From Verrucomicrobiota bacterium (GTDB taxonomy: Bacteria; Verrucomicrobiota; Verrucomicrobiia; Chthoniobacterales; UBA10450), in contig QHOK01000106.1 of the NCBI GenBank assembly GCA_003218755.1, positions 1-40,481 of the forward strand: 40,481 nucleotides of DNA. The letters run 5' to 3'. The position numbers were made by a program, and so were the translations under genes. Positions 1 to 40,481 of the stretch are shown piece by piece; position 1 is the stretch's first letter; each line of letters begins with the position of its first letter. The notes beneath the pieces are model-generated. The model was not told where the DNA came from and made no database searches. It was given only the letters and a program-made list of their open reading frames with translations.

Positions 1-87
1 TCAGCGACTAGACAATTGCCGACACCTCACGCCCGCGGGGCCGTCGGAATTTTCAAGAACAACACGCCAGGTTCGACGAGGCGAATG

Positions 88-507
88 CTAGTTGAAATCC
101 TGGTGCGAATCGCGCACGTAGGGATATTTCGATTCGTTACCGACCGCAGGGGGAAATTCCGGGTAGCTCGCATGAATATAAGGGATATCTGGCGGCAGTA
201 TGGGATAATAGCTTTCCCGCCAGATTGGAAAGGGAAATGTCAAAATCTCAATAAGGCCGGCCACGTGGCGCGCGCCGGCGCGCCCCAGTCCGCGCCAAAC
301 GCCATAACCAGCCGCCGCGGAATTACCTTCCGTTTGGTTGACTTGGTTAACCGTCACAAAAAAGTCAGTCGGAGCGATGAAAAAATTGGAAAGCCCGCGA
401 CCGAGCTTGCGTGTTGGACCATAATCGTTCGAAGGGGGGTCTTGAATATCGGCGAAGGTTCCGCTGGCCAGGCCAGCAACGACCGCGATGCAAAGGATGG
501 TTTTCAT
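88..507 (-). CDS. exported protein, TIGR04073 (exosortase-system-associated) type
   Basis: The 139-residue product starts with a signal peptide (MKTILCIAVVAGLASGTFA). It continues with a KLGRGLSN block near residue 33, a GLGRAGARH block and a proline/tyrosine-rich tail (TFPFPIW, YYPILPP). These match, from memory, the TIGR04073 family found in exosortase-bearing Verrucomicrobia and relatives; its biochemical role is unknown. The frame stays open upstream, but I place the start at the ATG at 507 because a good signal peptide follows and GGAG lies about 6 nt before it. It sits 47 nt downstream of the TerC-like gene on the same strand. No exosortase gene is in the window. The family call is fairly safe; a function cannot be given. 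Confidence 0.8.
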   Translation of the reverse strand: MKTILCIAVVAGLASGTFADIQDPPSNDYGPTRKLGRGLSNFFIAPTDFFVTVNQVNQTEGNSAAAGYGVWRGLGRAGARHVAGLIEILTFPFPIWRESYYPILPPDIPYIHASYPEFPPAVGNESKYPYVRDSHQDFN

Positions 508-554
508 AGGCGCTCCGAACCAGTTAAACGATTCCGAACGGCAAAGGCAATACT

Positions 555-1526
555 TTATTTTCGGTGTTCGGCTGCACCACGGTTCTGCGTCTTCAGAATC
601 GAAATACCTATGGTGACTGCGAGAATCAGGACAATGATTCCAAGCGAAAGGGTCCTCGGTATTGGTAAATAATCCGCGATAATCATTTTGATCCCGACAA
701 AGCCCAGCACGAATGCGAGCCCTGTTCTCAAGTAAATGAAACGATCCATCAAACGTGCCAGCAGGAAGTAGAGGGACCGCAAGCCGAGAATCGCGCAAAT
801 ATTGGATGTATAAACAATGAACGGGTCGCGCGTAATCGCGAAGATCGCGGGTATTGAGTCGACCGCAAAGATCAGGTCCGTGGTCTCAATCACGATCATA
901 GTCAGAGCGAGCGGAGTGAACATCCAGCGACCATCCACGCGCACGTGAAAATGTTCGGCACGGAATTCGCGCGTGATGGGAAGAACCCGGCGGCACGTCC
1001 GCAATACCCAACCCTCTCTGAAATCACGCGCTGGATGTTTTCTAAAAAACATTCGCGCTGCCGTGATAACCAGGAAAAGCCCGAAAAGATAAAGAACGAA
1101 ATGAAAGCGTTGCACGAGCGCGATACCGCACAGGATCATGGTGCCGCGCATGATAAGTGCGCCGATAATTCCCCAGACTAAAACGCGATGCTGTGCGCGT
1201 GGGGGAACACGAAAATGTGCGAAGATCAACACAAAAACAAAAATGTTATCCATGCTCAGCGAATACTCGATGAGATAGCCGGTCAGAAAATCGAGAGCGA
1301 GATGTGGTCCCTTGATGCGCCAGACCAGGGCGTTAAATCCAAGGGACACGAGCACCCACAGTGCGCTTCGTTGAGCCGCAGCGCGTAAGCTTAATTCCCG
1401 ACCGCGGAGTTTAAAGGTGACGAGGTCGATGCCAATCGCGATGAAGACGCCGATATGAAAGGCAATCCAAAACCAGATGCTCGTCGTCACGGCGGGCAGG
1501 TTTTCATGCCGCGAGGCGCGCGGCAA
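555..1526 (-). CDS. TerC/Alx-family integral membrane protein
   Basis: The product is a polytopic inner-membrane protein of the TerC/Alx family, whose members are linked to metal-ion (manganese) export and were first named for tellurite resistance. Alignment by eye with E. coli Alx holds over nearly the whole length (about 320 residues). Family blocks include FLTGYLIEYSLSMDN, with the conserved acidic residue after the serine, VLVWGIIGALIMRG, and DLIFAVDSIPAIFAITRDPF followed by TSN and AILGLRSLYF. About seven to nine hydrophobic helices are visible. The start is uncertain: the frame opens at TTG 1526, and a GTG at 1490 would give a product beginning just before the first helix; neither has a clear ribosome site. 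I see no yybP-ykoY riboswitch in the 60-nt spacer to the divergent greA-like gene. Confidence 0.9.
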   Translation of the reverse strand: MPRASRHENLPAVTTSIWFWIAFHIGVFIAIGIDLVTFKLRGRELSLRAAAQRSALWVLVSLGFNALVWRIKGPHLALDFLTGYLIEYSLSMDNIFVFVLIFAHFRVPPRAQHRVLVWGIIGALIMRGTMILCGIALVQRFHFVLYLFGLFLVITAARMFFRKHPARDFREGWVLRTCRRVLPITREFRAEHFHVRVDGRWMFTPLALTMIVIETTDLIFAVDSIPAIFAITRDPFIVYTSNICAILGLRSLYFLLARLMDRFIYLRTGLAFVLGFVGIKMIIADYLPIPRTLSLGIIVLILAVTIGISILKTQNRGAAEHRK

Positions 1527-1570
1527 TCGTAAATTGCGCGCTCACCCCATAGGACTTATAGGTCAAATGC

Positions 1571-1582
1571 GACTCATGAGTC
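1571..1582. promoter_or_regulatory. 12-bp perfect palindrome in the divergent terC/greA spacer
   Basis: GACTCATGAGTC is a perfect 12-bp palindrome lying 6 bp before the ATG of the GreA-like gene and 44 bp upstream of the TerC-like start. It sits in the only spacer between two divergent genes, the typical place for a dimeric repressor site. No clear -35/-10 pair is visible around it. Operator function is an inference. Confidence 0.3.
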
Positions 1583-1588
1583 ATATTG

Positions 1589-3478
1589 ATGGACGCGGAA
1601 TTGGAAAAACTCGTCGAAGCTGGCAAGCTCAGTTCTAAAGCCGCCGGGCAACTGGAAAAACTAAAGCCCGGCACATTTTGTCTGCATAAGAGCTGGGGAT
1701 TCGGTCGCGTGCGCGAATGGAACCTCCTATTCAATCAGGTTGTAATCGATTTTGCCAGCAAGAAGTCCCATCCCATGCAGACCCAGTACGCGGCGGAGAA
1801 TCTTACGCCACTGGCGCCGGAACATTTTCTCGCACGAAAGGCGACCGACCTGGCGTCGATCAAGAATCTGGCGAGGGAAAATCCGACCGCGTTGGTGCGA
1901 AACATCCTGGAAAGTTTGGATGGCAAAGCCACCGCGCAACAGATCAGTGAATGGCTGTTCGGCGATGTTTTCACTGAGGCCGAATGGAAACGCTGGTGGG
2001 AATCAACAAAGAAAGCGCTCAAAGCGAGCGGCGCTTTTTCCCTACCTGCAAAAAAAACGGACCCAATCCAAATCCGCGGCGAAGGCGTATCGCACGCGGA
2101 CGAGCTGATCGCCGCTTTCAACAAAGCGCGTCAGCCGAAACAGCAAATCACGGCGCTGGAGCAAATCATAAAATTTCACGAGCAATTCAAGGAACCTGAA
2201 AAACAGCTTCAGCCCATCATCGTAACCGTCGAGAACACGGCGGCGCGCAACCAGAAAATACATCCCGAACTCGCGTTCGAGCTAATCATGGGGCGGGACG
2301 ATTTGCTCGCGCGGGTCCCACGAGTGCACACGACCCACATCGGCTTGACTATTTCGAAATTAATTCTTGAGGAAGAAAACCGTTTGATATCGATCCTGCC
2401 AAAATTGCCGGCGGCAAAAGAGAAGAGAATCTTGCAAGCGTTGCCGTCGGCACTTGGTCCGAACTGGACAGAGCGCGCTTTAGGTTTGATGCAAGGCAGT
2501 CACGGCCGCATGGTCGCACAAATTCCGCGCATCTTGAACGAAGCCGGGCAACATGCGGAGCTTCGGACAACGCTGGAGCGGAGCGTTCGCGAACATTCAG
2601 CCACGAGCGAGATGCTCGCCTGGCTGTGCAACGAACGGGAAAGCTGGAGTGAGCTCGTTACGCCGGATTTGCTCGGCGCAATTTTCTCGGCGCTGGAACG
2701 GGAACAGCACAACGCTCCGGGTCGCGCCAGCAAGTTGCACCGCACGCTAGTTGAAGATCGGCAACTGCTTGGTGACATTTTGAGGAATGGCGACGTCGGT
2801 CTCGCGCGCGATGTCATGCGGCGGTTGCAGCTAAGCCCATTATTCGACGAGTTAACGAAGCGGTCGCTCCTGGCGCGGATCGTTAAAGTTCATCCAGAAC
2901 TGGAAAGCATGATCACAGGCTCGCAAGCGGAGGAGAAAGCCGCGCCCCTGATCGTTTCCTGGAGCAGCCTGGAAAAGCGCAAGGCCGAATACGAAGAGCT
3001 GGTTAAAACGAAAATTCCCGAGAACAGCAGGGAGATCGCGCTCGCCAGATCGTATGGCGATCTCAGCGAGAATTTTGAATTCAAAGCGGCCAAGCAAATG
3101 CAGAGCGTCCTTCTGCGGCGTAAAGCCGAGCTGGAACAGATGCTGCATAACGCACGCGGGACTTCGTTTGAGAATCCCGATACGTCCCGCGTTTCCATCG
3201 GCACAATCGTCACGCTGCGCAATGCGGAGACGAACATGGAAGAAGCCTACACTATTCTCGGGGCTTGGGACGGCGATCCCGACCGCCACATTATCTCGTA
3301 CCAAACAGCGATTGGACAGGCGCTGCTCGGTCATGAAATCGGCGAGACCGTCTCCCTCAACACGGAGCACGGCACCGCTCAATTCACCATTGCTTCAATC
3401 CAGCCCGCCACGCCGGACCGGACGCCTGCACCGAGTCCTCCCAGCGAATCCGCCGTTGAAGCAGTGATCGCCAAATAA
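1589..3478 (+). CDS. GreA/GreB-family transcription elongation factor with ~460-residue N-terminal extension
   Basis: The last ~150 of 629 residues form a GreA/GreB module. It begins with a coiled-coil hairpin from about residue 463 (KRKAEYEEL), carries the acidic tip GDLSENFEF (the Asp and Glu that place Mg2+ for RNA cleavage in backtracked RNA polymerase), and ends with the FKBP-like domain (VSIGTIVTLRN to GHEIGETVSL). Canonical GreA is about 158 residues. The extra N-terminus holds a small domain with LHKSWGFGRVREW near residue 34, which resembles CarD/Tudor-like surfaces, followed by a long helical region. I recall a similarly extended GreA in Chlamydia, so this is probably a PVC-group architecture and not a recent fusion. 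I chose ATG 1589 over the preceding TTG at 1586. No strong ribosome site is seen. Confidence 0.88.
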   Translation: MDAELEKLVEAGKLSSKAAGQLEKLKPGTFCLHKSWGFGRVREWNLLFNQVVIDFASKKSHPMQTQYAAENLTPLAPEHFLARKATDLASIKNLARENPTALVRNILESLDGKATAQQISEWLFGDVFTEAEWKRWWESTKKALKASGAFSLPAKKTDPIQIRGEGVSHADELIAAFNKARQPKQQITALEQIIKFHEQFKEPEKQLQPIIVTVENTAARNQKIHPELAFELIMGRDDLLARVPRVHTTHIGLTISKLILEEENRLISILPKLPAAKEKRILQALPSALGPNWTERALGLMQGSHGRMVAQIPRILNEAGQHAELRTTLERSVREHSATSEMLAWLCNERESWSELVTPDLLGAIFSALEREQHNAPGRASKLHRTLVEDRQLLGDILRNGDVGLARDVMRRLQLSPLFDELTKRSLLARIVKVHPELESMITGSQAEEKAAPLIVSWSSLEKRKAEYEELVKTKIPENSREIALARSYGDLSENFEFKAAKQMQSVLLRRKAELEQMLHNARGTSFENPDTSRVSIGTIVTLRNAETNMEEAYTILGAWDGDPDRHIISYQTAIGQALLGHEIGETVSLNTEHGTAQFTIASIQPATPDRTPAPSPPSESAVEAVIAK

Positions 3479-3611
3479 CATCGGATCATTCGTAATCGGA
3501 TCGAAAGAATCGAGCTAACTTGTCGAGACTAAAATTGCCGGAAGAGCAAGGTACGCGTTAGCTTCTTGTGATGATGCTAAGCCCCGAGTGCGCAGGCTGT
3601 GGCCGTAGTAG

Positions 3612-4294
3612 TTAAATCAGCAGTTCGTAGGAGAGAATGCTCAAGCAATAGATTGCCGCTGTTTCCACTCGCAGAATGATCGGGCCGAGCGTGATCGGCT
3701 GGCATCCGTGACGACGCGCGAGCGCAAGCTCTGCAGGTGTAAAATCGCCTTCGGGTCCAACAAGCATCAATACGCTCCGAGGACGATGTTGGTGTTCATT
3801 TGAATAACCTGCCAGAATTTTCTTGAGGTGTTGAGCGTCAGGCTGGAGCGAGCCGATCAGCCGAAGGTCGAACGATTCCTCTGCCGCTGCCGAAAATAAT
3901 TCTGACAATTTTCTCGGCATGTGCACGTACGGCAGCCAGTTCTGACCGCATTGTTTGCCCGCTTCGATCGCGATCTGCTGCCATTTCGTCTGTTTTTGGG
4001 CCGCGCTTTCGGAGTCGACCTGCACAATCGTGCGGTCGGAAATAATTGGCACAATTTCAGCTGCGCCGATCTCGACCGCCTTCTGCACGATCAGCTCCAT
4101 GTTTTTCCCTTTTGGAATGGCCTGTCCCAGAATAATCCGGCACTGCAGCGGCAGTGTTGCCCTTGTCCGTCGAAGAGAACAAGTTTCTCCCCCGCTTTCA
4201 TGCGCAGGACATCGCGTGCGTGGTGAGCCTCCGATCCACTTAATGCCAAAGCGGCGGGGTTCCAATTCTCCGGTGAGATGTAGAAGCGATGCAT
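3612..4294 (-). pseudogene. rsmE: 16S rRNA (uracil-1498-N3)-methyltransferase, frameshifted and internally deleted
   Basis: RsmE methylates N3 of U1498 in 16S rRNA. The N-terminal frame begins MHRFYISPENWNP at 4294 and reads through the RNA-binding PUA-like start (HHARDVLRMKAGEKLVLFDGQGQ). The C-terminal SPOUT domain is in another frame: IILGQAIPKGKNMELIVQKA, EAGKQCGQNWLP, LVGPEGDFTPAEL and ILRVETAAIYCLSIL. The frame switch lies near 4138-4155. Compared with E. coli RsmE (243 residues, from memory), about 25 residues between the FDG motif and IxLGQ are missing, so this is not a one-base slip. The gene begins 4 nt after the lyase stop codon and ends a chaperone operon. It is a pseudogene or an assembly fault; the rest of the sequence looks well conserved. 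Confidence 0.85.
4138..4156. repeat. hairpin and short direct repeat at the rsmE break
   Basis: CACTGC-AGCG-GCAGTG (4141-4156) is a perfect 6-bp stem with a 4-nt loop. It overlaps two copies of CGGCA at 4138-4142 and 4149-4153. This is exactly where the two rsmE reading frames fail to join, so the structure may be linked to the loss, either biologically or during sequencing and assembly. Confidence 0.55.
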
Positions 4295-4298
4295 CGGC

Positions 4299-5162
4299 TT
4301 ACTGATAGTTCGCTACGATAAGAGAGTTCACCGCCAACACGTCTGCCGACGATTTGCTGATGGGCAGCTCTACACCGCGCTGTTGAAGCGCCGCGATCAC
4401 GGTCTCTGTGCGAATATTTCCGACCAGTGCGTCCTGCGCGAATGGGCATCCGCCAAGACCACCGATGGCCGAATCAAAGCGGCGGCAACCCGCGTCGTAC
4501 GCAGCGAGCACCTTGGCTGCGGCTCCCTCGGGCACGCTGTGAAGGTGAACGCCGATATCGTAATCAGGGGATAGGCTCATCGCTGATTCGACCACGCAGC
4601 GAATCAGATCAGGACCGGCTACTCCGACCGTGTCAGCAAGCGAAATGGATCGAATACCAATGCTAGCCAGTTTCTTTATTGCCTGGTGCACTTCTTTCTC
4701 ATTCCACGGGTCGCCATAGGGATTTCCAAACGCCATCGAAATGTAAGCGACGACGCCGAGCCTCGCGCTGTCAGCTCTGGTTTTAATCGATTTCAGCACC
4801 TTGTAGGAGTCTTCGAGTGTCTGGTTTTGATTTTTGCGCAGAAACGTTTCAGAGATGGAAGAAGGATAACCCAGAGTGCTAACTGCGTTCGTTGCTATGG
4901 CACGCTCGGCGCCTTTCTCATTCACCACAATCCCGATGATTTCGACGTCGTCCGGCAGATCGACTTGCTTCAGCACCTTCTCGCTGTCGGCCATTTGTGG
5001 GACGGCTTTGGGAGAGACAAAACTTACAGCATCGATGTGCTTGAACCCCGCCACGATCAGCGCGCGCAGATAACGCGCCTTCAGTTCAGTCGGGATTTGC
5101 CGCCTGAGACCCTGCCAAGCGTCGCGCGGGCATTCGATCAATTTGACAGCATTGTGAACCAC
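4299..5162 (-). CDS. HMG-CoA-lyase-like enzyme (DRE-TIM metallolyase family)
   Basis: The product is a TIM-barrel lyase related to hydroxymethylglutaryl-CoA lyase, which cleaves HMG-CoA to acetyl-CoA and acetoacetate. Visible motifs are the N-terminal ECPRD (catalytic Arg and metal-ligand Asp), HIDAVSFVSPKAVPQMAD, the metal-binding HxH in GVHLHSVPEG, and GLGGCPFA with the catalytic cysteine of the family signature. WQGL replaces the usual LQN after ECPRD, so the substrate may differ from HMG-CoA. Start choice: the GTG at 5162 gives 287 residues and a 14-nt gap to dnaJ, with the conserved barrel starting at once. An ATG at 5243 in the same frame would overlap the end of dnaJ by 67 nt and add an unconserved tail. 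It lies between dnaJ and rsmE in one apparent transcript. Confidence 0.85.
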   Translation of the reverse strand: MVHNAVKLIECPRDAWQGLRRQIPTELKARYLRALIVAGFKHIDAVSFVSPKAVPQMADSEKVLKQVDLPDDVEIIGIVVNEKGAERAIATNAVSTLGYPSSISETFLRKNQNQTLEDSYKVLKSIKTRADSARLGVVAYISMAFGNPYGDPWNEKEVHQAIKKLASIGIRSISLADTVGVAGPDLIRCVVESAMSLSPDYDIGVHLHSVPEGAAAKVLAAYDAGCRRFDSAIGGLGGCPFAQDALVGNIRTETVIAALQQRGVELPISKSSADVLAVNSLIVANYQ

Positions 5163-5176
5163 GGAAACTGCAGCGT

Positions 5177-6319
5177 TTACTTGAAGAATTCCTTCGCGCG
5201 CTCGAAGAAACTTTTGCGCATCGGAGTGTTTTCCTCGCCGCAAAGGGCTGCGAACTCCTCGAGCTTGCGACGTTGCTCCGTATTCAATCGTGACGGCACC
5301 TCGACAATTAGACGCGCGAACAAGTCGCCATGGCCGCGGCCGTTGACGTTTACGATCCCTTTGGCGCGCAGTTTGAATATTTGTCCGCTTTGTGTGCCGG
5401 CGGGCACTTTGAGATGCGCTTTGCCTTCCAGTGTCGGCACATCAATTTCGCCGCCTAAGGCCGCAATGGAAAATGGGATTGGCACCTCGCAATACAGATC
5501 ATCGTTTTCACGCTGAAAGATTTTGTGTTCCTTGATATGGATGACCACATAGAGGTCGCCTCGCGGACCGCCACCGATTCCGGCCTCGCCATTGCCTAAG
5601 GAACGCAGCCGGGTGCCTTCTCTGATTCCAGCGGGAATTTGCAGCTTAATTCGGCTCGCTTTTTCCACGCGTCCGTCGCCGCGGCATTTCTGGCACGGTT
5701 TTTCGATGATCTCACCGGCGCCATGACAGCGGGGACATGTCTGTGAAATATGAAAAAATCCACGCGAACTGACGACCTGGCCACGGCCGCCGCAAGTGGG
5801 ACAGCTGATCCTGCGCGAGCCCGGTTCAGCGCCGCTGCCCTGGCATTTATGGCAGGTGTCCAGTTTCGTGATCTCAATATGCTTGTCCGCGCCAAAAGCC
5901 GCCTCCTCCAGTTTGATTTCCATGTCGTAGCGCAAATCTGATCCGCGGCGCCGGTCTTCCGTACGTGCGCCACCACCGCCGAAGAATGTCTCGAAAATTC
6001 CGCCTCCAAAGCCAGCGCCGCCGAACACTTCGCGGAAAATCTCGAATGGGTCGTGGAAAGCGCCGCGGCCGAAACCGACGCCGCCGGGAGCGAATGCTGC
6101 GTGACCAAAGCGATCGTAGGCGGCGCGTTTCTCAGGGTCCATAAGGACATCGTACGCTTCTCCTAGCTCCTTGAATTTCTCCTCGGCGTGCGGGTCGTCC
6201 GGATTTTTGTCCGGATGAAACTTGACCGCGAGCTTGCGATAGGCGCGTTTGACCTCCTCATCCGTGGCGCTTCGTCCAACGCCAAGGACCTCATAGTAAT
6301 CGCGTTTGTCAGTCGCCAT
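5177..6319 (-). CDS. dnaJ: chaperone protein DnaJ
   Basis: DnaJ (Hsp40) delivers substrates to DnaK and stimulates its ATPase in the cytoplasm. The 380-residue protein has the complete type I layout. The J domain begins [11 protein letters not shown] and carries the HPD motif. A Gly/Phe-rich linker follows, with repeated GGAGFGGG. Four zinc-binding repeats come next ([32 protein letters not shown]). The C-terminal substrate-binding domains end in the dimerization tail. The frame is open 17 codons upstream, but the ATG at 6319 fits the family start [10 protein letters not shown]. It is 57 nt downstream of grpE. No DnaK gene is present in the window. Confidence 0.97.
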
Positions 6320-6376
6320 GTGGCCGATAACTCCTGCCTGACCTATGCGAGTGGCAGGCGCAGCAAGCAAGCAGCC

Positions 6377-6952
6377 TCACTTCTTTGCCGGCCCGCTGGA
6401 AACAACTACTTTTGCAGGCCGAAGCAATCGGTCTTTAAATCGATAACCGCGACTGACTTGGCGCAGGACGGTCTCTTCGGGAACTTGATCGCTCGGCTCA
6501 TGTGCAATTGCTTCGTGCAGGTTTGGATCGAACGGTTTATCTTCGGCTTCGATGGGTTGCAGCCCGTTTTCCGTGAGCAAATCGTTCAGTTGTTTTTGGA
6601 CGAGAACCATTCCGGAATAAATCGGGGATTGTTCCCCCTGCTCTTTTGCGGCTGCGAGACCAAGCTCAAAATTATCGATAATTGCGACCAGCCGCTGGAG
6701 TAGCGAGTTGTTGGCGTACTTGATTGCCTCTTCCTTTTCGCGCACACAGCGCTTCTTGTAATTCTCGAAATCCGCCTGACTGCGCAACGCGAGATCGCGG
6801 AACCGGTCGAGATCGGCTTGTAAGCCGGCCATTGGATCTTCCCCCTCAATCTGCTCGGCGGCTGGCGCGGGAGCGTAGGGTGAAGGCATCGGTTTTGCCG
6901 ATGACGACTGCTTCATTTTTTCGTTTTGTTCAGCAACAGGAATTTTTTTCAT
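6377..6952 (-). CDS. grpE: nucleotide exchange factor GrpE
   Basis: GrpE releases ADP from DnaK. The 191-residue product has the typical low-complexity N-terminus (SSSAKPMPSPYAPAPAAEQ), a long coiled-coil helix (QADLDRFRDLALRSQADFENYKKR), and the C-terminal beta domain with FDPNLHEAIAHEP and GYRFKDRLLRPAKVVVS. Its ATG overlaps the stop codon of the upstream PP2C phosphatase by 4 nt (ATGA at 6949-6952), so the two are probably translationally coupled. An internal ATG 12 codons in (MKQSSS) is an alternative start. I see no CIRCE-type inverted repeat before it; any promoter must lie further upstream, before the STAS gene. Confidence 0.96.
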   Translation of the reverse strand: MKKIPVAEQNEKMKQSSSAKPMPSPYAPAPAAEQIEGEDPMAGLQADLDRFRDLALRSQADFENYKKRCVREKEEAIKYANNSLLQRLVAIIDNFELGLAAAKEQGEQSPIYSGMVLVQKQLNDLLTENGLQPIEAEDKPFDPNLHEAIAHEPSDQVPEETVLRQVSRGYRFKDRLLRPAKVVVSSGPAKK

Positions 6953-8388
6953 GTTTTGCGGATCGCAATTACAGTGATGTCGTCATTTTGAGGTGCCGAC
7001 CCGGTAAAGTCGCGCACGTCCTCGATGATTTTCTTTACAATCGCCTGTGCACCCTCGTTCGCGCTCGCGCGGACCGATTGCATCATCCGATCGAGGCCGA
7101 ACTCGTCTCCCTCAGTACTTAGCGTTTCGGTTACACCGTCGGTGTAGAGGATGAGGCAATCATCGCGCTCGAGCGGGACGGCGAATTCAACCGTAAGCCT
7201 ATCAAACACGCTTCCGCTGTCAATTCCCACGACCATCCCCGGCGGTTTGATTGGCGTAACGGTTTGCGACTGCCGCTGGTAAAGTAACGGCGCATCGTGT
7301 CCGGCGCGCGCGAGGGTAACGCCATTGCGCTGGTGGTCTAGAATGAGATAGGCCATGCTGATGAACATGTCTTCCTTGATGTCAGGGTAAAGCTGACGAT
7401 TCACCTTTCGTAAGACATCTGCCGGAGACGGGTTCCGAGCCGCCTCAGCGCGCAAAACGCTCCGGCAAATCGCCATGATGAGCGATGCCGGCACACCTTT
7501 GCCTGAAACATCTGCGATTGCCACGCCCAACCGCTCGTCGTCCACTTGAATGTAATCGAAATAGTCGCCGCTTACCTGTCGGGCCGGCACATTGATGCCG
7601 CTGATCTGAAATCCGTCAATGGCCGGGGCCTCGGCGGGCAGCAAAATCCGCTGAATGTCCCGGGCAATCTCGAGATCGTGATCCAGCCGCTTTTTTTCGT
7701 TGGCCATCGAATAAATAATCGCGTTGTAGAGGGCAAAGGCAGATTGCTCAGCGATCGATTTAAAAACGACGAAGTCGCCCTGCGAAAACGGTGCACCCAT
7801 CGGGCCATTGGCGAGCGCTAAGACTCCCAGATCCTGAGCTCCATACCGGAGCGCCGCGGCCATGATGGAGCCACTGCTAAACGCGCTGCCGCGCAATTTC
7901 GCCAACTCCGGCGCATCGGAGAGCTCGTTCAAACAAATAGGCTGCCCTGTTTGCCAGACGCGTCCGATTAGTCCTTCCCCTGGGGCGATTGTGTGCAGCC
8001 GTAGAAACCTCTCAACAGCGGTAGGAGCGGCGGCCGCTTGTTGCAAAATATTCGGCGAAACATCGACTAGCGGCGGACAGCCTTTGGAGATGAATGCCGG
8101 CGTGAGCTTTGCGCCAGTTCGATCGGTCACATATAGCGCGCCGCCCTGCGCGTCGAGAATGCGGGTAGCGCCTTCGACGATGAGCCGATGCAGTTCCTGA
8201 GGTCGAATCGTTTCTCGGAAGGCTTCGCCAAGACCGTGCAGGAAATCGAAAACGAGCGTCTCCTCGACTTGGATCTCCTCATGCGAGCGCTCTAACCTGC
8301 GAATCCGCTGTCCCTGGAGATAGCTGGTAACGATCCACCCGGCAACAGACGCGACAAAGAGTCCGAGGAGAAGAGTCGGCCACATCAT
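6949..8388 (-). CDS. membrane-anchored GAF-domain PP2C (RsbU/SpoIIE-type) phosphatase
   Basis: The 479-residue protein has one N-terminal transmembrane helix (residues ~3-23), a short coiled linker, and a GAF sensor domain (about 45-220; ALYVTDRTGAKL, GEGLIGRVWQTGQPICL). A PP2C-type SpoIIE phosphatase domain follows, with metal-binding aspartates in SGDYFDY and IADVSGKGVPASL, then LILYTDGVTE and the C-terminal QNDDITVIAIR. Such enzymes dephosphorylate STAS-domain anti-anti-sigma proteins to switch on a sigma factor or another output. A STAS gene lies directly upstream (12-nt gap), which makes it the likely substrate. The stop overlaps the grpE start, so the phosphatase and chaperone co-factor appear to be co-expressed. 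No anti-sigma kinase is in the window. Confidence 0.93.
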   Translation of the reverse strand: MMWPTLLLGLFVASVAGWIVTSYLQGQRIRRLERSHEEIQVEETLVFDFLHGLGEAFRETIRPQELHRLIVEGATRILDAQGGALYVTDRTGAKLTPAFISKGCPPLVDVSPNILQQAAAAPTAVERFLRLHTIAPGEGLIGRVWQTGQPICLNELSDAPELAKLRGSAFSSGSIMAAALRYGAQDLGVLALANGPMGAPFSQGDFVVFKSIAEQSAFALYNAIIYSMANEKKRLDHDLEIARDIQRILLPAEAPAIDGFQISGINVPARQVSGDYFDYIQVDDERLGVAIADVSGKGVPASLIMAICRSVLRAEAARNPSPADVLRKVNRQLYPDIKEDMFISMAYLILDHQRNGVTLARAGHDAPLLYQRQSQTVTPIKPPGMVVGIDSGSVFDRLTVEFAVPLERDDCLILYTDGVTETLSTEGDEFGLDRMMQSVRASANEGAQAIVKKIIEDVRDFTGSAPQNDDITVIAIRKT

Positions 8389-8400
8389 GCAAGGGCCAGC

Positions 8401-8916
8401 TTACTTCGAAGGCGTCTCGCGATGAAGGTCTTGTCTTAAGAAATCGAGGACGTCCTTAAATCGAAAGAGATTTTCCGGCGCCGCCTCGCAAAGTGCCTCG
8501 TGCGCTTCCAGCATCGTTTCTGCCTGCTCCTGTTTTTGGGCCTCTGGCGACTCGCCTTCGGGAGCTCGCTCGAGCGCTCCGCATTCAGGCGCGCGCGCTC
8601 CGTTAGCATGGATATCAAATATCTGATCGAGGCCCAGTCCAGAGAGAAGCTCCTGGCTGCGATTCCCACAGTGAACAATGTGCAGGTGACCGTGACCAAG
8701 TTCCTTTAACCGCAACGCCACGCTGGCCATCGTTCCCATGAATGTGGAATCCATCATGGCGCAATCCGCTAAATCCACCACAAACTCGCGATAGCCGCGA
8801 TCCAGCATCTCGCGCGCGAACTCCTTCAGGTTCCCGCTATTGAGAAAACTACCTTTGCCCTCGACTTTCACCCATACGGTCGGGCCTCTCACCCCTACTT
8901 GAATAGATGAATCCAC
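8401..8916 (-). CDS. STAS-domain anti-anti-sigma-like protein
   Basis: The first ~105 of 171 residues form a STAS domain: IQVGVRGPTVWVKVEGKGSF, then FVVDLADCAMMDSTFMG with the serine at the usual phosphorylation site (compare DSxG in SpoIIAA), then LKELGHGHLHIVHCG and LLSGLGLDQIFDI. An acidic, Ala/Glu-rich C-terminal tail of ~65 residues is not part of the fold. I set the start at GTG 8916 because AAGGAG lies 6 nt before it; this is the clearest ribosome site in the region. A longer frame to ATG 8952 or 8988 lacks such a site. It is the first gene of the STAS > PP2C > grpE > dnaJ run and is the likely phospho-switch partner of the phosphatase. Confidence 0.9.
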   Translation of the reverse strand: MDSSIQVGVRGPTVWVKVEGKGSFLNSGNLKEFAREMLDRGYREFVVDLADCAMMDSTFMGTMASVALRLKELGHGHLHIVHCGNRSQELLSGLGLDQIFDIHANGARAPECGALERAPEGESPEAQKQEQAETMLEAHEALCEAAPENLFRFKDVLDFLRQDLHRETPSK

Positions 8917-8922
8917 GGTTAG

Positions 8923-8928
8923 CTCCTT
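8923..8928 (-). promoter_or_regulatory. Shine-Dalgarno AAGGAG fixing the STAS gene start
   Basis: On the minus strand AAGGAG is followed by 6 nt and GTG at 8916. Most other genes here lack such a good match, so this site decides between the GTG and the longer in-frame ATG starts. Confidence 0.7.
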
Positions 8929-9088
8929 AAAGGATACCAGCCCAAAAGGCATACTGTCAAACCTCACAGGACTCCAGAAGTTCCACAAATTGATTCGAAA
9001 CGCAGGCCACGAAGGGCCGCACTAGTGGAGGCATTTGCCGTGCGACGCCCCGCGAGCAAGGGAGCGGCCGGCCACGGCTGCCCAAATA

Positions 9089-9676
9089 TTACTCCCACAT
9101 AAACGAGCGATTTTCCGCCACGATCCGGCCGTTTGAGATCAACAGGCAGCGCCAGGCAATAACCTGGCCATCGTCGAGGTAATCGTCTCCAATAACCTTG
9201 AATTCCGTCTTATGGGTGCGATGCACGTTTCGGTATGTAATCTCCTGTGCCTGGACGTGCTCGTGCAGCTTCTCCTGCCGATACTCCAAACGCACTGTGA
9301 CATCGGAAGGGCGCTTGGCCCGCCAGAAGAAATCGAAATAATTGCCGAAACGCTGACGTTGATCGAGTGCGGTCACTGCCCCGAAAAGCCGATATTGGCG
9401 TTCAAAGCTAATTGGAACATCCTGAAGGGTGGCCGTTTTCTGGCTTGGCGAATTCGATTTCCCGCCAAGCGTGCTCGTTGTCTGACGGCCGCCTTGACCT
9501 GGTTTTGACGGTTTATCGCTCAAAAAGAAAAGCTTTGTTTTTCGAAACTCAAAATCATTACTTAACGCAACCGGGAGTGGTGTCAGTTTTTCCACGACTC
9601 TCGGTTCCTCGCGCGCGTCGCTGGAAACTCCCAGTGCAAAGAACATCAAAATGCAGGCTGCGACGGTGAACCTCAT
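9089..9676 (-). CDS. exported protein of unknown function
   Basis: The 195-residue product begins with a signal peptide (MRFTVAACILMFFALGVSSDA). I recognise no family. The mature part has a Ser/Thr/Gln-rich stretch (about 70-95) followed by a likely beta-rich domain with many aromatic and charged residues (FERQYRLFGAVTALDQRQRF, YFDFFWRAKRPSDVTVRLEY, IAWRCLLISNGRIVAENRSF). The phrases 'DVTVRLEYRQ' and 'W..LLISNGRIVAE' suggest a periplasmic beta-sandwich. It is transcribed divergently from the nuclease-ligase gene, with a 123-nt spacer. The start at 9676 is chosen for the signal peptide; the frame extends upstream without support. Confidence 0.7.
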   Translation of the reverse strand: MRFTVAACILMFFALGVSSDAREEPRVVEKLTPLPVALSNDFEFRKTKLFFLSDKPSKPGQGGRQTTSTLGGKSNSPSQKTATLQDVPISFERQYRLFGAVTALDQRQRFGNYFDFFWRAKRPSDVTVRLEYRQEKLHEHVQAQEITYRNVHRTHKTEFKVIGDDYLDDGQVIAWRCLLISNGRIVAENRSFMWE

Positions 9677-9799
9677 TCTGCTAATAAAGGCGGGTTTCGA
9701 ATCGGGTGTCAACGCGCAAAGCATAAGTCCCGTGCATCGGACAAATGTGATGGAACTGCAGATTTTGCTCACCCGAATCTGAAAGTAAATTTCTTGTTG

Positions 9800-12580
9800 A
9801 TGTTTAAAGTTGGTTACGAACGAGGCGTTTACTTGCCGGAGCAGGACTTATGGCTGGATCCTTGGGACGCAAAGCGCTTCGCTTTTATTTCCCACGCGCA
9901 CAGCGATCACATAGCGCCTCACGAGGAGATCATCATTTCCGAGCCGACAGCGCGTTTGCTTCAAAGCCGGCTGCCGGGCCGTCGCATCGAACACATTCTG
10001 CCATTCGGTGAGCAGCAAACCGTGCATGGTATCGACGTTACCTTGCTCCCCGCGGGACATATCTTCGGTTCGGCGCAATGTTTCCTTTCGCTCGGTGACG
10101 AAACGCTGCTTTACACGGGAGATTTCAAATTGCGTCCGGGAAAATCCGCCGAACAGGCGCAGTGGCGCCAGGCCGACACGCTCATTATGGAAACCACATT
10201 TGGGCTGCCGCGCTATCGATTTCCGCGCACGGAGCAGGTTATCGATCAAATAATCGCATTCTGCCGCGAAACCATTGACGCCGGTAACGTGGCGGTGCTT
10301 CTGGGTTACTCATTAGGCAAAGCGCAGGAAATACTGTGTTCGCTTGAAGGAGCCGGGCTGACTCCAATGCTGCATGGCTCCGTTTACCAGATGACGCGCA
10401 TCTACGAGCAGTTCGGCCAATCCTTTTGCGAATACGTGCGTTACAACCCGAATGACGTTGCAGGAAAAGTCCTCATCTGCCCACCAAGCGCGAATCGATC
10501 GCACATGCTGGAAAGAATTCCGCGCAAACGCGTGGCGATGATCAGTGGTTGGGCCGTCGACCCAAATGCCGTTTACCGGTATCAGGTCGACGCCGCATTT
10601 GCTCTTTCGGACCATGCCGATTATGACGATTTGATCCGCTACGTCGAACTGGTACGGCCCAGGCGAGTGCTTACGCTCCACGGTTTCGCTGCTGCGTTTG
10701 CCCGCGATTTACGGGCGCGTGGCGTCGAAGCATGGGCATTGAGCGAAGAAAACCAAATGGAATTGAATTTACCTGCTGTGGATAGCGCACGGCGTCTCCG
10801 CCGGTGTGGGGACGTGTCGCGTACGCCCGATTCAACCGAAGAGTCGTTTCGGCAAGACGGATGCGCCAACCAATCCGAATTTCTCGCGTTTGCAAACGTT
10901 GGTGAAGCGATCGCAGCGACGCCGTCGAAGCTGCAGAAAATTCAGCTGCTCGCTGACTATTTGTGCGGCTTAACCAGCGACCAACTTCCTATCGCAACCC
11001 TCTATTGTACTGGAAGAGCATTTGCCCAAAGCGATTTGCGCACGCTGCAGGTCGGCTGGGCGGTCATTTTCCGCGCGTTGCAAGCCGCCACCGACATTGC
11101 CGACGCTGAGCTTCATCGGATCGCCAGTGCCCATGGCGATGCCGGCAAAAGTGCATTCGAAATTCTCGGTACGCGAACGGCGCCGCAGCCGTTCAGCATC
11201 CGTGAATCGCGCCAGTTGTTCGAAAATCTCCATAGTGCGCGCGGCCCGGGAGCCAAGGCCAAGCTACTGCAAAATCGATTCTCTATCTTATCAGCGCGCG
11301 AAGCTCAGTACGTAGTTAAAATCTTGACTGGCGACCTGCGCATCGGACTGCGCGAGGGCTTGGTCGAAGAAGCGATTGCGAAGGCATTTGATGTGCCGTT
11401 CGAGCAGGTACGAGAAGCAAATATGTTGCTAGGCGACATCGGTCAGACGGCAGCCCTCGCCGCGCGGAAAGAACTGCATCGGGCGGAGCTGTCGATCTTT
11501 CGTCCGATCAAGTGCATGCTTGCGACTCCTCAGCCGAGCGCCGAAGCCGTGTGGGAACGGTTTGTTGGCGCGGCAGAAGCTGATCGGGGGCCGGCGTTAC
11601 CAACGCGGGCTACGGTTTATTTGGAAGACAAATTCGATGGTATCCGCGCGCAGCTTCATCGCAGTACACAACGGGTTGAAATTTTCTCCCGCGATTTGCG
11701 GCGCATCACCGGGCAATTTCGGGAATTGGCTGATCAAGCCGGGAACTTGCAGGAAGAGTTGATTATCGACGGTGAAATCATCGCCTTCCAGGAAGGTCGC
11801 AGGCTCACCTTCTTCGATCTCCAAAGGCGGCTCGGCCGTGAGAGCGGCGGTGAAGATCTCTTCGCGCGCGCAGCGGCGGACGTGCCGGTCGCCTTTGTCG
11901 CCTTTGATCTCCTTTGGCTGAACGGCCAGTCGTTGCTAACAACTCCATTGCGCGAGCGGCGAAAACATCTCAATCGTGTGCGATTGCCGTCGCAATTTCA
12001 AATTGCGAGTGTAATCTCCGCCCATTCTGCCGCTGAGATCGAACAAAGTTTTCAACAGGCTCGCCGGCGCTCGAATGAAGGCTTGATGATCAAAGACCCG
12101 GAAAGCTTTTATCTGCCCGGCACCCGCGGAATGTTTTGGTTTAAACTCAAGAAGGAGCTGGCAACACTGGATGTGGTGGTTGTCGCGGCTGAGCTTGGCC
12201 ATGGCAAGCGCAACAACGTCTTAAGCGATTACACCTTTGCGGTGCGCGATCAAGCGACCGGCGACCTTTTGCCGATTGGCAAGGCTTACAGCGGATTGAC
12301 CGACGCGGAGATTGCGGAGCTAACCGAGCACTTCAAGCAGAACACCATCGTCGATCGTGGCCGTTATCGTAAAGTGAAACCGGATGTCGTGCTCGAGGTC
12401 GCCTTTAATTCAATCCAACCCAGCACGCGCCACGCCAGTGGACTGGCACTCCGTTTCCCAAGAATCAAAGCAATCCGGCGCGACAAGAACCTCGATTCCA
12501 TCGACACGCTCCAATACGCTCGAGATCTCGCAGAACAACCCGCGAATTTGCCGGCCGACTTTGACCAGGCACGTAATTAG
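9800..12580 (+). CDS. fusion of metallo-beta-lactamase exonuclease and ATP-dependent DNA ligase
   Basis: The 926-residue protein joins two enzymes that are usually neighbours. Residues ~1-330 are a metallo-beta-lactamase/CPSF-type nuclease of the 'ligase-associated exonuclease' kind: H32-x-H34-x-D36-H37 in SHAHSDH, LPAGHIFGSAQ, LYTGDF, METTFG and ALSDHADYDDL. Residues ~375-926 are an ATP-dependent DNA ligase: an N-terminal DNA-binding domain, the adenylated lysine K611 in EDKFDGIRAQ, then IIDGEIIAF, FVAFDLLWLNG, EGLMIKDP and FWFKLKK. A linker (~330-375) separates them. In Proteobacteria the two are separate genes near an Lhr-like helicase and the PdeM nuclease, in a presumed DNA-repair set; neither partner is visible here. 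I chose ATG 9800 over two preceding TTGs. The single uninterrupted frame argues against an assembly join. Confidence 0.93.
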   Translation: MFKVGYERGVYLPEQDLWLDPWDAKRFAFISHAHSDHIAPHEEIIISEPTARLLQSRLPGRRIEHILPFGEQQTVHGIDVTLLPAGHIFGSAQCFLSLGDETLLYTGDFKLRPGKSAEQAQWRQADTLIMETTFGLPRYRFPRTEQVIDQIIAFCRETIDAGNVAVLLGYSLGKAQEILCSLEGAGLTPMLHGSVYQMTRIYEQFGQSFCEYVRYNPNDVAGKVLICPPSANRSHMLERIPRKRVAMISGWAVDPNAVYRYQVDAAFALSDHADYDDLIRYVELVRPRRVLTLHGFAAAFARDLRARGVEAWALSEENQMELNLPAVDSARRLRRCGDVSRTPDSTEESFRQDGCANQSEFLAFANVGEAIAATPSKLQKIQLLADYLCGLTSDQLPIATLYCTGRAFAQSDLRTLQVGWAVIFRALQAATDIADAELHRIASAHGDAGKSAFEILGTRTAPQPFSIRESRQLFENLHSARGPGAKAKLLQNRFSILSAREAQYVVKILTGDLRIGLREGLVEEAIAKAFDVPFEQVREANMLLGDIGQTAALAARKELHRAELSIFRPIKCMLATPQPSAEAVWERFVGAAEADRGPALPTRATVYLEDKFDGIRAQLHRSTQRVEIFSRDLRRITGQFRELADQAGNLQEELIIDGEIIAFQEGRRLTFFDLQRRLGRESGGEDLFARAAADVPVAFVAFDLLWLNGQSLLTTPLRERRKHLNRVRLPSQFQIASVISAHSAAEIEQSFQQARRRSNEGLMIKDPESFYLPGTRGMFWFKLKKELATLDVVVVAAELGHGKRNNVLSDYTFAVRDQATGDLLPIGKAYSGLTDAEIAELTEHFKQNTIVDRGRYRKVKPDVVLEVAFNSIQPSTRHASGLALRFPRIKAIRRDKNLDSIDTLQYARDLAEQPANLPADFDQARN

Positions 12581-12590
12581 CGCCTCGGAC

Positions 12591-13136
12591 TTACTGCGGC
12601 GTCGGCGACGGAGTTGGGGAAGGAGCCCCCGCCGCAGGAGATGTTGCCAACGAAGGTGGCGAAGTAGTCTCCGCCGCAGAAGGTGCTGCCGCGGGAGACA
12701 TCCTCATTCTTTGTAGTTCTTCCAGCCTACGCTGTCTTTGGCCGAGTCGCTCCTGTATTCTCTTGTCTCTTTCGTCTTTTTCAGCTTGTAGCCGCGAGGG
12801 GTCGGGAATCAGTTTCTGAACGTCGGGGGGAAGCAGTTGTAATCTCCTGTCTCTTTCAGCTTTCACCTGCGCGGGGTCGCGAAGCTGACCCCGCGACTGA
12901 AGATCGGGGGGAATCGGGCGGGACTGAAGGTTGGGGGGGGTCGGGATCGTGCGGGCGCTCGCTGTGGCTTTTTCCCTTTCGGCCAATGCTTTCTCTCTTT
13001 CATCTAATGCTTTCTCGCGTGCGTCCAGCTCCGCTTTCCGTTGAGCAAGTTGTCGTTCAGCGGCCGAATCTTGTTTTTGGCAGGAGCAAATCATCGCAAA
13101 AGGGATGAGCATCGAAAGGACAAAAATCTTCTTCAT
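12591..13136 (-). CDS. coiled-coil lipoprotein
   Basis: The 181-residue protein begins with a lipoprotein signal (MKKIFVLSMLIPFAMICSC); the lipobox cysteine is probably Cys17 or Cys19. Next comes a charged heptad coiled coil (QLAQRKAELDAREKALDERE and the near repeat EKALAEREK), a proline/glutamine-rich linker (TPPNLQSRPIPPDLQSR), a second helical segment rich in Arg/Glu (about 105-150), and a Pro/Ser/Thr/Ala tail likely to be a flexible or wall-spanning end. No enzymatic domain is seen. The start at 13136 is chosen for the lipoprotein signal. It ends 10 nt from the stop of the convergent ligase gene. Confidence 0.75.
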   Translation of the reverse strand: MKKIFVLSMLIPFAMICSCQKQDSAAERQLAQRKAELDAREKALDEREKALAEREKATASARTIPTPPNLQSRPIPPDLQSRGQLRDPAQVKAERDRRLQLLPPDVQKLIPDPSRLQAEKDERDKRIQERLGQRQRRLEELQRMRMSPAAAPSAAETTSPPSLATSPAAGAPSPTPSPTPQ

Positions 13137-13211
13137 ATCAGGAGTAAACTGTAATTGGTTTCCGTAATTCGGAGCAAGAAAACGGAAGGCCAACGGCTAG
13201 TCAAACGAAAC

Positions 13212-13406
13212 TTAACGCGCCTGGGGTGTTGGGGAAGTTGACGATCTCGCCACAACCGTCTCTACGTGACCACGCTGAAAACGCTGAACATTGGCGAAGA
13301 CAGCCAATAAGGCGAGTGCTCCAATGATGACGAGGATCACTGCAACAGCGCTCTTTGAGACCCGGGAGCACCGATGCCTTTCAGCAGACGGGTGCGGCGA
13401 ATTCAC
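13212..13406 (-). CDS. small single-helix membrane protein (hypothetical)
   Basis: This 64-codon frame begins at a GTG. It encodes a basic N-terminus (SAERHRCSRVSKS), one strong transmembrane helix (AVAVILVIIGALALLAVFA, about 20-39) and a short Ser/Thr tail outside. It lies 75 nt upstream of the lipoprotein gene on the same strand. The hydrophobic pattern is convincing for a membrane peptide, but I recognise no family and the ribosome site is weak. Confidence 0.5.
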   Translation of the reverse strand: MNSPHPSAERHRCSRVSKSAVAVILVIIGALALLAVFANVQRFQRGHVETVVARSSTSPTPQAR

Positions 13407-13530
13407 GCCCTAGTATCGGTGCCGGTTTGACGCGCGCAACGCAGGGATGCTGGCTCCCAGAATTCTGAATCGGCACCACCGGGGCCGGGTTGGCGTCGAG
13501 GTCATTTTCATTTCGTTCGAATTAAAGCCG

Positions 13531-14154
13531 TCAGTGCTCGTTACTCAGGCGCAGCGTCGAAATTGCATCCATAACGCGCTCGCTTAATCGCCGGTAGAGA
13601 CTTTTTCCCGGCGGACCAAGATCGGCTGCGTTAAAAACAATCGGCTCTCCGATCACGATCGTAATTGGCACAAAGTGCAGACCGCCACCGCCCCGCGGCA
13701 ATGCCTCGTGCGCACCAAAGATTCGCATCGGCACGACTGGTGCGCGTGTTTTTGCAATCACGAAACCCAGCCCGGGCTCGGCTGGCTGCAAGTTACCATC
13801 GAGGGTACGCGCGCCTTCGGGGAAAACCAGCACGCCGTTGCCAGCCTTTAAGATACGGATCAAGGCCTTAATGGCGCTGCGATCGACCCCTTCTTGATTA
13901 ACTGGGATTACATTCAGTTTCGGCAATAGCCAGCCGAGCAGCGGCGCGTCCAACAAACTTCGCCGGGCCAGAAAGTAAATCGCTCGATCGCACGTACTCC
14001 CCGCAAGAAGCGGATCGAGATAACTCTCGTGGTTCATTGCGAAAATCGCCGGCCCGCTCTGAATCATCCGCTCTCGATGAATTACGCGGAATTGAAAAAA
14101 TAATCGGCCAGCGAGACGAGAAAAGTGATAGCCAAGCCAGTAATAGAAATTCAT
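13531..14154 (-). CDS. plsC: 1-acyl-sn-glycerol-3-phosphate acyltransferase
   Basis: PlsC-type enzymes add the second acyl chain to lysophosphatidic acid at the inner membrane. The 207-residue product carries the acyltransferase motifs: NHESYLD (H-x4-D catalytic pair, about residue 41), LARRSLLDAPLLGWLL, the substrate-binding FPEGART (about 113) and VPMRIFGAHEALPRG. An N-terminal hydrophobic segment fits membrane attachment. It is the last gene of aroA > cmk > plsC; cmk-plsC adjacency is common in bacteria. The length is normal for the short plsC class. Confidence 0.93.
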   Translation of the reverse strand: MNFYYWLGYHFSRLAGRLFFQFRVIHRERMIQSGPAIFAMNHESYLDPLLAGSTCDRAIYFLARRSLLDAPLLGWLLPKLNVIPVNQEGVDRSAIKALIRILKAGNGVLVFPEGARTLDGNLQPAEPGLGFVIAKTRAPVVPMRIFGAHEALPRGGGGLHFVPITIVIGEPIVFNAADLGPPGKSLYRRLSERVMDAISTLRLSNEH

Positions 14155-14229
14155 TTTAACAGGAAACTAATTTCGTGACTTGGCGATCGGTTTTGGCGAA
14201 ATTTGAATCGCTAGATCATTTAGGATCGT

Positions 14230-14892
14230 TTAAATTCGAAGACCCGTTTCTTTAAGTCGGGCGAGAATCTCTTGGACAACTTTTTCGACGGTCAAGTACG
14301 ACGTGTCGATGACGTGTGCGTCTTTCGCGATGACGAGCGGTGAAACAGGCCGTGAAGAATCGGCTTGATCGCGCAGGGCGATTTCATCGCGTTCTCCCTG
14401 TGCAGCACGACGCTGGAGACGCACCTCCGGAGAAGCATCAACATAAAATTTGTAAGGCGTCTCGGGGAAAACGACCGAACCAATGTCCCGGCCTTCCACG
14501 ACCAAATCGTCGCTGCAGGCACGGTCATGAAGTTTCTGCGCGACAATTTCGCGAACCACCGGCAACCTGCTAACGCGGGCAACGCTTTCGTTCACACGAT
14601 CATCACGCAAACGATCTGCGGGATCGACATTATCGATCAGAATCCGCGACTCGCCGTCCCGAAGGCAACTCGTAACGGCTGCTGACGCGAGAGCTTGGGC
14701 GAGGCGGGCGAGATCTTCTGTATGGATCCCTTTTTCGAGGATGTACCAGGTGATCGCTCGGTAAATTGCGCCCGAGTTGACGTAGACAAAGCCGAGCCGC
14801 CGGGCGAGCTCTCGCGCGACACTACTTTTTCCAGAGGCAGCCGGACCATCAATCGCGATTACCCGATGAAAATCTCGCTGAGAAGAGTGCAT
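14230..14892 (-). CDS. cmk: cytidylate kinase
   Basis: Cmk phosphorylates CMP and dCMP to the diphosphates. The 220-residue protein has the Walker A loop DGPAASGKSS near residue 16, the YVNSGAIYRAI substrate block (variant of DTGAMYR), the EGRDIGSVVFP motif and the LID region RLQRRAAQGE. The length matches the family. It starts 89 nt after aroA and ends 75 nt before plsC, all on the minus strand. Confidence 0.95.
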   Translation of the reverse strand: MHSSQRDFHRVIAIDGPAASGKSSVARELARRLGFVYVNSGAIYRAITWYILEKGIHTEDLARLAQALASAAVTSCLRDGESRILIDNVDPADRLRDDRVNESVARVSRLPVVREIVAQKLHDRACSDDLVVEGRDIGSVVFPETPYKFYVDASPEVRLQRRAAQGERDEIALRDQADSSRPVSPLVIAKDAHVIDTSYLTVEKVVQEILARLKETGLRI

Positions 14893-14981
14893 AGAACCGA
14901 GGGTCTCACTTTAGTCGCGCTTTGCGCGGCAATGCAACGCGGCCTAATGGCAGGGATGCCGAAGCGCGGCCACCTACCACT

Positions 14982-16334
14982 TTAGTGTTCCTCTGGGGAA
15001 GTCGGAGTAAGTGAACCGATCACAGGGGTGCTGACCTGCATCCGTTTCGGATTCGTGAACTCTTCAAGCACAGCTTCAAATCCTGGATAAGACTCACGAA
15101 TACAGTCTGCGTCCTGAACAATAGTTTCGCCATCAGCGAAAAGACCGGCTACGGCAAACGCCATCGCGATCCGATGATCGCCGAAGCTTGCCACGCGCGC
15201 ACCGTGCAGCGGAGCTGGCCCATGGATTTCGAGCCCATCACTCAGCTCGGCCACGTGGGCGCCCATGGTGCGCAGGTTGTGCGCGATTGCCGCTATACGA
15301 TCGGTTTCTTTTACGCGTAACTCCTCTGCGTGCCGAACAATTGTTTTGCCGTCTGCCAAGGCGCCCGCAACAGACAAAATCGGTAATTCGTCAATAAGCT
15401 GCGGCACCTCCCTACCTTGGATGACGGTTCCTTTAAGCGGCAAACCAGTGACCTCGACAATCCCGCGCGGTTCAACCTGGTCGACATCCTCAACCGCCTC
15501 GCGCACCTGCGCACCCATCCGGAGCAGAACAGCAAGCAACGCGGTTCGCGTGTCATTCAGGCCAACGTCGCGGATGAGCAGATGCCCCCTCCGTTGCGCC
15601 GCAGCGGCAACCAGCCAAAAGGCTGCTGACGAGATGTCGCCGGGAATCGCGAAGTCGCGCGACTCCGGAACCTGGTCGCCGAATACAGTGACACTGCCAT
15701 CGTCTTCTGCTGCCGTCCGCACCAGGAAATAATTGAAAATTTTCTCCATGTGGTTTCGCGTCGGTAACAGCTCTTCGACGGTAGTCTTGCCCCTGGCAAA
15801 AAGGCCCGCCAGCAGCAACGCCCCTTTCACCTGTGCGCTTGCCACAGGTGGCCGATAATGAATTCCACGCAGCGAACCGCCGCGGATGCGCAGCGGCGGT
15901 GTTTCGTCCGGCCCTTCGGCAACAATGCTGGCGCCCATCTCACAAAGCGGTGCGATCACACGGTCCATCGGACGTCGCGACAGCCCCGCGTCTCCGACGA
16001 GCCGACTTTCAAATGTTTGTCCGGCCAGCAGACCTGCGAGCAGCCGCATAGTCGTAGCCGAATTGCCGCAGTTGATTGCCTCTTTGGGTGCAGTAAGGAC
16101 CCGCTTTTTCCCATGAACGATTAACGTGGTCGGCTCAGGCTGCTCAATCCTTATACCCAAGGCGCGCATTGCATTCACGGTGTGCATGCAATCTTCGCTT
16201 GGAAGAAATCCAGGCAGAGTGCATACCCCATTCGACAAGGCGGCGATTATCACCGCGCGGTGCGAAATGCTTTTATCGCCCGGTACAGTAATTTCGATGT
16301 CAATTCGAGGCGCCCGTTTTACCCGCAACTCCAT
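14982..16334 (-). CDS. aroA: 3-phosphoshikimate 1-carboxyvinyltransferase (EPSP synthase)
   Basis: AroA condenses shikimate-3-phosphate with phosphoenolpyruvate in the shikimate pathway. The 450-residue protein shows GDKSISHRAVI, NCGNSATTMRLLAG, LVGDAGLSRRPMDR, SAQVKGALLLAGLFA, PGDISSAAFWLVAAA, ELRVKETDR and GDHRIAMAFAVAGL. It begins with ATG and has full length with both inside-out barrel domains. It is the first gene of a probable aroA-cmk-plsC transcript. Upstream lies a 130-nt spacer with a heptad repeat array. Confidence 0.97.
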   Translation of the reverse strand: MELRVKRAPRIDIEITVPGDKSISHRAVIIAALSNGVCTLPGFLPSEDCMHTVNAMRALGIRIEQPEPTTLIVHGKKRVLTAPKEAINCGNSATTMRLLAGLLAGQTFESRLVGDAGLSRRPMDRVIAPLCEMGASIVAEGPDETPPLRIRGGSLRGIHYRPPVASAQVKGALLLAGLFARGKTTVEELLPTRNHMEKIFNYFLVRTAAEDDGSVTVFGDQVPESRDFAIPGDISSAAFWLVAAAAQRRGHLLIRDVGLNDTRTALLAVLLRMGAQVREAVEDVDQVEPRGIVEVTGLPLKGTVIQGREVPQLIDELPILSVAGALADGKTIVRHAEELRVKETDRIAAIAHNLRTMGAHVAELSDGLEIHGPAPLHGARVASFGDHRIAMAFAVAGLFADGETIVQDADCIRESYPGFEAVLEEFTNPKRMQVSTPVIGSLTPTSPEEH

Positions 16335-16346
16335 AGAAAGAAAAAC

Positions 16347-16429
16347 GATGCTGGATGCTTAATGCAGGATGCTGGATGGAAAAAACCGAGCTACGCTAAT
16401 CCGCTATCCGGTATGTAGGATCCAACATC
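16347..16429. repeat. inverted array of degenerate 7-nt units (GATGCTG type)
   Basis: The left arm reads in strict 7-nt register on the plus strand: GATGCTG, GATGCTT, AATGCAG, GATGCTG, GATGGAA (16347-16381). The right arm has the same unit inverted, again in register: GCTAATC, CGCTATC, CGGTATG, TAGGATC, CAACATC (16395-16429), so the minus strand reads GATGTTG, GATCCTA and so on. The array fills most of the spacer between aroA and the lipoprotein gene. It resembles in style the short tandemly repeated sequences of cyanobacteria, but no homology is claimed. Confidence 0.6.
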
Positions 16430-16464
16430 AGTGCAACCGGTAAATTATCGGGACGGCACCGCTG

Positions 16465-16851
16465 TTACGGCACAAGGAAGATCTTGTCGGTATAAGGATC
16501 CTTCACTTCAGTTCCCGGAGGGAATCCTTCCACATCGATGTATTTGCCAGGGGAATAAGGACTCTCCACCAAGTGCGGCTTGCCAGGGACAGGAATTCCG
16601 TACGGATAATCTCCTTTCGCGACCTTTGTCGGCGCAGCCGTAGGAGGAGGTGATGCGACTGTTTCCGCTGGCGGCGAACTGCTGGGCTGAACTGGTCCGT
16701 TTGGATTGAACGGCTGTTGCTGCGGCGGGTATTCCGCGGTCTGGGAGGGATACCTTGCTGGTCTATGCTGGGTGGTTGGCGGTGGCGGCTCTTCAGAGCA
16801 TGAGGCCAACAAAGAGGCCGCAAGGAGAGCAAGCGACAATGAAAATTTCAT
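16465..16851 (-). CDS. small proline-rich lipoprotein, paralogue of the one at 37.2 kb
   Basis: The 128-residue product starts with a lipoprotein signal (MKFSLSLALLAASLLASC; lipobox LLASC). A long Pro/Gln/Ser/Thr spacer follows, then a conserved C-terminal block: PGKPHLVESPYSPGKYIDV, then GFPPGTEVKDPYTDKIFLVP. The same block closes the lipoprotein at 37248-37802, where it ends GTKVKDPWTDKIFIVP, so the two are paralogues with different linkers. The role is unknown; a lipidated N-terminus, extended linker and terminal globular motif suggest an envelope-spanning tether or ligand. The start is chosen for the signal peptide. Confidence 0.75.
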   Translation of the reverse strand: MKFSLSLALLAASLLASCSEEPPPPTTQHRPARYPSQTAEYPPQQQPFNPNGPVQPSSSPPAETVASPPPTAAPTKVAKGDYPYGIPVPGKPHLVESPYSPGKYIDVEGFPPGTEVKDPYTDKIFLVP

Positions 16852-16963
16852 AAGTGTAAAGACTGTTGCAATCGTATCCGGAGTCCGATTCGTTGCCAAT
16901 GATTAAATCACTTTTTTCTGAAGCGCCCCCACGCATGTGTAGGGAAACAAGGCGACCAATACA

Positions 16964-18172
16964 ATGACCGGGCGCGTCTCATCCGAATCGGAAGAAGAGA
17001 TGTCTGACAATTCCCGTGCAGAAATTTTGGTCGTGGACGACGACGCCATGAGTCGCAGGGTCCTTGCGCAATTGCTCACGGCGGCTGGTTACAAGTGCCG
17101 CGTGTGCAAGGACGGCTCCGAAGCTCTAGAGACGGTTCACGCCACGCCCCCTTCACTCCTGTTGCTTGATTTCGATATGCCAGGATTAAATGGCGCCGAG
17201 GTGCTGAGACGCCTGCGCTCGGATCGGCATTCGGCAGTCGCGCAAATTCCCACCATTATGTTGACTGCCCACGGAAGTGAAGAAAGCGAGGTGTCTTGCC
17301 TGCAGGCTGGCGCGGATGATTTTGTGACAAAGCCAGTCAATGCCGCAGTATTGCGGGCCAGAATCGAGACCCAGCTTCGCCTCCGCTCGATGCGGCGTCA
17401 AGTGGAGCGACAGAATGACGAACTGGAGAAATGGCGCCGCAATCTTGAGCGCGATCTGGCAGCTGCCCGTTTAACACAGCAATCGTTGATTCCGCAAAAA
17501 CCGCTGGCGCTGCCGGGTTGGCAGGTTGCAACGTGTTATCGCCCGGTCATCCAGGTCGGCGGCGATATCTATGGCTGGCTGCGAATGAAAGACGGCAGGA
17601 TTTTGTTCTGGATCGTAGATGGCACCGGTCACGGAGCCGCTGCGGCGTTGCTTACTACTCTGGCAAAACTTCTCTTCCACCATGGCAACGTCGAGCAGGA
17701 TACGCCGGCCACCGTGATGGAAGCCGTGAACCATGACTTTCGCAGCATTTTTGGCTCACGCTCCTTCATGACGGCAATGTGTGTGGCGCTCGATCCTGCA
17801 ACCGGAAGCGCCAGTGTTGTGGGCGCAGGTCACCCACCGCTTTTGGTCACGCGCCGTAACGGTACGACGGAATCGGTCGCCTCGATTGCGCCTCCGCTTG
17901 GCTTAATCGAACAACCGGAATTTCCCGAAACGGCGATCAATCTTGAGCCAGGTGATGCTTTTCTTCTGTACACAGACGGCTTGTTTCGCTGGACAAAAGA
18001 CGAAAGGCGTCGTTTGACTCCCCAGCAGCTCGAGAAAATGCTGGATCACTCCGCGCCCACCGCCGATGCGTTGCTCAAGGGAGTTTTAGCGCATGCAGCC
18101 CCGGATGGCGCTATGAACAGTTCACCAGATGATATGACGGTTCTCGCCGTACGCCGGATGACCGGACAATAA
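16964..18172 (+). CDS. response regulator with PP2C (RsbU-type) phosphatase output
   Basis: The 402-residue protein has an N-terminal receiver domain (about 20-140). Its acidic pocket is VVDDDAMS, its phospho-acceptor Asp sits in LLLLDFDMPGLNG, and TAHGSEES and FVTKPVNAAVLRARI follow. A coiled-coil linker (QVERQNDELEKWRRNLERDL) leads to a SpoIIE/PP2C phosphatase (about 170-400) with GGDIYGWL, IVDGTGHGAAAALL, GAGHPPLL, LLYTDGLFRW and SPDDMTVLAVRR. A histidine kinase must phosphorylate it, but none is nearby. An internal ATG at 17000 (MSDNSRAEI), preceded by GGAAGAAGAG, is an equally good start. It is the second such phosphatase in the window; the STAS protein at 8.4 kb is a possible target. 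Confidence 0.93.
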   Translation: MTGRVSSESEEEMSDNSRAEILVVDDDAMSRRVLAQLLTAAGYKCRVCKDGSEALETVHATPPSLLLLDFDMPGLNGAEVLRRLRSDRHSAVAQIPTIMLTAHGSEESEVSCLQAGADDFVTKPVNAAVLRARIETQLRLRSMRRQVERQNDELEKWRRNLERDLAAARLTQQSLIPQKPLALPGWQVATCYRPVIQVGGDIYGWLRMKDGRILFWIVDGTGHGAAAALLTTLAKLLFHHGNVEQDTPATVMEAVNHDFRSIFGSRSFMTAMCVALDPATGSASVVGAGHPPLLVTRRNGTTESVASIAPPLGLIEQPEFPETAINLEPGDAFLLYTDGLFRWTKDERRRLTPQQLEKMLDHSAPTADALLKGVLAHAAPDGAMNSSPDDMTVLAVRRMTGQ

Positions 18173-18235
18173 AATTTTTTCAGTTTGGCCAAATTTAGTC
18201 TTGCTCTCTTGCAAGCGAAACGTTAGTCAGCCTGC

Positions 18236-18517
18236 ATGCCGAAAACCAAAAAGAAAACTTCCAAGCGCAAACCGAATCCCGCCTTCATGAGACCGGTCCA
18301 ACCTGATGATAAGCTCGCTGCCGTCGTTGGGTCGCAGCCGCTACCACGCTCCGAGCTTACCAAAAAGCTCTGGAACTACATCAAGAGGCACGGTTGCCAG
18401 GATAAAAAGAAAAGAACCATGATCAACGCCGACGACTCACTCAGGCCGGTATTTAATGGCAAGAGCCAGGTGAGCATGTTCGAGATGACAAAGCTCGTCT
18501 CGAAGCATCTGCGGTAG
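18236..18517 (+). CDS. SWIB/MDM2-domain protein
   Basis: The 93-residue basic protein has a lysine-rich N-terminus (KTKKKTSKRK) followed by a complete SWIB domain: LPRSELTKKLWNYIKRHGCQD, then KKKRTMINADDSLRPVF and VSMFEMTKLVSKHLR. SWIB domains are eukaryotic chromatin-remodelling modules that also occur in Chlamydiae, fused to topoisomerase I or alone, and in some other bacteria. A DNA- or chromatin-associated role is likely but unproven. A strong hairpin terminator follows 15 nt after the stop, so it is probably transcribed on its own. Confidence 0.93.
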   Translation: MPKTKKKTSKRKPNPAFMRPVQPDDKLAAVVGSQPLPRSELTKKLWNYIKRHGCQDKKKRTMINADDSLRPVFNGKSQVSMFEMTKLVSKHLR

Positions 18518-18532
18518 ATCGCAAACCCGTTG

Positions 18533-18560
18533 ATAGCCCGGCGTTGTTCCGCCGGGCTAT
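18533..18560 (+). terminator. hairpin terminator after the SWIB gene
   Basis: ATAGCCCGGCG, loop TTGTTC, CGCCGGGCTAT forms a perfect 11-bp GC-rich stem starting 15 nt after the SWIB stop codon. Only a short T stretch follows (TATTTG), so it may act in both directions or be inefficient. Confidence 0.75.
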
Positions 18561-18649
18561 TTGCGGGATGCGCGGAAAGAATGATTGCCGCACCGGCGGT
18601 GCGCTGCACCGCTCTTGCGCCGGGCTGTAATCACATCGAAGATCGTGAC

Positions 18650-19102
18650 GTGAAAACGTATCGTCTCATTGCTTTCATACTCGCGGCCTCTGTCTTTTTC
18701 TCTGGGCAACTTGCTCGCGCCGAATCTGGCTGGCTTAACGATTACAAGAAAGCGCAGCAAGAGGCTAAGGCGAACAACAAGTTCCTTCTGGTCAATTTCA
18801 CCGGTTCGGACTGGTGTGGCTGGTGTATTAAATTCGATAGAGAGGTGCTGTCGCGACCGCAGTTTAAAGATTATGCACGCGATAATCTGGTGCTCGTAGA
18901 GCTCGATTTTCCTCGGCGCAAGGCCCAGAGTGCCGAGTTGCAAAAGCAGAACGGGGAATTAGCGCAACAGTACGAGGTTTTCGGGTTTCCCACGATCGTC
19001 GTGCTCAACAGTGGCGGACAAAAGCTTTGGAAATTCGACGGTTACTTCCCTGGTGGCCCGGAGGCATTCATCGCAGAACTGGAAAAACTGCGGAAAGGTT
19101 AA
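18650..19102 (+). CDS. exported thioredoxin-fold protein
   Basis: The 150-residue product begins with a signal peptide (VKTYRLIAFILAASVFFSGQLARA, cleavage likely after ARA). The thioredoxin-like domain has the active-site motif DWCGWCIKFDREVL (CxxC), LVLVELDFPRRK, and the cis-proline block VFGFPTIVVLNSGG. This pattern fits the periplasmic thioredoxin_7/DsbD-gamma-like group that reduces or isomerises disulfides. I chose the GTG at 18650 because the frame upstream of it overlaps the terminator hairpin and does not look protein-like. Partners may include the DsbD protein at 35-37 kb. Confidence 0.85.
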   Translation: MKTYRLIAFILAASVFFSGQLARAESGWLNDYKKAQQEAKANNKFLLVNFTGSDWCGWCIKFDREVLSRPQFKDYARDNLVLVELDFPRRKAQSAELQKQNGELAQQYEVFGFPTIVVLNSGGQKLWKFDGYFPGGPEAFIAELEKLRKG

Positions 19103-19111
19103 ACGGGCAGT

Positions 19112-19132
19112 GACCCCGGCTTCTTTGGGGTC
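19112..19132 (+). terminator. weak hairpin after the thioredoxin gene
   Basis: GACCCC, a 9-nt loop, then GGGGTC gives a 6-bp GC-rich stem 9 nt after the stop codon, followed by GATTTCTG. The T tract is poor, so this is only a candidate. Confidence 0.35.
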
Positions 19133-19248
19133 GATTTCTGCGGCAGGATAAAATTCACCAATTATTTCTCCGGCGCCAAGTTGGCGGCGTGTTGCGTAGC
19201 CAGTGCCCTCTGCTACATACACGCGTTCATTCTTCCAGTGCGTTGCTC

Positions 19249-20091
19249 ATGTCTATTTACCGTTTGTTGTTCTTTTGCTTCGCCACACTAGTCGTCACCG
19301 CTGGAGAAGGAGCCCAGTCCACGCCGACAACGCACGGTACGACGCAGGAAAATCGAACCACATCGGAAGAACCGCGGATTACGTTTAACTCGGTGCACGT
19401 TGATGGCCCTTATATCGCCATGACCTTTGACGACGGGCCGAGCGCAACGCTTACCCCAAAATTGCTCGATCTATTGGCCGCGCATCATATCAAGGCCACG
19501 TTCTTCGTAATCGGCGAAAACGTCGCGGACCATCCTGACATTGTAGCACGGGCTGCCCGGGAAGGGCACGAAATTGGGAATCATAGTTGGTCGCATCCAA
19601 ACTTTGCAAAGATGTCGGCGGAAAGTGTTCGCAGCCAATTACAGCGGACTGATGATGCAATCAAGAACGCAACCGGCAATCGTCCTACGTTAATGCGACC
19701 GCCCTATGGATCAGTTACAGAACGTGAGAAACGCTGGATTCACGATGAATTTGGATATCGAATCATTCTTTGGGACGTTGATCCCTATGACTGGAAACGG
19801 CCCGGCCCGGCTGTGGTTCGCAATCGCATTCTTAAGGAGACTCAACCTGGTTCGATTGTGTTATCCCACGACATCCACCCAGGAACGATTGAGGCGATGC
19901 CCTCTACTTTTGACGCGCTCGAGGCGAAGGGCTTCAAGTTCGTTACCGTATCGGAACTGATTCGCATGGCGGTGCCGAAAGCTTCTCATCCAAGTCCACA
20001 GCTTGGCGGAAACGCCGCGGCGAGCGCCATTCCCTCGGTATCACCGTCCTCCACTCCCAGTCCCACGCAGCCGCCTTCTCCTGGCCGGTAG
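19249..20091 (+). CDS. exported polysaccharide deacetylase (NodB/CE4 family)
   Basis: The 280-residue protein has a signal peptide (MSIYRLLFFCFATLVVTAGEG), a short spacer and a complete NodB homology domain: TFDDGP (motif 1, about residue 60, with the metal-binding Asp), HSWSHP (motif 2), RPPYGS (motif 3), ILWDVDPYDWKRPG (motif 4) and IVLSHDIHPGT (motif 5). The tail is rich in Pro, Ser and Thr. Family members de-N-acetylate peptidoglycan, chitin-like or exopolysaccharide sugars; the true substrate is not evident. The start is the ATG at 19249, chosen for the signal peptide. Confidence 0.93.
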   Translation: MSIYRLLFFCFATLVVTAGEGAQSTPTTHGTTQENRTTSEEPRITFNSVHVDGPYIAMTFDDGPSATLTPKLLDLLAAHHIKATFFVIGENVADHPDIVARAAREGHEIGNHSWSHPNFAKMSAESVRSQLQRTDDAIKNATGNRPTLMRPPYGSVTEREKRWIHDEFGYRIILWDVDPYDWKRPGPAVVRNRILKETQPGSIVLSHDIHPGTIEAMPSTFDALEAKGFKFVTVSELIRMAVPKASHPSPQLGGNAAASAIPSVSPSSTPSPTQPPSPGR

Positions 20092-20107
20092 CTCGCCCAG
20101 GAAAAAA

Positions 20108-20941
20108 CTACTTCTTCGCACCGCCAAGGTTTCGATCAGCCATCCGCTGCTCGATCTTGTTACGCGCAACGACGAAGTGATTATTTTCGCCGTAGCTTCG
20201 CCACGGCCCAGGAGGCACATCACGTACTTCGACGAATTGCCAATCGGTCACGTCGGTCGGCGCCAGTCCCAGATAATCGCGCACAGCCGGAGAAACATCT
20301 AGCCCGGCGCCATGATTAAGATTCGGCTTGGGACGCTCATTTCCAAATACATACTGAAAATGGTCAGTGCGGAATGGGCCGCAATCTTCCCATTGCGCAT
20401 AGCAAGTGCGATTCCCTTTGCGAATCGCCAGCCAGTGATTTCGGCACACGGACTGTCCCGGCCCGCTGTAATCTTGTTTGAACCATGGAATCACGAGCGG
20501 CGCTTCCGGCTTGAACTGGCCGTGCGTGACATCGTTGTACGGCAGCGCACAGTAGAACGGATTCTGCTTGGGAATGAAAGCTATAGGAATGTAATTCCGG
20601 CGCGCGCCTGGTTCCGGATTGTCGGTCCCACCATAATTGCGCGTCCAATCCAAGTCCCATGAGCTTCTATAGTTAGGGACAGGGTTGTTCCCTCCTGCTT
20701 CTTCTCCAACCCAAAAAACGGTGGTGACGATGTTCGTTTTCCACGGGTAACGCTGGATTGCCGGGCGTGAACTCGTGGGGATAAAAACTTGTGGTTCCAC
20801 CTTCAGCAATGCCTCCTCCCGCAGTTTCATTGCGTACTTGGCAAAATCTGCCGCAGTCGCGTAGGGCGAAGTGGACTGTTCGTCGGCTTGGGCCGCACCC
20901 GTCATCCCCAGACTCAAACAAACCGCAAGAAACCTTTTCAT
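20108..20941 (-). CDS. exported protein with possible double-psi beta-barrel C-terminus
   Basis: The 277-residue product has a signal peptide (MKRFLAVCLSLGMTGAAQA). The mature part contains WKTNIVTTVFWVGEEAGGNNP, NPFYCALPYNDV, CRNHWLAIRKGNRTCYAQW, EDCGPFRTDHFQYVFG and GAGLDVSPAVRDYLGL followed by WQFVEV. The pairing of CGPF with an 'LDVSPAVRDYLGL' segment recalls RlpA/expansin-like double-psi barrels (RGPF then IDLSxAAAxxLG). This is pattern recognition only. Several cysteines suggest disulfides. It is convergent with the polysaccharide deacetylase (16 nt apart). A cell-wall role is an inference. Confidence 0.7.
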   Translation of the reverse strand: MKRFLAVCLSLGMTGAAQADEQSTSPYATAADFAKYAMKLREEALLKVEPQVFIPTSSRPAIQRYPWKTNIVTTVFWVGEEAGGNNPVPNYRSSWDLDWTRNYGGTDNPEPGARRNYIPIAFIPKQNPFYCALPYNDVTHGQFKPEAPLVIPWFKQDYSGPGQSVCRNHWLAIRKGNRTCYAQWEDCGPFRTDHFQYVFGNERPKPNLNHGAGLDVSPAVRDYLGLAPTDVTDWQFVEVRDVPPGPWRSYGENNHFVVARNKIEQRMADRNLGGAKK

Positions 20942-21047
20942 CTCCAAACGCCGCCACCTTCTATTCGATTCCCCGCTTTCAGGCAAGCCGAATTTTCGGT
21001 GTCTAATGACTTGGAGGATCATTCCGATTTGAAGGATTTAGGCGCCC

Positions 21048-22640
21048 TCAACCGCGGCTGAGCACCGTGTCGCGCCTGAATTCCTCATCGTTCGCCTGTG
21101 GGTAATCGAGCGTGTAGTGGAGACCGCGGCTTTCTTTGCGACACAGCGCCGAATCGACGATCAAGGCTGCTACCGCCGCGAGATTACGCAATTCGAGCAG
21201 ATCAACCGATACTTTGAAATTCCAATAAAACTCGCGAATTTCGCGCTGAAGGTTTCGCAGCCGTGCGCTGGCGCGCTGGAGCCGCTTATCGGTGCGCACG
21301 ATTCCTACGTAATCCCACATCAGGCGTCTGATCTCATCCCAGTTGTGATAAATCACCACCAGCTCATCCACGTCCTGCACCTTTCCTGATTGCCATTCAG
21401 GCAACGCGATTTTTGGTTTTGCAGCGGATCGCATTTGCACAGCCGCGGCCGCGGCTTGGTGCGCCACCACCAAACCTTCCAGTAGCGAATTGCTCGCAAG
21501 CCGGTTCGCTCCGTGCATCCCCGTGCAGGCGACTTCGCCAATCGCGTATAGCCCGGGCAAACTGGTCGCACCGTTCAGATCGGTTTTGATTCCGCCACAT
21601 TGATAATGCGCAGCTGGCACAACGGGGATGGGCTGCTTCGACATGTCCATGCCGAAGCGCAGACATGTCTGGTAAATATGCGGGAAACGCTTACGAATGA
21701 ATTCCGGCGGTTTGTGCGTAATGTCTAAAAACACGCATTTCGCCCCTGAGCGCTTGATCTCCGCGTCGATGGCACGGGCCACGATGTCTCGCGGCGCAAG
21801 TGACCCACGCGGATCGTAGCGCTTCATAAAATCTTCGCCGCGGTGATTGCGCAAAATACCGCCTTCACCACGCACTGCTTCGGAAATCAGAAATGACTTC
21901 GCTTCGGCATGAAACAGACAGGTAGGATGAAATTGGATGAACTCCATGTTTGCGATCTCCACGCCTGCGCGCCACGCCATCGCCACGCCGTCTCCAGTCG
22001 CGATGTCTGGATTAGTTGTATACAAATAAACTTTGCCGCAACCGCCGGTCGCAAGCACGATCCGATCTGACCGGATAGTTTCTACCTCTCCAGTTTTTTC
22101 ATCCAGAACGTAGACCCCAAGGCAACGGTTTTCTGTTGCGAAACCGAGCTTTGCTGCGGTGATCAAATCCACCGCCGTGTGATTTTCTAAGAGCTCGACA
22201 TTCGATTGCCTGGAAAGTTCGCGTAGCAAAGTATCCTCGATTTCTTTGCCGGTTGCGTCCCGCACATGCAGCACGCGACGCTTCGAGTGGCCGCCTTCTT
22301 TGCCCAGATCAAGCTCACGATGTCCACAGATCTCGCGCTCATCGAATTGCAGGCCGAGCTCTGCCAGCTCACGGATGCGCTGCGGACCCTCGGTTACAAC
22401 CGTGCGCACCACCGCTTCGTTACAAAGGCCGGCGCCGGCCGCAAGCGTATCGCGCACGTGCAGCTCGAATGAGTCTTCATCGCTGGTCACGCACGCAATC
22501 CCGCCCTGCGCCCACGCGGTGTTTGTATCGGTGCCTGTGCGTTTCGTGATAACCACGACCGACCCGTGCTTTGCCGCTTTCAATGCAAAGCTAAGACCGG
22601 CAATGCCGCTGCCGATCACCGCGAAATCGTAATCTTTCAT
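21048..22640 (-). CDS. nadB: L-aspartate oxidase
   Basis: NadB oxidises L-aspartate to iminoaspartate, the first step of de novo NAD synthesis. The 530-residue flavoprotein has the FAD dinucleotide motif AVIGSGIAGLSFALKAA, TNTAWAQGGIACV, the active-site block HSKRRVLHVRDATGKE, VLATGGCGKVYLYTTNP, EFIQFHPTCLF, FLISEAVRGEGGILRN and GIKTDLNGATSLPGLYAIGE with CTGMHGANRLASNSLLEGLV. The length is close to E. coli NadB. The start is ATG 22640; the frame extends 16 codons upstream without conservation. It lies 82 nt downstream of panC. No nadA or nadC is in the window. Confidence 0.95.
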   Translation of the reverse strand: MKDYDFAVIGSGIAGLSFALKAAKHGSVVVITKRTGTDTNTAWAQGGIACVTSDEDSFELHVRDTLAAGAGLCNEAVVRTVVTEGPQRIRELAELGLQFDEREICGHRELDLGKEGGHSKRRVLHVRDATGKEIEDTLLRELSRQSNVELLENHTAVDLITAAKLGFATENRCLGVYVLDEKTGEVETIRSDRIVLATGGCGKVYLYTTNPDIATGDGVAMAWRAGVEIANMEFIQFHPTCLFHAEAKSFLISEAVRGEGGILRNHRGEDFMKRYDPRGSLAPRDIVARAIDAEIKRSGAKCVFLDITHKPPEFIRKRFPHIYQTCLRFGMDMSKQPIPVVPAAHYQCGGIKTDLNGATSLPGLYAIGEVACTGMHGANRLASNSLLEGLVVAHQAAAAAVQMRSAAKPKIALPEWQSGKVQDVDELVVIYHNWDEIRRLMWDYVGIVRTDKRLQRASARLRNLQREIREFYWNFKVSVDLLELRNLAAVAALIVDSALCRKESRGLHYTLDYPQANDEEFRRDTVLSRG

Positions 22641-22722
22641 GACGGTGAAGCAGGCAATCTTGCCTGGTGGGGTTGCATGCTCAAACACGCAGGCAGGATT
22701 GTCTGCGTCACGACATGCTCCT

Positions 22723-23550
22723 TCATCTCAAACAGATGTTATCTATCAAACGAGTCTTGCCAAAGAACACCGCCAGCACGAGCACCGAATTCGGTCCAGC
22801 CATTTGAATGGGTCGCAAAGTTTCCGCGCTGACAAGCTCAACATAATCAATCCGCGCCAGCGGCGCTTCCGCGATTACCTTCCTAGCAACAGCGACAACA
22901 TCTGCGGCGGATTTCTTGCCGCCGTTTACCGCGGCGCGCAGCGCCTTGTATAAAACTGCTGCCTCTTTCCGTTCTTCCAAATTCAAATATTGATTTCGCG
23001 AACTGCACGCCAGCCCGTCTTCTTCTCGCACCGTGGGCACGCCAATGATTTCAACCTTAAAATTGAGATCGCGCACCATGCGGCGAACGATCGCCAGTTG
23101 CTGAAAATCCTTCTCGCCAAATACGGCAGCGTCCGCTGCAAGAATATTGAACAACTTCGCGACCACCGTACAAACACCGCGAAAATGTCCGGGGCGCGAC
23201 TTGCCCTCCAACACGTTCGAAAGAAAGGATTCGTCGACGAACACCGAACGATCGTCGGCATACATTTCCGCGGCACTGGGACGGAACAAGAAATCGATAC
23301 CGGCCTTTCGACAAAATTCCTCATCAGCTTTTTCGGAGCGCGGGTACCGCTCGTAATCGCTTCCCGGTTCAAACTGCAGCGGATTTACGAAGATGCTCAC
23401 GGCCACCTCGCCATCCCGGCCGGCGTGTTTGCGCGCCACTCGAATCAATTCAGCATGCGCCTTGTGCAGCGCTCCCATCGTGGGCACCACCACCAGTCGA
23501 TTTGAACGCGGCAGTGATTGCGCTTCAGGAATCGTAGTAATGATTCGCAT
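22723..23550 (-). CDS. panC: pantothenate synthetase
   Basis: PanC joins pantoate and beta-alanine using ATP. The 275-residue protein shows VPTMGALHKAHAELIRVARK (HxGH-type nucleotide motif, here HKAH), SIFVNPLQFEPGSDYERYPR, GHFRGVCTVVAKLFNIL, AVFGEKDFQQLAIVRRMV, and the KMSKS-equivalent region GLACSSRNQYLNLEER. The canonical second motif residue is altered (MGALHKAHAEL versus MGxLHxGHLxL). The start at ATG 23550 gives the normal family start. It is probably co-transcribed with nadB, forming a cofactor-biosynthesis pair. Confidence 0.95.
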   Translation of the reverse strand: MRIITTIPEAQSLPRSNRLVVVPTMGALHKAHAELIRVARKHAGRDGEVAVSIFVNPLQFEPGSDYERYPRSEKADEEFCRKAGIDFLFRPSAAEMYADDRSVFVDESFLSNVLEGKSRPGHFRGVCTVVAKLFNILAADAAVFGEKDFQQLAIVRRMVRDLNFKVEIIGVPTVREEDGLACSSRNQYLNLEERKEAAVLYKALRAAVNGGKKSAADVVAVARKVIAEAPLARIDYVELVSAETLRPIQMAGPNSVLVLAVFFGKTRLIDNICLR

Positions 23551-23660
23551 CGCCGACACAGAAGTTGATGGTGGAAATGATTTGCAGAGATTCCTCCAGA
23601 CCTTCACATAAAGCTACAGTTTGGCAGCGGCTCTCGCTGGCAATGACGAGCGGGACAAGG

Positions 23661-24356
23661 TCACGCCACTTCGACCCAGATGGCCTGCCGCGCGAATCGA
23701 AATTTTCTGCGGCCAAAATCCTTCCAGCCGGCGCGCAGCGCGAGGTCGCGCATTTCGGCAAATGAAAATGCGCGCACCGCAGAGAGTCGGGCGTCATGAC
23801 GCGTCATCGGTTCACGAAAAATCAGCGCAGTCAAAAGATAAACGCCACTCTGAAGCAGCAATCCCCGGCGCAAGTCCGACACTAAAACAAATCTCCGGGA
23901 TAATTCGCGACATCGTCGCAACACCATTACAGCGTCTTCATCAGTGAAATGATGAAGCGCAAGCGTGCAGAGTGCGATGTCGTATGCTTCCACGAAATTG
24001 CATTCGAGAATATCGGCTTCGCGGTACTGAATTTCCGGGTAGCCGATGCTGAGTTTCCTAGCAACGTCCAGTGTCGCAGCTTGTCGATCTAAACCGTGGA
24101 TCTCGACCTCCGCGCGAATCTCGCGAGCGTAGTCAGCAATCAATCGCGGAATGTCGCCGGAGCCGGTGGCAAGATCGAGAATGCGGGCACGAGCACCCGG
24201 CTGAATCCAGCGGCGCATAAAACCCAAAACAAGACGATAGCTGCCGAACCAGCGGTTGAGTTGCCGAAGACGTTCCAGATCGCGTTCCAATTCAGCCGAA
24301 ACCGGCTGCGGCCGATCCATCATTTCCAGCACGGCCGGATCGAAGCTTCGCTTCAT
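23661..24356 (-). CDS. class I SAM-dependent methyltransferase
   Basis: The 231-residue protein has a Rossmann-type methyltransferase core with motif I ILDLATGSGDIPR (about residue 61), motif II EIHGLDRQ, YREADILECNF, and motif IV YDIALCTLALHHFTDEDAV. Later FVLVSDLRRG and a hydrophobic segment (GVYLLTALIF) follow. The overall look is UbiE-like, and this form is often found beside polyketide or prenyl-quinone genes, but nothing in this window names the substrate. The start is ATG 24356; a TTG two codons earlier is less likely. Confidence 0.85.
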   Translation of the reverse strand: MKRSFDPAVLEMMDRPQPVSAELERDLERLRQLNRWFGSYRLVLGFMRRWIQPGARARILDLATGSGDIPRLIADYAREIRAEVEIHGLDRQAATLDVARKLSIGYPEIQYREADILECNFVEAYDIALCTLALHHFTDEDAVMVLRRCRELSRRFVLVSDLRRGLLLQSGVYLLTALIFREPMTRHDARLSAVRAFSFAEMRDLALRAGWKDFGRRKFRFARQAIWVEVA

Positions 24357-24363
24357 GGGCAAT

Positions 24364-24441
24364 AGTGATCAGTGACAAAGTGACGAGTGACGAGAGGAAT
24401 TCGCGAGGCGAGCCTACTTGTCAGTCATCACTCGTCACTTC
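24364..24441. repeat. inverted array of degenerate 7-nt units (AGTGACG type)
   Basis: The left arm holds AGTGATC, AGTGACA, A-AGTGACG, AGTGACG (24364-24392). The right arm holds the inverted unit in 7-nt register: TCAGTCA, TCACTCG, TCACTTC (24421-24441). The arms include a perfect 13-bp inverted repeat (24378-24390 with 24428-24440). It fills the spacer between the methyltransferase start and the cupin gene, and overlaps the last codons of the latter. Confidence 0.65.
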
Positions 24442-25178
24442 AAAAATTCCCGCCACCCCTCGGGCAGCTCCGCACTCTCGACTTCACTTGCGATGCGCCC
24501 CTCGAATTCGTGATGAAAAGGAGTGCTTGTTCCATAAACCATGATCACGTCTTCCGCGCCTTCAGCACGAATCGCGTGCGCCACGCCCGGTGGAATTACG
24601 ATCCCGACGTTGTTGTCGCTACGATGATTATCGCCATCGACAAATAATCGCATTACTCGCCGCGGAAACCCAGCGCGGATGTCGCACAAAATTATCTCAA
24701 CGCGCCCCTGCAGAAAACACATCACGTCCCATTGCTCGTCGTCGTAACGACGCAGCGAGTAGTTCTCCAATTCATCGACAAACACGCGTCGCAACCAATC
24801 GGCCGCAACGCCGTCTTTTGGGACGCTCGGGGGATGCACATGGAAACCTTTTGCCGTGTTTGCAAACATCCGCGCAGCCGACCACTGCTTTGGCCACAGG
24901 CCAATCCGAGCGAGGATACCTTCGTCTCGCCGGACAAATTCGCCAAAGAATCCGCGGTGACGCTGCGCGTGAACCTTACGGGGAAAAACTTCCACGCCCG
25001 GGATCCAGGCTTCCTTAATATCGCGCTGGTTCCGGTCCGCGGCGACAAGTTCGCCGGCGTCTAAGCCTTCTTGCGAAAGCTCCTGAGCAAAAGGTGCGGT
25101 GCGATACTCGCGGGGGTTGAGTGCGTCTCGAACACTGGGGTCGATGCCCTGCCAGAGATTTTCTTCGCGCTTCGTCAT
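24435..25178 (-). CDS. RmlC-like cupin (dTDP-4-dehydrorhamnose 3,5-epimerase-related)
   Basis: The 247-residue product resembles the RmlC/dTDP-sugar isomerase cupins: GFHVHPPSVPKDG (His pair in the usual catalytic position), DDEQWDVMCFLQGRVEIILCDIR (barrel strands), NVGIVIPPGVAHAIRAEGAEDVIMVYGT and a C-terminal tail. It is longer at the N-terminus than ordinary RmlC (~180 residues). The ATG at 25178 is preferred to the GTG at 25190. It follows the broken GT2 gene by 21 nt on the same strand, so a role in making or modifying a nucleotide sugar for surface glycans is plausible. The last codons lie inside an inverted repeat. Confidence 0.75.
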   Translation of the reverse strand: MTKREENLWQGIDPSVRDALNPREYRTAPFAQELSQEGLDAGELVAADRNQRDIKEAWIPGVEVFPRKVHAQRHRGFFGEFVRRDEGILARIGLWPKQWSAARMFANTAKGFHVHPPSVPKDGVAADWLRRVFVDELENYSLRRYDDEQWDVMCFLQGRVEIILCDIRAGFPRRVMRLFVDGDNHRSDNNVGIVIPPGVAHAIRAEGAEDVIMVYGTSTPFHHEFEGRIASEVESAELPEGWREFLK

Positions 25179-25199
25179 TTTCGAATTCACCTGATGCTT

Positions 25200-26525
25200 C
25201 TATTTGCCTAGCGAGAAATCGGCACGTTCGCGAGAAAGATTTGGATTGTAATAAGGATCGCTCTGCAAAACACCAGCCCAACGCTGGTGCATAACCGCCT
25301 CGCCAGTCATGTCGATTTCGTCAGGATGCGTGTCATGCCAAAAAAGTTTTGCAAAAGGAGTGTAAACAATCCGGTAACCGGCGCGTCGGATTTTGAGGCA
25401 AAGATCGACATCGGCGAGCGCGCTTGAGAGGCTTTCGTCAAATCCACCAACCTGCTGAAGAATCTCGCGACGCGTAAGCATGCACGCGCTCGACACCGCG
25501 GTGCAATTGCGCGTCACCCGTAGCTGGCGGTTGGCCCCCGGATGTTCCGCCGGGAACCCGCGAAAAGCTGGCTGCGCGATCGCATTGACGCCCACCACAA
25601 TCCCCGCGTGCTCAACCGTGCCGCTCGGGCTCAGCAGCCGTGCGCCTACCGCGCCGACCTCCGGTCGCTGGATATGCTCAGCCATAATCGTTAGCCAGCC
25701 TGGATCGATTACTTCCATGGCGTCATCCAACAAGAGAAGCCATGGACTACCTGTTTGGTTGACCGCATAGTTTTTGCCTGCGGAATCATTGGCCCCGCCT
25801 GAGAAATGCAGCAAACGATGCGGGAACCGCGAAAAATAAGAGGGCGCGCCCGTGGATTTGCCGTCGGTCTGGACGATGACAATCTCGTAGTTCGGGTAGC
25901 TTGTTTTACTGGTTAGGCTTTCGATGCACCGCTCCAGGGACTCCGGGTCGTAGCAATTCGGAACGATGACAGAAATCTTTCTCGTTTCCAACAAGTCCCG
26001 TCTGATACAGAAGGCGTGGGTGCGCCAGTCCACAGCAACATGCGCCGGCTCGCCGCTACGCCTCAGGTGATCTTCGATCGCGAGCCGCGACGCTTCGAGC
26101 TGTCCCGGTTTTTGCCGGACGCTGATGGCGCTGGAGCTTTCACTCCGCCGCCAATGATACAGGACACGCGGAATATGATGAATCCTGTCGGTCTGCTCGA
26201 TCACGCGAAAGAAGAGATCGTAATCCTGTGCGCTGTCGAATTGTGAACGGAACCCACCAGTTTGCTCCAGAACCTCCCGCCGCACTGCGGTCAAATGACC
26301 TAGATAATTACAGGAGAGAAAAAAATCGGGCGACCAATCTGGCTTAAACACAGGTGCCTCAAAACCATCATCGGCGAGCTTGTCTTCGTCGGAATACATC
26401 AAATCGGCATCGGGATGCATCTGCAGGAGTTTCGCAATGTGGAAAAGCGCATCCGGCTCGAGGATGTCGTCATGATCGAAAAAAGCGACCCACTTCCCGC
26501 GGGCGAGTGCGATTGCCTGGTTCAA
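25200..26525 (-). CDS. tandem GT2 glycosyltransferase, C-terminal fragment of a broken gene
   Basis: This in-frame continuation of the fragment at 26559-27506 lies after a TAA stop. It carries the end of a first GT-A domain (NQAIALARGKWVAFFDHDDIL with the DxD-like DHDD, DADLMYSDEDKL, GGFRSQFDSAQDYDLFFR) and a second complete GT2 domain (ISVIVPNCYDPESLERCIESL, WLLLLDDAMEV, GGFDESLSSALADVDLCLKI). The first codons shown (from TTG 26525) are not a convincing natural start, and no ribosome site is present. Together with the upstream fragment it would be a ~770-residue two-domain glycosyltransferase acting on cell-surface glycans. As it stands, the first domain lacks its nucleotide-binding centre. 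Confidence 0.8.
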   Translation of the reverse strand: MNQAIALARGKWVAFFDHDDILEPDALFHIAKLLQMHPDADLMYSDEDKLADDGFEAPVFKPDWSPDFFLSCNYLGHLTAVRREVLEQTGGFRSQFDSAQDYDLFFRVIEQTDRIHHIPRVLYHWRRSESSSAISVRQKPGQLEASRLAIEDHLRRSGEPAHVAVDWRTHAFCIRRDLLETRKISVIVPNCYDPESLERCIESLTSKTSYPNYEIVIVQTDGKSTGAPSYFSRFPHRLLHFSGGANDSAGKNYAVNQTGSPWLLLLDDAMEVIDPGWLTIMAEHIQRPEVGAVGARLLSPSGTVEHAGIVVGVNAIAQPAFRGFPAEHPGANRQLRVTRNCTAVSSACMLTRREILQQVGGFDESLSSALADVDLCLKIRRAGYRIVYTPFAKLFWHDTHPDEIDMTGEAVMHQRWAGVLQSDPYYNPNLSRERADFSLGK

Positions 26526-26558
26526 CGCTGCCGAAATTCCTTCATGCTTTCCGAGGCT

Positions 26559-27506
26559 TTATGCTTGTGCGAGCACTGATTCAACGGCTTCCTCAAGCCG
26601 TTGCACAGGCGTATCAAAAACTGGTGTGATAACACTGATCAGCGGCTGTGAGGCGAACGCGCGCGCCTCATTCCGCATCCGCTTGAGATCCTGCACACTC
26701 GCACAGTGTTGCTCGAGCCACTTCTGGTATTCGCTTCGTGCAGTGGAACCCATGGGCTTTCGTCCCTTTTGATGAAGCTTTCTCCAGACTGTTTTCGCCA
26801 GCTTTTCGAGAAGACGATAGGGCGCGAGCAGTACCTGACCGACTCTGCGCTCGATCGATTTGCGCAGCTTTCGTTTCTGCTCTTTTAACAACTTTAGTTC
26901 GCGCCGGTATTCTTTTAGTTTGAGCAGTTTTTCCTCCAGTGAAGCGATATGGTGGTGTGCCCCTTCCAATTCGGAGCCGCGGATTTCAAGTGTTCGCCGC
27001 AAAGCGCCCAGCTCGCTATTGAGTCTGGCAAAAGCCATCTCCACAGCGTTCACCGCAACTCCAGCTGCTTCCCTCGGCAGGTGCCGAAGGCATACGGCTC
27101 CCGGATCCAAGTCGACCAAGTCGCATTCGTAGTCGGGGACGAATCCAAAACGGCCGAAACACTGCACAAGTTCGAGACGCCGCCTAGCAGGGTCAGCGCC
27201 GGCACCGGGCATTAGCACAATGACGTTTGCACACCGCGAGAGCCCTTCCGCCACGCGTTCGTCGTCGTTTGTTCCCGAAGGATAAAACCAAACCGCGGTC
27301 TCAAAGCGGGCTTTGCCTGTGTCCTGACTCAGCTTCGAAGCGAGCTCCTCATGAGACCACACGTCAGCTTCTCTTTCCGCTTCAGCAAATTGGGATTCCA
27401 GTTTCTGAGGGTTGGCTCCGACGATGAGAAATTGGCCATGCTCGAACTTCCGCGAGAGAGTGCGCGCGAAATCGGAATCACAAGAATGGGAGAAGGCTGG
27501 CAACAC
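26559..27506 (-). CDS. N-terminal fragment of the broken GT2 glycosyltransferase
   Basis: The 315-residue frame opens at GTG 27506. It has an N-terminal Rossmann-like segment (about 1-150; EHGQFLIVGANPQKLESQF, RFETAVWFYPSG, NVIVLMPGAGADP), a coiled coil (about 160-225; LNSELGALRRTLEIRGSELE, YRRELKLLKEQKRKLRKSIE), a basic membrane-proximal helix, and the first strand of a GT2 domain (LISVITPVFDTPVQRLEEAV). It then stops abruptly at TAA 26559. The codons after the stop, in the same frame, read SLGKHEGISAALNQAIALA, which is the downstream half of the same GT2 motif. About 30 residues including the nucleotide-binding 'ADD' segment are absent. I take it as one gene with an internal deletion. Confidence 0.78.
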   Translation of the reverse strand: MLPAFSHSCDSDFARTLSRKFEHGQFLIVGANPQKLESQFAEAEREADVWSHEELASKLSQDTGKARFETAVWFYPSGTNDDERVAEGLSRCANVIVLMPGAGADPARRRLELVQCFGRFGFVPDYECDLVDLDPGAVCLRHLPREAAGVAVNAVEMAFARLNSELGALRRTLEIRGSELEGAHHHIASLEEKLLKLKEYRRELKLLKEQKRKLRKSIERRVGQVLLAPYRLLEKLAKTVWRKLHQKGRKPMGSTARSEYQKWLEQHCASVQDLKRMRNEARAFASQPLISVITPVFDTPVQRLEEAVESVLAQA

Positions 27507-27586
27507 CGCTCACATTATATTGGTTGAAGCAACCCGCAGGCAAATCTACCCTGCCGCGCCACCCCTGCGATATTGCCAGTTCCGCA

Positions 27587-29431
27587 ATGCTCGACTTTGT
27601 CGTTTACCTTCTTTATCGCGCGGGGTCGGCCATTGCCTCCGCGCTGCCATTGCGGTTTCTGTTTGCTCTTGGCCAGTTCCTTGGCTTTTGTGCCTGGGTC
27701 CTTTCCGGGAAATATCGGCGCCTGGCACAGCGCAATGTTGCTATTGCGTTTGCCGATGAAAAGTCGCCGCGCGAATTGCGCCGCCTTGTGCGCCGGCATT
27801 TTCAGCGCCTTGGCGCTAATCTGCTTTGCAGCGCAAAACTGATGCGAATGTCGCCGGACAAAATCCTCCAACGGGTCAAAATCGAAAACATCGAATCCAT
27901 GGCCAGCCGATTTCGCGCAGGCGTTCCGGTCGTGCTCGTCTTGAGTCATCTGGGAACGTGGGAGTTATTCGCGCAATTGATGCCTAGGTTTGTCGGCTTC
28001 GTGCGAAACGCGAGCGTTTATCAGAAACTTGGCAATCGTTTCATTGACGAGCATGTGCGGCGGACACGCAGCCAAACGGGGTTGGAATTATTCGATCGCC
28101 AGGCTGGATTTGAGCCGGTGATCGAATTGCTGCGCTCGGGAGGCGGTGTGGGTGTATTGTCCGACCAACATGCCGGTGACCATGGGCTTTGGACGCCGTT
28201 TTTTGGAAGACTGGCGTCCACTTCGCCGCGCTGGCGCATGGTATTCACCGAGCGCTTTGACCAGCGCGGCGCTTCCGTTGCAGCCCTGACTTCGATGATC
28301 AATGAAGTCATCGAACAACAGATTCGCGTGGCACCGGAAGATTGGTTTTGGGTGCACAATCGTTGGAAAACGCCCCAGCCGAATTTCCTTCTTGCGCGAT
28401 ATAAACGCGGCGTCTATCTGCCGCCGGGAACCTCAGCTCATGCCCTAAAACCGTTTCGAATTCTCATTCGTTCGAGCAACTGGTTGGGTGACGCCGTGAT
28501 GAGCGTGCCCACGGTCCGCGCGATCAAGAATGGGCGTCCCGACGCTCAAGTCACGATCGCCGCGCCGGACAAGATTGCGCCGATGTGGAAGCTCGTTCCT
28601 GAAGTGGACGCGATCATTTCTTTGCCAAACGGTTCCCTGCTTCCGGCTGTCTCGTTGCTTAAGCGGCAACTGGCATTCGACGTTGCTATTCTCTTTCCAA
28701 ATTCGTTGCGTGTTGCGCTCGAATCCTGGCTGAGCCGAATTCCGCGCAGGATCGGTTATTACGGGCACTGGAGGAGATGGCTGCTGAACCAAACCGTGTC
28801 CGAGACGCGAAAACCAGCTCCGCCGGAACATCATTCGCTTCGGTTTCTGCGTATCGCGCGCGAATGCGGAGCAGAAACGTCCACGATCCTAGATTCAACA
28901 TCCGATATCCAAACTGCGGTCGCCCATCAACCGCTGAAAATCGGGCTCTCTCCCGGCGCAGAGTACGGCCCGGCTAAACGATGGTTGCCTGAGTGCTTCG
29001 CGGAAGCAGCCACAAAGATTAGCGCGCAATCATCGGCGCAATGGATCTTGTTCGGAATGAAGAATGACGCCGCAATAGGCGATCAGATCGCGGCTGCAAT
29101 CGGCGATCATTGCGTGAATCGGATTGGCCGTACCACACTCGATCAACTTATCAACGAACTGCGGGAATGCCGCTTACTGCTCACGAACGATACCGGCACG
29201 ATGCATCTGGCCGCTCTGCTCGGCGTGCCCGTAGTCGCTATTTTTGGTTCCACTGAGCCGCGCCTGACCGGGCCGCTCGGCAACGGCCACATTGTCCTTC
29301 GACATCATGTCGAATGTAGCCCCTGTTTTCTCCGCGAATGCCCAATTGATTTCCGCTGCATGAAGGCGGTCAGCGCCCAGGAAGCGGCCGATGCAGTGCT
29401 TTCGATTCTGGGCGAGAAACTTCAAATTTGA
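27587..29431 (+). CDS. fusion of LpxL-type lipid A acyltransferase and GT9 heptosyltransferase
   Basis: The 614-residue protein joins two lipopolysaccharide enzymes. Residues ~1-285 are LpxL/HtrB-like: hydrophobic N-terminus, RRLAQRNVAIAF, the catalytic HX4E in SHLGTWELF, VGVLSDQHAGDHGLWTPFFG and APEDWFWVHNRWK. From ~287 a GT9 (heptosyltransferase) domain begins: RILIRSSNWLGDAVMSVPTV, IGLSPGAEYGPAKRWL, and NDTGTMHLAALLGVPVVAIFG with STEPR. The LpxL half seems to lack ~25 residues between FFGRLASTSP and RWRMVF, in frame, where the family normally has a strand and helix. It begins a plus-strand envelope operon (17 nt before the thioesterase) and is divergent from the broken GT2 gene. ATG 27587 is chosen; upstream codons do not look conserved. 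Confidence 0.88.
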   Translation: MLDFVVYLLYRAGSAIASALPLRFLFALGQFLGFCAWVLSGKYRRLAQRNVAIAFADEKSPRELRRLVRRHFQRLGANLLCSAKLMRMSPDKILQRVKIENIESMASRFRAGVPVVLVLSHLGTWELFAQLMPRFVGFVRNASVYQKLGNRFIDEHVRRTRSQTGLELFDRQAGFEPVIELLRSGGGVGVLSDQHAGDHGLWTPFFGRLASTSPRWRMVFTERFDQRGASVAALTSMINEVIEQQIRVAPEDWFWVHNRWKTPQPNFLLARYKRGVYLPPGTSAHALKPFRILIRSSNWLGDAVMSVPTVRAIKNGRPDAQVTIAAPDKIAPMWKLVPEVDAIISLPNGSLLPAVSLLKRQLAFDVAILFPNSLRVALESWLSRIPRRIGYYGHWRRWLLNQTVSETRKPAPPEHHSLRFLRIARECGAETSTILDSTSDIQTAVAHQPLKIGLSPGAEYGPAKRWLPECFAEAATKISAQSSAQWILFGMKNDAAIGDQIAAAIGDHCVNRIGRTTLDQLINELRECRLLLTNDTGTMHLAALLGVPVVAIFGSTEPRLTGPLGNGHIVLRHHVECSPCFLRECPIDFRCMKAVSAQEAADAVLSILGEKLQI

Positions 29432-29448
29432 TAACTTAAAAACGTGCT

Positions 29449-29922
29449 ATGACTGCCCCTCGAATCCGCACGGACGTGCAGGTGATGTTTTTCGATACCG
29501 ACTGCGGAGGCGTGGTTTCTAACATCGCGTATCTGCGCTTCATCGAGATCGCGCGCACACATCTGGCCGAGGAACTCGGCCTCCGCCTCGCAGAAATGGC
29601 CGAAAAACAAACATATCCCGTGGTGGTGCGCACGGAGATTGATTATCGTCGCGCGGCCAAACTCGGGGATCGGCTGGTGATTGAGGGCTGGCTCGATCAG
29701 GTGGAACGCGCGCGGTTCTGGTGCGGATTTCGGATCACACGACCGAAGGACAACATGTTGATTGCGCAATGCCGTCAGATGCTCGCGCTGATCGAGATGC
29801 CAACGGGGAAACTGCTGCGTTTGCCCGATCACTGGCAAGAATACCGCAAGGGCGATTCCGTGCAGTATCCCAAAGGCGAATGTCAAATCGGAATTGTTTC
29901 CGGCGAAGAATCCATTCAATGA
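29449..29922 (+). CDS. acyl-CoA thioesterase, YbgC/4HBT family
   Basis: The 157-residue hot-dog-fold protein has the YbgC signature VMFFDTDCGGVVSNIAYLRFIE (Asp in FDTD, with the usual 'YxDTDxxGxVYxxxYxxxxE' spacing) and the strands TEIDYRRAAKLGDRLVIEGW and FRITRPKDNMLIAQCRQMLA. It hydrolyses acyl-CoA or acyl-ACP thioesters; YbgC in Proteobacteria is tied to the Tol-Pal envelope system. Its stop overlaps the start of the next gene by 4 nt (ATGA, 29919-29922), so it is coupled to the ArnT-like transferase. Confidence 0.9.
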   Translation: MTAPRIRTDVQVMFFDTDCGGVVSNIAYLRFIEIARTHLAEELGLRLAEMAEKQTYPVVVRTEIDYRRAAKLGDRLVIEGWLDQVERARFWCGFRITRPKDNMLIAQCRQMLALIEMPTGKLLRLPDHWQEYRKGDSVQYPKGECQIGIVSGEESIQ

Positions 29923-31220
29923 CTGCAGCCACCCGAAGCTTAAGCCTCGAAGAAACTCTGCTCGAGCCGCCGGCGCTCCCTCCGCCGCCGACGCGTCACG
30001 CATTGTTCGCGATTCTAATAGCGTTAGCGGCGTTGTTGCACGTAGCGACGATAGGCAGCGGCGATCTGTACAGCCAGACAGAAGGGCAATATGCGGGAGC
30101 CGCGCGCGAGATGGTCGAATCCCATCAATGGCTCCTGCCAACGAACGACGGCATCCCGCGTCTGCAAAAGCCCCCGCTGCTCTACTGGCTAATTATTGCT
30201 TCCTTCGAGCTCTTTGGCATAAACCCCGCAGCTGCCCGCCTCCCGGTCGCGGTTGCGGTGGTCGCCACGGTTGCCCTGATTTTTCTGATTGGGGAAAAGC
30301 TCACCGATTACTGGCGCGGCTTCATTGCCGGCCTGATTTATCTTAGCTTCTGCGGCACCTTTCTGCTCGCGCGCATTGTCATGCCCGAACCGCTGGTCAG
30401 CGCGTTCATCGCGGGCGCGATTTTCTGTGCTATGTGCGGTTACCAGCGCCGGCGGCATCGGCGCGCCTGGTTCACCGGCTTTTGGATTTGCTCGGCCTTC
30501 GCATGCTTGAGCAAAGGTTTGCTCGGCGTCCTTTATCCGGCGGCGATTCTTGTATTGTTGTCAATTTTCTATCGCGAAGCACGGCTTCGGTATCGCGCGC
30601 TTTTGCGGTGGGAATATGTGGCAATCTTTCTTTTGATTGTTGCTCCCTGGCATATTTGGGCGGAATGGCATTTCCCGGGTTATTTTCGGTATCAGATCAG
30701 TACCGAATGGTGGGGTCATCTGCGCGGGCTCACCGATGAGACACATGATTACAAGGGCATGCCTGCGTACCAATTTCTCCTCATGCATTTGGCCTGGTGG
30801 TTTCCGTGGTCCGTTGCACTGCTCCCAGGTGTGCTTTTTGCCTGGCGCCGGGTGATGCGGCCGCATGAAATTAATTTCGCCGATGCATTGCCGCTCTGCT
30901 GGATGGCCGTTGTGTTTGTGCCTCTGCTTTTTCTGGGTCAACGGCAGGATTATTATTCGATGACTATGTGGAGCCCGGTTGCGCTCTGGGCAGCGGCTGT
31001 ATGGGACCGGATGCCGCAGAAGTTGCGCGCGGCAGGTGCAATCGGAGTAGGGCTGACCGGAATCCTAAGTGTCACAGCGGCATTCTTTCTTGCCGGCGCT
31101 GCGCGCGCTTTGAACGGAAACTGGGGGACAATGGACGCGCGCTGGACGGCATCAAACGGCACGAGAAACTCGCTGCCGTTACGTTGGCTGCAGCTATGGT
31201 TCCAGGGGGGCTTAGCATGA
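29919..31220 (+). CDS. ArnT-like (GT39/PMT_2) glycosyltransferase, frameshifted near the 3' end
   Basis: This multi-spanning inner-membrane transferase uses polyprenyl-phosphate sugars to modify lipid A or other surface molecules. Visible features: first helix ALFAILIALAALLHVATIG, periplasmic loop YSQTEGQYAGAAREM (acidic catalytic region), RLQKPPLLYWLIIASFELFG, many further helices, and GMPAYQFLLMHLAWWFPW. The reading frame makes sense to about GTMDARWTA (near 31150), then becomes unlike protein and ends at 31220. The natural continuation (KLAAVTLAAAMVPGGLSMIE) is in another frame. Residues are probably missing at the junction. The start overlaps the thioesterase stop. Confidence 0.85.
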   Translation: MTAATRSLSLEETLLEPPALPPPPTRHALFAILIALAALLHVATIGSGDLYSQTEGQYAGAAREMVESHQWLLPTNDGIPRLQKPPLLYWLIIASFELFGINPAAARLPVAVAVVATVALIFLIGEKLTDYWRGFIAGLIYLSFCGTFLLARIVMPEPLVSAFIAGAIFCAMCGYQRRRHRRAWFTGFWICSAFACLSKGLLGVLYPAAILVLLSIFYREARLRYRALLRWEYVAIFLLIVAPWHIWAEWHFPGYFRYQISTEWWGHLRGLTDETHDYKGMPAYQFLLMHLAWWFPWSVALLPGVLFAWRRVMRPHEINFADALPLCWMAVVFVPLLFLGQRQDYYSMTMWSPVALWAAAVWDRMPQKLRAAGAIGVGLTGILSVTAAFFLAGAARALNGNWGTMDARWTASNGTRNSLPLRWLQLWFQGGLA

Positions 31221-31600
31221 TCGAAGGGGTCGCGAGAACCGCGCCTTACTTCTCACTCGCCAATGTAGCGCGATATCTAAATCCGCGCCTCGATGCAGGC
31301 GGCGATGCGATTTTTGAAGGGCCGCTCGACGACAGCAGCAGCCTTATTTTTTATCTGAACCGGAAATTCCTTCTTGTTAATCAAAACCGCCAGAAAGCGG
31401 CCCCGATCGGCAGAGCACCGATCGATATTTTCGTGAATGAAGAGGCGGTGTTGGAGAAATGGGCTGAACCCGATGCGGTTTATCTCATTGTGGAGCAAAG
31501 CCGGGTGGATTACTGGAAACGGCTACTGACCAGCCGCTTTCACATTTATCACCAAGTCACCACATCGAGCACATATGTAGTGCTTGGTAATCAGCTCTGA
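31217..31600 (+). CDS. C-terminal fragment of the ArnT-like glycosyltransferase
   Basis: This frame holds the end of the preceding gene: SMIEGVARTAPYFSLANVARYL, then DSSSLIFYLNRKFLLVN, DIFVNEEAVLEKWAEPDAVY and a final YVVLGNQL. The homologous reading begins before the ATG, from about 31150. An ATG at 31217 happens to overlap the stop of the first frame (ATGA), so a restart is possible, but the better explanation is one gene split by a deletion with frameshift near 31146-31161. Confidence 0.7.
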   Translation: MIEGVARTAPYFSLANVARYLNPRLDAGGDAIFEGPLDDSSSLIFYLNRKFLLVNQNRQKAAPIGRAPIDIFVNEEAVLEKWAEPDAVYLIVEQSRVDYWKRLLTSRFHIYHQVTTSSTYVVLGNQL

Positions 31601-31701
31601 AAAATACAAGACTAATCGAGAGCTTTTCTCTTTCTTACCGACGTGACGTTTTACTGCTGCCGAGCGTTTGAAAAATCTGGCGCGGGCGCTAGCTTTGCCG
31701 C

Positions 31702-31725
31702 TTCAACGGTTTAACTGTTCAACTG
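31702..31725. repeat. short array of 8-nt units (TTCAACGG type)
   Basis: Three octads in register, TTCAACGG, TTTAACTG, TTCAACTG, lie 5 nt before the ATG of the small basic protein gene. They are the inverse of the GTTAAAGC-type units found just after that gene. Confidence 0.55.
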
Positions 31726-31730
31726 TATTT

Positions 31731-31886
31731 ATGTCGCAGCATCGCAGTTTAAAAGGGGCGAGCACCATCGCCGCCAGGCGGAATGTGCTAAAACGCTTCG
31801 AGCGCGTCGAGCTTCTGAAGAAGCGCGGCCAATGGAAAAAAGATAGTAAAGTCATTGGCCTGCCCAAAACGAAGCCGGACGTTTAG
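31731..31886 (+). CDS. small basic protein (Chlamydiae/Verrucomicrobia type, TIGR04137-like)
   Basis: The 51-residue, strongly basic protein reads MSQHRSLKGASTIAARRNVL and continues KRFERVELLKKRGQWKKD to GLPKTKP. From memory this is the conserved 'small basic protein' of Chlamydiae and Verrucomicrobia, thought to be associated with the ribosome; it is one of the best lineage markers in the window. The frame is open 21 codons upstream, but the ATG at 31731 matches the family start. The gene is flanked on both sides by octad repeats. Confidence 0.9.
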   Translation: MSQHRSLKGASTIAARRNVLKRFERVELLKKRGQWKKDSKVIGLPKTKPDV

Positions 31887-31890
31887 GCGC

Positions 31891-31953
31891 GTTAAAGCGT
31901 TAAACGGTTGCAGTGTTGAAGCGGGGTCCGGTTTAACCCTTTAACCCTTCAAC
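31891..31953. repeat. inverted array of 8-nt units (GTTAAAGC type)
   Basis: Four octads in exact register, GTTAAAGC, GTTAAACG, GTTGCAGT, GTTGAAGC (31891-31922), are followed by a 7-nt centre (GGGGTCC) and three inverted octads, GGTTTAAC, CCTTTAAC, CCTTCAAC (31930-31953). The arms can pair in several registers (for example GTTGAAG with CTTCAAC). The array starts 4 nt after the small basic protein stop codon and ends 7 nt before the pseudouridine synthase ATG, so it would lie in a shared transcript. Confidence 0.7.
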
Positions 31954-31960
31954 GATCCTG

Positions 31961-32749
31961 ATGCGCTTGAACCGCTTCCTCGCCGGTGCCGGCGTCGCAT
32001 CGCGGCGACATTGTGATGAATTGATCGCGGCGGGTCGCGTCACCATCAACGGTAAAATCTGCACCAACTTCAGCGCACAGCCGGGCGCACACGACCACGT
32101 GAAAGTCGACGGCAAACTTGTTCGCGCCGCTCCCACCCTTACCATCATGTTGCACAAGCCCGCGGGATTTGTTTCAACCCGAAAAGATCCGCACGCGCGC
32201 AACACTGTCTTTAATCTGCTTCCACAAAAATTTTCTCGCCTCTTCAACATCGGACGTCTGGACGCGCAAACTGAAGGTCTGCTGCTTCTGACAAATGATG
32301 GCGACCTGGCGCAGCGGCTTACCCACCCACGTTACAAGATCGACAAAGAATATGAGGTGACACTGGATCGGCCGTGGGACCCTGCGCTCGCACCGAAATT
32401 GCTGCGCGGAATTTTTCTCGACGGCCAGCGCGCCAAAATCGCGCGACTCCACTCTGTCTCACCCACGCATTTGCGCGTTGTGCTACGACAGGGAATCAAT
32501 CGGCAGATTCGCCGCATGTTCGAAGCTGCTGGGTACCGCGTTAAACATCTTGTCCGAGTTCGGTTCGGAAATCTTCGGCTTGCCGATTTGCGGCGCGGGC
32601 ATTGGCGGCCATTGACAAAACGCGAGGTGACAAGCTTGCGTTTGCGAGCTTACAGCGATGTTGTAGCGCCGCGCGCTGACCGCGGCAGGCACAAACCTAG
32701 CCGGCTCAGTAAGCCGAGAGTCAACGGCCTCGGCCACAATCTGACGTGA
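31961..32749 (+). CDS. rRNA pseudouridine synthase, RsuA/RluB family
   Basis: The 262-residue protein has an N-terminal S4 RNA-binding domain (MRLNRFLAGAGVASRRHCDEL, then GRVTINGK) and a pseudouridine synthase domain: LHKPAGFVSTRKDPHARNTV, the catalytic aspartate in NIGRLDAQTEGLLLLTNDGD, LTHPRYKIDKEYEV, and VVLRQGINRQIRRMFEAAGY. It isomerises uridine in rRNA. RluB-type (23S) is more likely than RsuA from the LHKPAGFVST motif, but I cannot separate them surely. Its TGA overlaps the GTG start of the following SDR gene by 4 nt. Confidence 0.93.
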   Translation: MRLNRFLAGAGVASRRHCDELIAAGRVTINGKICTNFSAQPGAHDHVKVDGKLVRAAPTLTIMLHKPAGFVSTRKDPHARNTVFNLLPQKFSRLFNIGRLDAQTEGLLLLTNDGDLAQRLTHPRYKIDKEYEVTLDRPWDPALAPKLLRGIFLDGQRAKIARLHSVSPTHLRVVLRQGINRQIRRMFEAAGYRVKHLVRVRFGNLRLADLRRGHWRPLTKREVTSLRLRAYSDVVAPRADRGRHKPSRLSKPRVNGLGHNLT

Positions 32750-33552
32750 AACTCGACGGCTGTAACGCTCTCATCACCGGAGCTTCCGCCGGCATTGGCT
32801 GCGAATTTGCGCGGCAACTCGCCGACCGCGCGCGATCAATTATTCTCGTGGCAAGACGGAGCGAACGTTTAGGTCAGTTACGAGAGGAGTTACTAAACCG
32901 GAATCCAAATCTGGATGTCCACGTTCGCGTCGTAGACCTTGCCGACAAAGCGCAAATTGGATTGCTGATCGAGTCGCTCGCGCATGACAAGGTGGATGTG
33001 GATCTGTTAGTCAATAACGCCGGACTCGGCGATAGCGGTGCCTTTGCGACGAGCGATCCCGTCCGCAACGAGCAATTGCTGCTGATCAACGCGCTGGCGC
33101 TAACTTCACTCACCCGCCACCTCCTTCCACAAATGATCGCGAAACGTCGCGGCGGCATTCTAAACGTCAGTTCGTCGGCTGGGTTTCTTCCGGTGCCTGG
33201 TTCTAGCGTTTACGCGGCAACCAAGGCTTATGTTACAAGTTTCTCTGAAGCGCTTCGAGCCGAACTCCATGGAACAGGCGTAACCGTATGCGCTTTGTGT
33301 CCCGGTCCTGTTCGAACGGAATTTCAACAAGTCGCCAAGCGCCCGAACGCTCGGCCGGAGATTGGGCCGAAATTCGTTGTTGTTCCAGTCGAACAAGTCG
33401 TGCGAGACGCGATAAAGGGGCTTGAGGCAGATAGACCGATCGTCATTTCTGGATTTGCAATGAAGGTTGCAATGCTTCTGACTCGACTAACGCCGATGCC
33501 CCTGTTGCGCGTGCTATTGCGGCGTTACTCGAGCCGAGACTCAGGTTTGTAG
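32746..33552 (+). CDS. short-chain dehydrogenase/reductase
   Basis: The 268-residue oxidoreductase has the classical SDR motifs: cofactor loop ITGASAGIGCEFARQLA, VARRSERL (Arg pair favouring NADP), LVNNAGLGDSG, the catalytic serine in NVSSSAGFLPVPG, YAATKAYVTSFSEAL (YxxxK) and CPGPVRTEF. The C-terminal tail is hydrophobic (MLLTRLTPMPLLRVLL), like the DltE/YqjQ group. The substrate is unknown. It starts at GTG 32746, overlapping the pseudouridine synthase stop, and is the last gene before two terminators. Confidence 0.92.
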   Translation: MKLDGCNALITGASAGIGCEFARQLADRARSIILVARRSERLGQLREELLNRNPNLDVHVRVVDLADKAQIGLLIESLAHDKVDVDLLVNNAGLGDSGAFATSDPVRNEQLLLINALALTSLTRHLLPQMIAKRRGGILNVSSSAGFLPVPGSSVYAATKAYVTSFSEALRAELHGTGVTVCALCPGPVRTEFQQVAKRPNARPEIGPKFVVVPVEQVVRDAIKGLEADRPIVISGFAMKVAMLLTRLTPMPLLRVLLRRYSSRDSGL

Positions 33553-33725
33553 CATCAGTTTGAAACGTCTCCGGGAAACTGCTGGAGATTGTTAAAGATG
33601 AAACCAGTTGTGGTCGCCAGCGAAGACCATGTAGTTTGTAAAAATCCTCGAGGCGGTGGAATCAGCGCGCCGCTCAGTAAGCGACACGACGTCTGGCGTA
33701 CATTTTGCACGCAGTGCTCTGGAGT

Positions 33726-33749
33726 GCGATGCGTCCTCGCATCGCTTTT
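33726..33749 (+). terminator. rho-independent terminator for the small-basic-protein/rRNA-modification/SDR genes
   Basis: GCGATGCG, loop TCCT, CGCATCGC is a perfect 8-bp stem followed directly by TTTT. It lies 173 nt after the SDR stop codon, in the spacer between convergent genes. Confidence 0.65.
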
Positions 33750-33769
33750 GATCACCTCACGAGCAAACA

Positions 33770-33799
33770 AAAGCGGCGGTCGGATTCGACCGCCGCTTT
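33770..33799. terminator. bidirectional terminator between convergent genes
   Basis: AAAGCGGCGGTC, loop GGATTC, GACCGCCGCTTT forms a perfect 12-bp stem with A and T ends on both sides, so it can work in either direction. The minus-strand peroxiredoxin-like gene ends 43 nt away. A further hairpin, GTCGCTGA-GG-TCAGCGAC, lies at 33814-33831. Confidence 0.8.
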
Positions 33800-33841
33800 G
33801 AAATGTTTCGAAAGTCGCTGAGGTCAGCGACCGCTACAGCC

Positions 33842-34450
33842 TCATTTATATTTAACCGAACAACCGTACGGCTTTGTTTGTGGCGTGCTGATCGGCTTGC
33901 CGGATAGCGACTCATCCAAGGCGACCTTGACGTAGTTGGTTGAGCTTGGAATGTCGGCTGGATTTGGACTTGCTTTGCTGTCGATGGCGCCTTCATAGGC
34001 AATTTTTCCGTCCGGATTAATGATGACCATGTCGGGCGTATTCTTGGCGCCGTACGCGCGCCCCGCTTTGCCTTCCGGATCGAGAAGCAACGCGGTCTGA
34101 TGCGTCTTCCAAGATTCAGCGATCTTCTGCGCCTGTTCCGGCGTGATATTGCCTTCCGTGCCGGGCGCGTTGGAATCAATGGTCAGCCAGACAACTCCTT
34201 TGCTCGTATATTGATCCTGCAATTTTTGCATGTTGCCGCTGCCGTAGTGCTTCTTCACGAACGGACATTCCGGGTTAAACCATTCGAGCACGACATATTT
34301 GCCCTTGTATTGGGAAAGCGAGTGCGTGCCGCCTTTTGCGTCGGGCAGCGAAAAATCCGGCGCCGCGCTGCCCACCGGAGGCGGATCGAAAGCATAGACT
34401 GCAGAAGCAATTAATGATGTGACAACGGATAACAATATTTTCGTGTTCAT
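33842..34450 (-). CDS. exported peroxiredoxin/redoxin-family protein
   Basis: The 202-residue protein has a signal peptide (MNTKILLSVVTSLIASAVYA) and an AhpC/TSA-type thioredoxin fold: GSAAPDFSLPDAKGGTHSLS, VVLEWFNPECPFVKKHYGSG (single cysteine in the peroxidatic position), ALLLDPEGKAGRAYGAKNTP and MVIINPDGKIAYEG. A second cysteine sits at the C-terminal end (YGCSVKY) and could resolve. This subgroup is frequent in Verrucomicrobia and Planctomycetes. It is the last gene of dsbD > SRPBCC > redoxin on the minus strand, 98 nt after the SRPBCC stop, which fits a periplasmic thiol-redox unit. Confidence 0.88.
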   Translation of the reverse strand: MNTKILLSVVTSLIASAVYAFDPPPVGSAAPDFSLPDAKGGTHSLSQYKGKYVVLEWFNPECPFVKKHYGSGNMQKLQDQYTSKGVVWLTIDSNAPGTEGNITPEQAQKIAESWKTHQTALLLDPEGKAGRAYGAKNTPDMVIINPDGKIAYEGAIDSKASPNPADIPSSTNYVKVALDESLSGKPISTPQTKPYGCSVKYK

Positions 34451-34548
34451 AGATTGGTTAGAAACATACTTTCTGAGATGGTTCAATTTTCTGGCGAGTA
34501 ACACATTCGCAACGCGCCGAAGAAATTTCAACCAGACGCAGCTCGTGC

Positions 34549-34980
34549 TCACTGGAACTTTTCGGCCAGGGCACGAAGCCCGGCGAGAAAATTCCGATTC
34601 ATCAAATCGACGAGCTGCGCCTCGTATTGAGGGTCGATTTCAAATCTCGAAGACCATTCAACATAGGATCGGTCGCCATCAGTAATCGGCAACACTCTCA
34701 GCGTGGTGCAATGGTTATGAACGGGAACTGGCGAGCTCACGAAAGTATACGAATAGAAACGCTCGGCATCTGAGAGCGCAACGAGGACCTCGCGAAACAC
34801 CTCTCCATCCGTCTGAGTCAAAACGCGGACGCATCCCATGCGCGTTGGATCTCCGCCATCTTCGATTGGGCTTGATCTCACAAACGGAAGCCACTCGGCA
34901 ACTGCGTCAAACCGTCGGATTGTCGCCCAGAGTTTTTCCGGCGGCGCGTTCACCACGCTACTCACAAAAATCCGAGGCAT
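34549..34980 (-). CDS. SRPBCC-fold (polyketide-cyclase-like) protein
   Basis: The 143-residue product begins MPRIFVSSVVNAPPEKLWAT and continues with FDAVAEWLPFVRSS, GCVRVLTQTDGEVFREVLVA, YTFVSSPVPVHNHCTTLRVL and SYVEWSSRFEI, ending in a long helix (QLVDLMNRNFLAGLRALAEK). This is the START/Bet v1-like pocket fold that binds hydrophobic ligands. The ligand is unknown. The start at ATG 34980 lies 8 nt after the dsbD stop, so it is probably co-translated with dsbD. The longer open frame has no protein-like sequence before this ATG. Confidence 0.88.
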   Translation of the reverse strand: MPRIFVSSVVNAPPEKLWATIRRFDAVAEWLPFVRSSPIEDGGDPTRMGCVRVLTQTDGEVFREVLVALSDAERFYSYTFVSSPVPVHNHCTTLRVLPITDGDRSYVEWSSRFEIDPQYEAQLVDLMNRNFLAGLRALAEKFQ

Positions 34981-34988
34981 TCCCCTAA

Positions 34989-37118
34989 TTATTGTGACGC
35001 GACTGTGCGCGAGATGGTTTCGAGTTTGTCCAAGACCATGCCTTTGGTGAGCAGTTCCGGAAAAACGATTGGTTCTTCGTTTTTCCCGGGGTAGAGCACG
35101 TATAGCGGCACACCGGGTCGGCCAAATTGCTGCAATAATTTCGTGATCACCGGATCGCCATTGGTCCAATCAGCTTTCAGTTTCACGATGGCATGACGTT
35201 GGAACGCCTCTCGTACCTCGGCGCTCTCAAGCACACTGGCTTCATTGAATTTGCAAGTGAGACACCATGCAGCCGTGAAATCGACAAAAACAGTGCGGCC
35301 TTGCTCCAGTTCCGCTTGCAAACGCTCGGGTGTGAACGCCTGCCAGTCGCCTCGGAGTCGTGAATCCGCGGAAGCAATATTCGCGGAGTGAAATTTATCG
35401 CCGATGAAATAAATGCCACTCGCGAACACGAGCACGAGCATGAGGAAGATCACGACATTTCGCTTCGCTGCCGATGCTGTTGGCACAACGAACGCGCCTT
35501 TCATCCAGCACGCGACACTGATTACCAAGAGGAAGCAGCTCGCCCAGATCGCTCCTTCCAGACCTCGCTGGGCACCGAGCACATAAAGAAGAAAGAGCAG
35601 CGTGGCCAGCAGCAGAAAGCCCATGAATTGTTTCACATGCAGCATCCACGGACCGGGCTTTGGCAGAAACCGCAGCCAGGCAGGTTGAGCACTTAGAAGC
35701 AAATAAGGCGCGCTCATGCCGGCGGCAATGGCGATAAACATGGCCAAGATAATTGCGGCTGACTGTGAAAACGCGAATCCCAAGGCGGTGCCGAGAAACG
35801 GCGCAGTGCACGGTGTCGCCAGCACAGTCGCGAACACTCCTTGGAAAAATGAGCCGAGATCGTCTTTGCGCGCAGTGGTCGAAAGCAAACCGCGCGTCAT
35901 GCTTTGCGGCAGCGAAATTTCGAACACGCCAAACAGATTCAGGGCGAACACGAGGACAATTACGCTGAGCCCGAGAACGAAATAAGGATTGGTGAATTGA
36001 AATCCGCCCCAGGTGACATCGCGTCCCGCGGCTTTCAGCGCAATCAGGAGCAGCGCAAGTACGATGAACCACGCGAAAATGCCAAGCGTGAACGCGACTC
36101 CGCTCCGCAAAATCTTCTGCCGGCTTTGACCAGCTTGTTGAATGAATCCAAAAATCTTCAGCGAGATCACCGGCAACACGCACGGCATCAAATTCAAAAT
36201 GATGCCGCCAAGAAAACCGAAGAGCAGGAAAGTGAATATGCCACGTGCAGGCGCCGGACGAGCCGCCGAAACAGTCGACGGCACTGCAATCTGCCACGCC
36301 GCGCGGTCCTCGCCGTTTGGCTGCTCGGAAAAAACGATCAGGCCTGCGATGGACGATAAATTTTTGCCTGACGACTCAATCGGAATACGGAAGACAATTT
36401 CATTTTTGTTCCGTGATTCGATTGTTGGATGGCCGACAACAGTGGCTTGGTCCGGCAACGGAAAAAATTCGAGTGCCGGATAATCTGCCAGGGCTTCGCT
36501 CGTGACTTTTAGGCGAAGATCGGATCCAGCTCGACGCCATTCGGCAGCCGCCACATTCGCTCCCGGCCAGTTTTGCGGCAACAAACGCCGGTAACGCGCG
36601 AAGAGCTCCGTGTTCGCCGGCTGGCTGGTTGCCGATATCGGCAACTCCAACTGCAACGTTGCGCTGCCAGGGATGCAGATTTTCTCGCACACCAGCCAAC
36701 TCGCGTCGGCACCTAGTTCGATTGGCGAATTCTCAATTTTCGGCGGCGGCGTGACTTCCTGCATAAGCAGGACTTCATCCACGTAGCCGTAGGTTTGAAT
36801 GTCGCCCGGATCGATGGTTTTCAGTGGAATCGGCCATTGAATGTCACCGATTTTCCAGCCCGGCGGCAGCTTCCATTTCAATTCTGTGGGAAGACCAGCG
36901 TCACCGGAGAATTTCCAATAGGTATGCCAGCCCGGAGCCATTCGCAGCAGTAAGCCGACAGTAAACGGCTTTCCGGGGACAATCGTGCTTGTGTCGGCCA
37001 GGAGCTCCGCCTTAACAAGCTGTTTTCCTTGATACCTCTGGCCGAGGCCGTGCGGTGCTAACGCGAGGATCGACCAGCAGACCATCGAGCAGAGCGCGAG
37101 TCTCGATGGCAGTCTCAT
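34989..37118 (-). CDS. dsbD: thiol:disulfide interchange protein DsbD
   Basis: DsbD carries electrons from cytoplasmic thioredoxin across the inner membrane to periplasmic reductases. The 709-residue protein has a signal peptide (MRLPSRLALCSMVCWSILAL), an N-terminal DsbD-alpha-like immunoglobulin domain with the VCEKICIPG motif, a membrane domain of about eight helices with the two redox cysteines in LNLMPCVLPVISL and LATPCTAPFLGTALG, and a C-terminal thioredoxin domain with FTAAWCLTCKFNEA and RPGVPLYVLY. The start is ATG 37118 for the signal peptide. It heads the dsbD > SRPBCC > redoxin unit. Confidence 0.94.
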   Translation of the reverse strand: MRLPSRLALCSMVCWSILALAPHGLGQRYQGKQLVKAELLADTSTIVPGKPFTVGLLLRMAPGWHTYWKFSGDAGLPTELKWKLPPGWKIGDIQWPIPLKTIDPGDIQTYGYVDEVLLMQEVTPPPKIENSPIELGADASWLVCEKICIPGSATLQLELPISATSQPANTELFARYRRLLPQNWPGANVAAAEWRRAGSDLRLKVTSEALADYPALEFFPLPDQATVVGHPTIESRNKNEIVFRIPIESSGKNLSSIAGLIVFSEQPNGEDRAAWQIAVPSTVSAARPAPARGIFTFLLFGFLGGIILNLMPCVLPVISLKIFGFIQQAGQSRQKILRSGVAFTLGIFAWFIVLALLLIALKAAGRDVTWGGFQFTNPYFVLGLSVIVLVFALNLFGVFEISLPQSMTRGLLSTTARKDDLGSFFQGVFATVLATPCTAPFLGTALGFAFSQSAAIILAMFIAIAAGMSAPYLLLSAQPAWLRFLPKPGPWMLHVKQFMGFLLLATLLFLLYVLGAQRGLEGAIWASCFLLVISVACWMKGAFVVPTASAAKRNVVIFLMLVLVFASGIYFIGDKFHSANIASADSRLRGDWQAFTPERLQAELEQGRTVFVDFTAAWCLTCKFNEASVLESAEVREAFQRHAIVKLKADWTNGDPVITKLLQQFGRPGVPLYVLYPGKNEEPIVFPELLTKGMVLDKLETISRTVASQ

Positions 37119-37167
37119 GTTAGTAGTTAACACTCGCCTAACTTTACAGCAATTAGCGGCCTGTAGC

Positions 37168-37186
37168 CGCTTCGCTGTGCGAAGCG
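37168..37186. repeat. perfect hairpin in the dsbD upstream spacer
   Basis: CGCTTCG, loop CTGTG, CGAAGCG is a 7-bp stem between the dsbD start and the upstream lipoprotein stop. It could be a terminator remnant or a dispersed repeat; no T tract follows on the minus strand. Confidence 0.4.
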
Positions 37187-37247
37187 TGGTATTGATGTTC
37201 CTATTCAAACGTGGACCACGTTGCCCAGGCCATAGGAGCGGCCAAGC

Positions 37248-37802
37248 CTACGGAACGATAAAAATCTTGTCGGTCCACGGATCTTTTACTTTGGTCCCGG
37301 ACGCGTAACCACTCACATCGACATACCTTTCGCGCGTAAAGGGACTGAACACGTATCCGGGCTTATCAGGCACTGCTTTCGCAGTTGGAAATTCCGACTG
37401 AGCGGTTGAACCTCGCGCCGGTGATGATGGTTTTGGATTTCCCTGGCCTGTTTCATTGCGAGCGACATGCGGAGTTGTTCTGGATGAGCTTTGACTGCTC
37501 TCAGTCTGAAGTTTCGGGCGGCGCTGCGGCGATGAAACAGGCTGGCCGGGCTCGGTAACATCCGATGGCGTTGCCTCCGTCGTTCCAACCATTACTGGTT
37601 CGCCGGCTCTATTTCCCGTGGCGTAGCGCACCGGCGCGCTCGCGACACGATATGAACCCACCGCAACAGCTCGAGCTACTTTATAAGAGCCCACCGCGGC
37701 GCCCCGCGTCACATGATAAGAAGTCTCTGCCACGTTGCGGGTAGTTCCGCATCCGGCAAGCAAAATTGCCGCAAACAGCAAAGGTCGTTCCAGTATCTTC
37801 AT
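37248..37802 (-). CDS. lipoprotein with N-terminal repeats, paralogue of the one at 16.5 kb
   Basis: The 184-residue product begins with a lipoprotein signal (MKILERPLLFAAILLAGC; lipobox LAGC). A tandem motif follows (GAAVGSYKVAR, then AVAVGSYRVAS), then a long Ser/Thr/Pro/Gln linker and a C-terminal block PDKPGYVFSPFTRERYVDV, then GTKVKDPWTDKIFIVP. This last block matches the end of the lipoprotein at 16465-16851. I know no function for it. The gene is upstream of dsbD on the same strand with a 129-nt gap. Confidence 0.78.
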   Translation of the reverse strand: MKILERPLLFAAILLAGCGTTRNVAETSYHVTRGAAVGSYKVARAVAVGSYRVASAPVRYATGNRAGEPVMVGTTEATPSDVTEPGQPVSSPQRRPKLQTESSQSSSRTTPHVARNETGQGNPKPSSPARGSTAQSEFPTAKAVPDKPGYVFSPFTRERYVDVSGYASGTKVKDPWTDKIFIVP

Positions 37803-38135
37803 CTCGCTTGTAACAGATGCGCCGTCATCGTGATCTGTTCAATCATTTAATCGGGAGAACACCACTGGCGTGTCGCTCATCTGCTCTGTTTGTTTAGCGA
37901 GTTTGTGCGCCCGATCAATCGGCACAAAGAGATTGCCTGACAGCTCAGAGCCCTGGGCCTCCGAACTCTGCCAGGCAAATCCCATTCGATTTGCTCTTCG
38001 AAATGCGTGCAGCAGTTTCATTTTTATTTCGAAGACCGGCGGCTAAATGATCGTGTCGCCTACCAAAATATTTCGTGACCTGAAGCACGGCTGGTGCCGT
38101 TTTGCGTAACGCACAGGCGCAGACTAATTTCGTAA
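37803..38135. other. 333-nt divergent spacer before putA
   Basis: This spacer separates the lipoprotein (minus) from putA (plus) and should hold both promoters. I see no clear -35/-10 pair or palindrome. A 60-codon minus-strand frame (37839-38021; MKLLHAFRRANRMGFAWQSS...) begins with ATG but has no ribosome site and no recognisable family. It could be a small protein (my estimate about one in four). Confidence 0.4.
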
Positions 38136-39083
38136 ATGAAGACGCTCCAAAGCGAAATTGAGCGGCGCGGGAGGCGCATCTTCGAACTGGTCGATAAACA
38201 TCCAGAGCCACTTTTCAGCAAGGCGGGATTTTATCAACGATTGATGACCCTCTCTATGCGTGACGAGCGGTTCAAAGTGCAGCTGTTTCGCTTTGTCGAT
38301 GTTCTGCCCTCGCTGCGCCGCTCACGCGAAATTATCGAGCATCTCAACGAGTATTTCTCCGATGACGGCTTCGGGCCGCTTGTTAACGCCGGCGTTCGCC
38401 TGGCGCGCATCCTTCCCTGGGTAACCGGGCCGATCCTGCGGTGGAACGTTTCCGGAATGGCACGCCAGTTTATCGCCGGAAAAAATCCGGACGACGTTAT
38501 GCCAACGTTGCGCAAGCGCCGTGCGCAAAAAATTGGCTTTACTGTCGACCTGTTGGGAGAAGCCGTCGTCAGCGAAGCGGACGCGGATGAATATGCGGCG
38601 CGTTATCTGGATTTACTGGAGAAACTCGCGCGGGAAACAAAAAGCTGGACGGACCCGCTGGGCAAAAATTCGGAGCTCTTTCCAGTTGTAAATCTGTCGG
38701 TCAAAATTTCTGCGCTCTATTCGCAAATAAATCCGGCGGATCCAGCGGATGCAATTGCCCATCTCGCGCCCAAGCTGCGACCGCTCCTGCGTCGCGCGCG
38801 CGAGCTCGGCGCTTTTATCAATTTCGACATGGAAAGTTACGCGCACAAAAATACCACTCTTGAGCTGTTCAAAACTATTTTGACCGAGGACGAGTTTAAA
38901 GATTGGCCATATGCCGGGATCGTTATTCAAGCGTATCTGCGAGATTCAGAAGCCGATTTGCGCGACTTGATCGAGTGGGGCCGCGCCCGCGGCACGCGGT
39001 TCGCAGTCCGGCTGGTCAAAGGCGCGTACTGGGATTACGAAACGACGAAATCGCTCCAGAACAGCTGGGATTGTCCGGTTTAG
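38136..39083 (+). CDS. putA: bifunctional proline utilisation protein PutA, N-terminal (proline dehydrogenase) fragment
   Basis: The 315-residue frame carries most of the FAD-dependent proline dehydrogenase barrel: QLFRFVDVLPSLRRSREIIE, FTVDLLGEAVVSEADADEYA, VVNLSVKISALYSQINPADP, FINFDMESYAHKNTTLELF, IVIQAYLRDSEADLRDLIEW, and RFAVRLVKGAYWDYETTKSL. It ends prematurely at TAG 39081-39083. The expected next part (about 33 residues from the strand after KGAYWDxE to the 'SHN' region) is missing, and the rest of the gene follows at once in another frame. Proline dehydrogenase activity would be lost if this is real. A 333-nt spacer precedes the ATG. Confidence 0.85.
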   Translation: MKTLQSEIERRGRRIFELVDKHPEPLFSKAGFYQRLMTLSMRDERFKVQLFRFVDVLPSLRRSREIIEHLNEYFSDDGFGPLVNAGVRLARILPWVTGPILRWNVSGMARQFIAGKNPDDVMPTLRKRRAQKIGFTVDLLGEAVVSEADADEYAARYLDLLEKLARETKSWTDPLGKNSELFPVVNLSVKISALYSQINPADPADAIAHLAPKLRPLLRRARELGAFINFDMESYAHKNTTLELFKTILTEDEFKDWPYAGIVIQAYLRDSEADLRDLIEWGRARGTRFAVRLVKGAYWDYETTKSLQNSWDCPV

Positions 39084-40481
39084 TCCGCAGCATCGCTCAC
39101 GAACAGGCGCTGGCGGATGAGCTCGGGATGGATCCCAGCCGCTTCGAGTTTCAACTGCTCTACGGCATGGCCGGCCCGATCAAGCGGGCACTCGTGGAAA
39201 TGGGTTATCGTGTCCGGGAATATTGTCCCGTAGGCGAATTGCTTCCCGGCATGTCCTATCTGGTCCGACGCCTCCTCGAGAACACGTCCAATGAAGGGTT
39301 TCTGCGCGCAAAGTTTGCCGAGAACGTCTCGGCAAAAGAATTGCTGCGCGATCCAAGAGAGTTAATAAGATCAAATGGAGCGAGCCCGATGAAATTACAA
39401 AGTCCGATCCCCCTGCAAGATCAGCATCGCAAAAACAGCGCTTCGCTTGACACCGATCCGGGCGATGTTTACCGAAACTCACCGCTTGTGAATTTCGTTT
39501 ACAAAGACAGCCAGGACAAGATGCGCAGCGCACTGCTGGAAGTGCGCAAGCGCTTCGGCGAAAAGTATCCGCTCTACATCGGAGGTGAAAAGGTCTGGAC
39601 CGATCAGCTGACGCCCTCAGTGAATCCGAGCGCTCCGGACGAGATCGTCGGTTATGGGTCGGAAGCCGGGATTGCCGAAGCCGAGCGGGCCGTCAAAGCT
39701 GCGCGCGACGCATTTGGCAAGTGGAGCCGGACACCGGTTGAAGAGCGGGCGCGGTTGCTAGAGCGCGCCGCCGACATTTTGGAACGACGGCGATACGAAC
39801 TCTCGGCAGTTGAAGTCTTCGAAGTAGGCAAACCTTGGAACGAAGCCGACGCGGACATTCGTGAGGCGGTGGATTTTTGCCGTTTTTACGCGCAGCAGAT
39901 GCGGCGCTTGGGCCGCCCAAAGCTCACGCAACAGGTTCCCGGCGAAGGAAGTTATCACCATTACTGGCCCCGAGGCGTCGCATTTGTGATCGCGCCGTGG
40001 AATTTTCCGATCGCAATCCTGTGCGGAATGGCCTCGGCCGGAGTCGTAACGGGTAACGCGGTGATCATGAAACCGTCGGAGCAATCGATTATCTGCGGCG
40101 CTATGCTGATGCAGGTGTTCGAGGAAGCGGGTGTTCCGCCAGGGGTCCTGAATTTTCTGTCAGGGCACGGCTCTGTGATCGGAGCGCACCTGGTTGATCA
40201 TAAAGATGTCGATATGATCGCGTTCACCGGATCGCGCGAAGTGGGACTAAAAATTTGGGAGTCGGCTGGTATCACTCGACCCGGTCAACGCGAGCTGAAG
40301 CGAGTCATTTGCGAGATGGGCGGCAAAAATGCGATGATCGTGGACTCCGACGCTGATGTTGGTGAAGTAGTCGGCTATTCCATATATTCCGCGTTCGGTT
40401 ACCAGGGACAGAAGTGCTCTGCACTGTCGCGTCTGATTCTCCTTGAGGAAAATTACGATCGCGTGATGGAACGCTTGATTC
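39083..40481 (+). CDS. putA: PutA, C-terminal fragment (end of PRODH and P5C dehydrogenase), cut by the window edge
   Basis: The frame opens at the break with VRSIAHEQALADELGMDPSR, FQLLYGMAGPIKRALVEMGY and LPGMSYLVRRLLENTSNEGF, the end of the proline dehydrogenase domain. The delta-1-pyrroline-5-carboxylate dehydrogenase domain follows, with VNPSAPDEIVGYG, GVAFVIAPWNFPIAI, GNAVIMKPSEQS, AFTGSREVGLKIWE, the general-base glutamate in CEMGGKNAMI, and the catalytic cysteine in GYQGQKCSALSRLIL. It runs without a stop to the last base. This domain oxidises glutamate semialdehyde to glutamate with NAD+. The first internal ATG is at 39128, but I read this as the same gene as the preceding fragment. 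Confidence 0.88.

Follow-up and report, generated by a model that had tools for sequence, protein, structure and literature searches.

The question raised by this locus is why a gene for a small basic protein in a Verrucomicrobiota bacterium should be bracketed by mirrored blocks of tandem octads. The locus lies on contig QHOK01000106.1 (GenBank assembly GCA_003218755.1), of which positions 1 to 40,481 of the forward strand were analyzed; this whole stretch of 40,481 nucleotides is referred to as the window. The host genome is a Ca. Udaeobacter-like Chthoniobacterales MAG with an assembly of 2.63 Mb. Comparisons across the window, the assembly and related genomes suggest that the mirrored blocks are a poorly understood gene-border signal, which probably acts in mRNA.

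Octad arrays at the small basic protein locus

Three octads before the gene and a facing array of four plus three octads after it, as first described from the bare sequence, were confirmed, and all three array pieces were recovered by Tandem Repeats Finder. The features of the locus, with a second facing array elsewhere in the window, are as follows.

31668..31695, + strand: candidate promoter of sigma-70 type for the small basic protein gene (TTGAAA, 16 nt, TAGCTT), predicted from sequence
31702..31725, + strand: upstream array, three TTYAACNN octads in sense orientation (units TTCAACGG TTTAACTG TTCAACTG)
31731..31886, + strand: small basic protein gene, 51 aa, TIGR04137 (Chlam_Ver_rRNA; NCBIfam E 6.6e-27, 93.1 bits, cut-off 50)
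31891..31922, + strand: left arm, four GTTRAANN octads just past the stop codon (units GTTAAAGC GTTAAACG GTTGCAGT GTTGAAGC; the third, GTTGCAGT, is imperfect)
31932..31953, + strand: right arm, three TTYAACNN octads (units TTTAACCC TTTAACCC TTCAAC)
31961..32749, + strand: RsuA/RluB/RluF-type pseudouridine synthase gene (TIGR00093, E 5.4e-46, above cut-off; scores fall under the cut-offs of the RluF, RluB and RsuA equivalogs)
24357..24434, - strand: second facing array, AGTGACN-type heptads, between two minus-strand genes (fold z -3.81; from sequence and gene calls)

The left and right arms (4+3 units, facing, with 9 bases between them) occupy the gap between the small gene and the pseudouridine synthase gene. 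A spacing of 7 nt separates the right arm from the ATG at 31961, close to the synthase start as had been claimed, and the last core of the upstream array likewise lies 7 nt before the ATG at 31731. TTYAACNN in three copies, with up to one mismatch, was matched 4 times in the window and 0 times in 100 dinucleotide shuffles, and GTTRAANNGTTRAA was matched 5 times against 0. Same-orientation cores spaced 5-9 nt apart occurred in the window only at 8-nt steps and only inside the octad arrays, and the 8-nt periodicity is far above chance.

In nearly all congeners a TTGAAAAA box (TTGAAA type) was found 49-92 nt upstream of the orthologous small-gene start, and a TAATGT-like -10 usually came after it. 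The upstream array begins approximately 7 nt past the predicted -10 and, since it lies downstream of this conserved promoter box, is probably transcribed; the predicted transcription start would fall at the first octad, and the array would form most of the small-gene leader.

Distribution of the arrays

The first-pass annotation proposed a class of facing short-unit arrays, and the class proved to be genome-wide, with further arrays found throughout the assembly: GTTNAANN in three copies was present at 35 sites and GTTRAANN in three copies at 31 sites, against 0 for the reversed pattern in each case. Octad arrays were present in every congener scanned (named relatives carry the labels Candidatus Udaeobacter, Spartobacteria and Chthoniobacterales). 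An order-level scan covered two other genera of the family, of which one (G049) had them, and 21 genomes from the order's other families, of which none did. In a phylum-wide sample they were present in 16 of 289 genomes including the host (15 of the 288 others), with G141 (172+127), G250 (152+118) and G190 (104+92) array-rich, and two further genera of the host's family in that sample carried no octad arrays. The distribution within the phylum is patchy. Remote families share the facing design and the GTTGAA core around unrelated interiors; in G141, for example, facing arrays of (GTTGAAAG)3 followed by (CTTTCAAC)3 lie approximately 50-120 bp apart with unrelated interiors. G050, G070 and G221, from other genera of the host's family, have no octad array and should be useful for dating gain or loss.

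Position and polarity relative to genes

Position and polarity were measured in 95 distinct array gaps from six congeneric genomes, with gene starts assigned by a simple codon-usage caller written for this analysis, so that individual distances may be off. The gaps were codirectional in 61 cases, divergent in 29 and convergent in 5, which did not differ significantly from background gaps (81, 31 and 14; n=126). On the sense strand, arrays no more than 30 nt from a start codon were TTYAACNN-type in 40 cases and GTTRAA-type in 6 (p 3e-7), whereas arrays near a stop codon only were GTTRAA-type in 19 and TTYAAC-type in 2 (p 2e-4). Where both arms had at least 2 units, 18 gaps had facing arms and 1 had arms pointing apart; at the same threshold of at least 2 units, single-orientation gaps formed the majority (76 of 95).

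Start-proximal TTYAACNN arrays mostly lay 4-14 nt ahead of the start codon, with a median core-to-ATG spacing of 12 nt and a commonest spacing of 7 nt; at glnA the spacing was 6-8 nt in 10 of 12 species. The complementary GTTRAANN arrays lay a few nt past stop codons. Genes next to arrays have no evident common function. Shine-Dalgarno-like motifs were near background genome-wide (10% versus 7% in the control) and preceded 1 of 41 array-led genes. The octad array is not a general initiation signal, because the majority of host genes have none, and the five convergent gaps, which hold no start codon, also count against reading it as a start signal.

Conservation of the core and of unit number

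Among 27 gapless ortholog arrays, differences amounted to 1-7% at core positions, 21% at R and 30-33% at NN, figures that are biased in that the loci were found by motif. The glnB-glnA gap was compared in 12 species after being located through glnB rather than through the motif, although its type-A alleles are defined by octad presence, which slightly favors core conservation. In the glnA start-proximal arm the pairwise difference was 0% at TT and AA, 6% at C and 23% at Y, against 63% and 36% at the two N positions; the stop-proximal arm was less conserved. The ortholog closest to the downstream element of the window (L069, isolate AV71) also has 4+3 units and the same flanks, and differs at R and NN bases. 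Unit number varies between relatives, as an exact 8-nt indel between L174 and L231 (~91% identical) is a whole-unit change. The possibility that the TRA inside GTTRAA supplies fail-safe stop codons in all frames was rejected: R becomes C or T, and no fixed core base of the left arm varies more than A5 (26%), which lies within TRA.

Alternative unit families and whole-gap replacement

The suggestion of three sites in 40 kb, two of them heptad arrays, stands for at least one heptad array, at about 24357-24434, which follows the same start/stop polarity as the octad arrays. Across approximately 30 congeners, the rluB-type gap of the window carries facing arms of GTTRAANN or ATCGTTRA octads in some alleles and GTGANNN heptads, GTTGAGA heptads or a GTCATTCTGAGCG-type hairpin in others, and is reduced to 28 bp in L044. 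The glnB-glnA gap has at least three alleles with facing arms of different unit families. Past the stop, G over C exceeded its value ahead of the start in 22 of 25 rluB-gap alleles and in 26 of 26 glnBA-gap alleles, counts that are not independent given that the alleles are phylogenetically related; the same was true of just 35 of 64 ordinary codirectional gaps. Unrelated 7- and 8-nt unit families thus keep one design, facing, G-rich after the stop and C-rich before the start, and the proposed class extends beyond octads.

Whole gaps are also exchanged. Nine syntenic segments were compared between G016 and G043 (~95% identical), and 36 of 42 orthologous gaps were homologous; the remaining 6 were non-homologous or largely replaced, one of them (L269/C245 11303) being still homologous along 45% of its length. 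Coding substitutions beside swapped gaps reached 9.1% at 0-60 nt versus 4.0% at 60-200 nt (p 3e-6), and 4.4% beside unswapped gaps. At glnBA, the swapped gap has 59% identity (octads in one genome, heptads in the other) between glnB at 98.8% and glnA at 94.9% identity, with the glnB end at ~99% and the glnA start at ~98% in G043 versus G016. An assembly error at glnBA is unlikely because each allele recurs in other species. These patterns may be read as import of short tracts that end just inside the flanking genes, comparable to the horizontal regulatory transfer described in PMC5890482.

Folding and pairing of the arms

As RNA, the downstream element of the window folded like its shuffles (z -0.93), and the L069 ortholog element folded well (z -4.7). 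Mean fold z was -3.9 for 17 facing octad gaps, -2.5 for glnBA octad alleles, -6.0 and -4.9 for heptad alleles, and -0.94 to -1.68 for intergenic regions versus -0.09 for coding controls. At variable positions, agreement between the two arms of one locus did not exceed that between arms taken from different loci (p 0.11, 0.90). The initial proposal that the small gene could be looped by base pairing between its flanking arrays was accordingly not supported, given the absent covariation and the weak fold in the window. Pairing of arms is possible, but was not demonstrated as a conserved property. No Rfam family scored near its gathering threshold at the arrays.

Proposed mechanism and rival explanations

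The reading we put forward, tentatively and at somewhat less than even likelihood, is an mRNA-level gene-border element built of tandem degenerate octads and spread by short-tract recombination. The start-proximal TTYAACNN arm, rich in pyrimidines, would act within the leader of the mRNA; its most likely role would be that of a landing site where the ribosome or a protein binds so that initiation can proceed without a Shine-Dalgarno sequence. The stop-proximal GTTRAANN arm, its complement, may partly fold onto the start-proximal arm and so damp initiation or shield the 3' end; this folding step is the weak one, because the arms do not covary and the window element folds like its shuffles. Whole intergenic alleles would be exchanged between lineages by recombination tracts ending just inside the flanking genes. 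At the window locus, the upstream array would make up most of the small-gene leader and the facing pair would set the small gene apart from the pseudouridine synthase gene. Beyond the recurrence, polarity, spacing, core conservation and gap exchange demonstrated above, an effect on translation, a bound factor and a part for the stop-proximal arm are what we infer here.

That the arrays are functionless, built by slippage, mirrored by template switching and grown up to the start codon in gaps that no Shine-Dalgarno sequence constrains, has a real if minor chance of being correct: unit indels are exactly 8 nt, unit families are numerous, the Shine-Dalgarno signal is nearly absent, and some arms mirror each other in register (glnBA type B, fold z ~-6). 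Against it stand the invariance of TT-AAC around free NN across 12 species at glnA and the strict mRNA polarity; in addition, remote families show the same facing order and GTTGAA core, and octad arms mismatch each other at variable positions. It is unlikely that the arms are paired sites for a regulator that bends or otherwise binds DNA (IHF/HU-like) and that they join the gap ends in DNA, as proposed for the paired octanucleotides of Geobacter metallireducens (PMC2700814). Besides that precedent, several features suit this explanation: the core is conserved and recurs every 8 nt while NN is free, opposite-strand pairs lie at varying distances, and 29 of the 95 gaps are divergent. Polarity, however, tracks mRNA (40:6 at starts, 19:2 at stops), most gaps have a single orientation, and unrelated 7- and 8-nt units occupy the same gaps, for which a single binding specificity is insufficient.

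An intercistronic RNA hairpin, acting as a REP- or terminator-like mRNA stabilizer, seems distinctly improbable. Intergenic folds do beat coding controls, the facing octad gaps fold well and the heptad alleles very well; divergent gaps, which hold no 3' end, are nevertheless not depleted (29 of 95 versus 31 of 126), the window element folds weakly, there is no U-tract, and arms of one locus do not covary. An intrinsic terminator or 3'-end element was rejected: no T-run was seen at the window arrays, and divergent gaps are as frequent among array gaps as in the background. Least probable by far are the ends of MITE-like mobile elements with the arms as terminal inverted repeats. Facing arms around unrelated interiors, patchy phylogeny and presence or absence of the gap content (the short L044 gap) recall such elements, whereas interiors are not conserved within one genome, the arms hug gene boundaries, exchanges include flanking coding sequence, and neither target duplication nor transposase was seen; the candidate was rejected on the unrelated interiors. 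A broader version of the preferred mRNA-level reading, which we regard as speculative and slightly less likely than the DNA-binding explanation, would make facing arrays a general, largely sequence-independent border code, in which any 7- or 8-nt unit, with a pyrimidine-rich copy at the start and a complementary copy at the stop, would serve Shine-Dalgarno-free initiation, arise or be transferred repeatedly in several phyla, and move between species as whole-gap cassettes.

Comparison with known systems

For Geobacter metallireducens, the repeat sections of the 2009 genome paper (PMC2700814) list 24, 21 and 8 pairs of tandem octa- and heptanucleotide arrays, which lie on opposite strands and are separated by varying distances. 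Their units are GTTGCTYN x4, TCTCCGTSY x3 and MTYCTGA x5 for classes 1-3, classes 1 and 2 being paired on opposite strands as "predicted global regulator binding sites"; those sections ascribe them to unidentified global regulators or IHF/HU, with no test there, and report a different conserved sequence in the proBA gap of a sister species. The arrays here resemble them in having 3-4 tandem octads per site and opposite-strand pairs (4+3 in the window; 18 facing versus 1), but differ in consensus (GTTRAANN rather than GTTGCTYN or TCTCCGTSY) and in phylum, and the start/stop polarity demonstrated here is not mentioned in the passages on the Geobacter arrays.

TAACTGA heptad direct repeats are known from marine Beggiatoaceae, Cyanobacteria and Bacteroidetes (MacGregor 2015, PMC4679880), where they are direct only (one inverted case of 170) and phylogenetically patchy. 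Like them, the arrays here are sense-oriented a few nt before the start (40:6, commonest 7 nt) of Shine-Dalgarno-poor genes of unrelated function, with patchy phylogeny and unit-number indels. Unlike them, the unit is the octad TTYAACNN rather than a heptad of fixed sequence, and facing arms, which TAACTGA arrays lack after the stop, occur in the window and in other gaps.

Switched intergenic regions detected by Piggy (PMC5890482) share the non-homologous gap alleles between orthologous genes (here 6 of 42 for G016 and G043); unlike those regions, the two alternative alleles here often both have facing short-unit arrays, and the exchanged tract can be seen to stop no more than ~60 nt into coding sequence. 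GTAG/CGTC REPs, TIRs and RAYTs (PMC3733652) are likewise intergenic repeats with dyad symmetry that occur in Verrucomicrobia, but the arrays here are tandem octads with a variable interior, and no GTAG- or CGTC-tagged 20-40 bp palindrome was seen at the window arrays. The claim of an undescribed class therefore fails for the kind of array, paired and short-unit, which is known but unexplained (PMC4679880 and the Geobacter sections of PMC2700814), and holds for consensus, start/stop polarity and demonstrated whole-gap swapping, in which the arrays here differ from these precedents.

Significance

A sense-strand array at near-fixed spacing from the start, in a Shine-Dalgarno-poor host, is a concrete candidate for guiding or regulating initiation, and whole-gap swaps at near-identical loci show that regulatory DNA turns over quickly in uncultured lineages. 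In soil, relatives of Ca. Udaeobacter rank among the most abundant bacteria. The arrays also connect two isolated reports that have no tested explanation, the paired octanucleotides of Geobacter and the TAACTGA repeats of Beggiatoaceae.

Additional repeat families

GAATGAC / GTCATTC forms a second genome-wide facing heptad family (L119:3559-3777, L117:4586-4873 and the glnBA type B alleles of L233, L238, L241, L248, L251 and L254). The same design with a longer unit was seen in the divergent gap L122:17670-17929, which has facing 10-nt units of CACAGATTTA / AATCTGTGTT type. Near-perfect direct AGTCAGA-type heptads lie directly past the stop of a second glnB-like gene in L261 (G046:C107). Also dispersed is the hairpin repeat GTCATTCTGAGCGAAGCGAAGAATCTCT ... 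AGAGATGTTTCGCTTCGCTCAACATGACA, which is often located between facing octad arms (L002, L008, L017, L024, L154, L219), and L269:3076-3168 in G016 belongs to a dispersed repeat family of ~92 bp with dyad symmetry, which matches both strands at the same place and has dozens of matches in G043.
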